Assembly: GCF_002699985.1 (NCBI RefSeq)
Contig: NZ_LKBT01000003.1
Coordinates: 124,001-188,000, forward strand
DNA length: 64,000 bases
DNA from: Pseudomonas sp. ICMP 561
GTDB taxonomy: Bacteria > Pseudomonadota > Gammaproteobacteria > Pseudomonadales > Pseudomonadaceae
Reading direction: 5' to 3'
Below the pieces are notes generated by a model. That model did no database searches. It was not told where the DNA came from and saw nothing but the letters and a program-made list of their open reading frames with translations. Positions 1-64,000 of the stretch are shown piece by piece. Position 1 is the stretch's first letter, and each line of letters begins with the position of its first letter. The translations under genes were made by a program, and so were the position numbers.

Positions 1-1
1 T

Positions 2-730
2 TTAAAATTTGGGGACCTAGCCCGTAACGAATGTGAGTACCTCACGAAAGAAGATCGCGGGCTGATTTCTGATATCTATGCTTATGCTCAAGGTGAGGAT
101 GTTGACATGGAATATGTTGATGGGGTCGCTCGTTCTCTTGGGCATTATCGGATGTATGGGCATTTCAAGTCGGATTTTAACAAGTGCAATTACGATCTCC
201 AGGGTTGGAAGTTGACGGTTGCTTTTCCAGAAGAAGATGCAGTTGTCGCGTCGCGTATATTGAATGGCTCCGCGATCAATAGCACACGGCTCGATCCGGA
301 TTTCTTACGATATGCGCTGACTCCAGCCTCTGGCGCGTTGGTGAACTTGGGTTATTTTGAATTCATGGAACATGTCGTGACGAAGTTCTCTGATGAATCT
401 AATACAGCAGCTCCTGTGGAGAGCACGTTCTCTAGCTATGTGCCCAGGCCAGGGGAGGGGTACTACGTAATGACGACCTCGAGTACGGTCAGGATGGCGA
501 ATTTCGTTCAATATGTCGTCAGTGAGGGGGGAGTTTTGCGTCTGACAGAGAAAGGTCGAGCACTGAGGGGGGATTCGGGAGAGGGGGACGATAAAACAGT
601 TCGACCCCATCTGGAGCTTGTGAGGACCAGGGCGGGGCTGGAGATATTACGCGAATGGCCCGGCAATGATCTTTACCCAAGAGAGCCGGGTTGGCTTGGC
701 AGTCTATGGGATCGGCTTGGAGAAATGTAG
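2..730 (+). CDS. Hypothetical protein, 5' end cut by window edge
   Basis: The frame is open from base 2 with no stop, so the first internal ATG at 107 is probably not the true start and the gene begins before the window. The visible 242 residues show no signal peptide, membrane segment or motif I can name. The C-terminal part is acidic and charged (GEGDDK stretch), ending in a tryptophan-rich tail. Base composition is visibly less GC-rich than the metabolic genes that follow, and the next gene shares this, which suggests accessory DNA. Function not recognised; the reading frame itself is well supported by its length. Confidence 0.7.
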   Translation, partial: LKFGDLARNECEYLTKEDRGLISDIYAYAQGEDVDMEYVDGVARSLGHYRMYGHFKSDFNKCNYDLQGWKLTVAFPEEDAVVASRILNGSAINSTRLDPDFLRYALTPASGALVNLGYFEFMEHVVTKFSDESNTAAPVESTFSSYVPRPGEGYYVMTTSSTVRMANFVQYVVSEGGVLRLTEKGRALRGDSGEGDDKTVRPHLELVRTRAGLEILREWPGNDLYPREPGWLGSLWDRLGEM

Positions 731-755
731 GGCTCGCACCGATCCTCGGCTTACA

Positions 756-782
756 ACGGCGCGAATCACTTAATCGCGCCGT
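756..782 (+). terminator. Stem-loop after the first gene
   Basis: A perfect 9-bp stem (ACGGCGCGA paired with TCGCGCCGT) with a 9-nt loop lies 26 bp after the first gene's stop. There is no clear T-run after it, so it may be a weak terminator or an mRNA-end stabiliser. Confidence 0.4.
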
Positions 783-895
783 ATTGAGCGCAGCGATGCC
801 TCTGATTGGTTTTTTATTTAATATATATGTATGTCGCGCGGCCTGGACGGTTGAGTAAGCTTGGGGTATTAAGCACAACACTCAAGGAATGACTC

Positions 896-1339
896 GTGAA
901 GAAAATTATAGTGGTTACACTTTTGACTTTGTCAGCCAATACGTTCGCAGCAGAGGATGTCATTACAAAGTCTAAAGTGCCTGACCGGATTGTGGTCGCC
1001 AAAGCTGGCGTTGGTCTGTCGCAGTTTACGATGATGACTGTGGATTTTCCCAGAAGTCAACGTTATTTGCCGAAAAGCTTGGAGAGCATACATTGGACTA
1101 GTACCTACTATCCGAATAATACAGGTGAGCACGTTCAGATATGTTACACCCGGGCAGGTAGAGCTGGTTACGACCAGTGCGAAGAAATTTCCAAGAACTC
1201 TTCAGGCTCGACTGAGGCTTTTAATCACCATGGTTTTGACAGATTTGCGAGAATCACTATCAAGCATTTGGTGAGTGGCGGACAAAATCAGGGAACTCCC
1301 GCTGGTGAAGATTCAATAGCTGTTCACTACAGCTACTGA
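896..1339 (+). CDS. Small secreted protein of unknown function
   Basis: 147 residues starting at GTG, with AAGGA about 9 bp upstream. Residues 1-18 form a signal peptide (KK, a hydrophobic stretch, then a cut near TFA-AED), so the mature protein should be periplasmic or secreted. The mature part is short and polar with two cysteines about 13 residues apart (ICYT and YDQCEE), which could form a disulfide, and it ends in a beta-rich SIAVHYSY. I recognise no family. The AT content resembles the gene before it and differs from the following cluster, consistent with a small accessory region. Confidence 0.7.
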   Translation: MKKIIVVTLLTLSANTFAAEDVITKSKVPDRIVVAKAGVGLSQFTMMTVDFPRSQRYLPKSLESIHWTSTYYPNNTGEHVQICYTRAGRAGYDQCEEISKNSSGSTEAFNHHGFDRFARITIKHLVSGGQNQGTPAGEDSIAVHYSY

Positions 1340-1706
1340 TTGTTGAGTATTCACGCGCTACCCGCTTGAGTAACCACGCTGTTTTCCCTAAACACTCTTA
1401 AGTGGCAGCAAATTCATTCGCGAAAGCACCCCATTAGACGTAACTGATTTCAGTAGTCCCGCTGTCGTAAATGAATTCGCTGCCACAGATGATCACGATC
1501 TGCCTCAGCCCCCTCGACAGTCCGCCAGCTCGTTCACAAATTTTCCCTCCCTGTGCCTTATTTCTGTGCAACGCTTGCACCGCGGGGCACGGTAGGCGCT
1601 TTAATAGTGCCTGGTTCTGCCTCGCCATCGAGGAACCGCCGTATTTGCCCGGATGGCATAAGTCTTGCGCGGTTCCATTACCGTCCAGGCTCGCAGGAGG
1701 CACGCC
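1340..1706. repeat. Gap with a degenerate REP-like inverted repeat (1402-1486)
   Basis: No convincing gene. At 1402-1426 the sequence GTGGCAGCAAATTCATTCGC begins a motif whose inverse (GAATTCGCTGCCAC) ends at 1486. The same GAATTCATTCGCGAAAG core occurs again near 59755, so this is a decayed member of a dispersed palindromic family. Bases 1490-1700 should hold the promoter of the amidoligase cluster, but no clear -35/-10 pair stands out. Confidence 0.55.
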
Positions 1707-4700
1707 GTGTCGATTCACATTGCCTTGCACCACGTCACGCATTACCGCTACGAACGAGCGGTTGAACTGGGTCCGCAGATTGTCCGCCTGCGTCCTGCGG
1801 CCCACAGCCGCACCCGGGTTTTGTCGTATTCACTGAAAGTCCTGCCTGAAAATCACTTCATCAACTGGCAGCAGGACCCTCAAGGCAACTACCTTGCGCG
1901 TCTGGTCTTTCCGGAAAAGACCAACGAGCTGCGTGTTGAAGTCGATCTGGTCGCCGAAATGGCGGTCTTCAACCCGTTCGACTTCTTCCTCGAGCCTTAT
2001 GCCGAGAAGATCCCGTTCTTTTATGCCAGCGAAGAGCAGCGCGAACTGGCGCCGTATCTTGAAAAGCTCCCGCTGACGCCAAAGTTTGCCAACTATCTGG
2101 CCAGCATCGACCGCACGCCATTGCCTGCCATCGACTTCCTGGTCGGGCTCAACCAGCGCCTGAGTCAGGACATTGATTACCTGATCCGCATGGAGCCCGG
2201 CGTACAAACCCCGGAATTCACGCTGGAAAATGCTTCTGGCTCCTGCCGCGACTCGGCCTGGTTGCTCGTGCAGCTGCTGCGTCATCTGGGCATGGCTGCG
2301 CGTTTTGTGTCCGGCTATCTGATTCAGCTCAAGGCTGACGTTGAAGCGCTTGATGGGCCATCCGGTACCGACGTCGATTTCACTGACCTGCACGCCTGGT
2401 GTGAGGTGTATCTGCCAGGCGCAGGCTGGGTGGGGCTTGATGCGACGTCCGGCCTGTTCGCGGGGGAGGGGCATATTCCTCTGGCGTGCAGCCCGGAGCC
2501 TTCGTCGGCAGCGCCGATCAGTGGTCTGGTTGAACCGTGCGAAACCGAGTTCAGTCATGAAATGTCGGTGGAGCGCATTTGGGAAGCGCCTCGCGTTACC
2601 AAGCCTTACACCGAAGAACAGTGGGCCGAGATTCAAGCGCTGGGCCATCAGATCGATCGCGACCTGACTGACAACGACGTGCGACTGACCATGGGGGGCG
2701 AGCCCACGTTCGTCTCCATTGATGATCGCGACGGTGCCGAGTGGAACACCGCTGCACTGGGGCCGAAAAAGCGCGCCCTGTCGGCCGAGTTGTTCCAGCG
2801 CATGCGCAAACACTATGCGCCGCTGAGTATCGTGCATTTTGGTCAGGGCAAGTGGTACCCGGGCGAGCAGTTGCCGCGCTGGTCGCTCAATTGCTTCTGG
2901 CGTAAAGACGGGCAGCCTGTGTGGCACAACAATGCATTGATCGCCGACGAAACCGAAAGCTACGGTGCAACGGGCGAACTGGCCGGGAAGTTCCTGACCA
3001 GCGTCGCTGAGCGGCTGAAAGTGCCGACGCGTTTTGTGTTCCCTGCCTACGAAGACAATTTCTATTACCTGTGGCGTGAGGGCGCACTGCCTGCCAACGT
3101 CAGTGCCGAAGACTCACGTCTCAGTGACGAACTCGAGCGTGCGCGACTGCGCAAGGTGTTTGCTCAAGGGCTGGACAAGGTTATCGGTCAGGTCCTGCCC
3201 TTGGCGCGCTCCGTCGACGGTGATCGCTGGCAGAGTGGTCGCTGGTATCTGCGGGATACCCATTGCCGTCTGGTGCCGGGTGATTCGGCGCTGGGCTATC
3301 GTTTGCCGTTGGCATCGCAACCCTGGGTCAAGGCGGCGGAATATCCGTTCATTCACCCCACCGACTTCAATCAGGATTTCCCCGAGCTGCCAGATGACGG
3401 GCAAGTTCAGGCGCAACTTACCGGGCTAACAGAACAGCTGGACGCCAACGCTGAACGTATGCCGAAGATCGACGAGTCGGCCGACTGGCTGACCCGCACG
3501 GCGCTCTGTGCCGAAGCGCGGGAAGGGCGTTTGTATGTGTTCATGCCGCCGCTGGAAAAACTCGAGTATTACCTGGAGTTGGTGTCGGCCATCGAAGCCA
3601 GCGCCGAAGAGCTGAACTGCCCGATTCTGCTTGAAGGCTATGAGCCGCCGAGCGATCCGCGTCTGGCGAATTTCCGTATCACGCCTGATCCGGGAGTCAT
3701 TGAAGTCAACGTACAGCCGTCCGCATCCTGGGACGAGTTGGTGGAGCGCACCGAGTTTCTCTACGAACAGGCGCGTCTGACGCGACTGACCACCGAAAAA
3801 TTCATGATCGACGGCCGTCACACCGGTACCGGCGGCGGCAACCACTTCGTACTGGGTGGCGCGACGCCCGGGGATTCGCCGTTCCTGCGCCGTCCTGATG
3901 TACTGCGCAGCCTGCTCAGCTACTGGCACAACCATCCGTCGCTGTCGTACCTGTTTTCCGGGCTGTTCATTGGCCCGACTTCCCAGGCACCACGGGTCGA
4001 TGAGGCGCGTAACGACTCCCTGTACGAGCTGGAAATTGCCTTCGCGCAGATGCCCAAACCCGGTGAAGAAGTAGCGCCCTGGGTCGTTGACCGGTTGCTG
4101 CGTAATTTGCTGATTGATGTCACCGGCAACACCCACCGGGCCGAGTTCTGTATCGACAAGCTCTATTCCCCGGACGGGGCCACTGGCCGTTTGGGGCTTT
4201 TGGAGCTGCGTGCCTTCGAAATGCCGCCGCATGCGCGGATGAGCCTGGCTCAGCAACTGTTGCTGCGTGCGCTGGTCGCGCGGTTCTGGCGCGAGCCGTA
4301 TGCACCGGCCAAGCTGGCCCGATGGGGTACTGAGCTGCATGACCGGTTCATGCTGCCGCACTTCATCGAGCAAGACTTTGCAGACGTGATCGAAGAGTTG
4401 AACAGTGCCGGTTATCCGGTACGCGCCGAGTGGTTTGCGGCGCATCTGGAGTTCCGGTTCCCCAAGGTTGGCGATTATGCAGTCAGCGGCATCGAGCTGG
4501 AATTGCGTCAGGCGCTGGAACCGTGGCACGTGCTGGGCGAGGAGGGTTCGGCCGGCGGCGCTGTGCGTTACGTGGATTCTTCGCTGGAGCGCTTGCAGGT
4601 CAAGATTAATGGCCTTCCGCCGAAACGGTATGTATTGACCTGTAATGGCATTGCGATACCGTTGCAGCCCACCGGGCGGGTTGGCGAATTTGTTGCTGGT

Positions 4701-5000
4701 GTGCGTTATCGGGCCTGGCAACCTGCCAATTGTCTGCAACCGACCATTCCGGTGCATGCACCGCTGGTCTTCGATCTGGTTGATACATGGATGCAGCGCT
4801 CACTGGGCGGCTGCGAGTATCATGTCGCGCATCCTGGTGGGCGCAATTACGAAACCCTGCCAGTCAACGCCAACGAAGCGGAAAGCCGCCGTCTGGCGCG
4901 GTTCTTCAGGATCGGTCACACCCCCGGCAAACTGGAAGTGCCACTGCTGAGCGTTAACGATGAACTGCCAATGACGCTGGATATGCGTCTGCATAAATAA
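1707..5000 (+). CDS. Transglutaminase-like / DUF2126 putative amidoligase
   Basis: 1097 residues from GTG at 1707, preceded by AGGAGG with 6-bp spacing; a longer frame from 1665 lacks such a site. Residues 1-80 resemble the bacterial transglutaminase N-terminal beta domain (HHVTHYRYER). The papain-like core follows with Cys180 (SGSCRDSAW), His229 (LHAWCEVY) and Asp245 (GLDATSG), a complete catalytic triad. From about residue 320 to the end lies the DUF2126 region, a putative glutamine-synthetase-like amidoligase domain, with TMGGEPTFVS, IEVNVQPSASW and DGRHTGTGGGNHFVLGG. The family is predicted, not proven, to form or cut amide bonds in peptides or proteins. It is the first of three genes (with 5245 and 7740) usually found together. 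No signal peptide, so cytoplasmic. Confidence 0.88.
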   Translation: MSIHIALHHVTHYRYERAVELGPQIVRLRPAAHSRTRVLSYSLKVLPENHFINWQQDPQGNYLARLVFPEKTNELRVEVDLVAEMAVFNPFDFFLEPYAEKIPFFYASEEQRELAPYLEKLPLTPKFANYLASIDRTPLPAIDFLVGLNQRLSQDIDYLIRMEPGVQTPEFTLENASGSCRDSAWLLVQLLRHLGMAARFVSGYLIQLKADVEALDGPSGTDVDFTDLHAWCEVYLPGAGWVGLDATSGLFAGEGHIPLACSPEPSSAAPISGLVEPCETEFSHEMSVERIWEAPRVTKPYTEEQWAEIQALGHQIDRDLTDNDVRLTMGGEPTFVSIDDRDGAEWNTAALGPKKRALSAELFQRMRKHYAPLSIVHFGQGKWYPGEQLPRWSLNCFWRKDGQPVWHNNALIADETESYGATGELAGKFLTSVAERLKVPTRFVFPAYEDNFYYLWREGALPANVSAEDSRLSDELERARLRKVFAQGLDKVIGQVLPLARSVDGDRWQSGRWYLRDTHCRLVPGDSALGYRLPLASQPWVKAAEYPFIHPTDFNQDFPELPDDGQVQAQLTGLTEQLDANAERMPKIDESADWLTRTALCAEAREGRLYVFMPPLEKLEYYLELVSAIEASAEELNCPILLEGYEPPSDPRLANFRITPDPGVIEVNVQPSASWDELVERTEFLYEQARLTRLTTEKFMIDGRHTGTGGGNHFVLGGATPGDSPFLRRPDVLRSLLSYWHNHPSLSYLFSGLFIGPTSQAPRVDEARNDSLYELEIAFAQMPKPGEEVAPWVVDRLLRNLLIDVTGNTHRAEFCIDKLYSPDGATGRLGLLELRAFEMPPHARMSLAQQLLLRALVARFWREPYAPAKLARWGTELHDRFMLPHFIEQDFADVIEELNSAGYPVRAEWFAAHLEFRFPKVGDYAVSGIELELRQALEPWHVLGEEGSAGGAVRYVDSSLERLQVKINGLPPKRYVLTCNGIAIPLQPTGRVGEFVAGVRYRAWQPANCLQPTIPVHAPLVFDLVDTWMQRSLGGCEYHVAHPGGRNYETLPVNANEAESRRLARFFRIGHTPGKLEVPLLSVNDELPMTLDMRLHK

Positions 5001-5063
5001 GAAACAGATAGGAGCTGCTGCCCCAGTATCCATTGCTCCGCGCTGTTTCGCGGCAACATTGGA

Positions 5064-5156
5064 CTGTAGGAGCTCACCGAGGTTACGAGGCCAGCGATAG
5101 CGGTTTGTCTGATACGCCGCCATCGCTGGCCTCGTAACCTCGGTGAGCTCCTACAG
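5064..5156. repeat. Long perfect inverted repeat (REP doublet)
   Basis: Two perfect 35-bp arms starting CTGTAGGAGCTCACCGAGGT and ending CTCCTACAG, separated by a 23-bp centre. It shares the GTAGGAGC/GCTCCTAC ends of the window's other REP elements but has its own inner stem. It lies between the first and second genes of the amidoligase cluster and could act as a transcript-end stabiliser or partial terminator. Confidence 0.85.
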
Positions 5157-5244
5157 GGAATCCTTTTTTGCATAAAACGCAGTCGACCCTCAGCTGACAT
5201 CCGACTGCGCTACTCTGAAATTTTTAGTCTCTGCCGAGCCTTCC

Positions 5245-7740
5245 ATGCGCGACTTGCTTGACCATTACCCTGTGTTTGCGGGTACCTATCACGAAATGCT
5301 TGATGCCGATGGAGTCGTTCGCCCTCATTGGCAGCGCATGTATGAGCAACTGCAACGCAGCACTTCCGCGCAATTGATTCAACGGCAGGCCCTGTTGGCC
5401 CGGCAGATTCAGGAAAATGGCGTCACCTACAACGTCTACGCCGACCCCAAGGGCGCGGACCGTCCGTGGGAGCTGGATCTGCTACCGCACCTGATCCCTG
5501 CCGAAGAATGGCAGCAGGTTGCGGCGGGCATTGCGCAACGGGCCAAAGTGCTCAATGCGGTACTGGCTGACCTGTATGGTCCGCAAACCCTGATCGCCCA
5601 AGGCCTGCTGCCTGCCGAACTGGTGTTTGGTCACAACAATTTTCTCTGGCCGTGCCAGGGCATCACCCCGCCGGAAGGCGCATTTCTGCATATGTACGCG
5701 GTGGATCTGGCGCGCACCCCGGATGGTCGCTGGTGGGTAACGGCTGATCGTACTCAGGCGCCGTCGGGTGCTGGTTATGCGCTGGAAAACCGCCAGATCG
5801 TGTCCCGTGCTTTCCCGGAAACCTATCGGGATTTGCGGGTTCAGCACCTGTCCGGTTTTTTCCGTGCATTGCAGGAAACCCTGGCGCGCCAGGCGCCGGC
5901 CAATAACGAAACGCCGCTGATCGTGCTGTTGACGCCGGGGCGCTTCAACGAAAGCTATTTCGAGCATCTGTATCTGGCGCGTCAGTTGGGTTATCCACTG
6001 GTGGAAGGTGGCGACCTCACGGTGCGGGACGCGACGGTGTATCTGAAAACCCTCAGTGGCTTGCGTCGGGTGCACGCGATCATGCGTCGCCTGGACGATG
6101 ATTTCTGCGACCCGCTGGAGCTACGCACCGATTCCGCACTCGGTGTACCCGGCCTGCTGGAAGCGGTGCGTCAGGGCAAAGTGCTGGTTGCCAACGCGTT
6201 GGGCAGCGGTGTGCTGGAGTCACCGGGTCTGCTGGGCTTTTTACCGAAGATTTGTCAGCACCTGTTTGGCGAGGACCTGACCCTGCCGTCCGTGGCGACC
6301 TGGTGGTGCGGCGAGCCGCCCGTGCTGGCTCAGGCGCTAGAGAAGCTGCCAGATTTACTGATCAAACCGGCGTTTCCTTCGCAAAGTTTCTCGCCGGTGT
6401 TTGGCCGGGATTTGAACAAGGCACAACGCGAAGCACTCGCCCAGCGCATGCAGGCCAGACCCTACGCCTACGTGGCTCAGGAACTGGCGCAGCTGTCTCA
6501 CGCGCCGATCTGGCAGTCCGATGGTCAGCAGTTGCAGCCTCGTGCCATCGGTATGCGTGTTTATGCCGTGGCCAGTTCTGAAGGTTATCGTGTCCTGCCG
6601 GGCGGACTAACTCGCGTTGCCGCCGAAGCTGATGCTGACGTGGTTTCGATGCAGCGCGGCGGTGCCAGCAAAGACACCTGGGTGCTGGGCGAGTTGTCGC
6701 AAACCGGTGAGCCCTGGAAAGGCCAGCGCACGTTGGGCGTGCACGACCTGATTCGTCGCGATCCGTATTTGCCGTCCCGCGTGGTGGAGAACCTGTTCTG
6801 GTTCGGTCGTTATTGTGAACGTTGCGACAACAGTGCGCGCCTGCTGCGCATCATGCTCACCCGTTATGTGGATGGCGACGACCCTGAAGCGCTCGAGGCG
6901 GCCGTGGAGCTGGGTGAACGTCTGAACTTACTGCCTGATGAGGAAGAGGGCGGAACATTGCCTGAGCGGCTTCTCGCGGCCCTTCTCGGCGAAGAGTGGC
7001 CGTTCAGCCTGCGCGCCAATCTGCAGCGTTTGCAATGGGCGGCCTCGCAAGTGCGTGGCAAGTTGTCTCGGGAAAACTGGCAGGCACTGGTCGAACTGCA
7101 GCGTGAAGCGACTAGCCTGGACAGCAAGGACCCTGATTTCGGCGAACTGTTGGACTTCCTCAACCGGCTGGTCATGTCGCTGGCAGCGTTATCCGGTTTT
7201 GCCCTGGATGACATGACCCGTGACGAAGGCTGGCGCTTCCTGATGATCGGTCGTCGTATCGAGCGGCTGAAGTTTCTCAGCAACAGCCTGTCGGCGTTTC
7301 TGCGCAGCGCGGCCGTGACCGATCAGGCCGGTCTGGAGTGGCTGCTGGAGCTGGGCAACAGCAGCATTACCTATCGCTCGCGATACCTGGCCGTGCCGCA
7401 GTTGATCCCGGTCCTTGACCTGCTGTTGCTGGATGATCAGAACCCTCACGCCGTGCTGTTCCAGCTCAAGCTGGTGTCCAAATCCCTGAATCATCTGAAC
7501 GAAGAGTTCGGTGCGCCTCGCGATGCCAGCCTTGGGACGCTGGTTCGACGCCTGTCGAGTTTCGATCTGGGTTGTCTGGAGAATCCCTTGTTTGGTGACA
7601 GCAGTATCAAGGCCGTGCTGGAAGGGCTTGCGGACATGTTGCATAGCATTGGAGATGCCAGCGGGCAGGTTTCTGATCGCCTCGCCTTACGTCACTTCGC
7701 CCACGTCGACGATATCAGCCAACGTACGGTGTCCGTCTGA
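5245..7740 (+). CDS. Circularly permuted ATP-grasp / alpha-E domain fusion protein
   Basis: 831 residues. The N-terminal half (about 1-480) matches the circularly permuted ATP-grasp type 2 family (old DUF404/DUF407), with YNVYADPKG, a Gly-Phe-Leu-Pro-Lys segment and LLIKPAFPSQSFSP as the likely ATP-phosphate-binding stretch. From about residue 509 (LPSRVVENLFWFGRYCERCD) to the end it is the helical alpha-E domain (old DUF403). In many genomes these are separate genes; here they form one chain. ATP-grasp enzymes of this type are predicted to ligate a carboxylate to an amine. The stop overlaps the next start (TGATG), so translation is coupled to the following transglutaminase. Substrate and product unknown. 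Confidence 0.88.
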   Translation: MRDLLDHYPVFAGTYHEMLDADGVVRPHWQRMYEQLQRSTSAQLIQRQALLARQIQENGVTYNVYADPKGADRPWELDLLPHLIPAEEWQQVAAGIAQRAKVLNAVLADLYGPQTLIAQGLLPAELVFGHNNFLWPCQGITPPEGAFLHMYAVDLARTPDGRWWVTADRTQAPSGAGYALENRQIVSRAFPETYRDLRVQHLSGFFRALQETLARQAPANNETPLIVLLTPGRFNESYFEHLYLARQLGYPLVEGGDLTVRDATVYLKTLSGLRRVHAIMRRLDDDFCDPLELRTDSALGVPGLLEAVRQGKVLVANALGSGVLESPGLLGFLPKICQHLFGEDLTLPSVATWWCGEPPVLAQALEKLPDLLIKPAFPSQSFSPVFGRDLNKAQREALAQRMQARPYAYVAQELAQLSHAPIWQSDGQQLQPRAIGMRVYAVASSEGYRVLPGGLTRVAAEADADVVSMQRGGASKDTWVLGELSQTGEPWKGQRTLGVHDLIRRDPYLPSRVVENLFWFGRYCERCDNSARLLRIMLTRYVDGDDPEALEAAVELGERLNLLPDEEEGGTLPERLLAALLGEEWPFSLRANLQRLQWAASQVRGKLSRENWQALVELQREATSLDSKDPDFGELLDFLNRLVMSLAALSGFALDDMTRDEGWRFLMIGRRIERLKFLSNSLSAFLRSAAVTDQAGLEWLLELGNSSITYRSRYLAVPQLIPVLDLLLLDDQNPHAVLFQLKLVSKSLNHLNEEFGAPRDASLGTLVRRLSSFDLGCLENPLFGDSSIKAVLEGLADMLHSIGDASGQVSDRLALRHFAHVDDISQRTVSV

Positions 7741-8642
7741 TGAGCGCCCGTTACCAGATTTTTCACGACACGCATTACAAATACGACAGCCCGGTTTCGC
7801 TTGCCCAGCAGTTGGCGCACCTGTGGCCGCGACCCAATCCCTGGCAGCGCTGCACCGAGCAGCAGTTACTGGTCAGCCCGATCCCGACGATTCGCCGGGA
7901 TGAGTTCGACGTGTTCGGCAACCCGCTGACCCGGCTGGCCTTTGAGCGGCCACATGATGAACTGGAAGTGAATGCGCGCCTGCAGGTCGAAGTCCTTGAG
8001 CGTTCGCCGCTTAATTTCGATCATTCGCCTGCGTGGGAAATGACTCGCAGCATCATGACCTACAACGCCCGGCCGATGTCGGCGGACATCATGGAAGCCT
8101 GTCGCTATCGTTTCGAATCGCCTTACGTGCATTTGAAGCAGTCGTTCATCGAGTTCTCGGCAGATTGCTTTGTGCCGAGTCAGCCGTTGATGTGGTGCGT
8201 GCAGGCATTGATGGAGAAGATCTTCACCGAGTTTACGTTTGACAGTGAAGCAACCCAGGTGGCGACGCCGCTGGTCGAGGTGCTGGAACGCCGTCGCGGC
8301 GTCTGCCAGGACTTTGCCCACCTGATGCTGGCGTGCTTGCGCTCACGTGGTTTGTCGGCTCGATACATCAGTGGTTATTTGCTGACCCAGCCACCACCGG
8401 GTCAACCACGGCTGATCGGCGCGGATGCGTCCCATGCCTGGGTGTCGGTGTTTTGTCCGGTACTGGGTTGGGTGGACTTCGACCCGACCAATAACGTGCA
8501 GCCTGCGCTTGAGCACATCAGTCTGGCCTGGGGGCGGGACTTTTCAGACGTTTCGCCGTTACGCGGAGTGATTCTGGGGGGTGGCAGTCACGACCCCGAA
8601 GTACGGGTGACGGTGATGCCGATTGAGGGTGAAGGTGACTAA
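7740..8642 (+). CDS. Transglutaminase-like cysteine peptidase family protein
   Basis: 300 residues, overlapping the upstream stop by one base. Residues 1-100 form the bacterial transglutaminase-like N-terminal domain (YQIFHDTHYKYDSPVSLAQQ). The catalytic triad is present: Cys189 (RRGVCQDFAHL), His232 (DASHAWVSVF) and Asp248 (WVDFDPTNN). No signal peptide. It is the third gene of the amidoligase cluster. The family is thought to act as a peptidase or acyl-transferase on the product or target of the neighbouring ligases, but its reaction has not been shown as far as I know. Confidence 0.87.
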   Translation: MSARYQIFHDTHYKYDSPVSLAQQLAHLWPRPNPWQRCTEQQLLVSPIPTIRRDEFDVFGNPLTRLAFERPHDELEVNARLQVEVLERSPLNFDHSPAWEMTRSIMTYNARPMSADIMEACRYRFESPYVHLKQSFIEFSADCFVPSQPLMWCVQALMEKIFTEFTFDSEATQVATPLVEVLERRRGVCQDFAHLMLACLRSRGLSARYISGYLLTQPPPGQPRLIGADASHAWVSVFCPVLGWVDFDPTNNVQPALEHISLAWGRDFSDVSPLRGVILGGGSHDPEVRVTVMPIEGEGD

Positions 8643-8647
8643 CCTCT

Positions 8648-8780
8648 TGCTCCCGGCTAAAGCCGGTCCTACGGACTCAATGCAATCGTAGGAGTGGCTT
8701 TAGCCGCGAGAGGGACAGCAGGTACGCTGCAATTGCTGGTTCAGGGAAAATGCGCTCCCGGCTAAAGCCGGTCCTACGAG
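8648..8780. repeat. REP elements of the CCGGCTAAAGCCGG type
   Basis: Three copies: CTCCCGGCTAAAGCCGGTCC near 8650, an inverted copy (GTAGGAGTGGCTTTAGCCGC) near 8687, and another direct copy near 8752. They separate the amidoligase cluster from the convergent small gene and probably end both transcripts. Confidence 0.75.
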
Positions 8781-8791
8781 AACAAGCTTTA

Positions 8792-8986
8792 TCAGCTGGC
8801 TGGCTTGTCGTCAGTGCTGGTCTGTTCTACTGGCGCAGCTTCATCGGTCGCTTCAGTCGCTTCTGTCTCGCCTTCAGCACTGGTTTCGGCCAAGGCAGCG
8901 TTTTTGCGCTGTAGCTTTTCCTCTTTCTTCTGCTCTTTGGCCAGATCTCGCTGACGTTTCGCGAAGGAGTAGTTAGGTTTAGCCAT
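8792..8986 (-). CDS. Small highly charged protein
   Basis: 64 residues. The first 30 are very basic (MAKPNYSFAKRQRDLAKEQK) and likely helical; the rest is acidic and rich in Ala, Glu and Thr, probably disordered. I recall similar short proteins as common in Pseudomonas, annotated only as hypothetical. The basic N-terminus could bind nucleic acid or ribosome, but that is a guess. Confidence 0.72.
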   Translation of the reverse strand: MAKPNYSFAKRQRDLAKEQKKEEKLQRKNAALAETSAEGETEATEATDEAAPVEQTSTDDKPAS

Positions 8987-9391
8987 GGGCGATCCTCTGT
9001 TTCATGCTGGAAATGCGGCCATTCTGCCTGAGAACGGCGTCGGGCACACGGCGTTGTGCGTCCTCTGGTCCAAAGCCTTAATTCCAGACACCAGTTTTTT
9101 GTTACTCACTCGTTATCAATACGGGTTTGATTCCTCAGCGCTGCTACCAGTGGCACCGCATGCGTAAGCGGCAAGCAAACTACGGAAAAGGGTGTTGAGC
9201 TGCATGATGGTCATCCTGAAAGTGGCGATGAGGCATCTTGCACGCGGCACTGATCGCCAGCTCTTTGATTGTCTCGATGACCTCGATAGCTAACTGCCAC
9301 TGAGCCTTGTTGACGCAGGTCATTGGAACCTGACGCCATATCAGGCAGTCTTTGCCGGAATAAACAAAATACCCAGCCTTGGAGATTCCCC
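8987..9391. other. Intergenic region upstream of azurin
   Basis: Divergent promoters are expected here, for the small charged gene and for azurin. At 9115-9131 there is an ATCAA-N7-TTGAT palindrome, which is not the FNR/ANR arrangement (TTGAT-N4-ATCAA). No perfect ANR box is visible, nor any gene or REP element. Confidence 0.4.
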
Positions 9392-9838
9392 ATGATTCGC
9401 AAGCTTGTTGCTGTATCCCTGCTGACATTGGCCAGCGGCCATTTGCTGGCGGCAGAGTGCAGCGTAGACGTTGATTCCACTGATCAAATGTCCTTCAACA
9501 CCAAGGCCGTTGAAATCGATAAAAGCTGCAAGACGTTCACCGTAAATCTGACCCACTCCGGTAGCCTGCCCAAGAATGTCATGGGCCATAACTGGGTGTT
9601 GAGCAAAGAGGCTGACATGCAGTCGATTGCGACTGATGGCTTGGGTGCAGGCATTGAAAAGGATTATTTGAAGGACGGCGACGCTCGCATCATCGCGCAC
9701 ACCAAAGTGATTGGCGCTGGCGAGAAGGATTCGGTGACGTTCGATGTGTCGAAGCTGGATCCGTCTGAGAAATACGGCTTCTTCTGCTCGTTCCCAGGCC
9801 ATATCGGCATGATGAAAGGCACTGTAACGCTGAAGTAA
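9392..9838 (+). CDS. azu: Azurin, blue copper electron carrier
   Basis: 148 residues from ATG at 9392 with GGAG 7 bp upstream; a longer frame from 9323 adds 23 residues that do not fit a signal peptide. A 20-residue signal peptide precedes mature AECSVD, giving the canonical 128-residue azurin. All copper ligands sit at the known mature positions: His46 (VMGHNW), Cys112, His117 and Met121 ([10 protein letters not shown]), plus Gly45. Cys3 and Cys26 form the usual disulfide. Acts in the periplasm as a one-electron carrier in respiration or redox-stress pathways. The next gene downstream is convergent, with REP elements between. Confidence 0.97.
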
Positions 9839-9899
9839 GCGTTACCTTCGCACCCCGGTGTCCATGGCCCCGCGCTGTCTCGCGGCAAACATAGGATCC

Positions 9900-9971
9900 G
9901 TAGGAGCTGCCGAAGGCTGCGATCGCGGTGTATCAGTAGAAACGCTTCGCAGCCTTCGGCAGCTCCTACAG
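9900..9971. repeat. REP doublet, GCCGAAGGCTGCGA type
   Basis: Inverted arms GTAGGAGCTGCCGAAGGCTG and their complement ending CTCCTACAG, 72 bp overall. Two further copies of this type occur at 24726 and 54802. It lies just after azurin and probably ends its transcript. Confidence 0.85.
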
Positions 9972-10009
9972 AAAATGCATTTCAATCCAGTAGATTGCAT
10001 GCTGTTTGA

Positions 10010-10078
10010 TAGGAGCTAACTTGTTGGCGAGGCGATGTGTCAGGTGAAACGCTTCGCGAACAAGTTCAGTCCTACAGG
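10010..10078. repeat. REP doublet, GAACTTGTTCGCGA type
   Basis: Degenerate inverted pair (TAGGAGCTAACTTGTTGGCG and CGCGAACAAGTTCAGTCCTA). Same family as the arrays at 14181, 22627 and 28827. It sits between convergent azu and nadE. Confidence 0.8.
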
Positions 10079-10091
10079 AACCTAATCTACA

Positions 10092-10919
10092 TCAAGGCGC
10101 GTACGGCAATTCCCGCTTGTGCTGGGTCTTGGCGTAGGTCTCACAAATGATCTTGAACGCTTCTTCACGCACAGGCTCACCGTGAAGGAAGGCGTCAATC
10201 TCGGCGTAAGTCACGCCGTGTGATGCTTCGTCCGGTTTGCCGGGCACCAGGTCTTCAAGGTCAGCGGTCGGGACTTTCTCGACCAGCGATTCCGGCGCAC
10301 CGAAGTGACGGGCGATCGCGCGAACCTGATTCTTCACCAGCCCGCTCAGGGGGGCGAGATCGCACGCGCCGTCGCCGAACTTGGTGAAGAAACCCATCAC
10401 AGCTTCCGCTGCATGGTCGGTCCCGATCACCAGACCCTGATGGGCACCGGCAATGGTGTACTGCGCGACCATGCGCATGCGTGCTTTGGTGTTGCCGAGT
10501 ACGAAGTCCACAGCGCTGGCATTTTTACCTTCGAACGCTTTGATCTCGCTCGCCATGGCCTTGACCGCACCGCCGATGTTCACGGTGTGACGAACATCCG
10601 GATTGATGAAATCCACCGAAGCCTGAGCTTCGTGTTCGTCATGCTGGACAAGGTAAGGCAAGCGCACAGCGATGAACTGATAGCTGTCGTCACCGGTAGT
10701 GGTGCGCAGCTCTTCAACAGCGCGCTGAGCCAGCAGCCCGGCAGTCAATGAATCCACACCGCCGCTGATGCCCAGCACCAGCGTTTTCAGCCGGGCGTTG
10801 GTCAGGCAGTCCTGAATGAAAACGATACGCCGGGCGACTTCGGCTTGAAGTGCGTTTTCGTCGGCGAAAGGCGGTTGCACCTTGAGCTGCTCGGCGATCT
10901 GGAGCTGTACGGCTTGCAT
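10092..10919 (-). CDS. nadE: NH3-dependent NAD+ synthetase
   Basis: 275 residues, the usual length for the ammonia-dependent bacterial enzyme without a glutaminase domain. The ATP-pyrophosphatase loop [15 protein letters not shown] lies near residues 47-60; [19 protein letters not shown] and [15 protein letters not shown] are further family signatures. It adenylylates the carboxylate of nicotinate adenine dinucleotide and amidates it to NAD+, in the cytoplasm. It lies 46 bp after pncB on the same strand, so the two likely form one NAD-salvage operon. Confidence 0.96.
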
Positions 10920-10965
10920 GATTCACTCCTTGGTAAGGATGGGGGCGACGGCTTCTGTTTGCGGA

Positions 10966-12165
10966 TCAGTCCGCCACTTTGAACACATGTCGCAGGTACG
11001 AGACGAAGTTGGGGTCTTTGCATTGCGTCTTGCCGGGTTCGTCGGAGATTTTCGCAACGGGTTGCCCGGCACAGGCGGTCATTTTCAGAACGATACTCAT
11101 GGGTTCGACGCCCGGTATGTCTGCAGTGAGGTTAGTGCCAATTCCGAAGCTCACGTTGATGCGACCGCGCAACGCGCGAAATATTTCCAGAGCCTTGGGC
11201 AACGTCAGGCCGTCGGAGAACACCAGCGTCTTGCTCATCGGATCAATGCCGAGCTTCTGGTAATGGGAGATGCATTTTTCGGCCCACTTCACCGGATCAC
11301 CGGAGTCATGGCGCAGACCATCAAACAGTTTGGCGAAATACAGATCGAAATCCTGCAGGAAAGCATCAGTGGTGATGCAGTCCGTCAGGGCGATCCCCAG
11401 CAATCCCCGGTATTCGTGCACCCAGCAATCGAGCGCGGCGCTTTGACTGTCGATCAGGCGCGGGCCGAGTTGCTGGTGAGCCATGATCCATTCGTGGGCC
11501 ATGGTGCCTAACGGTTTCAGGTCAAATTTGCGTGCCAGTTGCACATTACTGGTGCCGACAAACTGGCCAGGGAAGTCGCGCTTGAGCACGTCGACGACTT
11601 CTTCCTGAACGCGATAAGAAAAACGACGACGGGTGCCGAAGTCAGCGACCTTGAGTTCAGCCAGCTCGTCAGCCTTGGCATTCGCGGTCAGCCAGTCGAA
11701 CTTGCGATACAGCTGATCCCGCGCTTGGCTGAGCAGGATTTCGGGGTGGCGGTGGCGGTTGCGCACTTCACTCACAATCGCCAGCACCGGCACTTCGAAA
11801 AGGATCACATGCAGCCATGGCCCTTGCAGGCGAATACATAGCTCATCATTTTCGATGGTGGTTTTCACATAGCGTGTGTTGAAGCGGAACAGGCCGAGAA
11901 ACCTCAGGAAGTCGGGCTTCATGAAGTTGATGCGTTCCAGGAAGTTCAGCTCCGGAGCCGCCAGCGACAGCTCGCACAGCTTCTGGATTTGTTGCTGGAT
12001 TTCACCCAGATAGGGACGCAGGTCCTCACCGTTTCGGCAGCGAAATTCCCACTCAACGTCGACGTTGGGGTAATTGTGCAACACCGCCTGCATCATGCTC
12101 AGTTTGTACAGATCGGTGTCGAGCAGGTTTTGCACGATGCGATTGGAGAAAGCGCTCTCGCTCAT
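10966..12165 (-). CDS. pncB: Nicotinate phosphoribosyltransferase
   Basis: 399 residues from ATG at 12165 (MSESAFSNR), with GGAG upstream; a longer frame adds 13 unlikely residues. [16 protein letters not shown] and the [11 protein letters not shown] segment, carrying the phosphorylated histidine, are diagnostic. It converts nicotinate and PRPP to nicotinate mononucleotide, the entry step of the Preiss-Handler salvage route, and NadE just downstream does the last step. Cytoplasmic. Confidence 0.96.
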
Positions 12166-12480
12166 TGGGTCGCTCCAGCAGGACCGGCCGCCAGACGCGG
12201 CCAAACGAAAAATGAATCAAGTGGTCACGGCGTCCCGTGGCAGAGCCATCGAGCGCTCATTGAGCTTGTTGTTGATAATGACCGACATAATGCCAGTCAG
12301 TGCGGGATAGGGGCAGTTTTCTTTGGTAGGGGCTGGTGGCGAGGTCTTGTCAAACATGAAACGGCTATCAGATCTGTAGGAGCGCACGAGCACCGCGAGG
12401 CCGCGATGGCGGTGTATCAGGGGGAACGCTATCGCGGCCTCGCGGTGCTCGTGCGCTCCTACAGTAATGCGTGTTGTATA
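12166..12480. repeat. Gap with long REP doublet (12374-12464)
   Basis: Inverted arms begin CTGTAGGAGCGCACGAGCAC and end CTCCTACAG, about 91 bp overall. Bases 12166-12370 should carry the pncB promoter on the minus strand, but I see no clear element or known operator. No gene. Confidence 0.75.
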
Positions 12481-13995
12481 TCAGCGCACCGCAGCAACCG
12501 CCGGAAAATTAAGAGTGAATTTCCCGTTGGGTGTGTCATCACGAAACCGCTCCATCACAGTCTTGAGCTTTTTCGCCGATTCCTCGTCGGTGGCGTAGTA
12601 AAAAACGCTGGACGCTGCGGCCGAAGCGCGAGGGATGGTCAGGCGCATTTCTGCTACCTCAATCCAGTTCTTCGGCCTCTCCGGGAACCACTCGTTGTAG
12701 ACAAATGCGTAGTGAACGTCCTTCTCGTCCATCAGTGTGGTCATCCAGTCGACGTCGTTGCGCGTCTTGCGATAGTGCAGCGCCTGGATGCTGCCCAGCC
12801 CCCATAAATCCAGAATGTATTGGTTGCCATTGAGCGCGACAAGGCCCAAATCATTGACGGCTACCGGTTCGCCCAGTGCCCGGACGATCTCCCCGCTGGA
12901 GTACTGCTGGTTATAAATTGCTGCCGAGGAAAGAGGCACACGCAGCGTCGTGTACACCGGAATCGCGAAAGCGACCGGCAGCATTGCGAACAGGGCGGTC
13001 ATGTAGCGCTCGCTCATGCGTGTGACACAGGCGTAGATGACGAACACGCCAACAAAGGTCAGCCAATAGGCTTCATAGCGGCCTTGCCCTGATCGACCAA
13101 ACAGCGTGTGCAGCGCCGCCACAGTGAGCAGCATCAGGATCAGGGGCTTCCTGTCGAAAAACAGCACGCAGACGAACAATTGGGCAAGCAAGACCCAGCC
13201 ATAGGCATCGAGCTGATTCGTGACGTTAAAGAACAGCGCGGCCAGGCCCGTACCGGTTTTTGCCTGTACGGACGACGGGATGTAGCCCAGGCCCAGATGA
13301 TTCAAGAACAGCGAAAATGCCACAACCAGCGCTCCGATAACTGCAGCGCTGATCACCGTCGCACGCCGTTCGCCATGCCAGAACAAGTAAGCCAGTACTG
13401 GCAGAGAAACGGCCAGTCCTTCATAGCGCACCAACGGCAATAGAATCAGCGCGATATAGATGGGCAGCGGTGTTATGGCTACCTGACCGAACTCTTTTTT
13501 CACCACCGCGCACGCTATCAAGGTCACGAGATAGACCTGCAGCGTGTGCTCCATCCCCGCGAAAATCAGGCCGTAGAGATTGGTGGCGAGGAAGAAACCA
13601 CCGAGAATCAGCACCTTGCTGATTGGGTGCAAACCCTCGAGCAACCTGAGCAAAGGGCCTATTGTCAGGAACGCGAAAATCAGATTGAGGAAAAAAGGTG
13701 CCAACACCATCCCGTTCCCCAGAACGGCAAAAGGTGCGAGCAGGAAAGGCCAGATAATGCTTGAGGATGGCGCTGAAAATTCACCGGGGTTGATACCGTA
13801 ATGGCCGCTGAACATCTGTTTGGCCAGCGCGAGGTGAATGTATGGATCGTCCAGCGTGTAAATGAACATGCCGTGGTTGTTGATCAGGATCGCCAGCGTC
13901 ATCAGTATCACCGGCAACGCGAGCAAAATAACCGTCAGGTGCCTGTCTGTAAGCCGTGGCAGTGAGTTTGCCTTTGCAATGTTAGCGGTCGCCAT
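12481..13995 (-). CDS. Polytopic inner-membrane protein, GT-C-like
   Basis: 504 residues with roughly 10-12 hydrophobic segments over residues 18-370, followed by a soluble C-terminal domain of about 130 residues. An Asp-Asp pair in YTLDDPYIHLALAKQ after the first membrane segment resembles the acidic motif of GT-C glycosyltransferases such as ArnT/PMT-like enzymes, which use lipid-linked sugars on the periplasmic side. GMEHTLQ and PLVRYEG recur in such uncharacterised proteins. The specific donor and acceptor cannot be read from the sequence. It appears to be monocistronic, flanked by REP elements. Confidence 0.72.
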   Translation of the reverse strand: MATANIAKANSLPRLTDRHLTVILLALPVILMTLAILINNHGMFIYTLDDPYIHLALAKQMFSGHYGINPGEFSAPSSSIIWPFLLAPFAVLGNGMVLAPFFLNLIFAFLTIGPLLRLLEGLHPISKVLILGGFFLATNLYGLIFAGMEHTLQVYLVTLIACAVVKKEFGQVAITPLPIYIALILLPLVRYEGLAVSLPVLAYLFWHGERRATVISAAVIGALVVAFSLFLNHLGLGYIPSSVQAKTGTGLAALFFNVTNQLDAYGWVLLAQLFVCVLFFDRKPLILMLLTVAALHTLFGRSGQGRYEAYWLTFVGVFVIYACVTRMSERYMTALFAMLPVAFAIPVYTTLRVPLSSAAIYNQQYSSGEIVRALGEPVAVNDLGLVALNGNQYILDLWGLGSIQALHYRKTRNDVDWMTTLMDEKDVHYAFVYNEWFPERPKNWIEVAEMRLTIPRASAAASSVFYYATDEESAKKLKTVMERFRDDTPNGKFTLNFPAVAAVR

Positions 13996-14495
13996 AGCGT
14001 CATAACCTGTCAGGGGATCAAGTCAGGGAAACTACGTAGCGATCGACATGCGCAGCGCGAAGGCTTCTACCCAGGGTTGCAGGAATATAGGTTCAACGCC
14101 GGGCTGCACACAGCCATAAAAAACTATTTGATGGGTAGAAGCAGCCGTAATGCTGGCGTCAGGATTTGGTGGGGTGTCAGGTAGGAGGCAACTTGTTGGC
14201 GAGAGGTTTACGCGGTGAATCAGGTCTGGCGCCTCGCCAACAAGTTCGCTCCTACCGTGTGATGTGGTGTCAGGCAGGAAGCAACTTGTTGGCGAGAGGT
14301 TTACGCGGTGAATCAGGTCTGCCGCTTCGCGAACAAGTTCGCTCCTACCGTGTGGTGTGGTGTCAGGTAGGAGGCAACTTGTTGGCGAGAGGTTTACGCG
14401 GTGAATCAGGTCTGGCGCCTCGCGAACAAGTTCGCTCCTACCGTGTGATGTGGTGTCAGGCAGGAAGCAATTTGTTGGCGAGAGGTTTCGTGCGC
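13996..14495. repeat. Gap with tandem REP array, 93-bp period (14181-14489)
   Basis: Starting at 14181, 14274, 14367 and 14460, a 93-bp unit repeats head to tail: (G/C)AGGAGGCAACTTGTTGGCG, then GAGAGGTTTACGCGGTGAAT, an inverted half ending in CGAACAAGTTCGCTCCTACC, and a short linker GTGTGATGTGGTGTCAG. Three full units and a partial fourth are present. Open frames on both strands through here are by-products of the repeats. Bases 13996-14180 hold nothing I can name. Confidence 0.85.
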
Positions 14496-15392
14496 TCATT
14501 CTCCTCCCAACTGCTCAAGCATCCACTTGGCAAAATCCCTGATCTTCGGCACTTCAGCAGCGTGCTCCGGGTAGGCCATATAATACGCGTCGCTGCTTGG
14601 CAAGGCGTGTTGCCATGGGATGACCAGCTTGCCGTCGGCCAGTTCTTCTTCCACCAGAAACCGCGGCAGCAGGGCGACGCCGCAGCCGACCTGCGCTGCG
14701 CGGATGCACATGTAGAAGGTTTCGAAGCGTGGTCCGTGGTAGCTGTGCTCGGTGTGATAGCCCTGACTGTCGAACCAGTCATGCCAGCCTTGGGGGCGAT
14801 TGGCGTTTTGCAGCAGGACCAGATCGGCCAGCTGTGTCGGATCGGTAAACGGTATGGCGGGTAGAGCGCTCGGTGCGCAGACCGGCACCAACTCTTCGCC
14901 AAACAACCGAATGCTCTCTGCGCCCGGACGCGCGCCCTGGCCGAAGTAGAAGGTGAAATCGCAGCGGCTTTGAATCAGGTCATCGTTCTCCTGCTCGTTG
15001 ACCACATCCAGGTGGATATGCGGATGACGCAGACGCCAGCCTTTCAAACGCGGTACCAGCCAGCGTGCGCCGAAGGTCGAGGGCGTAGAGACGCGCAGCA
15101 CCTCAGTCTCGCCGCCATAGGAGCGCAGGAAGTGCGTGGACATTTCCATCTGGCTCAGAATCTTGCGCACTTCGCCCAGATACAGCGCGCCGGCCGGGGT
15201 CAGTTGCAAGCGGCGACGCACGCGGCGAAAGAGCAAGTGCTGCACCAGTTCTTCAAGCTGCGCCACTTGCTTGCTGACCGCACTTTGCGTGAGGTTCAGT
15301 TCCTCGGCCGCGCGCGTGAAGCTCAAATGCCGGGTGACCGCTTCAAAGCATTGCAGCGCCGTGATGGACGGCAGGTGGCGTCTGTTGAGCAT
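14496..15392 (-). CDS. LysR-family transcriptional regulator, GcvA-like
   Basis: 298 residues. The N-terminal winged helix-turn-helix (LPSITALQCFEAVTRHLSFT, then LNLTQSAVSKQVAQLEE) spans about residues 8-65, followed by a LysR substrate-binding domain. It is divergent from the aldehyde dehydrogenase at 15543 with 150 bp between, the usual layout for a LysR gene controlling its neighbour. In P. aeruginosa a LysR gene near the equivalent ABC transporter has been called amaR; I infer a similar role in lysine/pipecolate catabolism but do not assign the symbol. Confidence 0.9.
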   Translation of the reverse strand: MLNRRHLPSITALQCFEAVTRHLSFTRAAEELNLTQSAVSKQVAQLEELVQHLLFRRVRRRLQLTPAGALYLGEVRKILSQMEMSTHFLRSYGGETEVLRVSTPSTFGARWLVPRLKGWRLRHPHIHLDVVNEQENDDLIQSRCDFTFYFGQGARPGAESIRLFGEELVPVCAPSALPAIPFTDPTQLADLVLLQNANRPQGWHDWFDSQGYHTEHSYHGPRFETFYMCIRAAQVGCGVALLPRFLVEEELADGKLVIPWQHALPSSDAYYMAYPEHAAEVPKIRDFAKWMLEQLGGE

Positions 15393-15542
15393 GTTCTGGC
15401 CTTTTCCGATCTTGATACTGCGAGCATGAATAAAAGGAATGATATCTCGCCTAATGGTCGTTTGTTGATGGCGTTAAGGCCAGTTATTACTAGAGCCTGA
15501 AGATTTACCGTTATTTCAGCATTCCCGAAATCAGGAGAGAAC

Positions 15543-17033
15543 ATGCTTACCGACCTGCTAAACCGCCTCGGTGTCGACCCCGCGAAATATCAAAAGGGCG
15601 ACCAGCCTGTTCATACACCTATCGACGGCAGCCGTATCGGTGCTGTGAGCTGGGAAGGTGCTGCCGAGGTTGAGCAGCAAGTTACGCGTGCAGACGCTGC
15701 TTTTCAGGCCTGGCGCAAGGTACCGGCTCCGCGTCGTGGCGAGCTGATTCGTCTGTTCGGTGAAGCGCTGCGCAAGCACAAGGCTGATCTGGGGGAGCTG
15801 GTTTCATGGGAAGCTGGCAAGATCACCCAGGAAGGTCTGGGTGAAGTGCAGGAAATGATCGATATCTGTGACTTCGCTGTCGGCCTGTCCCGCCAGTTGT
15901 ACGGCTTGACCATCGCATCTGAGCGCCCGGGTCACCACATGCGTGAAACCTGGCATCCGCTGGGTGTGGTCGGTGTGATCAGTGCGTTCAACTTCCCGGT
16001 CGCGGTCTGGTCCTGGAACACCGCGCTGGCGCTGGTGTGCGGCAACTCGGTGATCTGGAAACCGTCTGAGAAAACACCTTTGACCGGTCTGGCGTGCCAG
16101 GCGCTGTTCGACAAGGTCGCGGCTGACTTTGCCGATGCGCCGGAGTATCTGGCTCAAGTGATCATTGGTGGTCGTGATGCGGGTGAGGCGCTGGTCGATG
16201 ATCCGCGTGTGGCTCTGATCAGTGCAACCGGAAGCACCCGAATGGGGCGTGAAGTGGCTCCGAAAGTGGCCGCCCGTTTCGCTCGCAGCATCCTCGAACT
16301 GGGCGGCAACAACGCCATGATTCTCAGCCCGACAGCCGACCTGGATCTGGCCGTACGCGCAATCCTGTTCAGCGCCGTCGGTACTGCCGGGCAGCGCTGC
16401 ACGAGCCTGCGTCGTCTGATCGCCCATGAGTCGGTGAAAGCCGAAATCGTTGCGCGTCTAAAAACTGCCTACGAAAAAATTCGTATCGGTCACCCGTTGG
16501 AAGGCAATCTGATTGGTCCGCTGATCGACAAGCACAGCTATCAAGCCATGCAGGATGCGCTGGAGCAGGCAACGAGCGAAGGCGGCAAGGTGTTTGGCGG
16601 CAAGCGTCAGTTGGAGGACAAATTCCCCAATGCTTATTACGTTTCTCCGGCCATCGTCGAGATGCCAGAGCAGAGCGATGTCGTGCGCGACGAGACTTTC
16701 GCGCCGATTCTGTACGTAGTGGGTTATGAAGATTTCAACGAAGCGCTGCGTTTGAACAACGCTGTGCCGCAAGGTCTGTCGTCGTGCATATTCACCACGG
16801 ACGTGCGCGAAGCGGAGCAGTTCATGTCGGCGCTGGGCAGTGACTGCGGTATCGCCAACGTCAACATCGGCCCGAGCGGTGCTGAAATCGGTGGCGCATT
16901 CGGTGGCGAGAAAGAAACCGGTGGCGGTCGTGAGTCCGGCTCCGATTCGTGGCGCGGTTACATGCGCCGTCAGACAGCGACCGTGAACTACTCGCTGGAA
17001 CTGCCACTGGCGCAGGGCATTACGTTCGATTGA
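15543..17033 (+). CDS. amaB: L-piperidine-6-carboxylate (aminoadipate semialdehyde) dehydrogenase
   Basis: 496 residues of the ALDH7 (antiquitin-like) branch of aldehyde dehydrogenases. Start ATG at 15543 follows AGGAGAG. Catalytic Glu252 (LELGGNNA) and Cys286 (GTAGQRCTS) are present, as is the HPLGVVGVISAFNFPVAVWS cofactor segment. In Pseudomonas putida AmaB oxidises piperideine-6-carboxylate/2-aminoadipate semialdehyde to 2-aminoadipate in D-lysine/pipecolate breakdown. The divergent LysR gene and downstream amino-acid ABC transporter fit this. The symbol is by similarity; amaA is not next to it here. Confidence 0.85.
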   Translation: MLTDLLNRLGVDPAKYQKGDQPVHTPIDGSRIGAVSWEGAAEVEQQVTRADAAFQAWRKVPAPRRGELIRLFGEALRKHKADLGELVSWEAGKITQEGLGEVQEMIDICDFAVGLSRQLYGLTIASERPGHHMRETWHPLGVVGVISAFNFPVAVWSWNTALALVCGNSVIWKPSEKTPLTGLACQALFDKVAADFADAPEYLAQVIIGGRDAGEALVDDPRVALISATGSTRMGREVAPKVAARFARSILELGGNNAMILSPTADLDLAVRAILFSAVGTAGQRCTSLRRLIAHESVKAEIVARLKTAYEKIRIGHPLEGNLIGPLIDKHSYQAMQDALEQATSEGGKVFGGKRQLEDKFPNAYYVSPAIVEMPEQSDVVRDETFAPILYVVGYEDFNEALRLNNAVPQGLSSCIFTTDVREAEQFMSALGSDCGIANVNIGPSGAEIGGAFGGEKETGGGRESGSDSWRGYMRRQTATVNYSLELPLAQGITFD

Positions 17034-17095
17034 GTTCTGTCTCGAACTCCATGCCTTGTGGGAGCCAAACTACTTAGGCTGCTGAAACACACCCC

Positions 17096-17157
17096 TGTAG
17101 GAGTGAGCTTGGCGTCATACCGCGCGGAGTCGGGCATCGAAGTCGTGCCTACAGGGT
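17096..17157. repeat. Degenerate REP-like inverted repeat
   Basis: CTGTAGGAGTGAGCTTGGCG at one end and GTCGTGCCTACAGG at the other: a decayed member of the GTGAGCTTGCTCGCGA REP type, located after the aldehyde dehydrogenase. Confidence 0.55.
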
Positions 17158-17263
17158 CGAGGTTCGTGCATGGCGTAATAACCTCCACTAACCTCAATTG
17201 GTGCGTCCCGTAGCGCAGGCGCACCGCCGGTGTGCAGATCGGTGACGCATGCTGTTACAGCGG

Positions 17264-17361
17264 GGTTGTACGTGGCGTGATGCGTAGGTTGCTACGTATT
17301 TTGCCGCTGGTTGCACCTTTTTATTTCAGGGTTGTACTTTGCTTGATATAGAGGGTTGCAT
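17264..17361 (+). promoter_or_regulatory. Five phased GGTTGYAY-type direct repeats
   Basis: GGTTGTACG (17264), GGTTGCTACG (17287), GGTTGCACC (17309), GGTTGTACT (17330) and GGTTGCATG (17354) recur every 21-24 bp, about two helical turns, ending about 70 bp before a sigma-54 promoter. A 17-bp palindrome (GCGCACC-GCC-GGTGTGC) lies just upstream near 17219-17235. This layout suggests an upstream activating region for an enhancer-binding or other multimeric regulator, which is not encoded nearby. Inference from pattern only. Confidence 0.5.
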
Positions 17362-17432
17362 GCCCTGCGGTCAAAGGCTCTAGCCGGGCCGGACGCAACA
17401 AATCCGAGAGTTTCATCAGAATAAAAAACGAA

Positions 17433-17448
17433 TGGCACGCCACTTGCT
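17433..17448 (+). promoter_or_regulatory. Sigma-54 promoter of the ABC transporter operon
   Basis: TGGCACGCCACTTGCT matches the sigma-54 consensus TGGCACG-N4-TTGCW at every defined base, with GG and GC separated by exactly 10 bp. The expected start site, about 12 bp downstream near 17460, leaves a leader of roughly 43 bases before the binding-protein gene. Confidence 0.85.
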
Positions 17449-17502
17449 CAGAGCAACTCTGTAGTTGCAGTGCTAATCAAAAAAATCTCAGGAGCACCAC
17501 TC

Positions 17503-18636
17503 ATGTCGCAGACGTTTTACAGAAAAGGCTTTCTTGCACTTGCAGTCGCTACTGCATTCGGCGTGTCTTCGTTTGCTCAGGCTGATCTGAAGATCGGTGT
17601 CGCGGGGCCAATGACTGGCGCCAACGCATCGTTTGGTCAGCAATACATGAAAGGCGCTCAGGCAGCCGCCGACGCGATCAACAAAACTGGCGGCGTTAAC
17701 GGCGAAAAAATTGTACTGACGGCGTATGACGATGCCTGCGAACCGAAACAGGCCGTTGCCGTCGCCAACAAGGCCGCCTCGGACAAAGTAGCCGGTGTTG
17801 TCGGTCACTTCTGCTCCTCGTCAACGATCCCAGCCTCGGAAGTTTATGACGAAGCCGGCATCATCGCTATCACCCCAGGCTCTACCAACCCGACGGTGAC
17901 CGAACGCGGCCTGACCGCCATGTTCCGCATGTGCGGTCGTGACGACCAGCAAGGTATCGTGGCGGGCGACTACATTGTCGATGTTCTGAAAGGCAAGAAA
18001 ATCGCCGTCATCAACGATAAGGACACCTACGGCAAAGGCCTAGCGGATGCGACCGCCAAGCAGCTCACTGCCCGTGGCGTGAAACCGGTTCTGGAAGAAG
18101 GCCTGACCCGAGGCGAGAAAGACTTCAGCGCCCTGGTGACCAAGATTCGTTCTGTCGGCGCGGACGTCGTCTACTTCGGCGGTCTGCACCCGGAAGCCGG
18201 TCCTCTGGTTCGTCAGATGCGTGAGCAAGGCCTGAAAGACGTCAAGTTCATGTCCGATGACGGCATCGTAACGGATGAGTTGGTGACGACCGCTGGCGGC
18301 GCGCAATACGTTGATGGCGTGTACATGACATTTGGTGCTGACCCTCGCGTACTGCCAGACAGCAAGGCCGTCGTGGATGAGTTCCGCAAGTCCGGCTACG
18401 AGCCTGAAGGCTACACGCTGTATGCCTACGCTTCGGTTCAAGCCTTGGCCGCTGGCTTCAATGGTGCCAAATCCAACAAGGGCGAAGATGCCAGCAAGTG
18501 GCTCAAAGCTCACCCCGTTAAAACTGTAATGGGCGAGAAAGCCTGGGACACCAAAGGCGACCTGAAAGTCTCCGACTATGTGGTTTACCAGTGGGACAAA
18601 GACGGTAAATACCATCAGCTCGAAAAACAGAAGTAA
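17503..18636 (+). CDS. Branched-chain amino-acid-type ABC transporter, periplasmic binding protein
   Basis: 377 residues from ATG at 17503 with AGGAG upstream; an in-frame ATG at 17470 would spoil the signal peptide. Signal peptide of about 25 residues ends near SSFAQA, then DLKIGVAGPMTGANASFGQQ, the typical LivJ/LivK/BraC start. Binds an amino acid in the periplasm for the permease encoded next. From memory this group corresponds to the second P. aeruginosa system (PA4913 area) rather than BraC, so the ligand may not be Leu/Ile/Val. First gene of the sigma-54-driven operon. Confidence 0.9.
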   Translation: MSQTFYRKGFLALAVATAFGVSSFAQADLKIGVAGPMTGANASFGQQYMKGAQAAADAINKTGGVNGEKIVLTAYDDACEPKQAVAVANKAASDKVAGVVGHFCSSSTIPASEVYDEAGIIAITPGSTNPTVTERGLTAMFRMCGRDDQQGIVAGDYIVDVLKGKKIAVINDKDTYGKGLADATAKQLTARGVKPVLEEGLTRGEKDFSALVTKIRSVGADVVYFGGLHPEAGPLVRQMREQGLKDVKFMSDDGIVTDELVTTAGGAQYVDGVYMTFGADPRVLPDSKAVVDEFRKSGYEPEGYTLYAYASVQALAAGFNGAKSNKGEDASKWLKAHPVKTVMGEKAWDTKGDLKVSDYVVYQWDKDGKYHQLEKQK

Positions 18637-18650
18637 GCAAAGCGCATAGC

Positions 18651-18686
18651 CGCGCGAGTACCTCAAAGGTGCTCGCGCGTCTTGTT
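18651..18686 (+). terminator. Intra-operon stem-loop
   Basis: CGCGCGAGTACCT-CAAA-GGTGCTCGCGCG followed by TCTTGTT, 14 bp after the binding-protein gene. Such a hairpin probably ends part of the transcription, so the binding protein is made in excess over the membrane subunits. Confidence 0.75.
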
Positions 18687-18807
18687 AATGGGGGCGCAAG
18701 GTCGCGACCCCGAAGTTCTTCTGTCAGCTACTGAATGACGGTCCGCTGTTTCTCACAAGGAAACTTCGAACTGCATCGTTAGCCTTTCAAGTTCGTGAGC
18801 GTGCGTG

Positions 18808-19722
<915 letters not shown>

Positions 19723-19724
19723 AT

Positions 19725-21005
19725 ATGTCTGCTCCTACTAAACCCGTCAGTTTCAAACAAAGCCTGATCGATGCCGTGATTGCGGGTCTATTGGCGCTGA
19801 TTGTCTTTGGTCCGATTGTTGGTGTGGTGCTCGACGGTTACAGCTTCAACCTTGAGCCTACTCGCGTCGCCGTTCTGGTCAGTGTTGTCATGGTCGGTCG
19901 TCTGTTGTTGAGCCTGTTCATGCAGACGCCCAAGGGCTTGAGCATCGCTCAAAGCTTCGAGAGCTCGGGTTCAGGTGTTCATGTGCTGCCGCCGGATTAC
20001 AAATCGCGTCTGCGCTTCATCATCCCGGCGATGATCGTCATCGCGATGGTGTTCCCGGTGTTTGCCGACAAGTACGTGCTGACAGTCGTCATCCTTGGCC
20101 TGATTTACGTCCTGCTGGGCCTGGGGCTGAATATCGTGGTCGGTCTGGCCGGTCTTCTGGACCTGGGGTATGTGGCGTTCTACGCCATTGGTGCCTATGG
20201 TCTGGCGCTGGGGTATCAATACCTCGGTCTGGGCTTCTGGTCGGCATTGCCACTGGCGGCAATTGCTGCGGCGTTGGCCGGTTGCATACTGGGTTTTCCG
20301 GTGTTGCGTATGCACGGCGATTATCTGGCCATCGTCACGCTGGGCTTTGGTGAGATCATCCGGCTGGTGTTGAACAACTGGCTGTCGTTCACCGGTGGGC
20401 CAAATGGCGTAGCGGTTCCTTCGCCGACTTTCTTCGGTCTGGAGTTCGGACGTCGTGCCAAAGACGGCGGGGTGCCCATCCATGAGTACTTCGGGTTCGA
20501 TTACAACCCCGACCTCAAATTCATCTTCATCTACGCAGTGCTGTTTCTGGTCGTCCTGGCGGTGCTGTACATCAAACATCGTCTGACCCGCATGCCGATT
20601 GGCCGTGCCTGGGAAGCGCTGCGTGAAGACGAGATTGCCTGCCGCTCGATGGGGCTGAACCACGTTCTGGTCAAGCTTTCGGCGTTCACCATCGGCGCAT
20701 CGACTGCCGGTCTGGCCGGGGTGTTTTTCGCCAGCTATCAAGGCTTCATCAACCCGACCTCGTTCACCTTCTTCGAGTCAGCCTTGATCCTTGCCATCGT
20801 GGTACTGGGCGGTATGGGGTCGACCATGGGCGTGGTCATTGCCGCGTTTGTGTTGACGGTTGCTCCTGAGCTATTGCGTAGCTTCGCGGAATACCGCGTG
20901 CTTCTGTTCGGGATACTCATGGTTTTGATGATGATCTGGCGGCCACGCGGCCTGATCCGTGTCTCACGTACCGGGGTCACTCCACGTAAGGGGGTTGCGC
21001 CATGA
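19725..21005 (+). CDS. livM: Branched-chain amino-acid-type ABC transporter permease (LivM family)
   Basis: 426 residues. An N-terminal region of about 100 residues with two membrane segments precedes the usual LivM core, as in gamma-proteobacterial LivM/BraE. Signatures: GLNIVVGLAGLLDLGYVAFYA, RMHGDYLAIVTLGFGEIIRL and VLGGMGSTMGVVIAA. Second permease subunit of the complex. Its end overlaps the LivG-type gene by 4 bp (ATGA). Confidence 0.92.
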   Translation: MSAPTKPVSFKQSLIDAVIAGLLALIVFGPIVGVVLDGYSFNLEPTRVAVLVSVVMVGRLLLSLFMQTPKGLSIAQSFESSGSGVHVLPPDYKSRLRFIIPAMIVIAMVFPVFADKYVLTVVILGLIYVLLGLGLNIVVGLAGLLDLGYVAFYAIGAYGLALGYQYLGLGFWSALPLAAIAAALAGCILGFPVLRMHGDYLAIVTLGFGEIIRLVLNNWLSFTGGPNGVAVPSPTFFGLEFGRRAKDGGVPIHEYFGFDYNPDLKFIFIYAVLFLVVLAVLYIKHRLTRMPIGRAWEALREDEIACRSMGLNHVLVKLSAFTIGASTAGLAGVFFASYQGFINPTSFTFFESALILAIVVLGGMGSTMGVVIAAFVLTVAPELLRSFAEYRVLLFGILMVLMMIWRPRGLIRVSRTGVTPRKGVAP

Positions 21006-21877
21006 GCAACGAAATCATTCTGTCTGTTGAACATTTGATGATGCACTTTGGCGGCATCAAGGCGCTCAGCGACGTCAGCATTCAAGTGCGACGCAATTCC
21101 ATTTTTGCCCTGATTGGCCCCAACGGCGCGGGCAAAACCACGGTATTTAACTGCCTGACCGGTTTCTATAAAGCCACAGGCGGGCGCATTGAATTACACA
21201 CTCGCGGCACGACCACCAACGTGATCAAGCTGCTGGGTGAGCCGTTCAAGGGCACAGACTTTGTCTCGCCGAAAAGCTTCCTCAGTCGCGTCTACTACAA
21301 GATGTTCGGCGGCACGCATCTGGTAAACCGGGCAGGGCTGGCGCGGACCTTCCAGAACATTCGTCTGTTCAAGGAAATGTCCGTACTGGAGAACCTGTTG
21401 GTGGCCCAACACATGTGGGTCAACCGCAGCCTGTTGGCGGGCATTCTCAATACCAAGGGTTATCGCGAGGCAGAAGAGGTCGCCATCAATACGGCGTTCT
21501 ACTGGCTGGAAGTGGTGGACCTGGTGGATTGTGCTAACCGTCTGGCGGGCGAGCTTTCCTATGGCCAGCAACGCCGTCTGGAAATCGCTCGAGCCATGTG
21601 CACCCGCCCGCAAGTGATTTGCCTGGATGAACCGGCTGCGGGCCTCAACCCGCAGGAAACCGAAGCGCTGAGCGGCATGATCCGCCTGCTGCGTGATGAA
21701 CATGACATGACCATTGTGCTGATCGAGCACGACATGGGCATGGTCATGGGGATTTCCGACGATATTGTGGTGCTCGACCATGGCAACGTCATTGCCACTG
21801 GCGGGCCTGAACAGATTCGCAACGATCCGAAAGTGATTGCGGCGTATCTGGGCGCTGATGAAGAGGAACTGGTATGA
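21002..21877 (+). CDS. livG: Branched-chain amino-acid-type ABC transporter ATP-binding protein (LivG family)
   Basis: 291 residues. Walker A GPNGAGKTT, Q-loop ARTFQNIRLF, signature LSYGQQRR, Walker B VICLDEPAAG and a switch His (LIEHDMG) are all present, so the ATPase should be active. An insert of about 35 residues after the first glycine-rich region is typical of this group. Works on the cytoplasmic face with the LivF partner. Overlaps genes on both sides by 4 bp, showing tight translational coupling. Confidence 0.94.
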   Translation: MSNEIILSVEHLMMHFGGIKALSDVSIQVRRNSIFALIGPNGAGKTTVFNCLTGFYKATGGRIELHTRGTTTNVIKLLGEPFKGTDFVSPKSFLSRVYYKMFGGTHLVNRAGLARTFQNIRLFKEMSVLENLLVAQHMWVNRSLLAGILNTKGYREAEEVAINTAFYWLEVVDLVDCANRLAGELSYGQQRRLEIARAMCTRPQVICLDEPAAGLNPQETEALSGMIRLLRDEHDMTIVLIEHDMGMVMGISDDIVVLDHGNVIATGGPEQIRNDPKVIAAYLGADEEELV

Positions 21878-22590
21878 GTACGCCGATCCTCGAAATGAAA
21901 GAGATCGATGTTTTTTACGGGCCGATTCAGGCCTTGAAGAAAGTCTCGTTGCACATCAATGAAGGCGAAACCGTCAGCCTGATCGGTTCCAACGGCGCGG
22001 GTAAATCCACGCTGCTGATGTCGATCTTCGGCCAGCCGCGGGCGGCCAGTGGGCAGATTATTTACCAGGGCACCGACATCACCCAGAAGTCGTCGCACTA
22101 CATCGCGTCCAACGGCATTGCGCAGTCGCCGGAAGGGCGTCGGGTGTTCCCCGACATGTCAGTCGAGGAGAACCTGATGATGGGCACTATCCCGATTGGC
22201 GACAAACATTCGGCTGAAGACATGCAGCGCATGTTCGAACTGTTTCCGCGCCTCAAGGAGCGTCGTAATCAGCGCGCCATGACCATGTCCGGTGGTGAGC
22301 AGCAAATGCTCGCCATTGCTCGTGCGTTGATGAGTCGTCCCAAGTTGCTGCTGCTTGATGAGCCAAGCCTCGGCCTGGCACCGATCATCGTCAAACAGAT
22401 CTTTGCCACCCTGCGCGAACTGGCAGCTACCGGCATGACCATCTTTCTGGTCGAACAAAACGCCAACCATGCGCTGAAACTGTCGGACCGGGCTTATGTA
22501 ATGGTCAACGGCGAGATCCGCCTGAGCGGTACGGGGCAGGAGTTGCTGGTTAACGAAGAGGTGCGTAACGCTTATCTGGGGGGGCATTGA
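21874..22590 (+). CDS. livF: Branched-chain amino-acid-type ABC transporter ATP-binding protein (LivF family)
   Basis: 238 residues, typical LivF length. Walker A GSNGAGKST, signature MSGGEQQ, Walker B LLLLDEPSLG, switch His as Gln/His region FLVEQNANHAL as usual for LivF. Last gene of the five-gene transport operon that starts at the sigma-54 promoter; a REP cluster follows and probably ends the transcript. Confidence 0.94.
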   Translation: MSTPILEMKEIDVFYGPIQALKKVSLHINEGETVSLIGSNGAGKSTLLMSIFGQPRAASGQIIYQGTDITQKSSHYIASNGIAQSPEGRRVFPDMSVEENLMMGTIPIGDKHSAEDMQRMFELFPRLKERRNQRAMTMSGGEQQMLAIARALMSRPKLLLLDEPSLGLAPIIVKQIFATLRELAATGMTIFLVEQNANHALKLSDRAYVMVNGEIRLSGTGQELLVNEEVRNAYLGGH

Positions 22591-23024
22591 TAAGCTGGCT
22601 TGACGTCTGCGACAACGCAATGTCTGGGTAGGAGCGAACTTGTTCGCGAGACGGCATGCCTGAAGAACCGCGTCAGCCTCTCTCGCCAACAAGTTGCCTC
22701 CTACCTCGAAAGCGCCAGGCTGAGCCACCGCGCCAAAAGGTAGGAGCGAACTTGTTCGCGATGCGGCATGTCTGGAGAACCGCGTCAGCCTTTCTCGCCA
22801 ACAAGTTGCCTCCTACCTCAAAAGCGCCAGGCTGAGCCACCGCGCCAAAGGTAGGAGCGAACTTGTTCGCGATGCGGCATGTCTGGGTAGGAGCGAACTT
22901 GTTCGCGAGGCGGCGTGCCTGAAGAACCGCGTCAGGTCCTCTCGCCAACAAGTTGCCTCCTACCTTTGAAGGCGGTGCGATAAGCCAGAGAGATCGCATT
23001 TTAATCCCATCGTACGGCTTTAAC
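22591..23024. repeat. Gap filled by REP cluster (22627-22963)
   Basis: Four GGTAGGAGCGAACTTGTTCGCG starts at 22627, 22739, 22850 and 22886, three closed by an inverted half ending in AACAAGTTGCCTCCTACC. The linkers AAAGCGCCAGGCTGAGCCAC and CGCGCCAAA are shared and also appear, inverted, in the array at 28827. The third element is cut short by the fourth, suggesting recombination within the array. Open frames here are repeat by-products. Confidence 0.85.
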
Positions 23025-23504
23025 TCACAACGGAATCATCGTCGTCGACAACACCGAACGCAGACCCATGAACGAACGGATCTGGCGCACGCCCGGCAGG
23101 TACAGCAACTGCTCGGCGTGCAGTCGGTTGAAGCTCTGACTGTCCCGGGTACGCAGCATCATCAGGTAGTCGAATTCCCCCGTCACCACATGCAGCTCCA
23201 TGCAGCCGGAGATTTTCTGCGCCGCGGTCTCGAAGGCCGAGAATGATTCCGGGGTCGATCGATCCAGCACCACGCCGATAATCACTACCATCCCCGCATC
23301 CAGCGCTTCGTAATCCAGTACCGCCACAATCTTCTTGATCAGCCCTGCCTGCTTCAGCCGCTCAACCCGTCGCAAGCACGCCGGAGCGCTGAGCTTGACC
23401 TTTTCCGCCAGCGCGACGTTAGAGATTGAAGCGTCTCTTTGCAGGGCTTTGAGGATGGCCCGGTCAATTCGGTCGGTACTGCTGGCGTCTGTGCTGGTGG
23501 TCAT
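23025..23504 (-). CDS. Lrp/AsnC-family regulator, probable AcdR
   Basis: 159 residues. N-terminal AsnC-type helix-turn-helix (IDRAILKALQRDASISNVAL, then SAPACLRRVERL) in about residues 10-65, and a C-terminal RAM ligand-binding domain. It is divergent from acdS with a 194-bp AT-rich gap. In other Pseudomonas an Lrp-type protein, AcdR, placed the same way activates ACC deaminase, so I infer that role. A similar protein is encoded at 25525. Confidence 0.88.
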   Translation of the reverse strand: MTTSTDASSTDRIDRAILKALQRDASISNVALAEKVKLSAPACLRRVERLKQAGLIKKIVAVLDYEALDAGMVVIIGVVLDRSTPESFSAFETAAQKISGCMELHVVTGEFDYLMMLRTRDSQSFNRLHAEQLLYLPGVRQIRSFMGLRSVLSTTMIPL

Positions 23505-23540
23505 TTCAGTGGCGGTCTTTCATTGCGTGATTAAAATAAT

Positions 23541-23558
23541 CCTAACAACTTTATTAGG
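23541..23558. promoter_or_regulatory. Palindrome in the regulator-acdS gap
   Basis: CCTAA-N8-TTAGG, an 18-bp inverted repeat in AT-rich DNA between the divergent Lrp-type gene and acdS. Spacing and context suit an Lrp-family operator, but this is inference from position and symmetry. Confidence 0.4.
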
Positions 23559-23698
23559 CTAAATCCCTAAATGATTAATAAAGCGCCAAAAATAGCCTTA
23601 AGTTTGCAACCCGTTTTTTGGCTCGTTTCCTTAATATTGAATCCATCGCAAGCACTGCAGAGCGTGCCTGCATACTCTCAATATCAAGGAGCCCTGTT

Positions 23699-24715
23699 AT
23701 GAATCTGAGCAAATTCAAGCGCTACCCTCTGACGTTTGGTCCTTCGCCCATCACGCCTCTCAAACGACTCAGTGCGCATCTGGGTGGCAAGGTCGATCTG
23801 TACGCCAAGCGTGAAGACTGCAACAGCGGTCTGGCCTTCGGCGGTAACAAGACCCGCAAGCTGGAATACCTGATTCCCGAAGCGCTGGAGCAGGGCTGCG
23901 ACACGCTGGTTTCCATTGGTGGTATTCAATCCAACCAAACCCGTCAGGTAGCTGCCGTAGCTGCGCATCTGGGCATGAAGTGCGTGCTGGTGCAGGAGAA
24001 CTGGGTCAACTATTCCGATGCGGTGTATGACCGGGTCGGCAATATCGAGATGTCGCGAATCATGGGCGCTGATGTGCGTCTGGATGCGGCCGGCTTCGAC
24101 ATCGGTATCCGTCCGAGCTGGGAGAAAGCCATGTCGGACGTTGAGGAAAGCGGCGGCAAGCCTTTCCCGATCCCTGCTGGCTGCTCTGAGCACCCTTACG
24201 GCGGCCTGGGTTTTGTCGGCTTTGCTGAAGAAGTTCGCGAGCAGGAAAAAGAGCTGGGCTTCAAGTTTGATTACATCGTGGTTTGTTCCGTCACTGGCAG
24301 CACCCACGCAGGCATGCTGGTGGGCTTTGCAGCGGATGGCCGTGCGCGTCGGGTGATCGGCATTGATGCGTCGGCCAAGCCGGAAAAGACTAAAGCGCAG
24401 GTGCTGCGCATCGCCCAAAACACCGCGAAGCTCGTGGAGCTTGGGCAGGACATCACCGAGGACGACGTGATCCTCGATACGCGTTTTGCCTATCCGGAAT
24501 ACGGTCTGCCGAACGAAGGGACGCTGGAGGCTATTCGTCTATGCGCGCGTACCGAAGGCGTCCTGACCGACCCCGTGTACGAAGGCAAGTCGATGCACGG
24601 CATGATCGAGATGGTCCGCAACGGCGAATTCCCGGAAGGCTCGAAAGTGCTCTACGCCCACCTGGGCGGCGTGCCTGCGTTGAGTGCTTACAGCTTCATC
24701 TTCCGTAATGGTTGA
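23699..24715 (+). CDS. acdS: 1-aminocyclopropane-1-carboxylate (ACC) deaminase
   Basis: 338 residues from ATG at 23699 (AAGGAG upstream), exactly the classical enzyme length; a longer frame from 23618 is not needed. PLP lysine Lys51 (GGNKTRK), Ser78 (GGIQSNQ), Tyr294 and Glu295 (DPVYEGKS) and Leu322 (AHLGGVP) are at the canonical positions. Glu295 and Leu322 distinguish true ACC deaminase from the related D-cysteine desulfhydrase. It splits the plant ethylene precursor ACC into 2-oxobutanoate and ammonia in the cytoplasm, a trait of plant-associated bacteria. Divergent from its likely Lrp-type activator. Confidence 0.96.
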
Positions 24716-24725
24716 TTGAACTGGC

Positions 24726-24798
24726 CTGTAGGAGCTGCCGAAGGCTGCGAACCGCGGTGTATGACATGCCCCAATCGCAGCCTTCGGCAGCTCCTACA
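24726..24798. repeat. REP doublet, GCCGAAGGCTGCGA type
   Basis: CTGTAGGAGCTGCCGAAGGC and inverted complement ending CTCCTACAG, directly after acdS, between it and a convergent gene; probably a transcript end. Confidence 0.85.
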
Positions 24799-24826
24799 GG
24801 GTGACGGCGTTTGAATAATCTCCCCA

Positions 24827-25294
24827 TCAAACCCCAATAAACCGCTCTTCCAGAATGCTCTTCGCCAATGTGCTGACCTTTGCCAGAATCTCCTCAACCT
24901 GCTGATCCATGGCTTCTGCTGAAAAATCTGATTCCCCAAGCCTGACCACATGCAATTTGTGGCCGCATACCGAGCCTAGCCAGGTGAGTTGCGGCGAAGG
25001 GCTTTCTTCGATATCCAGCAAATAACAGCCTTTGGACACCGAGCGCAGCAGTTGGCTGGCATGGCAGCGTGTGTCCAGATTGAGAGCGGCTTGACTCGAT
25101 TCTGCCCGTAGCCAGTCTTCTAGAAACTCGTTGGGCTCTCTGACATGCAGATAACCGACCTGGTCCCAATCATCTATCGCACTGCGCAAACGCTCGCTGA
25201 TGTAGCCCGGCAATCCGGCACGCGTAACGATCACTACGCCGACTTCCGGGGAGGGGGTTTTGACCCAGACAGCAGATTCCGATATCCCAAGCAT
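24827..25294 (-). CDS. Hypothetical protein
   Basis: 155 residues from ATG at 25294 (MLGISESAVW), which has AGGAG 7 bp upstream; an upstream in-frame start at 25324 has none. No signal peptide or membrane segment. The middle holds several cysteines and a VCGHKLHVVRLGE segment; the C-terminus looks helical. I recognise no family. It is divergent from the second Lrp-type regulator (230-bp gap), which may control it. Confidence 0.65.
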   Translation of the reverse strand: MLGISESAVWVKTPSPEVGVVIVTRAGLPGYISERLRSAIDDWDQVGYLHVREPNEFLEDWLRAESSQAALNLDTRCHASQLLRSVSKGCYLLDIEESPSPQLTWLGSVCGHKLHVVRLGESDFSAEAMDQQVEEILAKVSTLAKSILEERFIGV

Positions 25295-25524
25295 GACGGC
25301 GCTCCTGGCGGCTTGAAGGTGCACGTTTTCTGAGTTCTAAACTACTGAAAGTCCAGCGGGGTTTCCTACGTATTAACGCCCTTGAATCGGAAGGTCGTCC
25401 GCTTCGCAATGGCTGTGCGGATGAATGTTCACGCTCAGGCATTTTTCGCGGGTCGTTGTTCATATACCGGCACGATTTGCGCATGACTGCCGGTCTGCCC
25501 ATTCATTCAAGGAGGTCACGGACG

Positions 25525-26004
25525 ATGAAAGAGCCGCCTCAAACGCCTGAAGTGACGGTGCAGGAGCGCAAGATCCTGCGGGCGCTGCAGATCGATGGCC
25601 GTATCAGCAACGCAGACCTCGCCAGAAAGGTCGGGCTGAGTACCACCGCATGCTGGAACCACACGCGACGGCTATACGCAAACGGCATCATTAAAAGCGT
25701 GCGCGCCCAGATCGACCCCAATGCAGTGCAGCAAGGCACCGTCGTGCTCATCGGTGTAGTGCTTGACCGCTCGACACCCGAGAGCTTCGCCACCTTCGAA
25801 GCGGCTGCCCGTGAACTGCCACAACTGCTGGAATGCTGGCTGGTTGCAGGGGATGTGGATTACTTCATGAAAATCAGGGTTCGGGATTTACCAGCGTTCA
25901 ATCACTTGCATAACACCCGGATTATTGCGCTGCCCGGCGTACGTCAGGTCCGGACTTTTTTCGTACTGAATGAGGTGAAGTCCGACGGCTTGCTGTTGAT
26001 CTGA
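25525..26004 (+). CDS. Lrp/AsnC-family transcriptional regulator
   Basis: 159 residues from ATG at 25525, with AAGGAGGT 8 bp upstream; longer frames are unlikely. Helix-turn-helix in residues 14-60 (RKILRALQIDGRISNADLAR, then STTACWNHTRRL) and a RAM domain. VVLIGVVLDRSTPESFATFE closely matches the regulator at 23025 (VVIIGVVLDRSTPESFSAFE), so the two are likely paralogues of the same subfamily flanking acdS. Target not known; the divergent gene at 24827 is a candidate. Confidence 0.88.
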   Translation: MKEPPQTPEVTVQERKILRALQIDGRISNADLARKVGLSTTACWNHTRRLYANGIIKSVRAQIDPNAVQQGTVVLIGVVLDRSTPESFATFEAAARELPQLLECWLVAGDVDYFMKIRVRDLPAFNHLHNTRIIALPGVRQVRTFFVLNEVKSDGLLLI

Positions 26005-26707
26005 TGACCGCCCTCAAACATCGCTTGCCGAATTGTGGAAAACAATTTTGAAGAGCCGCCAAACCGCGACATAAAGCCGCTGCAAATGCTTGTTTTGTCA
26101 CGCTTTTGACTTGTTCAGGTTTACTGTGGAACTGCCTGTGAATAACGTGGGAGCATTTAGCTGAAGCCCTTGTTTTATAAGGCTTGTAGAGTGATGGTTA
26201 AAATTTGATCAGCGCTTTTCGAGCTTGCTCGGCGTGCATTTGTCAACGCTTTGAGGGCTGGTTTTTCATACAGGTATTTCATTTGCTTTGCCTGTGGATA
26301 AGTCTGTGGGCAAGCATTGGAAATAGTTCGCAAACCGGCAGCGGATATGGCCTGAAGCAATGACAAGGGGATTTCGGCGCGGCGGATGTTTCATTGCCAT
26401 TACACGAGGAGAGAATGACGTCAAGGGAAAAACCGCTTTGGCTCTCCCTCAGGCCCCGCAATCCGGGGGCTGTGATGAAAAGAGTTGCCCACGGATATTG
26501 TGGGCCTGGCTGTGGATAACGTGGGTAAAACCCCGTTTGACCCCGACTACGCCTGGCTCTGCGGTATCTGGTTGTTTTTTGTACAAAAAGTGCATTGTTT
26601 TATCCACAGACTTGCTCCCGACCTCTCTGGGCGGGCATTCTGCTGGGCTTGTTTATTTATCGTTATTAACCGGTCTGCACTCAGGTGCGGCACATCAGGA
26701 GAATGAA
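26005..26707. other. 700-bp gap with clustered DnaA-box-like 9-mers
   Basis: No gene with a good start. Perfect DnaA boxes (TGTGGATAA or TTATCCACA) occur at 26293-26301, 26511-26519 and 26600-26608. One-mismatch versions occur at 26034-26042 (TGTGGAAAA) and 26137-26145 (TGTGAATAA). An open frame from 26360 runs into the SDR gene but has no ribosome site and looks accidental. The SDR promoter should lie near 26600-26700. A small RNA cannot be excluded. Confidence 0.5.
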
Positions 26708-27472
26708 ATGACTTCCACTGTGTTCATTACTGGCGCTACTTCCGGGTTTGGCGAAGCCTGTGCCCGTCGCTTCGCACAAGCCGGCTGGTCGCTGGTGCTG
26801 ACCGGCCGCCGTGAAGAGCGTCTCAATGCCCTCAGCGCTGAACTGTCCACGCAGACCAAAGTGCATACGCTGGTGCTGGACGTGCGCGACCGCGCTGCCA
26901 TGGAAGCTGCCATTGAAAGCCTGCCAGCCGAGTTCGCAACCATCCAGGGTTTGATCAACAACGCCGGTCTGGCTCTGGGCATCGATCCTGCGCCCAAGTG
27001 CAGCCTGGATGACTGGGACACCATGATCGACACCAACATCAAGGGTCTGGTCTACAGCACCCGCCTGTTGCTCTCGCGCCTGATTGCTCATGGTCGCGGT
27101 GCAAGCATCGTAAACGTGGGTTCGGTGGCGGGTAACTATCCTTACCCGGGCGGCAACGTTTACGGCGGGACCAAGGCCTTCGTTGGCCAGTTCTCGCTCA
27201 ACCTGCGCAACGATTTGATCGGCACTGGCGTGCGGGTTACCAACCTTGAGCCAGGCCTGTGTGAAAGCGAATTCTCGCTGGTGCGCTTCGGTGGTGATCA
27301 GAGCAAGTACGACGCGACGTACGCAGGCGCAGAAGCGATCCAGCCGCAGGACATCGCAGAGACCATCTTCTGGATCATGAACACCCCGGCGCACGTGAAT
27401 ATCAACAGCCTTGAATTGATGCCGGTCAGCCAGACCTGGGCAGGCTTCGCGGTTGATCGTAATCGCGGTTGA
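26708..27472 (+). CDS. SDR-family oxidoreductase, YdfG/serine dehydrogenase type
   Basis: 254 residues from ATG at 26708 with AGGAG 6 bp upstream. Rossmann motif TGATSGFG (residues 8-15), NNAG, the catalytic Ser in NVGSVAG, and YGGTK with catalytic Tyr and Lys are all present. The C-terminal region (PGLCESEFSLVRFGGD) is characteristic of YdfG-like NADP-dependent L-allo-threonine/L-serine 3-dehydrogenases, also described as 3-hydroxypropionate/malonic-semialdehyde reductases. Cytoplasmic. Exact substrate in this organism is inferred from the family. Confidence 0.88.
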   Translation: MTSTVFITGATSGFGEACARRFAQAGWSLVLTGRREERLNALSAELSTQTKVHTLVLDVRDRAAMEAAIESLPAEFATIQGLINNAGLALGIDPAPKCSLDDWDTMIDTNIKGLVYSTRLLLSRLIAHGRGASIVNVGSVAGNYPYPGGNVYGGTKAFVGQFSLNLRNDLIGTGVRVTNLEPGLCESEFSLVRFGGDQSKYDATYAGAEAIQPQDIAETIFWIMNTPAHVNINSLELMPVSQTWAGFAVDRNRG

Positions 27473-27512
27473 GAACAGCCAACGCATAACCGCTTGGCTG
27501 GATTGAGTGTTT

Positions 27513-27603
27513 CTGTTGGAGCGAGGCTTGCCCGCGAATCAGCCGACTCGGCGGATCAGACCCACGCGTTATCGTTATTCGCGGGCAAGCCTCGCTCCAA
27601 CAG
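27513..27603. repeat. REP doublet, GAGGCTTGCCCGCGA type
   Basis: CTGTTGGAGCGAGGCTTGCC and its inverse ending CTCGCTCCAACAG, about 91 bp, between the convergent SDR and AGE-family genes. Confidence 0.85.
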
Positions 27604-27634
27604 AACTAACGTCTTTACAGCGCGACAGTGCGAG

Positions 27635-28771
27635 TCAACCCCGGAAATATCTGGCCAACCCGATGTAACACGTCGCCAGGTGATAGGGCGTGGTCGATGG
27701 CATGTCGCTGCGGCTGACCTGACCATTGGCGTCCAGGCACTCGTTCCAGCCGCTGGCATGCAGGAATCGCTTCTGCAGTGCCAATAACTGTTTACCCAGC
27801 GCCGCTTCGCTGCCGGGCCGTAAAGTCAGCGCCCGCAAATACTCGGCCTGTGCCCAGATGCGCTGGGTGCCATCCTGAATATGTCCATCGCTGGTCAGCG
27901 CGGCCGCTACGGCGCCTGTTTTCGCATCCACCCCTTGGGCTTCGGCATGGATAAACGCCGTGCTCAGTGACTGATGCAGCGCGCTACCGCGCAAGTGCGG
28001 CGACGACTCCAGCAGGAAGTACCATTCAAACTGATGGCCGGGCTCGTACCAGTTATCCACAGCGGCCAGCGGTTTCTCCAGCATTACCCCGTGTTCGCTG
28101 TCCACGAAGCGCCGTTGCATGGCGGCTGCCAATTCGTTCAGCGTCGCCAGTGTTGCCTCGTCGGCGCGCACCTCAACTGTGGCCAGAAGCGCTTCGGCCA
28201 AATGCATCAACGGATTCTGCAACGGCCCGCTGCCCAGCGTTGCCCAGTCCTCATCAAGCACCGCTTCATACAGCCCGTCATCATCGGCAAACTGCTCTGC
28301 CACGACATCCAGCGCTGCATTGAGCACTGACTCGACCAAGGGCTCGCGAACCCTGGCCCAATAGTGTGCGCAAGCGAAGATGATAAAGGCGTGGGTGTAG
28401 AGATCCTTGCGACGGTCCAGTGGCGCGCCCTGCGGGTCGATGCTGTAGAACCAGCCACCGTGCTCGGCGTCATGGAAGTGCCGTTGCAGTGAGCGAAACA
28501 GCGCGGCTGCACGGGTGGCAGCTTCGGGCACCGCTGGATCATCGATCAGGCTGGAAAACAGAAACAACTGTCGCGCACAGGCCATGGCCCGATAACGCTG
28601 CGGTGGCAGTGGTTGGTGTTCCGCATCGACCGCTTCATACGGCAGCGCCAGCTGTGCATTCCAGCCAGGACCAAGCCAGACCGGCACGATGGTTTGCAGG
28701 AAGTGCGCCTGAACGCTGGCGAAAACGGCGTTCAGGTCAGGCTGAAGGGCGGAGCAGGAAACATCTGGCAT
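27635..28771 (-). CDS. AGE-family sugar epimerase/isomerase (mannose isomerase-like)
   Basis: 378 residues, the normal length of the N-acylglucosamine 2-epimerase superfamily, an (alpha/alpha)6 barrel. Conserved histidines appear in RKDLYTHAFII, EPGHQFEWYF and TTPYHLATCY, matching the YihS/mannose isomerase branch, which interconverts mannose and fructose or related sugars. No signal peptide, so cytoplasmic. Monocistronic, flanked by REP elements. Substrate inferred from family only. Confidence 0.85.
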   Translation of the reverse strand: MPDVSCSALQPDLNAVFASVQAHFLQTIVPVWLGPGWNAQLALPYEAVDAEHQPLPPQRYRAMACARQLFLFSSLIDDPAVPEAATRAAALFRSLQRHFHDAEHGGWFYSIDPQGAPLDRRKDLYTHAFIIFACAHYWARVREPLVESVLNAALDVVAEQFADDDGLYEAVLDEDWATLGSGPLQNPLMHLAEALLATVEVRADEATLATLNELAAAMQRRFVDSEHGVMLEKPLAAVDNWYEPGHQFEWYFLLESSPHLRGSALHQSLSTAFIHAEAQGVDAKTGAVAAALTSDGHIQDGTQRIWAQAEYLRALTLRPGSEAALGKQLLALQKRFLHASGWNECLDANGQVSRSDMPSTTPYHLATCYIGLARYFRG

Positions 28772-29315
28772 CGGCAGGCGTCACGGCAGGGGCGAATTGC
28801 GCGACATGGTAGCAGCTAGTACCAGACTGTAGGAGCGCGCTTGCAGGGAGAGGGATTGACGCGGTGAATCATGTTTGCCGTCTCGCGAACAAGTTCGCTC
28901 CTACCTTTTGGCGCGGTGGCTCAGCCTGGCGCTTTCAAGGTAGGAGGCAACTTGTTGGCGAGAGTGTTTGCCGCGTTGAATCGGGTTTGCTGTCTCGCGA
29001 ACAAGTTCGCTCCTACCTTTTGGCGCGGTGCTCAGCCTGGCGCTTTCAAGGTAGGAGGCAACTTGTTGGCGAGAGGGTTTGCCGCGTTGAATCGGGTTTG
29101 CTGTCTCGCGAACAAGTTCGCTCCTACCTTTTGGCGCGGTGGCTCAGCCTGGCGCTTTCAAGGTAGGAGGCAACTTGTTGGCGAGAGTGTTTGCCGCGTT
29201 GAATCGGGTTTGCCGTCTCGCGAACAAGTTCGCTCCTACCTTTTGGCGCGGTGGCTCAGCCTGGCGCTTTCAAGGTAGGAGGCAACTTGTTGGCGAGAGG
29301 GTTTGACGCAGCGAA
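28772..29315. repeat. Gap with tandem REP array, about 112-bp period (28827-29305)
   Basis: Repeat units start at 28940, 29051, 29163 and 29275 (periods 111, 112 and 112 bp), preceded by a partial unit from 28827. Each has GTAGGAGGCAACTTGTTGGC, a variable centre, an inverted half ending CGAACAAGTTCGCTCCTACC, and a linker TTTTGGCGCGGTGGCTCAGC. The last unit stops at the ureJ stop codon. Long open frames through here are repeat artefacts. Confidence 0.88.
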
Positions 29316-29888
29316 TCAAGCAGCCAGCAACCACACACCCGCAGCCGCCGAGGCAGCACCGGCAATCCGCACCAATGGCGCAGCCGCTGTAGGCAGGTAG
29401 CGCACAACGGCATAACCAGCAGCGTGCAGGGCAGCAGTGGCGACTACGAAGCCGATGGCGTAGGCCGCCGGGCTGGACATGTCTGGCAGCTCAAGGCCGT
29501 GGGCAACACCGTGGAACAAAGCGAACAGCGCTGTGGCGCCTACGGCCATGAACAGCGGTGGACGAATCGCCAGTGCAACGGCCAGACCCAGCGCCAGCAC
29601 CGAAGCCGCGATACCGCTTTCCAGCGCAGGCAGGTTCAGGCCTTCGAAGCCCAGCAAGCCACCGATCAGCATGGTGCCGACGAAGGTGCAAGGCAGGGCC
29701 CAGCGCGCAGCGCCTTTTTGTTGAGCGGCCCACAGGCCGACGGCCAACATGGCCAGCAAGTGATCCAGGCCACCAATCGGGTGGCTGATACCGGCGACGA
29801 GGCCGTTGTCGCCATGTCCAGGGTGAGCAAAGGCCAGCGCTGGAACCAGCAGCAGAGCAAGGGTGCCGAGGGCTTGTTTGTAGTTCAT
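29316..29888 (-). CDS. ureJ: HupE/UreJ-family nickel transport protein
   Basis: 190 residues with an N-terminal signal-like segment ending near ALAFA, then HPGHGDNGLVAGISHPIGGLDH and six or so membrane segments. Histidine motifs HPIGGLDHLLAM and FHGVAHGLE are typical metal-binding signatures. It lies 26 bp after ureG, so is the last gene of the ureE-ureF-ureG-ureJ set. Likely brings nickel into the cell for urease; metal specificity is inferred from context. Confidence 0.92.
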   Translation of the reverse strand: MNYKQALGTLALLLVPALAFAHPGHGDNGLVAGISHPIGGLDHLLAMLAVGLWAAQQKGAARWALPCTFVGTMLIGGLLGFEGLNLPALESGIAASVLALGLAVALAIRPPLFMAVGATALFALFHGVAHGLELPDMSSPAAYAIGFVVATAALHAAGYAVVRYLPTAAAPLVRIAGAASAAAGVWLLAA

Positions 29889-29914
29889 GCAAAGCTTCCT
29901 TGAGGGAGTGAAAA

Positions 29915-30532
<618 letters not shown>

Positions 30533-30590
30533 TGAGTTCTCCGTTGAGCTCTGGTTCTTGAGCTCTGTTAGTCATTTGCCAGGTAGAAGA

Positions 30591-31265
30591 TCAGGACCGA
30601 AACAGCCGGCTGTATTGACGCTCATGGGCCATGCTCGCCAATGACAGACCGAAAGCGGCACTGCCAATATGTTGTGGATCAAGGTCTGTCGCATGCTGTT
30701 GGGCTTGCTGCAGCAACGGCAGCAACTCGCTGGTCAGGCGCTGCGCAGCCTGTTGACCCAGCGGCAGGGTTTTCATCAGGACTGCGAGCTGGTTTTCCAG
30801 CCAGCTCCACAACCAGGCAGCCAGAGCGTCCTGCGGGCTGATCTGCCAGGCACGAGCAGCCAAGGCCCAACCCAGTGCGAGATGTGGCTCCTCGGTTTGC
30901 GCCAGAAACTCCCGCGCAGGGCGATCAAGCTCTGGCAGCCCGATGAGTAGCTGTTTCAGGGAATAGCCCATTTGCCGACTTTCCAGATTCAGCTCGCGGG
31001 TTTCCCGACTGGCGCGATGTTCGTCGCTCAACTGCAGCAACTGGCACCAGTTTTCTTCTGCCGCTGCAACACAATGAGCGAGCAGCAGCGGAGCCTCGAA
31101 GCGGGCGAGGTTGAGCAGCAACTGGTCGCCGATCCAGCGTGACGCGCTGGCTGGATCAACCACCCGTTGGTTTTCCACCGCCATTTCCAGGCCTTGGGAG
31201 TAGCTGTAGCCGCCAATCGGTAATTGCGGACTGGCCAGGCGCAGCAGCGCCCAGGCGCTGTTCAT
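30591..31265 (-). CDS. ureF: Urease accessory protein UreF
   Basis: 224 residues, all-helical UreF family, beginning LLRLASPQLPIGGYSYSQGL, which is diagnostic. It acts as an adaptor/GTPase regulator between UreG and the UreABC-UreD complex. Start ATG at 31265 overlaps the ureE stop by 4 bp, so the two are translated together. Confidence 0.95.
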   Translation of the reverse strand: MNSAWALLRLASPQLPIGGYSYSQGLEMAVENQRVVDPASASRWIGDQLLLNLARFEAPLLLAHCVAAAEENWCQLLQLSDEHRASRETRELNLESRQMGYSLKQLLIGLPELDRPAREFLAQTEEPHLALGWALAARAWQISPQDALAAWLWSWLENQLAVLMKTLPLGQQAAQRLTSELLPLLQQAQQHATDLDPQHIGSAAFGLSLASMAHERQYSRLFRS

Positions 31266-31762
31266 ATACGCACGCCAAACTGGTGCAGTTTCGGCGGGTA
31301 GTTGAAATCTTCCTCGCCTGCCCGTGAGTGGTGGTGGCCGCCACCATAGGCACCGGTTTCCGGGGAGAAGGGCGCTTCAATCGATTCCGTCGTTGCGCCC
31401 AACTGATCGAGCATCGCCTTGAGCACATAGTCGTCGAGCAGGCGCAGCCAGCCGTCCCCTACTTGCAGCGCAACGTGACGGTTGCCCAGATGGTAAGCGG
31501 CGCGGGTCAGTTCGAAGGTGCTGCTGCAGGTGACGTGCATCAATTGTTCGGGACGGGCGCAGACACGGACGATACGGCCGTCTTCGGCCTTTAGAAACTC
31601 ACCATCGTGCAGCGGTTGCTGACCGCGCTCCAGAAAGAGGCCAACGTCTTCACCGTCGGCACTGTAGCAACGCAGGCGGCTTTTGCTGCGCGCCTCGAAA
31701 TTCAAATGCAGCTCGGCGGCCCATTCGGTTTGAGAGTCGATTCTTTTGTGAATCACCAGCAT
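31262..31762 (-). CDS. ureE: Urease nickel chaperone UreE
   Basis: 166 residues from ATG at 31762 (MLVIHKRID); a longer frame to 31888 adds 42 unlikely residues. Standard UreE beta N-domain and ferredoxin-like C-domain, with a modest histidine cluster near the C-terminus (GGGHHHSRAGEED) that should bind nickel. Donates nickel to the UreG/F/D machinery. First of ureE-ureF-ureG-ureJ; the structural urease genes lie about 14 kb away at 45.8-50.4 kb. Confidence 0.94.
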   Translation of the reverse strand: MLVIHKRIDSQTEWAAELHLNFEARSKSRLRCYSADGEDVGLFLERGQQPLHDGEFLKAEDGRIVRVCARPEQLMHVTCSSTFELTRAAYHLGNRHVALQVGDGWLRLLDDYVLKAMLDQLGATTESIEAPFSPETGAYGGGHHHSRAGEEDFNYPPKLHQFGVRI

Positions 31763-31930
31763 CGGAAGGCATCCAGCTAATTGCGATGCTTCAAGACAGA
31801 GCAAGGGGCTTGCCAACAGTGCAGGTTGTAGGAAAAAGCCGACGGAAAAGGTGGGAATGAAACGCCGGTCGAGATATTTCGCACCCAAACAGTGCTATTC
31901 GTTTGGAGTGCACCAATTTGAGTCGACTGG

Positions 31931-32563
31931 CTATTCCGCGCTGGGCAGTCCGCGCCAATGTTTGGCACCACTGAAGATGAAACGCAGTTGGTGAGTGATC
32001 TTGGCCTGAGGCTTCAGGTGTGAGGGCAGCGCATCGCTTGGCGGGTCGATCAGTTCAGGGAGCATGGCGAATACGCTTTTCACCACCAGGTCTGCAAGGA
32101 TCGAAAGTGATGCTGCATCCAGATGCTGCCATTTAGGCATGGTGCCCAAGTCTGTCGCGAGGTCGGCACTGATGCCATCACGAAGTGCGCAGAGCGCTTG
32201 CCGCACCTGCCGGGAGCCACCGTATTGCTCTCGGGCCAGAAACAGGAATTGCGCACGCTTGGCTGATACCACTTCGAGAAAGATACGAACCGACGCTTCG
32301 ATCAGGCCGCCCATGACAAATTCGTTGTGGCGCACCAGACGCAGGGTCTCGCGAAATGTCTGACCGACCTCGCTGACCAAAGCGAGACCCAACTGATCCA
32401 TATCGTCGAAGTGGCGATAGAACCCCGTCGGCACGATGCCCGCGGTGCGCGCCACTTCCCGAAGGCTCAGGCTGCCGAAGCCGCGTCCGCTTTCCATGAG
32501 GGTGTGGGCGGCGTTGAGCAGCGCATGGCGGGTCTGTTGTTTCTGTTCGGCGCGGGGCAGCAT
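31931..32563 (-). CDS. desT: TetR-family regulator, DesT/FabR-like
   Basis: 210 residues from ATG at 32563 (MLPRAEQKQQTRHALLNAAH); a longer frame to 32758 adds 65 implausible residues. The TetR helix-turn-helix (LSLREVARTAGIVPTGFYRH) and the C-terminal FabR-type ligand domain closely match P. aeruginosa DesT as I remember it. DesT senses the unsaturated:saturated acyl-CoA ratio and represses the desCB desaturase genes. Those genes are not adjacent here, while ureE is, as in P. aeruginosa. The ligand and role are inferred from similarity. Confidence 0.85.
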   Translation of the reverse strand: MLPRAEQKQQTRHALLNAAHTLMESGRGFGSLSLREVARTAGIVPTGFYRHFDDMDQLGLALVSEVGQTFRETLRLVRHNEFVMGGLIEASVRIFLEVVSAKRAQFLFLAREQYGGSRQVRQALCALRDGISADLATDLGTMPKWQHLDAASLSILADLVVKSVFAMLPELIDPPSDALPSHLKPQAKITHQLRFIFSGAKHWRGLPSAE

Positions 32564-32713
32564 GACGGTAGACAAATCCGGGATGACAGGCAGCACTTTA
32601 GCAAATGCGCTTTGGATGCGTCGAAGGGGTTTTAGCCTGGGGCGGTTGATCGGTCTCCCGCAGGCGCTGCTATCTCGTCTACAGCCGCTGCTGTCGCGCG
32701 GTAAACACAGGAT

Positions 32714-32804
32714 CTGTAGGAGCGCGCTTGCCCGCGATAGCGTCAGTGCAGCTGACATGTTTATCGACTGACATACCGTTTCGCGGGCAAGCGCGCTCCT
32801 ACAG
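32714..32804. repeat. REP doublet, GCGCTTGCCCGCGA type
   Basis: CTGTAGGAGCGCGCTTGCCC and inverse ending CGCTCCTACAG, 91 bp, upstream of the desT-like gene where desCB might be expected. Confidence 0.85.
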
Positions 32805-32853
32805 GTTTAAAAAGCATTCCAAATCTATTGTCTGGATGGGAGATTTTCAGTTT

Positions 32854-33027
32854 CTAAACCCGCTGATACTGCTTGATCAACTGCGCATGGCCATCCTGCG
32901 CAATCGTCTCGTGCAGGGTCTGCATGCCCATCTTCACTTCAGCACTGGGTTCGCGCTCGGGCGCGGGTACGGCCCAGACGTTAGCGGCCAAAAAGGAAAA
33001 GGTCAGGGCGAGCCATACGCGTTTCAT
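32854..33027 (-). CDS. Small secreted protein
   Basis: 57 residues from ATG at 33027 (MKRVWLALTF) with GAGGAG 8 bp upstream. Signal peptide of about 19 residues, cut near ANVWA; the mature peptide of about 38 residues is polar (VPAPEREPSAEVKMGMQTLH). No family recognised. A short gene, but the signal peptide and ribosome site make it credible. Confidence 0.65.
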   Translation of the reverse strand: MKRVWLALTFSFLAANVWAVPAPEREPSAEVKMGMQTLHETIAQDGHAQLIKQYQRV

Positions 33028-33326
33028 GATATTCGCTCCTCTCAAGAGCTTGCGGGGTGATGTATGGCAGCGATATTACGCCCGGCCTGTCGATAGAGAA
33101 GTTCGTATTCCTGATGGTGAAAATCATCGATATTGATTGATCCTCCAGCCCTTGCTGGCTGTGGCTTGCAGGCGTGGCTTCATATTTCCTCACATAGAAG
33201 CTTGGGTTTTAAGCCCTATGCTGTAATTTGCACATCCGATCAAACCCTCAGGTTTTTTGTAAGTCGAAGCTTAAAGTCGACTGCAACAGGCCTGGGCCGG
33301 TCTGTTGTTATCTGGAGAGTCATGCA

Positions 33327-35396
33327 ATGACGCGCAGCCGTAAAATTTTTGCCTGGACCGGTGCCATTCTGTTGTTGGTACTGGCTGTATTGGTCGTTGT
33401 GATCGCCACGTTTGACTGGAACCGAATCAAGCCAACGCTCAACGAAAAAGTCAGTGAAGCGCTGCATCGTCCCTTCGCGATCAATGGCAACCTTGCGGTT
33501 ATCTGGGGGCGTGAACCTGAGGAGGGCGGCTGGCGTGCATGGGTACCATGGCCGCGTTTCGTGGCTGAGGACTTGAGCCTGGGTAACCCGGAGTGGTCGA
33601 AAACGCCGCAGATGGTCACCCTCAAGCGCGTCGAATTCCGCCTCTCGCCGTTGCCATTGATCGTGCAGCACGTTGTTATCCCGCGCATTGACCTGACCGG
33701 CCCGGATGCAAAACTTGAGCGCCTGGCTGATGGCCGCGCCAACTGGACGTTCGATTTGCCCAAATCTGACCCGAATGCTGAACCTTCCAGCTGGGTGCTG
33801 GACATCGGCGCCATCAAGTTCGACAAGGGGCTGGTGAGCTTCAACGATCAGACCCTTAACACTCAGGTGGACCTGGTGATCGACCCGCTGGGCAAGCCCA
33901 TTCCATTCGGCGATATCGTCGGCAGTGGAGACGCAAAGAAAGCTGAGGAGAAGGGCGTCAGGCCGCAGGATTATGCGTTTGGTGTCACGTTCAAAGGCCA
34001 ATATAAAGGCCAGAAGCTCAACGGCAGCGGTAAGCTCGGCGGGCTGCTGGCGCTCAAGGATGCTGCTCAGCCATTCCCGGTTCAAGTCGATGCTCACGTC
34101 GGTGACACCCACGCGGCTATTGCGGGCACAGTGACCGATCCGCAAAACCTGGGCGCGCTGGATCTGCGCCTCAAGTTGTCAGGCAGCAGCCTGAGCAATC
34201 TCTATCCGTTGACGGGTGTGACACTGCCGGATTCGCCTGCTTATTCCACGGACGGTCGACTGATCGCCAAAATCCATGACCCGGCGGGCGCCAACTTCCG
34301 CTACGAAGGCTTCAACGGCAAGATCGGCAACAGCGACATTCATGGCGACCTGGGTTTTGTCGCCAGTCAGCCAAGGCCGAAACTCACCGGCACACTGGTT
34401 TCCAATCAACTGCTATTTACCGACCTGGCACCGTTGATCGGCGCAGACTCCAACGCCGCTCAGAAAAAACGCGGCGGGGAAAGCAAGCAGCCAACGGGCA
34501 AGGTGCTGCCTGTGGAAGAGTTCCAGACCGACCGCTGGCGGGCCATGGACGCGGATGTCGAGTTCACCGGCAAGCGCATCGTGCAAAGCCCGGACCTGCC
34601 GTTCTCTGACCTTTATACCCACGTCGTGTTGAACGACGGGCAACTGAGCCTGCAACCGCTGCGATTCGGCGTTGCGGGCGGCAAGCTCGACGCCGACATT
34701 CGTCTTGATGGCCGCAGCAAACCGATGCAGGGCAGGGCGAAGCTTTCTGCGCGCAACCTCAAGCTCAAGCAGCTGTTCCCGACCTTTGAACCAATGAAAA
34801 CCAGCTTTGGTGAACTGGCGGGTGATGCCGACATCAGCGGCAAGGGCAACTCGGTTGCGGCGTTGCTGGGCACTTCCAATGGTGACTTGAAGATGCTGGT
34901 CAACGACGGCGCGATCAGCCGCAGCCTGATGGAAATCGCCGGGCTCAACGTTGGTAATTATGTGGTGGGCAAGTTGTTCGGCGATCAGGACGTGAAGATT
35001 AACTGCGCAGCGTCTGACGTGGGCATCAAGGACGGTCTGGCGACGCCTCGTCTGTTTGTGTTTGATACCGAGAACGCGATTATCTTTATCGACGGCACAG
35101 CCAACTTCAAAACCGAGCAACTGGATTTGAGCGTCAAGCCTGAGTCAAAAGGCTTCCGCGTGTTCTCGTTGCGGTCTCCTCTTTATGTACGCGGGCCGTT
35201 CGCAAAACCGAATGCGGGCGTGCAGTCCGGGCCGTTGCTGTTGCGTGGAGCGGGGATGGTACTGCTGGGTGCCGCAATCGGGCCGGCTGCAGGTTTGCTG
35301 GCTCTTGTGGCGCCGAGCAGTGGCGAAGAGCCCAACCAGTGCGCGCCGTTGCTGGAGCAGATGAGATCGGGCAAAGCGCCGAAGACGGTGCAGTAA
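33327..35396 (+). CDS. AsmA-family protein
   Basis: 689 residues from ATG at 33327. One N-terminal membrane anchor (about 10-32) followed by a long periplasmic beta-rich region with the AsmA start pattern (NRIKPTLNEKVSEALHRPFA), and an AsmA_2-like part near residues 500-620 (GELAGDADISGKGNSVAALL). A hydrophobic stretch near the C-terminus (GMVLLGAAIGPAAGLLALVA) may touch the membrane. AsmA-like proteins are thought to help lipid transport between inner and outer membrane. Appears monocistronic, followed by REP elements. Confidence 0.88.
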   Translation: MTRSRKIFAWTGAILLLVLAVLVVVIATFDWNRIKPTLNEKVSEALHRPFAINGNLAVIWGREPEEGGWRAWVPWPRFVAEDLSLGNPEWSKTPQMVTLKRVEFRLSPLPLIVQHVVIPRIDLTGPDAKLERLADGRANWTFDLPKSDPNAEPSSWVLDIGAIKFDKGLVSFNDQTLNTQVDLVIDPLGKPIPFGDIVGSGDAKKAEEKGVRPQDYAFGVTFKGQYKGQKLNGSGKLGGLLALKDAAQPFPVQVDAHVGDTHAAIAGTVTDPQNLGALDLRLKLSGSSLSNLYPLTGVTLPDSPAYSTDGRLIAKIHDPAGANFRYEGFNGKIGNSDIHGDLGFVASQPRPKLTGTLVSNQLLFTDLAPLIGADSNAAQKKRGGESKQPTGKVLPVEEFQTDRWRAMDADVEFTGKRIVQSPDLPFSDLYTHVVLNDGQLSLQPLRFGVAGGKLDADIRLDGRSKPMQGRAKLSARNLKLKQLFPTFEPMKTSFGELAGDADISGKGNSVAALLGTSNGDLKMLVNDGAISRSLMEIAGLNVGNYVVGKLFGDQDVKINCAASDVGIKDGLATPRLFVFDTENAIIFIDGTANFKTEQLDLSVKPESKGFRVFSLRSPLYVRGPFAKPNAGVQSGPLLLRGAGMVLLGAAIGPAAGLLALVAPSSGEEPNQCAPLLEQMRSGKAPKTVQ

Positions 35397-35968
35397 AATA
35401 CCGCTTTCCCGGCTATTTTGTGGGAGCCGAGCTTGCTCGCGATATTGGCGACGCGGTTTCATAGCTCAGTACCGCGTCATCGTTCATCGCGAGCAAGCTC
35501 GGCTCCCACAGGGTCTCAGCAATCCCGTGGGATCGGCTTTAGCCGGGAAGGGGCCGTTACGGGCACTAAAAATGAGTCGTCAGAAATATCGCGCTCGTGC
35601 CTTTTTTGTGGGAGCCAGGCTTGCTCGCGAAGCAGTCGACTCGGTATGTCAGATCTAGCGCGTCATCGTTCTTCGCGGGCAAGCCTCGCTCCAACAGAGT
35701 CTTCACGCCGTGGGATCGGCTTTAGCCGGGAAGGGGCCGTTACAGGCACTAAAAATGAGTCGTCAGAAATATCGCGCTCGTGCCTTTTTTGTGGGAGCAG
35801 AGCTTGCTCGCGAAGCAGTCGACGCGGTACGTCAGATCTAGCGCGTCATCGTTCTTCGCGGGCAAGCCTCGCTCCAACAGGATCTCTGCCAGTCCTACAG
35901 TTCTTCGCATTGGCAGGCACAAAAAAGCCAGGACTCAGTCCTGGCTTTTTTGCATCACGACTCGCCGA
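35397..35968. repeat. Gap with REP doublet and 184-bp tandem duplication
   Basis: A perfect REP doublet lies at 35419-35511 (TGTGGGAGCCGAGCTTGCTC and its inverse). Then a unit starting GTGGGATCGGCTTTAGCCGG at 35527 repeats at 35711, a 184-bp period, with only scattered differences; each unit contains its own REP doublet around GTGGGAGC...GCTCCAACAG. This is a recent tandem duplication. No gene. Confidence 0.85.
35921..35951. terminator. Bidirectional rho-independent terminator
   Basis: AAAAAAGCCAGGACT-CA-GTCCTGGCTTTTTT: a strong stem with A and T runs on both sides, 18 bp after the bacterioferritin stop. It ends that gene's transcript and anything reading from the left. Confidence 0.9.
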
Positions 35969-36502
35969 TCACAGGTCGTTGAGAATATCCGCCATGTCGT
36001 CGGCGTGTTCTTCTTCCTGAGCCAGGATGGTTTCGAAGATACGACGAGTCGTCGGGTCATCTTCGCCGATGTATTTGATGATTTCGCTGTAGCTGTCGAT
36101 GGCGATACGTTCAGCCACCAGGTCTTCGTAGACCATTTCCTTCAGCGTCGTGCCTGCCACGTACTGGGCGTGGGAATTCTTCGACAGCAGGTCAGGGTTG
36201 AATTCCGGCTCGCCGCCCAGTTGCACAATGCGCTCGGCCAGCAAATCAGCGTGTTCGGCTTCCTGCTGCGCATGCTCAAGAAACTCGGAGGCTGCGACGC
36301 TGGCCTTGAGGCCGGTCGCCATATAGTAGTGGCGCTTGTAACGCAGCACGCACACCAGCTCGGTAGCCAGCGATTCGTTCAGCAGGCGCAGTACCGTTTC
36401 GCGGTCAGCGCTATAGCCTTCAGTGACAGCACCGTTCTCGACGTTCTGGCGCGCACGTGCGCGCAGGGTGCTTACATCCGACAATTGTTGGTCGTGGTTC
36501 AT
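35969..36502 (-). CDS. Bacterioferritin-like / ferritin-like protein
   Basis: 177 residues. The ferritin-like four-helix diiron pattern is clear: Glu in LNESLATELVCVLRY, EHAQQEAEHADLLA, then EDLVAERIAIDSYSE and a final EEEHADDM. The family is annotated bacterioferritin in Pseudomonas (PA4880-like). It lacks an obvious heme-binding Met at the usual Bfr position that I can assign, so it may be a Dps-like/DPS-related iron store. Cytoplasmic iron handling is the likely role. Own terminator downstream. Confidence 0.85.
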   Translation of the reverse strand: MNHDQQLSDVSTLRARARQNVENGAVTEGYSADRETVLRLLNESLATELVCVLRYKRHYYMATGLKASVAASEFLEHAQQEAEHADLLAERIVQLGGEPEFNPDLLSKNSHAQYVAGTTLKEMVYEDLVAERIAIDSYSEIIKYIGEDDPTTRRIFETILAQEEEHADDMADILNDL

Positions 36503-36720
36503 GGTTTATCTCCAAAGCTAATCCGGTATCCGTCTCGCTCTTGATGCGCCAATCCTCTACAGCGTTGAGTGGCGCCCGGCATGATCGGTAACAGGTGTGA
36601 GTGCTCGGCTTCGGGAAAAGTTTTATTCTTTTGCGTCATTGGTTGATGAACAAAATATTAGGAAACGACTGTTACACGCCGCGGTCCCAACCTTGAGACG
36701 AAAATATATGGAGATACACA

Positions 36721-36807
36721 ATGCTCAAGTTCCTCGGCAGCACCATCGGCATCATCTTCCTGATCGGCCTGATTGTGGTCATCGCCCTGTTCAAGCTGGT
36801 GTTCTAA
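36721..36807 (+). CDS. 28-residue hydrophobic membrane peptide
   Basis: ATG at 36721, stop at 36805-36807, GGAG 7 bp upstream, and a strong terminator 37 bp after the stop. The peptide (MLKFLGSTIGIIFLIGLIVV, then IALFKLVF) is one membrane helix with lysines at both ends. I recall nearly identical peptides in other Pseudomonas genomes. Function unknown; small single-helix peptides often modulate membrane complexes. Confidence 0.72.
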   Translation: MLKFLGSTIGIIFLIGLIVVIALFKLVF

Positions 36808-36843
36808 GCGCGAACGACTGCACATGTAAAAGCGCCGCCCAAT

Positions 36844-36874
36844 AAAAAGCCCGATGCATATGCATCGGGCTTTT
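36844..36874. terminator. Bidirectional rho-independent terminator
   Basis: AAAAAGCCCGATGCA-TATGCATCGGGCTTTT, between the small membrane peptide gene (plus strand) and the convergent OsmE-like gene. Serves both. Confidence 0.92.
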
Positions 36875-36891
36875 GCGTATCAACGACCCGC

Positions 36892-37230
36892 TTACATGGC
36901 GCGTTCGTTGGCTTCGCGTTGCTCGCAGGTCATGAAACCCTTGTTATCCACGCGACCGTTGGCGTTGAAGCTGACGTGATAGACCTGCTCGTGGCCGTCT
37001 TTATTCATCACGTAGTTGTTGCAAACACCCGGGTGCACCTTGCGCTGTACGCGAGTAGACGGCGTGCCGCCGATGGTCAGCACTTGCTGCTCGGTCATGC
37101 CGTCTTCAACTTGCTTGACCAGCGGCTCGTTGCGATAGGTCACGTAATCCACCGGGTTCTGCACGGTGGTGTTGGCGCAACCGCTGACTGCGGCGATAAC
37201 GAAAGCTGCTGCGAGGCTCTTCTTGATCAT
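36892..37230 (-). CDS. osmE: Osmotically inducible lipoprotein OsmE-like
   Basis: 112 residues from ATG at 37230 (MIKKSLAAAF). Signal peptide with lipobox VSGC at residues 17-20, so it should be lipid-anchored. The rest is an SmpA/OmlA-type domain (VEDGMTEQQVLTIGGTPSTR), matching OsmE length and pattern. OsmE of E. coli is induced by osmotic stress and stationary phase. A longer frame to 37296 is rejected because it buries the signal peptide. Confidence 0.88.
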   Translation of the reverse strand: MIKKSLAAAFVIAAVSGCANTTVQNPVDYVTYRNEPLVKQVEDGMTEQQVLTIGGTPSTRVQRKVHPGVCNNYVMNKDGHEQVYHVSFNANGRVDNKGFMTCEQREANERAM

Positions 37231-37640
37231 GAAATACCACTCCAATGACAGAGCCATTGTTGGCCCGTTGCAGCTTGGAGCTGCGAAGGTTCGCAAGAGT
37301 TCGATTATTTGATGGCCTTTGAATACTACGTACGTCGCACGGTGTTTTCGTTACCTGACAGTCAGGCTTCTGACTACGTCTGTAACCACCAGGATGCCAG
37401 CAACCTGACTTGATGAAAGTTGCTCGCACGTTCACGAAAGGGCGCGGTCAATGTGATGGCATGGTCGGGAGATTCAGTTCTCACCTGGGTGCCGTCATCG
37501 GTGATGACTACCCCCGACCACCGTAAACCCTGTGAAATTGTTTGTTGAGCACGCCGCGCGCCTCAAGGCTGCGGGCCTTTAGCTATCCCAGCTGTTGTTC
37601 GTAGTTTGCCGCCCGGTCGGGTCGGCATTGGAGTGATGCA
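37231..37640. other. Gap with a nested stem-loop (37463-37519)
   Basis: Divergent promoters for osmE and the next gene are expected. GGTCGGG (37463-37469) pairs with CCCGACC (37513-37519), and inside it GTCATC pairs with GATGAC near 37494-37508. The structure lies about 120 bp before the 37641 start, so could be part of a leader or a small RNA. No other feature seen. Confidence 0.35.
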
Positions 37641-37898
37641 ATGAGCGATAAAGAACACTACGCAATCGAGTACACCCTGGCGGGCGAGCACCACGTGGAC
37701 GTGATCGAGAATCTTGATGTACCGATCATCGACGTGGTTCACGAGCTGGCACAGAAGCATCACGTCGTACTGGATGACGACGTGCAGAGTTTTATCGCCG
37801 TGGATGAGGCAACGGCCCACGCATCGGGTATCACCGATGTGTCGATTCACAGCATCGAAGAAGAGGAACTGCGACTCGACACGCGCAACGTCGGGTAG
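37641..37898 (+). CDS. Small acidic hypothetical protein
   Basis: 85 residues with GGAG upstream of the ATG. Very acidic overall, with His-rich spots (GEHHVDVIENLDVPIIDVVH, QKHHVVLDDDVQ). No signal peptide or membrane segment. The alternating hydrophobic pattern suggests a small alpha/beta fold. I do not recognise the family. The next gene is on the same strand 91 bp downstream but encodes an unrelated secreted protein. Confidence 0.68.
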   Translation: MSDKEHYAIEYTLAGEHHVDVIENLDVPIIDVVHELAQKHHVVLDDDVQSFIAVDEATAHASGITDVSIHSIEEEELRLDTRNVG

Positions 37899-37989
37899 GC
37901 CTGAGCTGGGCGGGTCGCGCCGCATATTCTTTGGCTACACTCCAAAGCAGGCCACGCTGGTCGGCATGGCCACTGTGGAGTGGATAACC

Positions 37990-38274
37990 ATGAAAATGCT
38001 GCGCGTCCCTGTGTTGTTGGTGAGTCTGTTGATGTGTGCCCAGAGTTATGCGGCCACTGCGCAACAGAACAAGATGACCACCTGTAATGCCGATGCTACA
38101 GCTCAGTCCTTGAAGGGCGATGAGCGCAAGACGTTCATGAGCACCTGCCTTAAAGCTTCACCGCCGCAAACCCAGCAACAAAAGATGACCAGCTGTAACG
38201 CAACGGCTACGACTCAGGCGCTCAAGGGCGATGCCCGGAAGGCTTTTATGAGCGATTGTCTCAAGAAGAAATAA
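37990..38274 (+). CDS. psiF: PsiF-family phosphate-starvation-inducible protein
   Basis: 94 residues from ATG at 37990. Signal peptide ends near SYAATA; two copies of the PsiF repeat follow (KMTTCNADATAQSLKGDERK and KMTSCNATATTQALKGDARK), each with two cysteines. Periplasmic; in E. coli psiF is part of the phosphate regulon, but the function is unknown. A stem (TTTTCCAG paired with CTGGAAAA, 38275-38304) overlaps the region right after the stop and may end the transcript. Confidence 0.88.
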   Translation: MKMLRVPVLLVSLLMCAQSYAATAQQNKMTTCNADATAQSLKGDERKTFMSTCLKASPPQTQQQKMTSCNATATTQALKGDARKAFMSDCLKKK

Positions 38275-38465
38275 TTTTCCAGTGAGCGTTCAGGCGCTGG
38301 AAAACGTGCCGTTCAGCGTCCTGAAACCTTTAATTCCGGCGTCTGGTGCAGGTGGCTTATTCATCGGTCTGTAGGTCGTTTCCGATGGGGTCGTCTGATC
38401 ACTGGTCCTTAGCTCAGAACGCTGGCAGACTGCCTGCCTCTTAGCGCCGTTCGTCTTGAGGCTAT

Positions 38466-39476
38466 ATGCCAACGTTTTCCTCGCGACAAGTGTTGTTGGC
38501 CAGCTGGATTCTGATATTCGGCGGTCTGTTGATGGTTCTGCCGTTCAAACTACTGCCGAGTCTGTTGGCCGGGTTGCTGGTCTATGAATTGGTCAACATG
38601 CTGACGCCCAAGCTGCAAAGGCTGATCGCAGGGGAGCGTGCCCGTTGGCTCGCGGTGGCGTTGCTGGGCACGTTGGTGGTCAGTGTGCTGGCGTTGATCT
38701 TTGCTGGAGCGTTCAGCTTCGTGCTGCATGAGGCGGAAAACCCTGGCGCGTCGCTGGATAAGTTCATGATCCTCGTGGATCGCGCTCGCGGTCAGCTTCC
38801 GCCGTTCATCGACGCTTATTTACCGGCCAGTGCTGCCGAGTTCCGGATATCTCTGGGCGAATGGATACAGAAGCACGTTGGCGAACTGCAGCTGATTGGC
38901 AAAGGTGCGGCACATATGTTTGTCACCATGCTGATTGGCATGGTGCTGGGCGCAATCATTGCCTTGCAGCGCATCTCCGATGTGCATACCCGCAAACCGC
39001 TGGCGGCTGCGCTGTTTGACCGTCTGAGCCTGTTGAGCAAGGCGTTCCGCAACATCGTTTTCGCCCAGATCAAAATCTCGCTGCTGAACACCGCGTTCAC
39101 GTCGGTGTTTCTGGTCATCGTGCTGCCGTTGTGCGGTATTCACCTGCCGTTGACCAAAACCCTGATCATCATGACCTTCCTGCTCGGCCTGTTGCCGGTG
39201 GTGGGTAACCTGATGTCCAACACACTGATCTTCATCGTCGGCATGTCGATTTCGATCTGGGTTGCACTGGCGGCGCTGGGTTACCTGATCGTGATCCACA
39301 AGGTCGAGTACTTCCTCAATGCGCGGATCGTTGGCGGGCAAATCAATGCCAAGTCGTGGGAGTTGCTGCTGGCGATGCTGATTTTCGAAGCCGCGTTCGG
39401 CCTGCCAGGAGTTGTGGCCGGGCCGATTTACTACGCGTATCTGAAGAGCGAGTTGCAGCGGGAAGGGTTGGTGTAA
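38466..39476 (+). CDS. AI-2E/PerM family membrane transporter
   Basis: 336 residues with about 7-8 membrane segments. Typical family features: a long central soluble region with amphipathic helices (residues 90-150), GMVLGAIIALQRI, FLLGLLPVVGNLMSNTLIFI and a conserved C-terminal PGVVAGPIYYAYLK. Members export various small molecules or ions (AI-2, Na+); no specific substrate can be assigned. ATG at 38466 has no strong ribosome site. Followed by a TGCAAGCTT-type inverted repeat. Confidence 0.87.
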   Translation: MPTFSSRQVLLASWILIFGGLLMVLPFKLLPSLLAGLLVYELVNMLTPKLQRLIAGERARWLAVALLGTLVVSVLALIFAGAFSFVLHEAENPGASLDKFMILVDRARGQLPPFIDAYLPASAAEFRISLGEWIQKHVGELQLIGKGAAHMFVTMLIGMVLGAIIALQRISDVHTRKPLAAALFDRLSLLSKAFRNIVFAQIKISLLNTAFTSVFLVIVLPLCGIHLPLTKTLIIMTFLLGLLPVVGNLMSNTLIFIVGMSISIWVALAALGYLIVIHKVEYFLNARIVGGQINAKSWELLLAMLIFEAAFGLPGVVAGPIYYAYLKSELQREGLV

Positions 39477-39480
39477 GAGA

Positions 39481-39567
39481 GCAGCTGCAAGCTTTAAGCT
39501 TCAAGCTTCAAGAGGCGCACGGCCTGCTTTTAACTTGTAGCTTGAGGCTTGCAGCTTGCAGCTGCCC
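39481..39567. repeat. GCAGCTGCAAGCTT-type inverted repeat
   Basis: GCAGCTGCAAGCTTTAAGCT on one side and AGCTTGAGGCTTGCAGCTTG on the other, ending in CAGCTGCCC, between the convergent PerM and YegD genes. Related imperfect repeats are common in Pseudomonas intergenic DNA; probable transcript end. Confidence 0.7.
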
Positions 39568-39568
39568 T

Positions 39569-40834
39569 TCAGCCATAGCGCTTCTTCGCCTCAATCGCCA
39601 ACCCGCTGCCGATGCTGCCAAAGATATTCCCTTCGACGTGCCGGGCATTGGGCAGCATGGCCGAGACGCTGTTGCGCAGCGCCGGGATGCCGCTTGAGCC
39701 ACCGGTGAAGAACACCGTGTTGACCTGATCAACACCCGCACCCGCCTTGAGCAGCAATTCGCTCACGCTGTTACGTACGCGCTCCAGCTGTGAATCAATG
39801 GCGGCTTCGAACATTACGCGGCTCAGGTCCACACTCAAGCCCGGCTCGATGCGATCCATCGGCAGATGACGGCTTTCGGTGTGGGTCAGCTGGATCTTGG
39901 TTTCTTCCACTTCCATGGCCAGCCAGTGCCCGGCGCGTTGTTCAATCAGCTTGAACAGGCGATCAATGCCCTGGGTGTCTTCAATGTCGTAACGCATGCT
40001 GCCTAACGCCAACTGGGACTTCTGCGAATAGACCGAGTTGATGGTGTGCCACGTTGCCAGGTTCATGTGGTGGCTGGTCGGCATGTACGCTTGGCTTTTC
40101 ATCCGGCTGCCGTAGCCGAACAGCGGCATGACGCCTTGAATGCTCAGTTGCTTGTCGAAGTCGGTCCCGCCGATATGCACGCCACCGGTGGCGAGAATGT
40201 CTTCGTGACGGTCATCGTAGAAGCGACGGTCAGGTGACAGGCGCACCAGGGAGAAGTCCGACGTACCACCGCCGATGTCGACGATCAGTACCAGCTCTTC
40301 TTTGGTAATCGTTGATTCATAGTCGAACGCGGCGGCGATAGGCTCGTACTGGAACGACACGTCCTTGAAGCCGATCTTGCGGGCGACTTCGGCCAGCGTG
40401 TCCTCGGCCTCCTGATCAGCGGTAATGTCGTCATCGACGAAATGCACCGGGCGACCCAGCACCACTTCTTCGAATTCACGACCGGCGTTGGCTTCGGCAC
40501 GCTTCTTCAACTCGCCGATAAACAGCGCCAGCAGGTCCTTGAACGGCATCGCCGTACCCAGCACGCTGGTGTCGTGTTTGATCAGCTTGGAGCCCAGCAG
40601 GCTCTTGAGCGAGCGCATCAGGCGGCCTTCGTAGCCTTCCAGGTATTCGTGCAGCGCCAGACGGCCGTAGACCGGGCGGCGTTCTTCCATGTTGAAGAAC
40701 ACCACCGACGGCAGGGTAATCTTGTCGTCCTCCAGCGCGATCAGCGATTCCATGCCGGGGCGCAGCCAGCCGACGGTGGAATTGGACGTGCCAAAGTCGA
40801 TGCCGCAGGCACGGGCCGGGGATTGGTCATTCAT
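39569..40834 (-). CDS. yegD: Hsp70-family chaperone YegD-like
   Basis: 421 residues: the actin/Hsp70 ATPase part with GIDFGTSNSTVG at the N-terminus, VDIGGGTSDFSLVRL in the middle and TGGSSGIPALRNSVSAML near the C-terminus. It lacks most of the DnaK substrate-binding domain, as YegD proteins do. Divergent from the DnaJ-like cbpA, suggesting a chaperone pair, though YegD partners are not established. Start ATG at 40834. Confidence 0.92.
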   Translation of the reverse strand: MNDQSPARACGIDFGTSNSTVGWLRPGMESLIALEDDKITLPSVVFFNMEERRPVYGRLALHEYLEGYEGRLMRSLKSLLGSKLIKHDTSVLGTAMPFKDLLALFIGELKKRAEANAGREFEEVVLGRPVHFVDDDITADQEAEDTLAEVARKIGFKDVSFQYEPIAAAFDYESTITKEELVLIVDIGGGTSDFSLVRLSPDRRFYDDRHEDILATGGVHIGGTDFDKQLSIQGVMPLFGYGSRMKSQAYMPTSHHMNLATWHTINSVYSQKSQLALGSMRYDIEDTQGIDRLFKLIEQRAGHWLAMEVEETKIQLTHTESRHLPMDRIEPGLSVDLSRVMFEAAIDSQLERVRNSVSELLLKAGAGVDQVNTVFFTGGSSGIPALRNSVSAMLPNARHVEGNIFGSIGSGLAIEAKKRYG

Positions 40835-40942
40835 GTCTTTTACGTTCCAGTCAAAAAACGGCCGCGCAGTGTATGTCAGTGCACGCCGGATGCGTAGGGC
40901 GAAACATCGGTTAAATGTAGATAACTGTATTTGTATGCCTGA

Positions 40943-40970
40943 CTTGAACTAACCGACCGGACCCCCAATC
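40943..40970 (+). promoter_or_regulatory. Candidate heat-shock (sigma-32) promoter for cbpA
   Basis: CTTGAA at 40943-40948, 14 bp, then CCCCAATC at 40963-40970, against the consensus CTTGAAA-N11..16-CCCCATNT. It points toward cbpA, leaving a leader of roughly 150 bases. The role of DnaJ-like proteins in heat response makes this plausible. Confidence 0.55.
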
Positions 40971-41130
40971 TTCAGGGAATTGTCTTCATGTCAGGCCGTC
41001 GAACGCTTCAGGCATCAAGCGGGCGGGTTGCACGGCCGATATATCTCAACGTATTGGATTCAGAGACCTCACACAGAGGATGCTGTGCGCAGTGTTCAGC
41101 GCTGCACGGCGTAACCGGGGAAAGCATTAG

Positions 41131-42069
41131 ATGGACTTTAAAGACTATTACAAGATTCTTGCGGTGGATCCGACTGCGGATGAGAAAGCGATCAAGGTCG
41201 CTTACCGCAAGTTGGCGCGCAAGTATCACCCGGACGTCAGCAAAGAGGCTGGCGCGGAAGAAAAATTCAAAGAAGCGAACGAAGCGTACGAGGTGCTGAG
41301 CAGCCCTGAAAAGCGCGCCGAATACGACGACTTACGCAAATACGGTCGCCAGGGCCAACCCTTCCAGGCACCACCGGGCTGGCAGAGCCGAGCGGGTGCG
41401 GGCGGGTTTGGCGGCGCTGATAACGGCGACTTCTCCGACTTCTTCAGCTCGATCTTTGGTGGTCGTCCGCAGCAGGGCGGCCGCTCTCGCAACCCTGGGC
41501 GCAAGGGACAAGACGTCGAAATGGAGTTGGCTATCTTCCTGGAGGAGACCCTGTCGGGCGAATCCAAGCAGGTCAGCTTCAAGGTGCCGCAACACAATGC
41601 AGCGGGCCAGCGTGTGGCTGATGTCACCAAGACGCTGAATGTGAAGATTCCTGCCGGTGTCACCGACGGCGAGCGCATTCGCCTCAAGGGGCAGGGTGCG
41701 CCAGGTGTTGCAGGGGGAGAGAGCGGTGATCTGTACCTGATCATCCGCCTCGCGCCGCATCCTAAGTTCGAAGTCGAAGGCCACGACCTGATCATCACTG
41801 TGCCCGTGGCCCCATGGGAAGCTGCGTTGGGTGCCAAAGTCGCTGTGCCGACCCTCACGGGCAAGATCAACCTTACTGTCCGTCCCGACAGTCAGAATGG
41901 TCAGCGACTGCGCATCAAAGGCAATGGCTTGCTGAACAAACAAGGGCAACGTGGCGACCTGCTGGCGCAGATCAAAGTGGTAATGCCCAGGTCCAGCGAT
42001 GAGGCGACTCAGGAGCTGTGGAAAAAACTGGCCGACAAGGCAGCGTTTGATCCGCGGGCGCAGTGGTGA
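41131..42069 (+). CDS. cbpA: DnaJ-class co-chaperone CbpA
   Basis: 312 residues, normal CbpA length. J domain at residues 1-70 with HPD at 33-35; a Gly/Phe-rich linker ([20 protein letters not shown]) and two C-terminal beta-sandwich domains ([20 protein letters not shown]), without the zinc fingers of DnaJ. Stimulates DnaK and binds DNA as a nucleoid protein in E. coli. GGGGAAAG upstream of the ATG serves as ribosome site. The cbpM modulator that often follows in proteobacteria is not seen downstream. Confidence 0.94.
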
Positions 42070-42392
42070 GTTGAGCGCTGTAGGCAGCGCCAGCAGGAGA
42101 GGCCGCTGCCACTTTGGAGATCTTTTTTTTTTGCACACATGCTATTCCGACGTGGGACCGGCTTTAACCGGGAGAACGGCCTGTCTGATGACACAGATAT
42201 AGCGGTTGTCCCGCCCTCTTCCCGGGTAAAACCTTGCGATTGCGTCGAATGTCTGGGGGGGGCGGGCTTGCCCGCGATAAAGGCCCCGCGATCTTGAATC
42301 GAACGCGTCCAGCCTTATCGCGGGCAAGCCTCGCTCCAATAACTGTGGTGTGGTGCCATGACTCACATTCGAGATTACGGTAATGAATCACT
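42070..42392. repeat. Gap with REP-like sequences
   Basis: A CCGGCTTTAACCGGGAG half near 42156 and a doublet at about 42257-42340 (GGGCGGGCTTGCCCGCGATA and inverse ending CAAGCCTCGCTCCAAT). An octamer T-run (TTTTTTTTT) at 42124-42132 follows a GC-rich stretch after cbpA and may act as its terminator. No gene. Confidence 0.7.
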
Positions 42393-43775
42393 TCAGCCGA
42401 TAATCCGGAACAGGAGACCTTCAAGACTGACAATGTCACTTGAGGCCGTGACGACGTTCACCCTGTTCTGGATAGTTGTCAGATCCACCGTCTCAAAACG
42501 TTCAAACACTGCCGTGCCGTTTGAACCGAAACCGGTATCGAGCTGTCCGTTAGGCATTAGTCTCACCATACAGCCGGACGAAGTTTCACCCGGTTTTTCT
42601 CGGCTACCGCTTATGATTATCCGGTTGCCTTCATCCTTGCTGATCGTTGATCCGGCAAAGGTCCCCCCTTGGGTCAGCACAATAGATACGGGTTCGCCAT
42701 TATTGAACTCTGGATCTGGAGTCCCGCTTGGCGAAAGTTGCACCACTGCTGTAGTCGCTGGGCTAAACGCATCTTTGAAAAAGTTTGCAAGAACAATGAC
42801 CTTACCATCGTCCAGAACTATCATTCCCATGGCCTGAGAGCCGGGGCTGTCGGTAAGGGTAATGTGCACCACGCCGCTGTTGCCAAAGCCAGTGTCAATG
42901 TTGCCTTCTGCGTCATACCGAACAATAGAGGCAGGGAAGGGGATGAGAGCTGGGTTCCCGGCAATAAACACTCTGTTCTGACGATCAAACCCAAAAAAAG
43001 TATTATGAGTGTCGTTCCCTTCGAATTGTCGAATTACGACGCTCCCATTCTGTCCGAAAGAAGTATCCAGCGACCCGTCAGCGTTGATCCTGATCAAATA
43101 GGCGGCAACCAATATCGGGCTGTTTGAATAGTAGGTTGATCCAACGAACAGTAATTTTCCGTCCGCGAGTCTGACGCCTTGGGAGGCATCTGTGTGGCCA
43201 TTCCGGTGCGCTTTATGAATGTCACTATTGAGGTAGGGGCTAGGCTCGTATTTTTCATTCGTCGATGTCTGGCGTGGGGCGGACTCGGGTGTAGGCAGGT
43301 GCAGTCTGAAAATAGAAATACCTCCGTCTCCAAAACTGGTGTCGATAATGCCGTCCGATGTGAAGCCAACCGCAGCGGGCACGTTCAAATTGTACCCGCT
43401 CTCCTGTATATGTATGCTTCCCAAGCCAATGACATTTCCTGTCTCCAGAAAGATAAAACTACCAACGTTAAGTGAGTGATTTGTGGGCTCACCTTTCGGC
43501 AGTTTTGCATATCCCGCACTGCCGAAGCTTGTATCAATTTGTCCGTCTTGCAACAGGCGGACAATATAGGTTTCGTTTAGCCAGCAGCCTACATAAAGCG
43601 CGTTGTCCGTATCGGTTGTCGGGTTAGTTGTAACTGCCGAAATGTAGAGGAAGGCATTGGGGGCTTCGGGGTTTGGGATGTTGACCAGCCCGTCAACACC
43701 AAAACCAGGATCAAGATCCCCTGCCGCCTTGATAGATTTTGATTGAGTTTGGCCTGGGGTTGTTTGTGGACTCAT
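42393..43775 (-). CDS. Delta-60 repeat protein (beta-propeller type)
   Basis: 460 residues. About seven repeats of roughly 60 residues, each centred on a (I/L)DTSFG-x-x-G turn: LDPGFGVDG, IDTSFGSAG, IDTSFGDGG, LDTSFGQNG, IDTGFGNSG, a degenerate DPEFNNG, and LDTGFGSNG. Such delta-60 repeats probably fold as a beta-propeller. No signal peptide is evident (starts MSPQTTPGQTQSKS), so location is unclear. Slightly lower GC than its neighbours. Function unknown. Confidence 0.85.
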   Translation of the reverse strand: MSPQTTPGQTQSKSIKAAGDLDPGFGVDGLVNIPNPEAPNAFLYISAVTTNPTTDTDNALYVGCWLNETYIVRLLQDGQIDTSFGSAGYAKLPKGEPTNHSLNVGSFIFLETGNVIGLGSIHIQESGYNLNVPAAVGFTSDGIIDTSFGDGGISIFRLHLPTPESAPRQTSTNEKYEPSPYLNSDIHKAHRNGHTDASQGVRLADGKLLFVGSTYYSNSPILVAAYLIRINADGSLDTSFGQNGSVVIRQFEGNDTHNTFFGFDRQNRVFIAGNPALIPFPASIVRYDAEGNIDTGFGNSGVVHITLTDSPGSQAMGMIVLDDGKVIVLANFFKDAFSPATTAVVQLSPSGTPDPEFNNGEPVSIVLTQGGTFAGSTISKDEGNRIIISGSREKPGETSSGCMVRLMPNGQLDTGFGSNGTAVFERFETVDLTTIQNRVNVVTASSDIVSLEGLLFRIIG

Positions 43776-44146
43776 GATAACGCTCCCTTGTAATGGATAT
43801 CCCTTCTATCAAAGTAGTCGCTGAAAAAAAGGCTGCCGCTTCTGCACTCCTTATTAGGAGCGCACTCATCGAACTTAAGAAGGTTCTTTTCAAAAGAAAC
43901 AATAGGTTAAGTGTGCGTTATCGCTAATGGGAATACTCTAAATGAGCAAATAATCTAAATATGATCCGCTCGTACGGCAGATTTCTGCGCGGGCCATCTA
44001 CTCCTGAAAGGGAACTCGATGTCGGCCTGCAATAAACACATAAAGCCTTGGACGATGTCGGACCTTGTGTGCGAATTTACTCGCAAAAGCACCAGGGCGC
44101 TGAAGAGGCTTCGCATCCATCGGCCTTTCGCGAATGCAGGGTTTGA
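43776..44146. other. Gap, no feature seen apart from REP-like fragment
   Basis: AT-rich around 43800-43990, which should hold the promoter of the delta-60 repeat gene. A weak GAATTTACTCGCAAAAGCACC / CTTTCGCGAATGCAGG pair near 44073-44142 resembles a decayed REP. No convincing gene. Confidence 0.4.
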
Positions 44147-45280
44147 TCAAACGTTTTTCGGCAACACCACCGTAAACGTCGTCCCGTCACCTACGTTGGA
44201 GGTGACGGTAATGCTGCCGCCGTGGGCGTTGACCACTTCCTTGACGATGAACAGCCCCAGGCCAAGGCTGGTTGACCGACCGCTGGGCGTCGAGCCTTCG
44301 CTGATGGCGCGTACCAATGGGTCAAAGATGCTGCCGATGGCGTCTTCGGAAATGGGGTCGCCTAGATTGTGCACGATCAACTGCACATGATCCTGCTCAC
44401 CGCAGACTTTGACGTTGACCTCTTCCTCCCCCTTGCCATGCTGCAGGGCATTGCCGATCAGGTTCTGCAGTAACTGGTCGATACGTCCGCGATCCCAATG
44501 ACCGACCGTATCGCCTTCCACGACCAGATGCGGATGTGAGTCCGGGCGACCGGCACAGGCTTCATCGATGGCCTCGCGGCACGCTTTGCCCAGGTCCATG
44601 GCATTGCGTTCAACCGGCAGGCTGGCGCCGAGGCGGCTGCGCACGAACTCCAGCAGATCGCTGACCATCGAGCCCATGTGTCGAGTGCTGCTCTTGATCC
44701 GCGACACGTAGCCCTGGGACTTCGCATCCAGTTCTTTTCTGTGCTCCAGCAGGTCGGCGGACATGCTCACCGCTTGCAGAGGCGCGCGCAGGTCATGGCC
44801 AAGAATGGCCAGGAAGATATCTCGCGAACGTGCCACCTGCTCGGCATACGCCGCAGTCGATTCGGCCAGTGCTTCATCAATGGCTTCGTTGAAGCGGATC
44901 ATGTCAGTGAAATAGGCCAGGTCCGGGGTTTTCAGGCTCTCGACCCACAACCGGATGACGCTGGCGCGCAGATGGCGGAACTCGGAAGTCATCTGCACCA
45001 GATCAAAACCGACCATATGCCGCAGCTCCCCGTGGCTGGCGGCAGCCTGGTCAAGGCTCGGTGTCTTGCGCAGGTCCGCGCCTTTGGCCTTGGCGGCTTG
45101 CTCGCTTTTGGTCTGCGAGGTGTTCATGTCCCGTGCTGCGGCCAGCAGAATCGCTTTGGCGTGATCGCGCAGCTCGGCACTGTTCATGGCATCGGCGGCA
45201 GGTTTAATGGTTTTTGCGAAGTTTTCCCACTCGTCGACAATACGATCCACATGGGCAACGATGAAGTCCGAGAGGCGCAT
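44147..45280 (-). CDS. Sensor histidine kinase with RsbRD-type N-terminus
   Basis: 377 residues, soluble with no membrane segment. Residues 1-145 resemble the RsbRD/RsbT co-antagonist N-terminal domain (globin-like helical; FIVAHVDRIVDEWENFAKTI). Then HisKA with the H-box FLAILGHDLRAPLQAV (about residue 160), N-box NLIGNALQHG, and a G2 box GLGLGLFIVKEV. The usual D-x-G of the G1 box reads HNLGDPIS, a common variant. No response regulator gene is adjacent, so its partner lies elsewhere. Divergent from the small gene at 45446. Confidence 0.87.
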   Translation of the reverse strand: MRLSDFIVAHVDRIVDEWENFAKTIKPAADAMNSAELRDHAKAILLAAARDMNTSQTKSEQAAKAKGADLRKTPSLDQAAASHGELRHMVGFDLVQMTSEFRHLRASVIRLWVESLKTPDLAYFTDMIRFNEAIDEALAESTAAYAEQVARSRDIFLAILGHDLRAPLQAVSMSADLLEHRKELDAKSQGYVSRIKSSTRHMGSMVSDLLEFVRSRLGASLPVERNAMDLGKACREAIDEACAGRPDSHPHLVVEGDTVGHWDRGRIDQLLQNLIGNALQHGKGEEEVNVKVCGEQDHVQLIVHNLGDPISEDAIGSIFDPLVRAISEGSTPSGRSTSLGLGLFIVKEVVNAHGGSITVTSNVGDGTTFTVVLPKNV

Positions 45281-45445
45281 GGCCGGTTACCTTGCTGCGG
45301 GAGCTGTAATGAGGATGGCGCATCTTACGCCTTTAACCTTCGGGTATCGAGACAGCGACCGGAGGCCACAGTCATTTCCGGCATCAGAGGCAAGCAACGG
45401 CTAGGCTTTATTTGATCGCAAGGACTATCTGGCAGGAGAGCCGTC

Positions 45446-45730
45446 ATGTTCACAACCCCTTTCACGACGTTTGTTGAAGAACAAATCGCTCAGGCTGAAC
45501 AAAAGCTCTACACCGGCAAGAGCGCGAGACTGGATGATGTGGCGTACGGAAAGCTGGGTTTTTACCTGGCGCTGCGGCGGGTACTTGAGGGGACCAGTAC
45601 GTCTGAGGATCTGGGTTTGATCGAGGCGGTGAACGATACGCTGCAAGCGTTACAGCTGCTCGACGGCGATGAGACATTTCTATCAGGCATCAAGCAGGAA
45701 ATTGCCGGGAAAGGACCAAGGCAGCCCTAG
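45446..45730 (+). CDS. Small hypothetical protein, mostly helical
   Basis: 94 residues with GGAG about 9 bp before the ATG. Helical, slightly acidic, with no signal peptide or cysteine pattern (FVEEQIAQAEQKLYTGKSAR). Family not recognised. Convergent with ureC (26-bp gap). Confidence 0.65.
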   Translation: MFTTPFTTFVEEQIAQAEQKLYTGKSARLDDVAYGKLGFYLALRRVLEGTSTSEDLGLIEAVNDTLQALQLLDGDETFLSGIKQEIAGKGPRQP

Positions 45731-45756
45731 CTGCCTTGGCTTGCACGCGCACTCGG

Positions 45757-47457
45757 TCAGAACAAAAAGTAGCGCTGCGCCATGGGCAGCACATCAGCCG
45801 GCTCGCACCACAGCAGTACACCGTCTGCCTTGACTTGATAAGTCTGTGGGTCGACGTCGATTTTCGGCAGGTAGTCGTTGTGGATCAGGTCTTTCTTCTG
45901 CACGGACCGGCAGCCTTTGACGACGCTGATCACCTTTTTCAGCCCCAGTGATTCAGGCACACCGGCGTCGAACGCTGCCTGGCTGATGAAGGTCAGGCTG
46001 GTAGCGTGCAACGAACTGCCATAGCTGGCGAACATCGGACGATAGTGCACGGGCTGCGGTGTCGGAATCGACGCGTTGGCGTCGCCCATCAGGCTCGCGG
46101 CAATCGCTCCGCCCTTGAGGATCAGGGTCGGTTTGACGCCGAAGAACGCAGGGCGCCACAGCACCAGATCAGCCCATTTGCCCACTTCCACCGAGCCGAC
46201 CTCATGGCTGATGCCGTGGGTGATTGCCGGGTTGATGGTGTATTTGGCGATGTAGCGTTTGGCACGGAAGTTATCGTTGCCTTCACCATCGCCAGGCAAT
46301 GGCCCGCGCTGGCGCTTCATCTTGTCGGCGGTTTGCCAGGTGCGCATGATCACCTCGCCAACCCGGCCCATGGCCTGACTGTCGGAGCTGAGCATCGAGA
46401 AGGCACCCAGGTCGTGCAGGATATCTTCGGCTGCAATGGTTTCCCGGCGAATACGGCTTTCGGCGAAGGCTACGTCTTCGGCGATGCTTGGATCCAGATG
46501 ATGGCAGACCATCAGCATGTCCAGATGCTCGTCGATGGTGTTGCGCGTGAACGGCCGGGTCGGGTTGGTCGAGCTGGGCAGTACGTTGGGGAAGCCACAG
46601 GCCTTGATGATGTCCGGCGCGTGACCGCCGCCCGCACCTTCGGTGTGATAGGTGTGAATCGTACGATTCTTGAACGCCGCCAACGTCGTTTCGACGAAGC
46701 CGGATTCGTTCAGGGTGTCGGTGTGGATCGCGACCTGCACGTCGTACTCATCGGCGACGCTCAGGCAGTTATCAATAGCCGCTGGCGTGGTCCCCCAGTC
46801 TTCATGCAACTTCAGGCCAATTGCACCGGCTTTGACTTGCTCCACCAGCGGCCCAGGCAGGCTGACGTTGCCTTTGCCGGTAAAGCCGATGTTCATCGGG
46901 AACGAGTCGGCCGCTTGAAGCATGCGCGCCATGTGCCAAGGGCCGGGCGTCACGGTGGTTGCGTTGGTGCCGGTTGCCGGGCCAGTGCCGCCGCCGATCA
47001 TGGTGGTCACGCCACTCATCAAAGCTTCTTCAATCTGCTGCGGGCAGATGAAGTGAATGTGTGTGTCGACGCCGCCCGCCGTGAGGATCATGCCTTCGCC
47101 GGCAATGATTTCAGTGGAGGCACCGATGGCGATGGTCACGTCGGGCTGGATGTCCGGGTTGCCCGCTTTGCCGATGGCCGCAATGCGACCGTTCTTGAGG
47201 CCCACGTCGGCTTTGACGATGCCCCAGTGGTCGACGATCAAGGCGTTGGTGATCAGCGTGTCGACGACTTCGGCGGCGAGTAACTGGCCTTGGCCCATGC
47301 CGTCACGGATGACCTTGCCACCGCCGAATTTCACTTCTTCGCCGTAAGTCGTGAAGTCTTTCTCGACCTCAATCCACAGCTCGGTGTCGGCCAACCGTAC
47401 CCGGTCGCCCACGGTGGGGCCGAACATGTCGGCATAGGCTTGTCTGGAAATCTTCAT
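45757..47457 (-). CDS. ureC: Urease subunit alpha
   Basis: 566 residues, normal for the large bacterial subunit. VDTHIHF (nickel-binding His pair), [11 protein letters not shown] with the carbamylated Lys near residue 217, MVCHHLD on the mobile flap and AFAESRIR are all present, so the enzyme should be active. It hydrolyses urea to ammonia and carbamate in the cytoplasm as (UreABC)3. Ribosome site AAGGA at 47465. Separated from ureB by 204 bp containing a REP doublet and a pentanucleotide repeat. Confidence 0.98.
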
Positions 47458-47494
47458 GGCGATTCCTTGAATTCAAAAATATGTCTGTGCACAC

Positions 47495-47538
47495 CCTGAC
47501 CTGACCTGACCTGACCTGACCTGACCTGACCTGACCTG
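47495..47538. repeat. Pentanucleotide repeat (CCTGA)n
   Basis: Eight full copies of CCTGA plus CCTG, 44 bp, directly next to a REP doublet and about 38 bp before the ureC start (it lies in the minus-strand leader of ureC, reading as TCAGG repeats). Slippage could change the leader length but not the reading frame of ureC. Confidence 0.9.
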
Positions 47539-47646
47539 TAGGAGTGAGCTTGCTCGCGATAAAGTCGGAACGACTTTCCAGTGGTGGTTTATTCACTACT
47601 TTTGCGACTGCTGCGCAGCCGATCGCGAGCAAGCTCACTCCTACAG
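47536..47646. repeat. REP doublet between ureB and ureC
   Basis: CTGTAGGAGTGAGCTTGCTC and inverse ending CTCACTCCTACAG, about 111 bp with a longer than usual centre. Confidence 0.85.
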
Positions 47647-47661
47647 GGTTCCGGCTCGGGG

Positions 47662-48506
<845 letters not shown>

Positions 48507-49049
48507 TCAGTTGGAAACGGGAGCTTGTGACGGTGGGGCCGATGCGCCGGGTGACAAATCCAGTTGCATGAATGTCAGGTCCAGCCAGCGTCCAAATTTA
48601 GTGCCGACCTGTGGCATTTGGCCGGTGGTGATGAAGCCCAGTCGTTCATGCAGGCTGATAGAGGCCTTGTTCCCGCTTTCAATCGCCGCGACCATGATGT
48701 GTTTGTCGCACAGGCGGGCGCGGTCGATCAGAGCGTTCATCAACTTGGGGCCGAGGCCTTTGCCGCGCTGATCGGCGCGCACGTAGACGGAATGCTCTAC
48801 GGTGTGACGGAAGCCTTCAAAAGGGCGCCAGTCGCCAAACGACGAATAACCCGTGACCTGGCCGTCATCATCAATGGCGACCAGAATCGGATAACCCTGA
48901 GTCTGGCGCGCATCGAACCAGGCCTGACGATTGGCCAGATCTACCGGTTGCTCGTTCCAGATCGCGGTGGTGTTAAGCACTGCGTCGGTGTAAATCGCCA
49001 GGATGCCCGGCAGATCAGCCGGGAGGGCGTCGCGAATCGTATGGCTCAT
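48507..49049 (-). CDS. GNAT acetyltransferase, phosphinothricin/methionine sulfoximine type
   Basis: 180 residues. VEHSVYVRADQRGKGLGPKL and AAIESGNKASISLHERLGF are the Pat/Bar (MddA/PitA) subfamily signatures. P. aeruginosa PA4866, in the same place between ureA and ureB, is a methionine sulfoximine N-acetyltransferase, so this is a likely orthologue. It would inactivate glutamine-synthetase inhibitors by acetylation. Nine bp separate it from the other GNAT gene. Confidence 0.9.
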   Translation of the reverse strand: MSHTIRDALPADLPGILAIYTDAVLNTTAIWNEQPVDLANRQAWFDARQTQGYPILVAIDDDGQVTGYSSFGDWRPFEGFRHTVEHSVYVRADQRGKGLGPKLMNALIDRARLCDKHIMVAAIESGNKASISLHERLGFITTGQMPQVGTKFGRWLDLTFMQLDLSPGASAPPSQAPVSN

Positions 49050-49075
49050 GATCAGTTCCAGAGTCTCGTTCGGGG

Positions 49076-49378
49076 TCAGGCGATAGGCTGGTGCACGGTG
49101 ACCAGCTTGGTGCCGTCCGGGAAAGTCGCCTCGACCTGAATTTCAGGAATCATTTCCGGGATGCCTTCCATGACCTGTTCGCGAGTCAGCAGCGTTGTGC
49201 CGTAATGCATCAGATCCGCGACGGTCTGCCCGTCGCGCGCGCCTTCAAGCAACGCCGCCGAGATGTAAGCCATGGCTTCCGGGTAGTTGAGCTTCACGCC
49301 ACGGGCCAGCCGCCGTTCGGCAACCAGGCCTGCGGTGAAAATCAGCATTTTGTCTTTTTCGCGTGGGGTGAGATCCAT
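49076..49378 (-). CDS. ureA: Urease subunit gamma
   Basis: 100 residues from ATG at 49378 ([14 protein letters not shown]), the universal length and start; a longer frame runs into a REP element and is rejected. [15 protein letters not shown] and [20 protein letters not shown] are family signatures. Smallest subunit of the UreABC trimer. ureD lies upstream, beyond a REP doublet. Confidence 0.97.
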
Positions 49379-49411
49379 GTTGGTTCCGTGTGTGAGTTTG
49401 ATTGCTTTACC

Positions 49412-49500
49412 TGTGGGAGCTGGGCTTGCCCGCGATATGGTCACCGCAATTCTAAAGTGAATCGCGTCCAGCCTTATCGCGGGCAAGCCCAGCTCCCACA
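49412..49500. repeat. REP doublet between ureA and ureD
   Basis: TGTGGGAGCTGGGCTTGCCC and inverse ending CCCAGCTCCCACA, 89 bp. Confidence 0.85.
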
Positions 49501-49525
49501 AAAAACCGTGCTCCACAGATTTGCA

Positions 49526-50365
49526 TCACGTACTCCAGATCCTCGGCGCTACCGCTTCGCGGCCCAACACCGCCGGGCGCAGCAGTTTCCATAACTCGAT
49601 CATCCAGGCCCGGGCGTGCAGAGCCTCATCTGCCAGGCAGCGAGCTACCAGCAAGCCTGGCAATTGGGTCAGGTCCCCGCGTACCAGATTGGGCACCGAG
49701 CGACAGGCCTCAAGCAATTCGGTGTCAATGTCGCCGGTGACCAGCAACGTGCCAAATACGGTTTTGCCATCCAGCCCAATCGGTGACTGGAGCAAGCCGT
49801 CGCCACCGATGATGCGTTGCCGTTCATGCCACAGCAACTTGCCGTCGCGGCGCACATCCAGATGCGCCTGGAAATGCCCGGTCTCGAAGCGCTCGCCGCT
49901 CGCCGGTCTGCCCAGCGCCACGACGTCCCAGTAAAGCAGCCGCGCATCGCCTTGCAGATCGATGCGCGTGGTCAGTTCGGCCTGTGCGGCACTGAACACG
50001 ATGGTTTCCTGCGGCAGCCATTCCAGCGTCGCACCGGGCGCAACATTCAGGTCAAGTTGCTGATAAGCCGGACCTGCCGCGCGATACCACTTGGCTGCGC
50101 CGGGGCTGGTCAGTTGTGCCCAGGCATCAGGGCCGACGCTGGCGCTGATGTCCAGTCGGTCGCCACCGGCGATGCCGCCGGGTGGATGAACAATAATGTG
50201 CTGGCAAACTTCCGGGCCTTCGGCGTACAGGTGTTTTTGCACTCGCAGCGGGCCTTTGTGTCGGCGCTGGGTGGGTCGCGTACTGTCGCCAAAACGCCCA
50301 TAGCCCAGCTCCAGCTCGGCATGCCAGCTGGGGGTAAACAACGCAGTGTGGGCGGGAAGATTCAT
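49526..50365 (-). CDS. ureD: Urease accessory protein UreD
   Basis: 279 residues, normal for UreD/Ure[30 protein letters not shown] and the C-terminal region are typical. UreD binds apo-urease and forms the nickel-delivery channel with UreF/UreG. Lies 64 bp after urtE and before ureA, so it is probably in the same transcript as urtABCDE or the start of the ure operon. Confidence 0.95.
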
Positions 50366-50429
50366 GTGATCGCTTTCATGCTTCTGGAAAACAGCAGTTC
50401 AGGAAGACTGCACCTTAACGGAATACCAC

Positions 50430-51128
50430 TCAGATGGTCACCAGACCACGCACCCCTTCGGCTTCCATATTCTCGCCACGGCCTTGCTGAACGATTTCCC
50501 CACGGGACATCACCAGATACTGATCGGCCAGTTCGGCAGCAAAGTCGTAAAACTGTTCAACCAGCAGAATAGCCATGTCGCCTCGTTCTGCGAGCTTCTT
50601 GATCACTGCGCCGATTTCCTTGATCACCGACGGTTGAATGCCTTCGGTGGGTTCATCGAGAATCAGCAGGCGAGGACGGCTTGCCAGCGCACGACCAATC
50701 GCCAGTTGCTGCTGTTGACCACCCGACAGGTCGCCGCCGCGTCGATGTTTCATCTGCAGCAAAACCGGGAACAGCTCGTAGATGAACGCCGGGACTTCCT
50801 TGGCCTCAGAGCCTGGAAAGCGAGAAAGCCCCATCAACAGATTTTCTTCAACGGTCAGCCGCCCGAAAATCTCGCGGCCCTGTGGCACATAAGCAATCCC
50901 GGCGTGCACCCGTTGATGGGGTTTGAAACCGGTGATGGCCTTGCCTTCCCACTGTACTGTGCCTTCTTTGGCAGGCAGCAGGCCCATGAGCACCTTGAGC
51001 AACGTAGTCTTGCCCACGCCGTTACGACCCAGCAGGCACGTCACTTCGCCGACCTTCACATCAAAGGACAGCCCGCGCAGGATGTGGCTACCGCCGTAGT
51101 ACTGATGGAGCTTTTCGACCTGGAGCAT
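50430..51128 (-). CDS. urtE: Urea ABC transporter ATP-binding subunit UrtE
   Basis: 232 residues from ATG at 51128 (MLQVEKLHQYYGGSHIL), the usual UrtE start; the longer frame to 51194 comes from a REP element. Walker A GRNGVGKTT, signature LSGGQQQQ, Walker B LLILDEPTEG and the conserved PSVIKEIG motif. Second ATPase of the urea importer. Confidence 0.96.
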   Translation of the reverse strand: MLQVEKLHQYYGGSHILRGLSFDVKVGEVTCLLGRNGVGKTTLLKVLMGLLPAKEGTVQWEGKAITGFKPHQRVHAGIAYVPQGREIFGRLTVEENLLMGLSRFPGSEAKEVPAFIYELFPVLLQMKHRRGGDLSGGQQQQLAIGRALASRPRLLILDEPTEGIQPSVIKEIGAVIKKLAERGDMAILLVEQFYDFAAELADQYLVMSRGEIVQQGRGENMEAEGVRGLVTI

Positions 51129-51154
51129 GTTCGTTTCCCAAGCAAATGGATAAC

Positions 51155-51239
51155 GGTAGGAGCGAACTTGTTCGCGAGGCGTCAGATCAGGCAACGACTG
51201 TGGATCTGAAATCGCCTCGCGAACAAGTTCGCTCCTACC
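51155..51239. repeat. REP doublet between urtD and urtE
   Basis: GGTAGGAGCGAACTTGTTCG and inverse GCGAACAAGTTCGCTCCTACC, 85 bp. Confidence 0.88.
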
Positions 51240-51247
51240 GGGGAGCT

Positions 51248-52108
51248 CTAGCGCCCCAAGTAGACCTCGATGACTCTTTCATCCGCCTGCACATCCGCCA
51301 GCGAGCCTTCGGCCAATACGCTGCCCTGATGCAATACGGTCACGTGGTCGGCAATCGAACCCACGAAGCCCATGTCGTGTTCCACCACCATCAACGAGTG
51401 CTTGACCGCCAGGCTCTTGAACAGCTCGGCGGTGAATTCGGTTTCGGCGTCGGTCATGCCTGCGACTGGCTCGTCGAGCAGCAGCAATTGCGGATCCTGG
51501 ACCAGCAACATGCCGATTTCCAGAAACTGTTTTTGACCGTGTGAAAGCAGACCGGCCGGGCGCTGCATGGACGATGTCAATCGTATGGTTTCCAGTACTT
51601 CGTCGATGCGGTCGCGTTGTTCGCCACTGAGTTTTGCCCGCAGGCTGGCCCACACCGATTTATCAGTCTTCTGAGCCAGTTCGAGGTTTTCAAATACGCT
51701 CAAGGCTTCGAAAACGGTAGGCTTCTGAAACTTGCGGCCGATACCCGCCTGGGCAATTTCCACTTCGCTCATCTGCGTCAGGTCCAGGGTTTCACCGAAC
51801 CAGGCCTTGCCGTGACTTGGGCGAGTCTTGCCGGTTATCACGTCCATCAGCGTGGTCTTGCCCGCGCCATTGGGGCCGATGATGCAGCGCAGTTCGCCGA
51901 CGCTGATGTACAGATTCAGGTCGTTGAGTGCCTTGAAACCATCGAAACTGACGCTGATGTCTTCCAGCGTAAGGATCGTGCCGTGGCGCGTGTTCAGCCC
52001 TTTGCCGACGCTTTGCCCCAGGCCAATCGCATCGCGGCTGGTGCCTGCATCAGCATTGGGGTCGAGAATAGGTTCGAGCATGAATGCCGGTGTCGGAGTG
52101 GTTTTCAT
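51248..52108 (-). CDS. urtD: Urea ABC transporter ATP-binding subunit UrtD
   Basis: 286 residues. An N-terminal extension of about 45 residues precedes the ATPase core; Walker A GPNGAGKTT, signature LSHGQKQ, Walker B LLLLDEPVAG and VVEHDMGFV are intact. The start overlaps the urtC stop by 4 bp. A REP doublet separates it from urtE. Confidence 0.96.
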   Translation of the reverse strand: MKTTPTPAFMLEPILDPNADAGTSRDAIGLGQSVGKGLNTRHGTILTLEDISVSFDGFKALNDLNLYISVGELRCIIGPNGAGKTTLMDVITGKTRPSHGKAWFGETLDLTQMSEVEIAQAGIGRKFQKPTVFEALSVFENLELAQKTDKSVWASLRAKLSGEQRDRIDEVLETIRLTSSMQRPAGLLSHGQKQFLEIGMLLVQDPQLLLLDEPVAGMTDAETEFTAELFKSLAVKHSLMVVEHDMGFVGSIADHVTVLHQGSVLAEGSLADVQADERVIEVYLGR

Positions 52109-53184
52109 TGTTCGCCCCTCTTCTTGAGCAAACCGATCACGCCTTTAGGCAGATACAGCGTGACGATGATGAACAGCGCGCCGAGGAAGAACAGCCAGTA
52201 CTCCGGGAAGGCTACGGTGAACCAGCTTTTCATGCCGTTCACGAGACCTGCGCCCAGCAGCGGGCCGATCAGCGTTCCGCGTCCGCCGAGCGCGACCCAG
52301 ACGGCGGCTTCAATGGAATTGGTCGGTGACATTTCGCTCGGGTTGATGATGCCGACCTGCGGCACATACAGCGCGCCAGCCAAACCACACAGCACTGCGC
52401 TCAATACCCAGACAAACAGTTTGAAACCACGCGGGTCGTATCCGCAGAACATCAGGCGGTTTTCGGCGTCACGTAGTGCGGTCAATACCCGGCCAAACTT
52501 GCTCTGCGCCAGACGCCAACCCACATACAGGCTCGCCACCAGCAGGATCACCGTCGCCAGAAACAGCGTGGCGCGGGTGCCTTGAGAGCTGATGCTGAAA
52601 CCCAGAATGCTGCGGAAGTTGGTGAAGCCGTTGTTGCCGCCAAAACCGGTTTCGTTACGGAAGAACAGCAGCATGCCGGCGAAGGTCAGGGCCTGGGTCA
52701 TGATCGAGAAATACACGCCTTTGATCCGCGAACGGAAGGCGAAGAAGCCGAACACCAGCGCCAGCAGACCCGGCGCCAACACTACAAGACACATGGCCCA
52801 CAGGAAGTTATCCGTACCTGCCCAATACCACGGCAGTTCGGTCCATGACAGAAAGGTCATGAATGCGGGCAAGCCATCGCCCGCCGCTTCGCGCATCAGG
52901 TACATGCCCATGGCATAGCCGCCGAGTGCGAAGAACAGGCCATGGCCCAAGGAGAGCAAACCGGCGTAACCCCAGACCAGATCCAGTGCCAGCGCGACAA
53001 TGGCGTAACAGAGAATCTTGCCTACCAGCGTCAGGGTGTAGGCCGACACCTGAAAGCTGTTATCGGCAGGCAGCAAGGACAGCAGTGGCATCGCGAGCAG
53101 AATTGCCAGCACGACAACGCCAACCGCCACAGTACCTTTGGGGCCGACTTTTTGTGCGGCAGTGACCATCAATGGTTGGTTCAT
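52105..53184 (-). CDS. urtC: Urea ABC transporter permease UrtC
   Basis: 359 residues with about ten membrane segments. LDLVWGYAGLLSLGHGLFFA and VALGGRGTLIGPLLGAGLV are UrtC (LivM-type) signatures. Its ATG overlaps the urtB stop by one base (TGATG), and its end overlaps urtD. Inner-membrane channel for urea with UrtB. Confidence 0.95.
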   Translation of the reverse strand: MNQPLMVTAAQKVGPKGTVAVGVVVLAILLAMPLLSLLPADNSFQVSAYTLTLVGKILCYAIVALALDLVWGYAGLLSLGHGLFFALGGYAMGMYLMREAAGDGLPAFMTFLSWTELPWYWAGTDNFLWAMCLVVLAPGLLALVFGFFAFRSRIKGVYFSIMTQALTFAGMLLFFRNETGFGGNNGFTNFRSILGFSISSQGTRATLFLATVILLVASLYVGWRLAQSKFGRVLTALRDAENRLMFCGYDPRGFKLFVWVLSAVLCGLAGALYVPQVGIINPSEMSPTNSIEAAVWVALGGRGTLIGPLLGAGLVNGMKSWFTVAFPEYWLFFLGALFIIVTLYLPKGVIGLLKKRGEQ

Positions 53185-54755
53185 CAGTCGATCACCCGTC
53201 CTTTCAATGCGAAGAGGCCTTGCGGACGTTTCTGGATAAACAGAATGATCAGCGCCAGGATCAGGATCTTGCCCAATACAGCGCCGATTTGCGGTTCGAG
53301 AATCTTGTTGGCGATGCCCAGACCGAAGGCCGCCATGACGCTACCGGCCAGTTGCCCGACACCGCCGAGCACCACCACCAGGAACGAGTCAATGATGTAG
53401 CTCTGGCCCAGGTCCGGGCCGACGTTGCCGATCTGACTCAGGGCTACGCCGCCCAGCCCGGCAATGCCGGAGCCGAGCCCGAAGGCCATCATGTCGATGC
53501 GCCCGGTCGGCACACCGCAGCAGGCGGCCATGTTGCGGTTCTGGGTCACGGCACGCACGTTCAGGCCCAAGCGGGTTTTGTTCAGCAGCAGCCAGGTCAA
53601 CACCACCACGAATAGCGCAAACGCAATGATCACAATGCGGTTGTAGGGCAGTACGAGATTGGGCAGTACCTGGAGCCCGCCAGAGAGCCATTCAGGGTTG
53701 GCCACTTCAACGTTCTGCGCACCGAAGGCCAGACGCACGGCCTGTATCAGCATCAGGCTGATACCCCAGGTGGCAAGCAGGGTTTCCAGTGGTCGGCCAT
53801 ACAGATGGCGGATCACCGTGCGCTCCAGTGCCATGCCGATGGCCGCCGTAACGAAAAATGCCACTGGCAAGGCAATCAGCGGGTAATACTCGATAGCACC
53901 CGGCGCATAGCGCTGGAACATCAACTGCACGACATACGTGGAGTACGCCCCAAGCATCAGCATTTCGCCGTGGGCCATGTTGATCACGCCCAGCAAGCCG
54001 AAGGTGATTGCCAGACCGAGCGCTGCCAGCAGCAGAATCGAGCCCAGCGACATCCCGCTGAATGCCTGACCGAGTAACTCGCCCACCATCAGCTTGCGTT
54101 TGACTTGAGCCAGGCTGGTTTCGGCCGCGATACGCACGCTGGCGTCAGTTTCGACGCCTGGTGCCAATAAAGTTTCCAGACGAGTGCGGGCCAGCGGGTC
54201 ACCGGTTTCGCCGAGCAGGCGCACGGCAGCCAGACGTACGGTCGGGCTGGAGTCAACCAATTGCAGATTGGCCAACGCCAATGTCAGCGCGTCATGGACG
54301 TCATCGTCTTTCTCATCGGCCAGTCGCACGCTCAGGAATGGCAACTGAGCAGGGCGGGCTGATTTTTGCAATTGCAGCGCCGCTGACAGACGAAGTTTTG
54401 CATCCTCAGACAGCAGTTGGTGGCTGGCCAGCGCGGTATCTACCAAACCACGCAAGCGGTTATTCAGGCGCAGTTTGCGCGGCTCATCGGTTGTTGGCGT
54501 ATCAGTATCGACCGCGACGTATTTGTCACCGGTTTCGATGAATGCGCGTTTGCTGCTGTCGGCAGCGACGCGGCCTTCCTGCAAGGCATTGATCAGTTCA
54601 ATGCGTCCCGGAACGGGTTGGGCGGCCCAGCTCTCAAGGAGTTCGGCCTGTTGTGCGGAACTGGCCGCCACGAAATCACCGGCATCGCTGGCTTGCGCGG
54701 CCATGGGCAGCAGCAGGGCGAGGGTGAAGATGAAGCGGTACAGAATGTTGGGCAT
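53184..54755 (-). CDS. urtB: Urea ABC transporter permease UrtB
   Basis: 523 residues. A signal peptide (cut near AAQA) is followed by about 200 periplasmic residues with HEAT-like helical repeats (SSPTVRLAAVRLLGETGDPL), then the LivH-type permease core from about residue 230 (LGLAITFGLLGVINMAHGEM, VLGGVGQLAGSVMAA). This N-terminal extension is normal for proteobacterial UrtB. It may help urea capture or complex assembly, by inference. Confidence 0.95.
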   Translation of the reverse strand: MPNILYRFIFTLALLLPMAAQASDAGDFVAASSAQQAELLESWAAQPVPGRIELINALQEGRVAADSSKRAFIETGDKYVAVDTDTPTTDEPRKLRLNNRLRGLVDTALASHQLLSEDAKLRLSAALQLQKSARPAQLPFLSVRLADEKDDDVHDALTLALANLQLVDSSPTVRLAAVRLLGETGDPLARTRLETLLAPGVETDASVRIAAETSLAQVKRKLMVGELLGQAFSGMSLGSILLLAALGLAITFGLLGVINMAHGEMLMLGAYSTYVVQLMFQRYAPGAIEYYPLIALPVAFFVTAAIGMALERTVIRHLYGRPLETLLATWGISLMLIQAVRLAFGAQNVEVANPEWLSGGLQVLPNLVLPYNRIVIIAFALFVVVLTWLLLNKTRLGLNVRAVTQNRNMAACCGVPTGRIDMMAFGLGSGIAGLGGVALSQIGNVGPDLGQSYIIDSFLVVVLGGVGQLAGSVMAAFGLGIANKILEPQIGAVLGKILILALIILFIQKRPQGLFALKGRVID

Positions 54756-54801
54756 GGCGGGTGTCCTGAAAGGCGTCCAGATCGGGTGGATCTGGTGATC
54801 C

Positions 54802-54875
54802 CTGTAGGAGCTGCCGAAGGCTGCGATTGCGGTGTGTCAGGGGAACCCTATCGCAGCCTTCGGCAGCTCCTACAG
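54802..54875. repeat. REP doublet between urtA and urtB
   Basis: CTGTAGGAGCTGCCGAAGGC and inverse ending CGGCAGCTCCTACAG, 74 bp. In an operon this can cut down downstream expression relative to the abundant binding protein. Confidence 0.88.
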
Positions 54876-54921
54876 AAGATGTGTTCGACCGCACCATAGC
54901 GGCGGTCGAACATCCAGCGTG

Positions 54922-56187
54922 TTAATTACTCTTCACCACATGATCCGGCTTCTTGTCGTTACCCGGGATGTACGGGCTCCATGGCTGGGCGCGGATCGGC
55001 TCTTTGGTCTGCCAGACGACGTTGAACTGACCGTTGTCCTCGACTTCGCCGATCATCACTGGCTTGTGCAGGTGGTGATTGGTTTTGTCCATGGTCAGGG
55101 TGAAGCCCGACGGCGCGGCGAAAGTCTGGCCTGCCATGGCTTCGCGGACTTTATCCACGTCGGTGGACTTGGCTTTCTCGACCGCTTGCGCCCACATGTG
55201 GATGCCCACGTAAGTGGCTTCCATCGGGTCGTTGGTCACCGCCTTGTCTGCACCCGGCAGGTTTTTCTTCTTGGCGTAGGCTTTCCAGGCAGCAACGAAC
55301 TTGGTGTTGACCGGGTTCTCGACGGACTGGAAGTAGTTCCAGGCGGCCAGGTGACCCACCAGCGGTTTGGTGTCGATACCGCGCAGTTCTTCTTCACCCA
55401 CCGAGAACGCTACAACCGGAACGTCGGTAGCCTTCAGGCCCTGGTTGGCCAGTTCTTTGTAGAACGGCACGTTGGAGTCGCCGTTGACGGTCGAGATAAC
55501 AGCCGTCTTGCCGCCCGCAGAGAACTTCTTGATGTTGGCAACGATGGTTTGATAGTCAGCGTGGCCGAACGGGGTGTAGACCTCTTCGATGTCCTTGTCC
55601 GCTACACCTTTGGAGTGCAGGAACGAGCGCAGAATCTTGTTGGTAGTGCGTGGGTAAACGTAGTCGGTGCCCAGCAGGAAGTAACGCTTGGCTGCGCCAC
55701 CGTCTTCGCTCATCAGGTACTCGACCGCGGGAATCGCCTGCTGGTTAGGCGCTGCGCCGGTGTAGAACACGTTCGGCGACATTTCTTCGCCTTCGTATTG
55801 AACCGGGTAGAACAGCAGGCCGTTGAGTTCTTCGAACACCGGCAGCACGGATTTGCGCGACACCGAGGTCCAGCAACCGAACACCACGGCAACCTTGTCC
55901 TGAGTCAGCAACTGACGACCTTTTTCAGCGAACAACGGCCAGTTGGACGCCGGGTCAACGACTACTGCTTCCAGCATCTTGCCGTTGACGCCGCCCTTGG
56001 CGTTGATTTCATCGATGGTCATCAACGCCATGTCTTTGAGCGATGTTTCGGAGATAGCCATGGTGCCCGACAGCGAATGCAGGATGCCGACCTTGATGGT
56101 CTCGGCAGCTTGAACGGTCCATGTAAGGCCCATGGCCGCGATGGACGCGGACAGGGTAAACGCTTTGATCAGACTGCGACGCTTCAT
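54922..56187 (-). CDS. urtA: Urea ABC transporter substrate-binding protein UrtA
   Basis: 421 residues from ATG at 56187 (MKRRSLIKAFTLSASIAA); the frame to 56313 adds 42 unlikely residues. Twin-arginine-like KRRSLIKAF then a hydrophobic stretch ending VQAAE. Then IKVGILHSLSGTMAISETSLKD, diagnostic of UrtA. It binds urea in the periplasm. First gene of the urt operon, 166 bp before urtB, with a candidate sigma-54 promoter upstream. Confidence 0.96.
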   Translation of the reverse strand: MKRRSLIKAFTLSASIAAMGLTWTVQAAETIKVGILHSLSGTMAISETSLKDMALMTIDEINAKGGVNGKMLEAVVVDPASNWPLFAEKGRQLLTQDKVAVVFGCWTSVSRKSVLPVFEELNGLLFYPVQYEGEEMSPNVFYTGAAPNQQAIPAVEYLMSEDGGAAKRYFLLGTDYVYPRTTNKILRSFLHSKGVADKDIEEVYTPFGHADYQTIVANIKKFSAGGKTAVISTVNGDSNVPFYKELANQGLKATDVPVVAFSVGEEELRGIDTKPLVGHLAAWNYFQSVENPVNTKFVAAWKAYAKKKNLPGADKAVTNDPMEATYVGIHMWAQAVEKAKSTDVDKVREAMAGQTFAAPSGFTLTMDKTNHHLHKPVMIGEVEDNGQFNVVWQTKEPIRAQPWSPYIPGNDKKPDHVVKSN

Positions 56188-56251
56188 TGGGCTAGCTCCG
56201 TTATTGGTATTCGATGGGGCACACGAGATAACGCATATCTGATTGCTGTTT

Positions 56252-56267
56252 AGCAAAGGCTGGGCCA
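56252..56267 (-). promoter_or_regulatory. Candidate sigma-54 promoter of urtA
   Basis: Minus-strand sequence TGGCCCAGCCTTTGCT: GG and GC separated by exactly 10 bp, with TTGCT at the -12 element. The predicted start near 56240 gives a leader of about 50 bases. NtrC-type sites upstream support nitrogen control of urea uptake. Confidence 0.65.
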
Positions 56268-56281
56268 AGGCACGGAATAGC

Positions 56282-56309
56282 CCACCAGAACAGGAAGCTG
56301 TCCTGGTGG
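56282..56309. other. 28-bp inverted repeat upstream of urtA
   Basis: CCACCAG-A-ACAG-GAAG-CTGT-C-CTGGTGG, a stem-loop between the urtA promoter and the end of the toxin gene. It could be the toxin gene's transcript end (no T-run) or a regulator site. Confidence 0.4.
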
Positions 56310-56318
56310 ACAAGAAAT

Positions 56319-56360
56319 GGGCGCACCAGCATGGGACTTATTTGGCGGACTGGTGCGCAG
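56319..56360. promoter_or_regulatory. NtrC-like enhancer sites for urtA
   Basis: GCGCACCAGCATGGGACT (56321-56338) resembles the E. coli NtrC site TGCACCAACATGGTGCT, and CTGGTGCGC (56350-56358) is a second, inverted half. Together they sit 55-105 bp upstream of the sigma-54 promoter, the normal place for NtrC. Inference from motif similarity. Confidence 0.45.
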
Positions 56361-56386
56361 TGCTGCGCTTAATTGGTGCTAGTGCT

Positions 56387-59300
56387 TTAAAGCATCAACT
56401 CAGTGTTGCCGGAGTACAGATCAAACATTTTTTCCGGAATGGCGGCCGGGCTTTTGAAGTAAACGTAGAAACGCTTGCCTACAAGACGACTGGCCACCAG
56501 TTGTAGCGGCGTGGAGGGCGCAATCGCCACGTGGTCTCCCAGAAAGCTGGTGAACAGGTTTTTCTTCGGCACAGACTCATTGAAAATGACAAACACTGTG
56601 CTGTCCTCACTGCCGGCCGCCTCGCGAATGAATCCGTCGCGGCTCCACTGTTCGCTGCTCCAGCGGCTGACAGAGGCAGACTGAATACCGTTATCCACGA
56701 ACACCTGTCCGATCTCAGAGGTCAGCCTTCGCAGCCCGGCGGCGCTGACCAATGCAGCCCGATAAGCCCGCCCCTGATATTCGTTCAGGCGATAGAACTC
56801 GTTCAGAAAACGAAGGGTCCACGGTGTGCGCATTCTGGCGCGCAGCAGGCTGTTGATGGCCTGCGAGCCGCCTTCACAGTAATCCAGTATTTCAGGCAGT
56901 TCGCTGGCGTTGGAGGTTTGTGCCAGACGCAGATAGTTACGATTGAATGCCAGTTTGGACACTGTGCTGACCTCCTCCGCCGAGCTCGGCCAATCCTTGG
57001 TCACATCGCCCAGTTCCTGATCTGACTGTCTCAACAGCAGGCTGCTTATTCGGGTGCGCAGTGTTTCTATTCTGCTCCAGACGCCCGGGCTGGATTCCAC
57101 GGCGTAGGCGCGTTCTCCAATCAGCAAGTCGGGATTGGTGACGTCTGCCCGATAGAGCCGACAGTGACCGAACAGCCAGGGCTGGCGTTTGATGAAGTAT
57201 TGCTGCTCGCCTATCTGGACAGCATGAAACTGGTTGGCATCGTAGGGTACAACGGCGTCAAGGTCTGTGCGTTGCGATGTAGGGCTGGATGATTCCAGAT
57301 AGCCGATCTGCTCCTCACCTTGAGTGGTGGTGCGCTGTACCAGTGGCGTGGCTGATCGCAGATCCTCCAGCGGGGTGAAAGGCTCGCGATTTATGACCCA
57401 GCGACCCAGTGCAGCAGCGCCAAGGTAGCCAACCGCACACAACAATTCGAAGGCGGCCCCATGGTAATCACCTTCTCTGAGATGTTGAAAAGCCTCCCAG
57501 AGTTTGAACATGCCTATACCCGCCGCCAAGGCAATGAGTACCGGTGATGGAATGAACAGCATGGCAATATTCAGCGCGATGCTGCCAAGCAATGCCCCGT
57601 GTTTTTTGACCACTTCGGGCCGGAAGTGAAGCTCAGTCTTGCGCGTATGTTTCAGATCATGATGGGTCATGAGGTAGTCCTCGCCCTCATCAACGTAATC
57701 AGGTTCGCCGAAAATAAAGCTGGGCAGCCTGGCTGGCGCTTTCAGGTGTTTGTACGTTTCCCGTGCACGAAAGTGCTTGAGCCATTGCTCGTACTCTTCG
57801 GCACTGCATTCAACCGGGCGACTTTCCTTGGGTAGTTGGCGGAGCAGGTATCGGGTGAAGTCGGGATTATCCAGAAACTGCTCACGCATGGCCTTCTCGT
57901 TGGGGTACCAGCGAAATACCCGACTGTCCGGGGCATTGAGGGTACAGATCAACATCGGCTGATCGGTTGTTGAATCTTGCGGCGCGATGCGCATGACATC
58001 AGGCAGCGCGTGTTGCTCAAGGATCATGAAGTCGAGGTTGATCGTTTTGCCATCGACCTTCTGTCGGGTCTCGACGCAGGGGTTATCAATGATGACCTTC
58101 ATCCATGCTCTGGCCGTGTCGGGTAGCGGGTCAGCCTGAGCCTGTACCTGGTCCATGCGCAGTTGGGCGATGGCGAGGCTTCTTACATTCTCAAGCCAGG
58201 CTGCCTGATGAGTTCCCTGGGGTTGCGGGCCGTCCGGAATGTCCCTGCACAGATGATGCAACTGGATGATCGATTTACTGTAATCCTGCGCGGCCGCCAC
58301 CCAATGCTGCTGGTGCTCGTGGCTCACTCTCTGCCACCATTGGGGCATGTTGCTTGCGATCAGGCGATGGTCGTTGCGATCAAGCATCAGCGCATTGTCC
58401 AGATGCGCAGCCCGCGCCAGTCGCTGCGGTAAGGTGCGCGCAAACTCATCTGCGTCGATCCTCAGGGCTCTTGCCTGGTTCAACAAATAGCTGAAGTCGG
58501 CCTGTTGCCTGGCTAATTGTTGGTCAAACAACACCTGCAATACATCGCCGTGCATGACTGACAAGCTCCACCTCGGCGCTTTGGTCGGGAACGTGAGGAT
58601 TTTAGTGCGTGAGGCTGCGCTGAGGTTTTGCAGTACAACCTGTTTTTGGATGGAGTCACTAAAGCGCATCTCCAGCGAGTGGATCATCGCTGCAATGTTT
58701 GCAAAGCCTTCCAGACCTTGATGTTCAGTGCGCAGTAACACCTCCCCCAGACTGCTGTCATTCAATGCGGGTGGGACCAGACTATAGGTGTGCGTGAGGA
58801 CAAATGCCCCGGGGAAAATGTGCACTTCGCCTTGGCCATCTATAAGTGCCAGTTGAAAGGCCCCGTATTTCTGGACGGTGTTGTCACCGGCTGAGCGTGG
58901 CCTGTCGAGTTGATCTTCAAGCATGGCGTGTTGGCTAATTGTGAGCAGGTTTTGCTCGACTGCCGCTTCGGACTCCAGCCGTAATGCTTTTTTGCGCTCG
59001 GTGATGAATCGCTCGCGTCGGCTGATGCCCTTGTCCAGGTAGCTCCAGTAGTCAGCCAATTGCTGGCGATAAGCAGGCTCAAGCGCGCTGATGAAATCCT
59101 TGTACAAATCCAGAATGTGCTGGCATTCGAGATGCGCGATTTCGTCGGCTTCATCCACTGTGTTCGCGGCTTTGTAGAAACCTGCGTGGACCGACAAATC
59201 GAAACTCTTGCGCCCCAGAACATGATCGAGGAGCGTGCCTCGAACGGGCTCGGAGTGCCGGAACTGACGCAGCGAGCGTTCGATGGTGGGGTGGCCTTGC

Positions 59301-59494
59301 GCGGGCAGCTGGGTGAAAGGCGGGATCGTCAGGGTTTTCAGTGTGTAGGACGTCAGCCAGGTGTGGTTGATGTCGATGCTGACGCCAGGGTGATCGCGTT
59401 TGAGCAGGCGCAGAAACTCCTGTTCGGCGACCGTACGCAAGTCGGGTGGGTACGCCGCGTTGCTGGCAGCGGGTGAAGCAGATTGAGTTGTCAT
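56387..59494 (-). CDS. Large dermonecrotic-toxin-like (DUF6543-type) protein
   Basis: 1035 residues, no signal peptide. The N-terminal two thirds (about 1-620) resemble the dermonecrotic toxin N-terminal/DUF6543 module found in Pseudomonas effectors (LRTVAEQEFLRLLKRDHPGV; LEQHALPDVMRIA). A hydrophobic hairpin at about 632-670 (GSIALNIAMLFIPSPVLIAL) and a second segment near 690-710 could insert into membranes. The C-terminal part has an ADP-ribosyltransferase-like order: Arg912 (GRAYRAA), Ser939-Ala-Ser941, then GDHVAIAP where an E-x-E would sit, so the catalytic glutamates seem replaced. Stands alone with no visible immunity gene. Annotation as toxin is by similarity. Confidence 0.72.
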   Translation of the reverse strand: MTTQSASPAASNAAYPPDLRTVAEQEFLRLLKRDHPGVSIDINHTWLTSYTLKTLTIPPFTQLPAQGHPTIERSLRQFRHSEPVRGTLLDHVLGRKSFDLSVHAGFYKAANTVDEADEIAHLECQHILDLYKDFISALEPAYRQQLADYWSYLDKGISRRERFITERKKALRLESEAAVEQNLLTISQHAMLEDQLDRPRSAGDNTVQKYGAFQLALIDGQGEVHIFPGAFVLTHTYSLVPPALNDSSLGEVLLRTEHQGLEGFANIAAMIHSLEMRFSDSIQKQVVLQNLSAASRTKILTFPTKAPRWSLSVMHGDVLQVLFDQQLARQQADFSYLLNQARALRIDADEFARTLPQRLARAAHLDNALMLDRNDHRLIASNMPQWWQRVSHEHQQHWVAAAQDYSKSIIQLHHLCRDIPDGPQPQGTHQAAWLENVRSLAIAQLRMDQVQAQADPLPDTARAWMKVIIDNPCVETRQKVDGKTINLDFMILEQHALPDVMRIAPQDSTTDQPMLICTLNAPDSRVFRWYPNEKAMREQFLDNPDFTRYLLRQLPKESRPVECSAEEYEQWLKHFRARETYKHLKAPARLPSFIFGEPDYVDEGEDYLMTHHDLKHTRKTELHFRPEVVKKHGALLGSIALNIAMLFIPSPVLIALAAGIGMFKLWEAFQHLREGDYHGAAFELLCAVGYLGAAALGRWVINREPFTPLEDLRSATPLVQRTTTQGEEQIGYLESSSPTSQRTDLDAVVPYDANQFHAVQIGEQQYFIKRQPWLFGHCRLYRADVTNPDLLIGERAYAVESSPGVWSRIETLRTRISSLLLRQSDQELGDVTKDWPSSAEEVSTVSKLAFNRNYLRLAQTSNASELPEILDYCEGGSQAINSLLRARMRTPWTLRFLNEFYRLNEYQGRAYRAALVSAAGLRRLTSEIGQVFVDNGIQSASVSRWSSEQWSRDGFIREAAGSEDSTVFVIFNESVPKKNLFTSFLGDHVAIAPSTPLQLVASRLVGKRFYVYFKSPAAIPEKMFDLYSGNTELML

Positions 59495-59853
59495 GATTCC
59501 GTTTCGTTTTGTGAAAGATGCAGCTCACGAAATCGGATTTGGGGGAGGGTGTCTGTCGGCTGGAGGGAGTTTCTTGTTGGGGATATTCTGCAAGGGTTGT
59601 AGGCGTCAGGTCTGTGAGCTCCTGTAGGACTGGCTTTAGCCGGGAGGGCTATTTCTGACTGCCCCATTTGTGGAGCCAAAAATGCAGTCCTCCTGGCTAA
59701 AGCCAGTCCTGCCGGGTTAGCGGTGAACTTGAGGTTGAGGCATATCTTGTGGGAGCGAATTCATTCGCGAAAGGGCCGATAGATTCACAGTATTTTCGTC
59801 GTCAGGGATGCAGCCCTCCCGGCTAAAGCCAGTCCTACAAGATCAAAACCCTG
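59495..59853. repeat. Gap with REP elements
   Basis: TGTAGGACTGGCTTTAGCCG near 59623, an inverted CCTCCTGGCTAAAGCCAGTC near 59686, TGTGGGAGCGAATTCATTCG near 59749, and CCTCCCGGCTAAAGCCAGTC near 59815. Bases 59500-59610 should hold the toxin gene's promoter on the minus strand. No gene. Confidence 0.75.
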
Positions 59854-60324
59854 TCAGTGACTGTGCGCGGATGCCCCAGGCGGCTGCTTCAGTACTTCGA
59901 CCTCTAGCGTGACCGCACCTGACTTCTCGAAATGCAGGGTCAACGGGAAGCTTTTACCCTCCGTAAGCGAAGCCTTGTCCTTCAGGTCCAGCAGCATCAC
60001 GTGATAACCCATTGGCGCGAATACGGCGTCGCCACCCGCCGGGACTTCCACGTTTGGCACTTGCTGCATCTTCATCAAACCGTTGGCGTGAACATGTTCG
60101 TGAAGCTGAGCCGTGCCTGCGATGGGCGTGTCTACGCTGAGCAGGCGGTCTGTGCTCTGCCCATTGTTGTGAATGACAAAATAGGCCGCGACGTTGGGCG
60201 CATTCGGCGGCAGCTCCATTGACCATGGGCTGGCAATATTCAGCTCGGCTGCGCGGTAGTCATTGGCGTTGGCGTAAGTCACTGGCAGCAATAATGCGGT
60301 CAGCATGAGCAGGTGCTTCAACAT
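59854..60324 (-). CDS. Periplasmic copper chaperone, PCuAC family
   Basis: 156 residues from ATG at 60324 (MLKHLLMLTALLLP). Signal peptide cut near YANA. Copper site residues: HEHVHANGLMKM and GYHVMLLDLK, matching the H-M-x(n)-H-x-M pattern of PCu(A)C proteins (DUF461). A C-terminal GASAHSH may bind copper too. Delivers Cu(I) to cytochrome oxidase assembly in the periplasm. Confidence 0.92.
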   Translation of the reverse strand: MLKHLLMLTALLLPVTYANANDYRAAELNIASPWSMELPPNAPNVAAYFVIHNNGQSTDRLLSVDTPIAGTAQLHEHVHANGLMKMQQVPNVEVPAGGDAVFAPMGYHVMLLDLKDKASLTEGKSFPLTLHFEKSGAVTLEVEVLKQPPGASAHSH

Positions 60325-60684
60325 TAAAGAGACTCCTGTCGATTGAGCTGCCATTTAGCCTGAACAGCCTGGCGATGTAAAAAAGCCCGGAATGTGGCGC
60401 GGTGCCGCGCTGTCGCAAAGCAATGTAGTACCTGTAGGAGCTGCCCCGGTGTTCCTGACACCACACTGTCGCGCAGCAAAACATGGGACCTGTAGGAGTG
60501 AGCTTGCTCGCGATTTCGGTATGTCAGTCAATAAATACATCGGCTGTGCTGACGTAATCGCGAGCAAGCTCACTCCTACAGAAAAAGCATTTCAAATCAG
60601 ATGATTGAATTTTTTTGATAGACGCATTCTACGCTGACCTGCGAACGCAATTCCCATGGGCCGGTGGGTCCTACAGAATCAGCA
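60325..60684. repeat. Gap with REP doublet (60490-60581)
   Basis: CTGTAGGAGTGAGCTTGCTC and inverse ending CTCACTCCTACAG at 60490-60581, plus a partial GTAGGAGCTGCCCC element near 60434. No gene seen. Confidence 0.82.
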
Positions 60685-61422
60685 TCAGAGCTGATACTGA
60701 TCCAGCGCCTCAAGCAATGCCCCCGCAGACCCGAACTCCCGATCCACCTGCGGTAATTCCGGGCGCTTGAGTATCAACACCGGCACTCTCAGCTCCCGCG
60801 CGACTTCCAGCTTGGCCTCGGTCGCATCGCCACCGCTGTTCTTGCTGATGAGCACATCAATGGTGCGCTGCTGAAAGAGCTCGCGCTCTTCCTCCAGCAG
60901 AAACGGACCACGTGCACCGATGACTTCGCAGCGCTCGTGCTGCGGCAAGTCGCGCAGGGTGTTTTCCAGGGCGCGTAACGTCCAGAACTGATGAGCAGGG
61001 ATTTCATCCAGATGCTGCAAAGGCTCGCGGCCCAGGGTGAACAAGGGACGCTGGAAAGGTTGAAGGGCGCGAACCAGTTCGGCCCAGTCCGCCACTTCGC
61101 GCCAATCGTCGCCCGGTCCCGGTTGCCAGGCGGGCCTGCGCAATGCCCAGCACGGCACGTTGGCGAGCCCGGCGGCGCGGGCCGCGTTCTGGCTGATTTG
61201 GGCCGCGTAAGGATGGGTCGCGTCGACCAGTAAATCGATGCCTTGCCCGGTAATGAACTGCGCCAGCCCTTCAGCGCCGCCGTAACCACCGACTCGCACT
61301 TCGCAGACAAGATCAGTCGGTACCCGGCCTACGCCTGCAAGGCTGTAGATGTGCTGCGGCCCCAGCGTGCGGGCGATGGCCAGTGCGTCGGTCACTCCGC
61401 CAAGCAATAACACGCGCTTCAA
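60685..61422 (-). CDS. cobK: Precorrin-6A reductase
   Basis: 245 residues, normal for CobK/Cbi[19 protein letters not shown] at the N-terminus, [19 protein letters not shown] and [19 protein letters not shown] are diagnostic. Reduces the precorrin-6A macrocycle with NADPH in cobalamin synthesis. Its start overlaps the cbiD stop by 4 bp, part of the cobL-cbiD-cobK operon. Confidence 0.93.
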
Positions 61423-62516
61423 ACACTGACTCCGGCTGTTCCGACGATACCGCCCTGACGATCAATCGCGAAGACTTCCACTTCAACCTGCGATGGCACC
61501 ACGCTACGGGCGAAGTCCAGTGCGTGCTGGCAAACGATGTCACCCAGCGGCACCTCTGCTGCCGAGCACATCGCCAGAGCCTGCTGGCTGGTATTGGCTT
61601 CGAGAATGGCCTGCTGCAGTGCTTCATCGGCTCCGCCATCCGCCGCCCAGCGCGCCAGTTGCGGCAGGTCGATGCTGGAATGGCGGCTGTGCAGGTCCAT
61701 ATGTTTTGCAGCCAGTTTGCTGATCTTGCCGAACCCGCCGCAGATACTCAGTTTGGCCACTGGCACTTTGCGCAGGTGTTTGAGCACAGCCCCGACGAAG
61801 TCACCCATTTCGATCAAGGCGATGTCCGGCATCTGATAGAAGCGGCGCATGGTGTCTTCGCTGGCGTTGCCCGTACAGGCAGCGATGTGTTGATAACCGT
61901 TGGTTTTGGCGACGTCGATGCCCTGGTGGATCGACGCAATATAGGCTGCGCAGGAGAATGGCCGGACAATGCCGCTGGTGCCCAGAATCGACAGCCCGCC
62001 GACAATTCCGAGGCGCGGATTCATGGTCTTCAGCGCCAGGGCCTCACCGCCTTCGACATTCACCGTGATTTCAAAACCACCGGTGTAATTGAGCTCGTTG
62101 GCCAGCGCTTGCAGGTGTTCAATGATCATCATCCGCGGTACCGGATTGATGGCCGGTTCACCCACTTTCAGGACCAGACCCGGTCGCGTGACAGTGCCTA
62201 CGCCCTGACCTGCAATAAAAATTACCGTCGCAACATCCAGCAGCCGCACCCGGGAAAAAACCAGTGCGCCATGGGTGACGTCGGGGTCGTCCCCGGCATC
62301 CTTGATAGTACCGGCTTCTGCACCGTCCCCCGCCAATCGGCAGAACTCCAGGCGCATTTGCACGTGCTTGCCCTTGGGCAGGACGATTTCCACCGCATCG
62401 TTGACTTCACCGCCCAACAACAACCGCGCCGCCGCCAGACTGGTGGCGGTTGCGCAACTGCCGGTGGTCAGGCCACTTCGCAAGGGGGCGGGTTGTTCTG
62501 CGGTTTCGTTACGCAT
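61419..62516 (-). CDS. cbiD: Cobalt-precorrin-5B C1-methyltransferase CbiD
   Basis: 365 residues from ATG at 62516 ([20 protein letters not shown]); the longer frame to 62564 is inside cob[21 protein letters not shown] is the family signature, with [19 protein letters not shown] also conserved. It methylates C1 of the corrin ring. CbiD belongs to the anaerobic-type route but is used in several pseudomonads with the aerobic enzymes in place of CobF. Overlaps cobL by one base. Confidence 0.94.
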
Positions 62517-63718
62517 CAGGGTTTGACCACATCCAGCAGAGTGATAGGCAGAGCCTGACGCCACGTGTCGAATTCGCCCAGCGGTTTGGCGTGGGCGATG
62601 TGGATGCGGGTCAGTTCACCGCCATGTAGATCACGCCAGGCCATCAACGTTGCTTCGCTTTGCAATGTGACGGCATTGGCTACCAGACGGCCGCCGGAAC
62701 GCAGTTGCTGCCAGCAGGTATCCAGCACACCGGGGCGGGTTACGCCGCCGCCGATAAAAATCGCGTCGGGACGCTCTAGCCCGGCCAATGCCTGAGGCGC
62801 ACTGCCGCGCACCAGTTGCAGGCCCGGCACGCCTAGGGCATCGCGATTGAATTCGATCAGTTGCTGGCGGCCTTCATCGGCTTCAATGGCCAGGGTTCGG
62901 CAGGTGGGGTGGGCGCGCATCCATTCGATGCCGATAGAGCCGCAACCCGCGCCGACGTCCCACAACAACTCGCCCGGCACCGGGGCCAGGCGCGCCAGGG
63001 TGATCGCCCGCACATCGCGTTTAGTCAGTTGGCCGTCATGCTCAAAGGCTTCATCGGGCAAACCGGCCAACGGCGAAAGACGCAACGCGCTGGCATCGGC
63101 ACGGCAATCGATCGCCACTACATTCAAGGCGGCGATTTCGGGGTTGGCCCATTCACTGGCCAACCCGTCCACGCGACGCTCGGCCGGACCGCCCAGATGC
63201 TCAAGCACGGTCATGTGACTTGGGCCGAAACCACGTTCACGCAGCAAACCGGCAATCGCCGCCGGGCTCGTGCCGTCATTACTCAGAATCAGCAGGCGCA
63301 CACCGTGATGGAACCGGGCATTCAACGCGGCCAGCGGTCGGGCCACCACGGACAGCGTGACCACGTCCTGCAACGGCCAGCCCAAGCGGGCCGCCGCCAG
63401 TGAATAGGAGGAGGGTGCCGGCAGGATCAGCATTTCTTCGACAGGCACAACACGCGTCAGGCTGGCGCCTACCCCAAACAGCATCGGATCGCCGCTGGCC
63501 AGCACGCACACTTCGGCGCCGCGTTGTTCAAGCACTGGATTCAGAGAGAAGGGGCTGGGCCAGGCGCGGCGTTCTGCCTTGATGCAAGGCGGCAGCAACT
63601 CCAGCTGACGCGGCCCGCCGAACACCTGATCGGCGTGCAATAGAGCGTGCCGGGCGTTCTTGCCAAGGCCTTTGTAGCCGTCTTCACTAATTCCCACGAC
63701 CGTCAGCCAGGGCGACAT
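62516..63718 (-). CDS. cobL: Precorrin-6Y C5,15-methyltransferase (decarboxylating)
   Basis: 400 residues. N-terminal CbiE-type tetrapyrrole methyltransferase ([20 protein letters not shown], with [17 protein letters not shown]) fused to a C-terminal CbiT-type SAM domain ([39 protein letters not shown]). Methylates C5 and C15 and removes the C12 acetate carboxyl. First gene of the cobL-cbiD-cobK operon, divergent from cobG by 117 bp. Confidence 0.95.
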
Positions 63719-63758
63719 TTGCGTACCTCAATCCGATCTTCCGACAGAGCGGCTTTTC

Positions 63759-63781
63759 ATGCCTGCGGACAAAGCAGGCAT
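63759..63781. other. Palindrome between cobL and cobG
   Basis: ATGCCTGC-GGACAAA-GCAGGCAT, a perfect 8-bp stem with 7-nt loop in the 117-bp gap between divergent cob genes. Could be an operator. The gap is too short for a cobalamin riboswitch. Confidence 0.5.
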
Positions 63782-63835
63782 AATACCGCGCCTGATAGAC
63801 ACAAGTGCCTATTCAAACCAATTGATGGTGATCCA

Positions 63836-64000
63836 TTGACCGAGCCGAAGTTCGCTCGCACGCCTCTAACGTCCTTACGCCCCTCGGCTTGTCCGGGGTT
63901 GCTGCGTATCGTCCCGGCACTGGATGGCGGCATCTGCCGGATCAAGCTGGCAGGCGGCTCGCTCAACGCGGCTCAGGCTAACGCCGTTGCACAGGCGGCG
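63836..64000 (+). CDS. cobG: Precorrin-3B synthase CobG, 3' end beyond window
   Basis: The visible 55 residues from TTG at 63836 (MTEPKFARTPLTSLRPSACP when initiated) contain SACPGLLRIVPALDGGICRI, the CobG start. No ATG is in frame nearby; GGTGA lies 4-8 bp before TTG. CobG uses oxygen and iron-sulfur/mononuclear-iron centres to make precorrin-3B, showing the aerobic cobalamin pathway. The gene continues past the window. Confidence 0.85.
   Translation, partial: MTEPKFARTPLTSLRPSACPGLLRIVPALDGGICRIKLAGGSLNAAQANAVAQAA

Follow-up and report, generated by a model that had tools for sequence, protein, structure and literature searches.

We tentatively propose that a three-gene cluster of Pseudomonas sp. 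ICMP 561 comprises a putative sigma54-type promoter, an enzyme that would both make and cut amides (TG-DUF2126), an ATP-grasp/alpha-E fusion that is likely a non-catalytic partner, and a second transglutaminase-like (TG) enzyme. Clusters of ATP-grasp, alpha-E and transglutaminase genes have attracted tagging or peptide-synthesis proposals since 2009. If correctly read from its sequence, a promoter of the kind associated with nitrogen starvation would provide a first handle on the role of this widespread cluster.

Organization and distribution of the cluster

The window analysed is a 64,000-nucleotide stretch of contig NZ_LKBT01000003.1. All three open reading frames reported in a preliminary description of this DNA are present, as is the TGATG overlap described for the last two, where the stop codon TGA of gene 2 (7738–7740) shares a base with the ATG of gene 3 at 7740. 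The features of the coding region are as follows.

1707–5000, + strand: gene 1, transglutaminase-like + DUF2126 protein, 1097 aa, GTG start (Pfam, 48-sequence alignment, AlphaFold2 model)
2106–2444, + strand: Transglut_core domain of gene 1 (residues 134–246), triad C180-H229-D245
2532–4988, + strand: DUF2126 domain of gene 1 (residues 276–1094), predicted glutamine-synthetase fold at about 296–935
5064–5156, no strand assigned: REP-like hairpin between genes 1 and 2 (40-nt arms, 98% complementary, z −14.35)
5245–7740, + strand: gene 2, ATP-grasp + alpha-E fusion, 831 aa (Pfam)
5743–5751, + strand: residues A167-D168-R169 of gene 2, the lost ExN motif (E-D-N in short paralogs and 3n6x)
6769–7698, + strand: alpha-E domain of gene 2 (residues 509–818; Pfam, alignment)
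7740–8642, + strand: gene 3 (TG3), transglutaminase-like protein, 300 aa, triad C189-H232-D248 (Pfam, alignment)

The GTG start of gene 1 is kept in all 30 Pseudomonas loci; the alternative, from automatic ORF calling, is an upstream TTG at 1665. Genes 1 and 2 lie 244 nt apart in the window, and the gap is 20–100 nt in 45 of 72 gene pairs. A few loci have inserts of 0.8–2.3 kb between these genes, carrying unrelated or doubtful open reading frames, and at one locus (L123) an amino-acid-binding transporter protein, named by eye, lies between the fusion and TG3. In four Pseudomonas genomes the fusion is present but DUF2126 is not.

Neighbouring genes were surveyed at 55 non-Pseudomonas loci, using ORFs of at least 50 aa kept by a simple caller and counting a family as recurring when found at four or more loci. 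Only two families recur: a membrane protein of 833 aa at 8 loci and a protein of 902 aa at 4. No small-peptide family recurs among these ORFs, in agreement with the preliminary statement that no carrier peptide lies next to the cluster, and no tailoring, oxidase or dehydrogenase family was recognised. A secondary-metabolite cluster, which the combination of ligases and hydrolases alone would suggest, is highly improbable given this lack of a recognised recurring tailoring gene, its occurrence in 47 of the 59 genomes sampled from the genus and 63 of the 200 from the phylum, and the recovery of 72 same-order gene-1/gene-2 pairs among 81 surveyed DUF2126 loci.

The TG-DUF2126 and TG3 proteins

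Gene 1 has the Pfam architecture Bact_transglu_N, Transglut_core and DUF2126 (1356.7 bits), and gene 3 consists of Bact_transglu_N and Transglut_core. Both Cys-His-Asp triads had been described as complete, and both are conserved in alignments: C180/H229/D245 is invariant across 48 aligned TG-DUF2126 proteins and C189/H232/D248 is present in 67 of 67 TG3 proteins. With a Transglut_core domain and a full triad, genes 1 and 3 belong by sequence to the transglutaminase-like cysteine enzymes, and the cluster has two intact enzymes of this fold.

The assignment of DUF2126 as glutamine-synthetase-like gains structural support from its predicted fold. In the AlphaFold2 model of gene 1 (pLDDT 79, with several DUF2126 stretches below 50), the domain has the predicted fold of the glutamine synthetase superfamily and resembles GmaS, naphthylamine GS and YbdK, at an identity of 6–14% to superfamily structures and with a transglutaminase domain fused in front. 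An hhalign comparison with the genome's five glutamine synthetases gave a probability of 0.1 from a shallow profile (Neff 2.2). Many acidic, Arg and His columns of DUF2126 are invariant in the 48-sequence alignment, including E643, E666, H713, E833 and R835, which are candidates only for the metal-binding glutamates and catalytic arginine of glutamine synthetases. Because the predicted glutamine-synthetase fold is joined to an intact transglutaminase triad, TG-DUF2126 would be expected to make an amide with ATP and to cut or transfer one. DUF2126 is named nowhere in the literature found by searching this name together with related family names.

Two other readings of these enzymes can be considered. 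In the first, DUF2126 couples glutamate to a small amine imported as a nitrogen source; once this amine has been processed, the gamma-glutamyl amide is hydrolysed by the transglutaminase-type domains. We regard such amine salvage as unlikely, since neither of the two recurring neighbour families was recognised as an oxidase or dehydrogenase, and ordinary glutamine synthetases match the DUF2126 model as well as amine-using ones do. In the second, DUF2126 is no ligase and the transglutaminase-type enzymes scavenge nitrogen from proteins or cross-links, which they would break down to ammonia or amino acids. The invariant triads are consistent with hydrolytic scavenging, and a similar idea appears in PMC6376114, but it is improbable, given that the DUF2126 model retains the glutamine-synthetase fold and that acidic, Arg and His residues are invariant in many alignment columns.

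The ATP-grasp/alpha-E fusion

Gene 2 joins ATP-grasp and alpha-E in one chain, as had been described (Pfam CP_ATPgrasp_2, CP_ATPgrasp_1 and Alpha-E). It belongs to the CP_ATPgrasp_2 fold family, with PF14403 above the cut-off and a fold like that of 3n6x, a putative glutathionylspermidine synthase from Methylobacillus flagellatus. Whereas 3n6x retains LEDN and an SGGYGM loop, gene 2 has TADR and no such loop. The ExN motif has a metal-binding role, as for E144 and N146 of human glutathione synthetase. Among 72 fused ATP-grasp proteins neither the E nor the N occurs even once, and the glycine loop is degraded family-wide; the motif is present in 24 of 26 short paralogs. The fusion therefore lacks both features of catalytic (GSH-synthetase-like) ATP-grasp ligases. 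Since the residues lost are those kept by working relatives, it is predicted to be inactive, and ATP use by the fusion is not expected. On its own, ExN loss is compatible with some other activity; Lys374 is retained in 58 of the 72 proteins, and E525-R526 and E673-R674 are conserved in the alpha-E domain.

These losses bear directly on the proposal that the cluster is a peptide or amide tagging system with the fusion as its working ligase. According to PMC5666114 and PMC6376114, Iyer 2009 put forward clusters of this type as systems for making peptides or for tagging, and the ATP-grasp protein of the Y. bercovieri Anbu operon releases phosphate from ATP (PMC6376114). However, that biochemistry concerns the Anbu-operon protein rather than the fusion, no nearby peptide family of at least 50 aa recurs, and the ExN motif and glycine loop are lost or degraded as above; we consider this version decidedly improbable. 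From the preliminary tagging or amide reading, the transglutaminase triads, the glutamine-synthetase-like DUF2126 and the lack of a recurring peptide family of at least 50 aa gain support; the fusion as a working ligase does not.

Open frames of 1114–1255 aa in three phylum genomes, and an ORF at locus L117, raised the idea of ATP-grasp/alpha-E and TG3 as a single chain. This idea was rejected: loci L145–L147 have the two in different frames, and the 1391-aa ORF of L117 matches transglutaminase queries only.

Upstream sequences and the short module

Two elements lie upstream of gene 1.

1566–1580, + strand: GTGC-N7-GCAC palindrome 5′ of the promoter, possible activator site
1654–1668, + strand: sigma54 −24/−12 sequence TGGCATAAGTCTTGC, 38 nt 5′ of the GTG start (exact matches)

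The sigma54 consensus is TGGCAYR-N4-TTGC, and promoters of this type are common to many nitrogen-starvation genes. The exact element lies 38–40 nt from the start in 30 of 30 Pseudomonas loci (the window's own included), with diverged flanks, and 37–39 nt from it in 25 of 25 further loci, so that a sigma54-type sequence precedes gene 1 in all 55 Pseudomonas-type loci examined. Judged by this conserved −24/−12 element near the first gene, the sequence is that of a putative sigma54 promoter. The exact pattern has two matches in the window against 0.36 expected, and 16 in the genome against 12 for a reversed control. Outside Pseudomonas, the exact site is absent from 74 of 78 operon heads, and none lies directly 5′ of DUF2126 at the 22 phylum loci with a called start.

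A second, unfused ATP-grasp/alpha-E/transglutaminase module, whose ATP-grasp carries ExN, lies elsewhere in the genome (contig C1; the window is on C3). In the genus sample the DUF2126 module always co-occurs with this short module. Sigma54-type sequences precede both, although the element is missing from 7 of 30 short-module loci.

The NtrC activator-site consensus is GCAC-N7-GTGC, which is found upstream of the short module in 21 of 23 cases. Because it occurs in none of the 30 Pseudomonas regions upstream of the DUF2126 module, NtrC is at most a presumed activator there. The GTGC-N7-GCAC palindrome (10 of 30 Pseudomonas upstream regions; N6 variant in 4, N8 variant in 3) is a possible activator site that differs from the usual NtrC arrangement. 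In B. cenocepacia, the first four genes are on the NtrC list, but the fusion and TG3 are not.

In an rpoN mutant of P. putida, limiting nitrogen still raises the Anbu-type operon genes PP_2686-2688 14–20-fold, and urtA-D are also induced, so sigma54 was dispensable there (PMC7801951); the PP_2685 promoter showed no response to nitrogen (PMC8050072). Published evidence on the need for rpoN concerns relatives only, with opposite outcomes for B. cenocepacia and the P. putida Anbu-type operon.

A two-module model and comparison with known systems

It is possible, though somewhat doubtful, that the two modules form an amide cycle for nitrogen starvation under sigma54. A lack of nitrogen would turn on both modules by way of sigma54 and an activator, likely NtrC. 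Ligation would fall to the short ATP-grasp and DUF2126, and amide hydrolysis or transfer to the transglutaminase-type domains. The pseudo-ATP-grasp/alpha-E chain may have arisen when the short module was duplicated and its ATP-grasp fused to alpha-E, leaving a conserved pseudo-ligase as scaffold or regulator; recruitment of the glutamine-synthetase/transglutaminase enzyme would then have yielded a new kind of machine for conjugating and deconjugating amides. Overall, such a make-and-break cycle for nitrogen economy would be comparable to glutathionylspermidine synthetase/amidase. Our results point to TG-DUF2126 and the short ATP-grasp, rather than the fusion, as the proteins to assay, with nitrogen limitation as the condition. 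Genetic work would involve both modules, as the DUF2126 module was found only alongside the short one in the genus sample.

For the synthetase/amidases of glutathionylspermidine and trypanothione, identity is about 10–12%; unlike them, the window chain with both predicted activities is glutamine-synthetase-like and transglutaminase-like. The Anbu operon (ATP-grasp, alpha-E, transglutaminase and Anbu) has its first three domain families in common with the cluster, and PP_2685-2688 of P. putida, of this type, is induced by nitrogen limitation (PMC7801951, PMC8050072). Its substrate was not found in PMC5666114 or PMC6376114. In the cluster, by comparison, the ATP-grasp lacks ExN and shares a chain with alpha-E, TG-DUF2126 is added, and an Anbu proteasome homolog is absent from the operon; the genome's single PF00227 match, a 199-aa open frame on contig C5, is taken for HslV. 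P. aeruginosa likewise has an ATP-grasp and a transglutaminase-family protein in one locus, the RloABC operon (mBio 2025, PMC12239564). There, RloC resembles RimK, and RloB has seven membrane helices and is inactive as a transglutaminase, whereas the triads of the cluster are intact.

The DUF2126 module and its distribution

The ORF listing and the sequence bear out the three genes that the preliminary description had placed here, and Pfam assigns their domains. The features discussed below are as follows.

1654–1668: sigma54-type sequence, exact match, 38 nt before gene 1
1707–5000: gene 1 (TG-DUF2126), GTG start; transglutaminase-like and DUF2126 domains (Pfam)
5245–7740: gene 2 (fusion); circularly permuted ATP-grasp and alpha-E (Pfam)
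7740–8642: gene 3 (TG3); transglutaminase-like (Pfam)
17433–17447: second exact sigma54-type sequence, TGGCACGCCACTTGC, from the pattern search

NCBIfam gave no matches for genes 1, 2 and 3. Among the matches listed, the closest protein relatives are from Pseudomonas where named, with the top match at 92% and Pseudomonas loci at 90% or less. A small ORF starting MAKPN follows the cluster on the opposite strand (about 8796–8986, minus).

The cluster is genuine and widespread, and its type had already been predicted. What is new here is (i) the family-wide loss of the ExN motif (ATP-grasp residues) in the fusion, (ii) support from fold modeling for DUF2126 as a putative glutamine-synthetase-like domain, (iii) a nested two-module arrangement and (iv) sigma54-type sequences before both modules. 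We infer that the mechanism would be amide make-and-break during nitrogen starvation. Excerpts of PMC5666114 and PMC6376114 credit the peptide-synthesis or tagging idea to Iyer et al. 2009; one of the two reports that the ATP-grasp protein of the Anbu operon frees phosphate from ATP and that Anbu itself showed no peptidase activity. A literature search on DUF2126 and related families, and on inactive ATP-grasp, returned no paper naming either.

The 6.3-Mb genome carries DUF2126 once and PF14403 twice, in the window and at a separate locus (L003) where separate, unfused genes for an ATP-grasp protein (469 aa), an alpha-E protein (319 aa) and a transglutaminase (272 aa) lie on one strand; we call this the short module. 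The only PF00227 match, a 199-aa open frame taken for HslV, is on a different contig, and thus no Anbu gene lies beside either module. Among aligned transglutaminase loci, the triad cysteine is a serine in three of six short-module transglutaminases.

Across 59 genomes of the genus, DUF2126 occurs in 47 and PF14403 in 55; when PF14403 is sorted by open frame, 51 genomes carry the fusion and 55 the short form. All genomes with DUF2126 also have the fusion, and all with the fusion also have the short form; four have the fusion but no DUF2126, four the short form alone, and four none of these. In 200 genomes of the phylum, DUF2126 was found in 63 and PF14403 in 116 (113 over the cut-off), the latter in 63/63 genomes with DUF2126 versus 53/137 without (Fisher P = 6e-20, uncorrected for kinship). 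DUF2126 lies within 5 kb of 32/36 fusions among the matches listed, from which weaker fusions are missing; two regions (G251 and G082) have a fusion and TG3-like gene with no DUF2126 match.

In 80 loci plus the window's own, same-strand neighbors include 72 TG-DUF2126/fusion and 64 fusion/TG3 pairs; in several GC-rich loci the ORF caller missed or shortened genes. In 28 of the 80, the stretch also holds an ATP-grasp or alpha-E label that is unfused, and none of these 28 is among the 25 Pseudomonas-type loci. This count leaves out a 174-aa fragment at the L091 edge and labels in L084, L091 and L101 that are probably truncated fusions. A single run of ATP-grasp, alpha-E, (transglutaminase), TG-DUF2126, fusion and TG3 occurs in Marinobacter (L094, L097, L100) and Caballeronia (L126), and with an insert in Verrucomicrobia (L138, L142).

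Sigma54-type sequences before both modules

The sigma54 consensus, TGGCAYR-N4-TTGC, has two matches in the window versus 0.36 expected. The whole genome holds 16 exact sites, counting a duplicate of the one in the window, versus 12 for the reversed pattern, so the pattern by itself is weak evidence; glnA has an exact site 103 nt upstream. For the putative element before gene 1, position and conservation provide strong evidence. It lies 38–40 nt before the GTG in 30/30 Pseudomonas loci (30 of 48 matches, the window's own included), the remaining upstream DNA having diverged, and 37–39 nt before the matched start in 25/25 loci of a second Pseudomonas-type set, which may have species in common with the first. 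A coarser scan places it at 25/27 Pseudomonas-type operon heads, our genome's two included. Outside Pseudomonas, 4/78 operon heads have the exact element (0.44 expected) and 17/78 a relaxed one (2.3 expected), some within a called ORF start; in the phylum sample, it lies directly upstream of DUF2126 in none of the 22 loci whose start was called.

L003 has one sigma54-type match, just before its first gene. Of 30 short-module loci, L162 and L163 among them, 20 have the exact element, three have TGGCTCG and seven lack it. These seven look like another subfamily, and include the Anbu-bearing relative L157/L188, where what we take to be an Anbu-like gene (L188:3567–4304, minus) lies downstream of the short module. 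Of the 23 element-bearing loci, 21 carry GCAC-N7-GTGC, the consensus NtrC-type activator site, with its start 67 nt upstream of the element (0.08 expected from shuffles). Upstream of the DUF2126 module it occurs in 0/30 Pseudomonas loci, and GTGC-N7-GCAC in 10/30.

Published expression in relatives

Excerpts of PMC5491218 list Burkholderia cenocepacia H111 I35_5080-83 (DUF404/407, DUF403, transglutaminase and a large transglutaminase protein) among shared NtrC and sigma54 targets; the table for the ntrC mutant gives them values of −8.2, −9.4, −9.4 and −6.0. Another B. cenocepacia strain has the order short ATP-grasp, alpha-E, transglutaminase, TG-DUF2126, then fusion and TG3, from which I35_5083 would be TG-DUF2126. 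In that strain GCACCGTTGTGGTGC ends 154 nt before the first match, and AGGCACGTTCCTTGC, spotted by eye, lies between the two.

For Pseudomonas putida, the available part of PMC7801951 lists PP_2686-2688 under ntrB/ntrC and reports them 11- to 37-fold up under nitrogen limitation across wild-type, relA/spoT and rpoN strains, and PP_2685 1.1- to 4.8-fold up. In the rpoN column PP_2686-2688 rise 14–20-fold and urtA-D 7–17-fold; sigma54 was dispensable there, which counts against a sigma54-controlled cycle for the P. putida operon. Since PP_2685 is described, in the text available, as a proteasome beta-subunit homolog, PP_2685-2688 is an Anbu-type operon; the P. putida data concern that type, and none are for DUF2126 in Pseudomonas. 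PP_2685-2687 are likewise up in excerpts of PMC3325844, and those of PMC8050072 give 3.7-fold reporter induction for the PP_2688 promoter and an unresponsive PP_2685 promoter. In marine metagenomes, transglutaminase, DUF403, DUF404 and DUF407 domains group with urea metabolism (PMC3597751, in part).

Repeats around the cluster

The gene 1 promoter and first codons (window 1649–1771) have a near-perfect 122-nt duplicate 2851 nt upstream (L004:2798–2919, immediately 5′ of the window), with 66 nt at 100% followed by 57 nt at 93%. The island between the copies holds a 511-aa ORF (3′ end at window 1–730) and one of 147 aa (896–1339) whose N terminus is signal-like; Pfam matched neither of them. Hairpins that resemble REP elements and have CTGTAGGAG-type ends are found repeatedly in the window (5064–5156, 12374–12464, 60490–60581 and others), and the first, between genes 1 and 2, may uncouple these genes.
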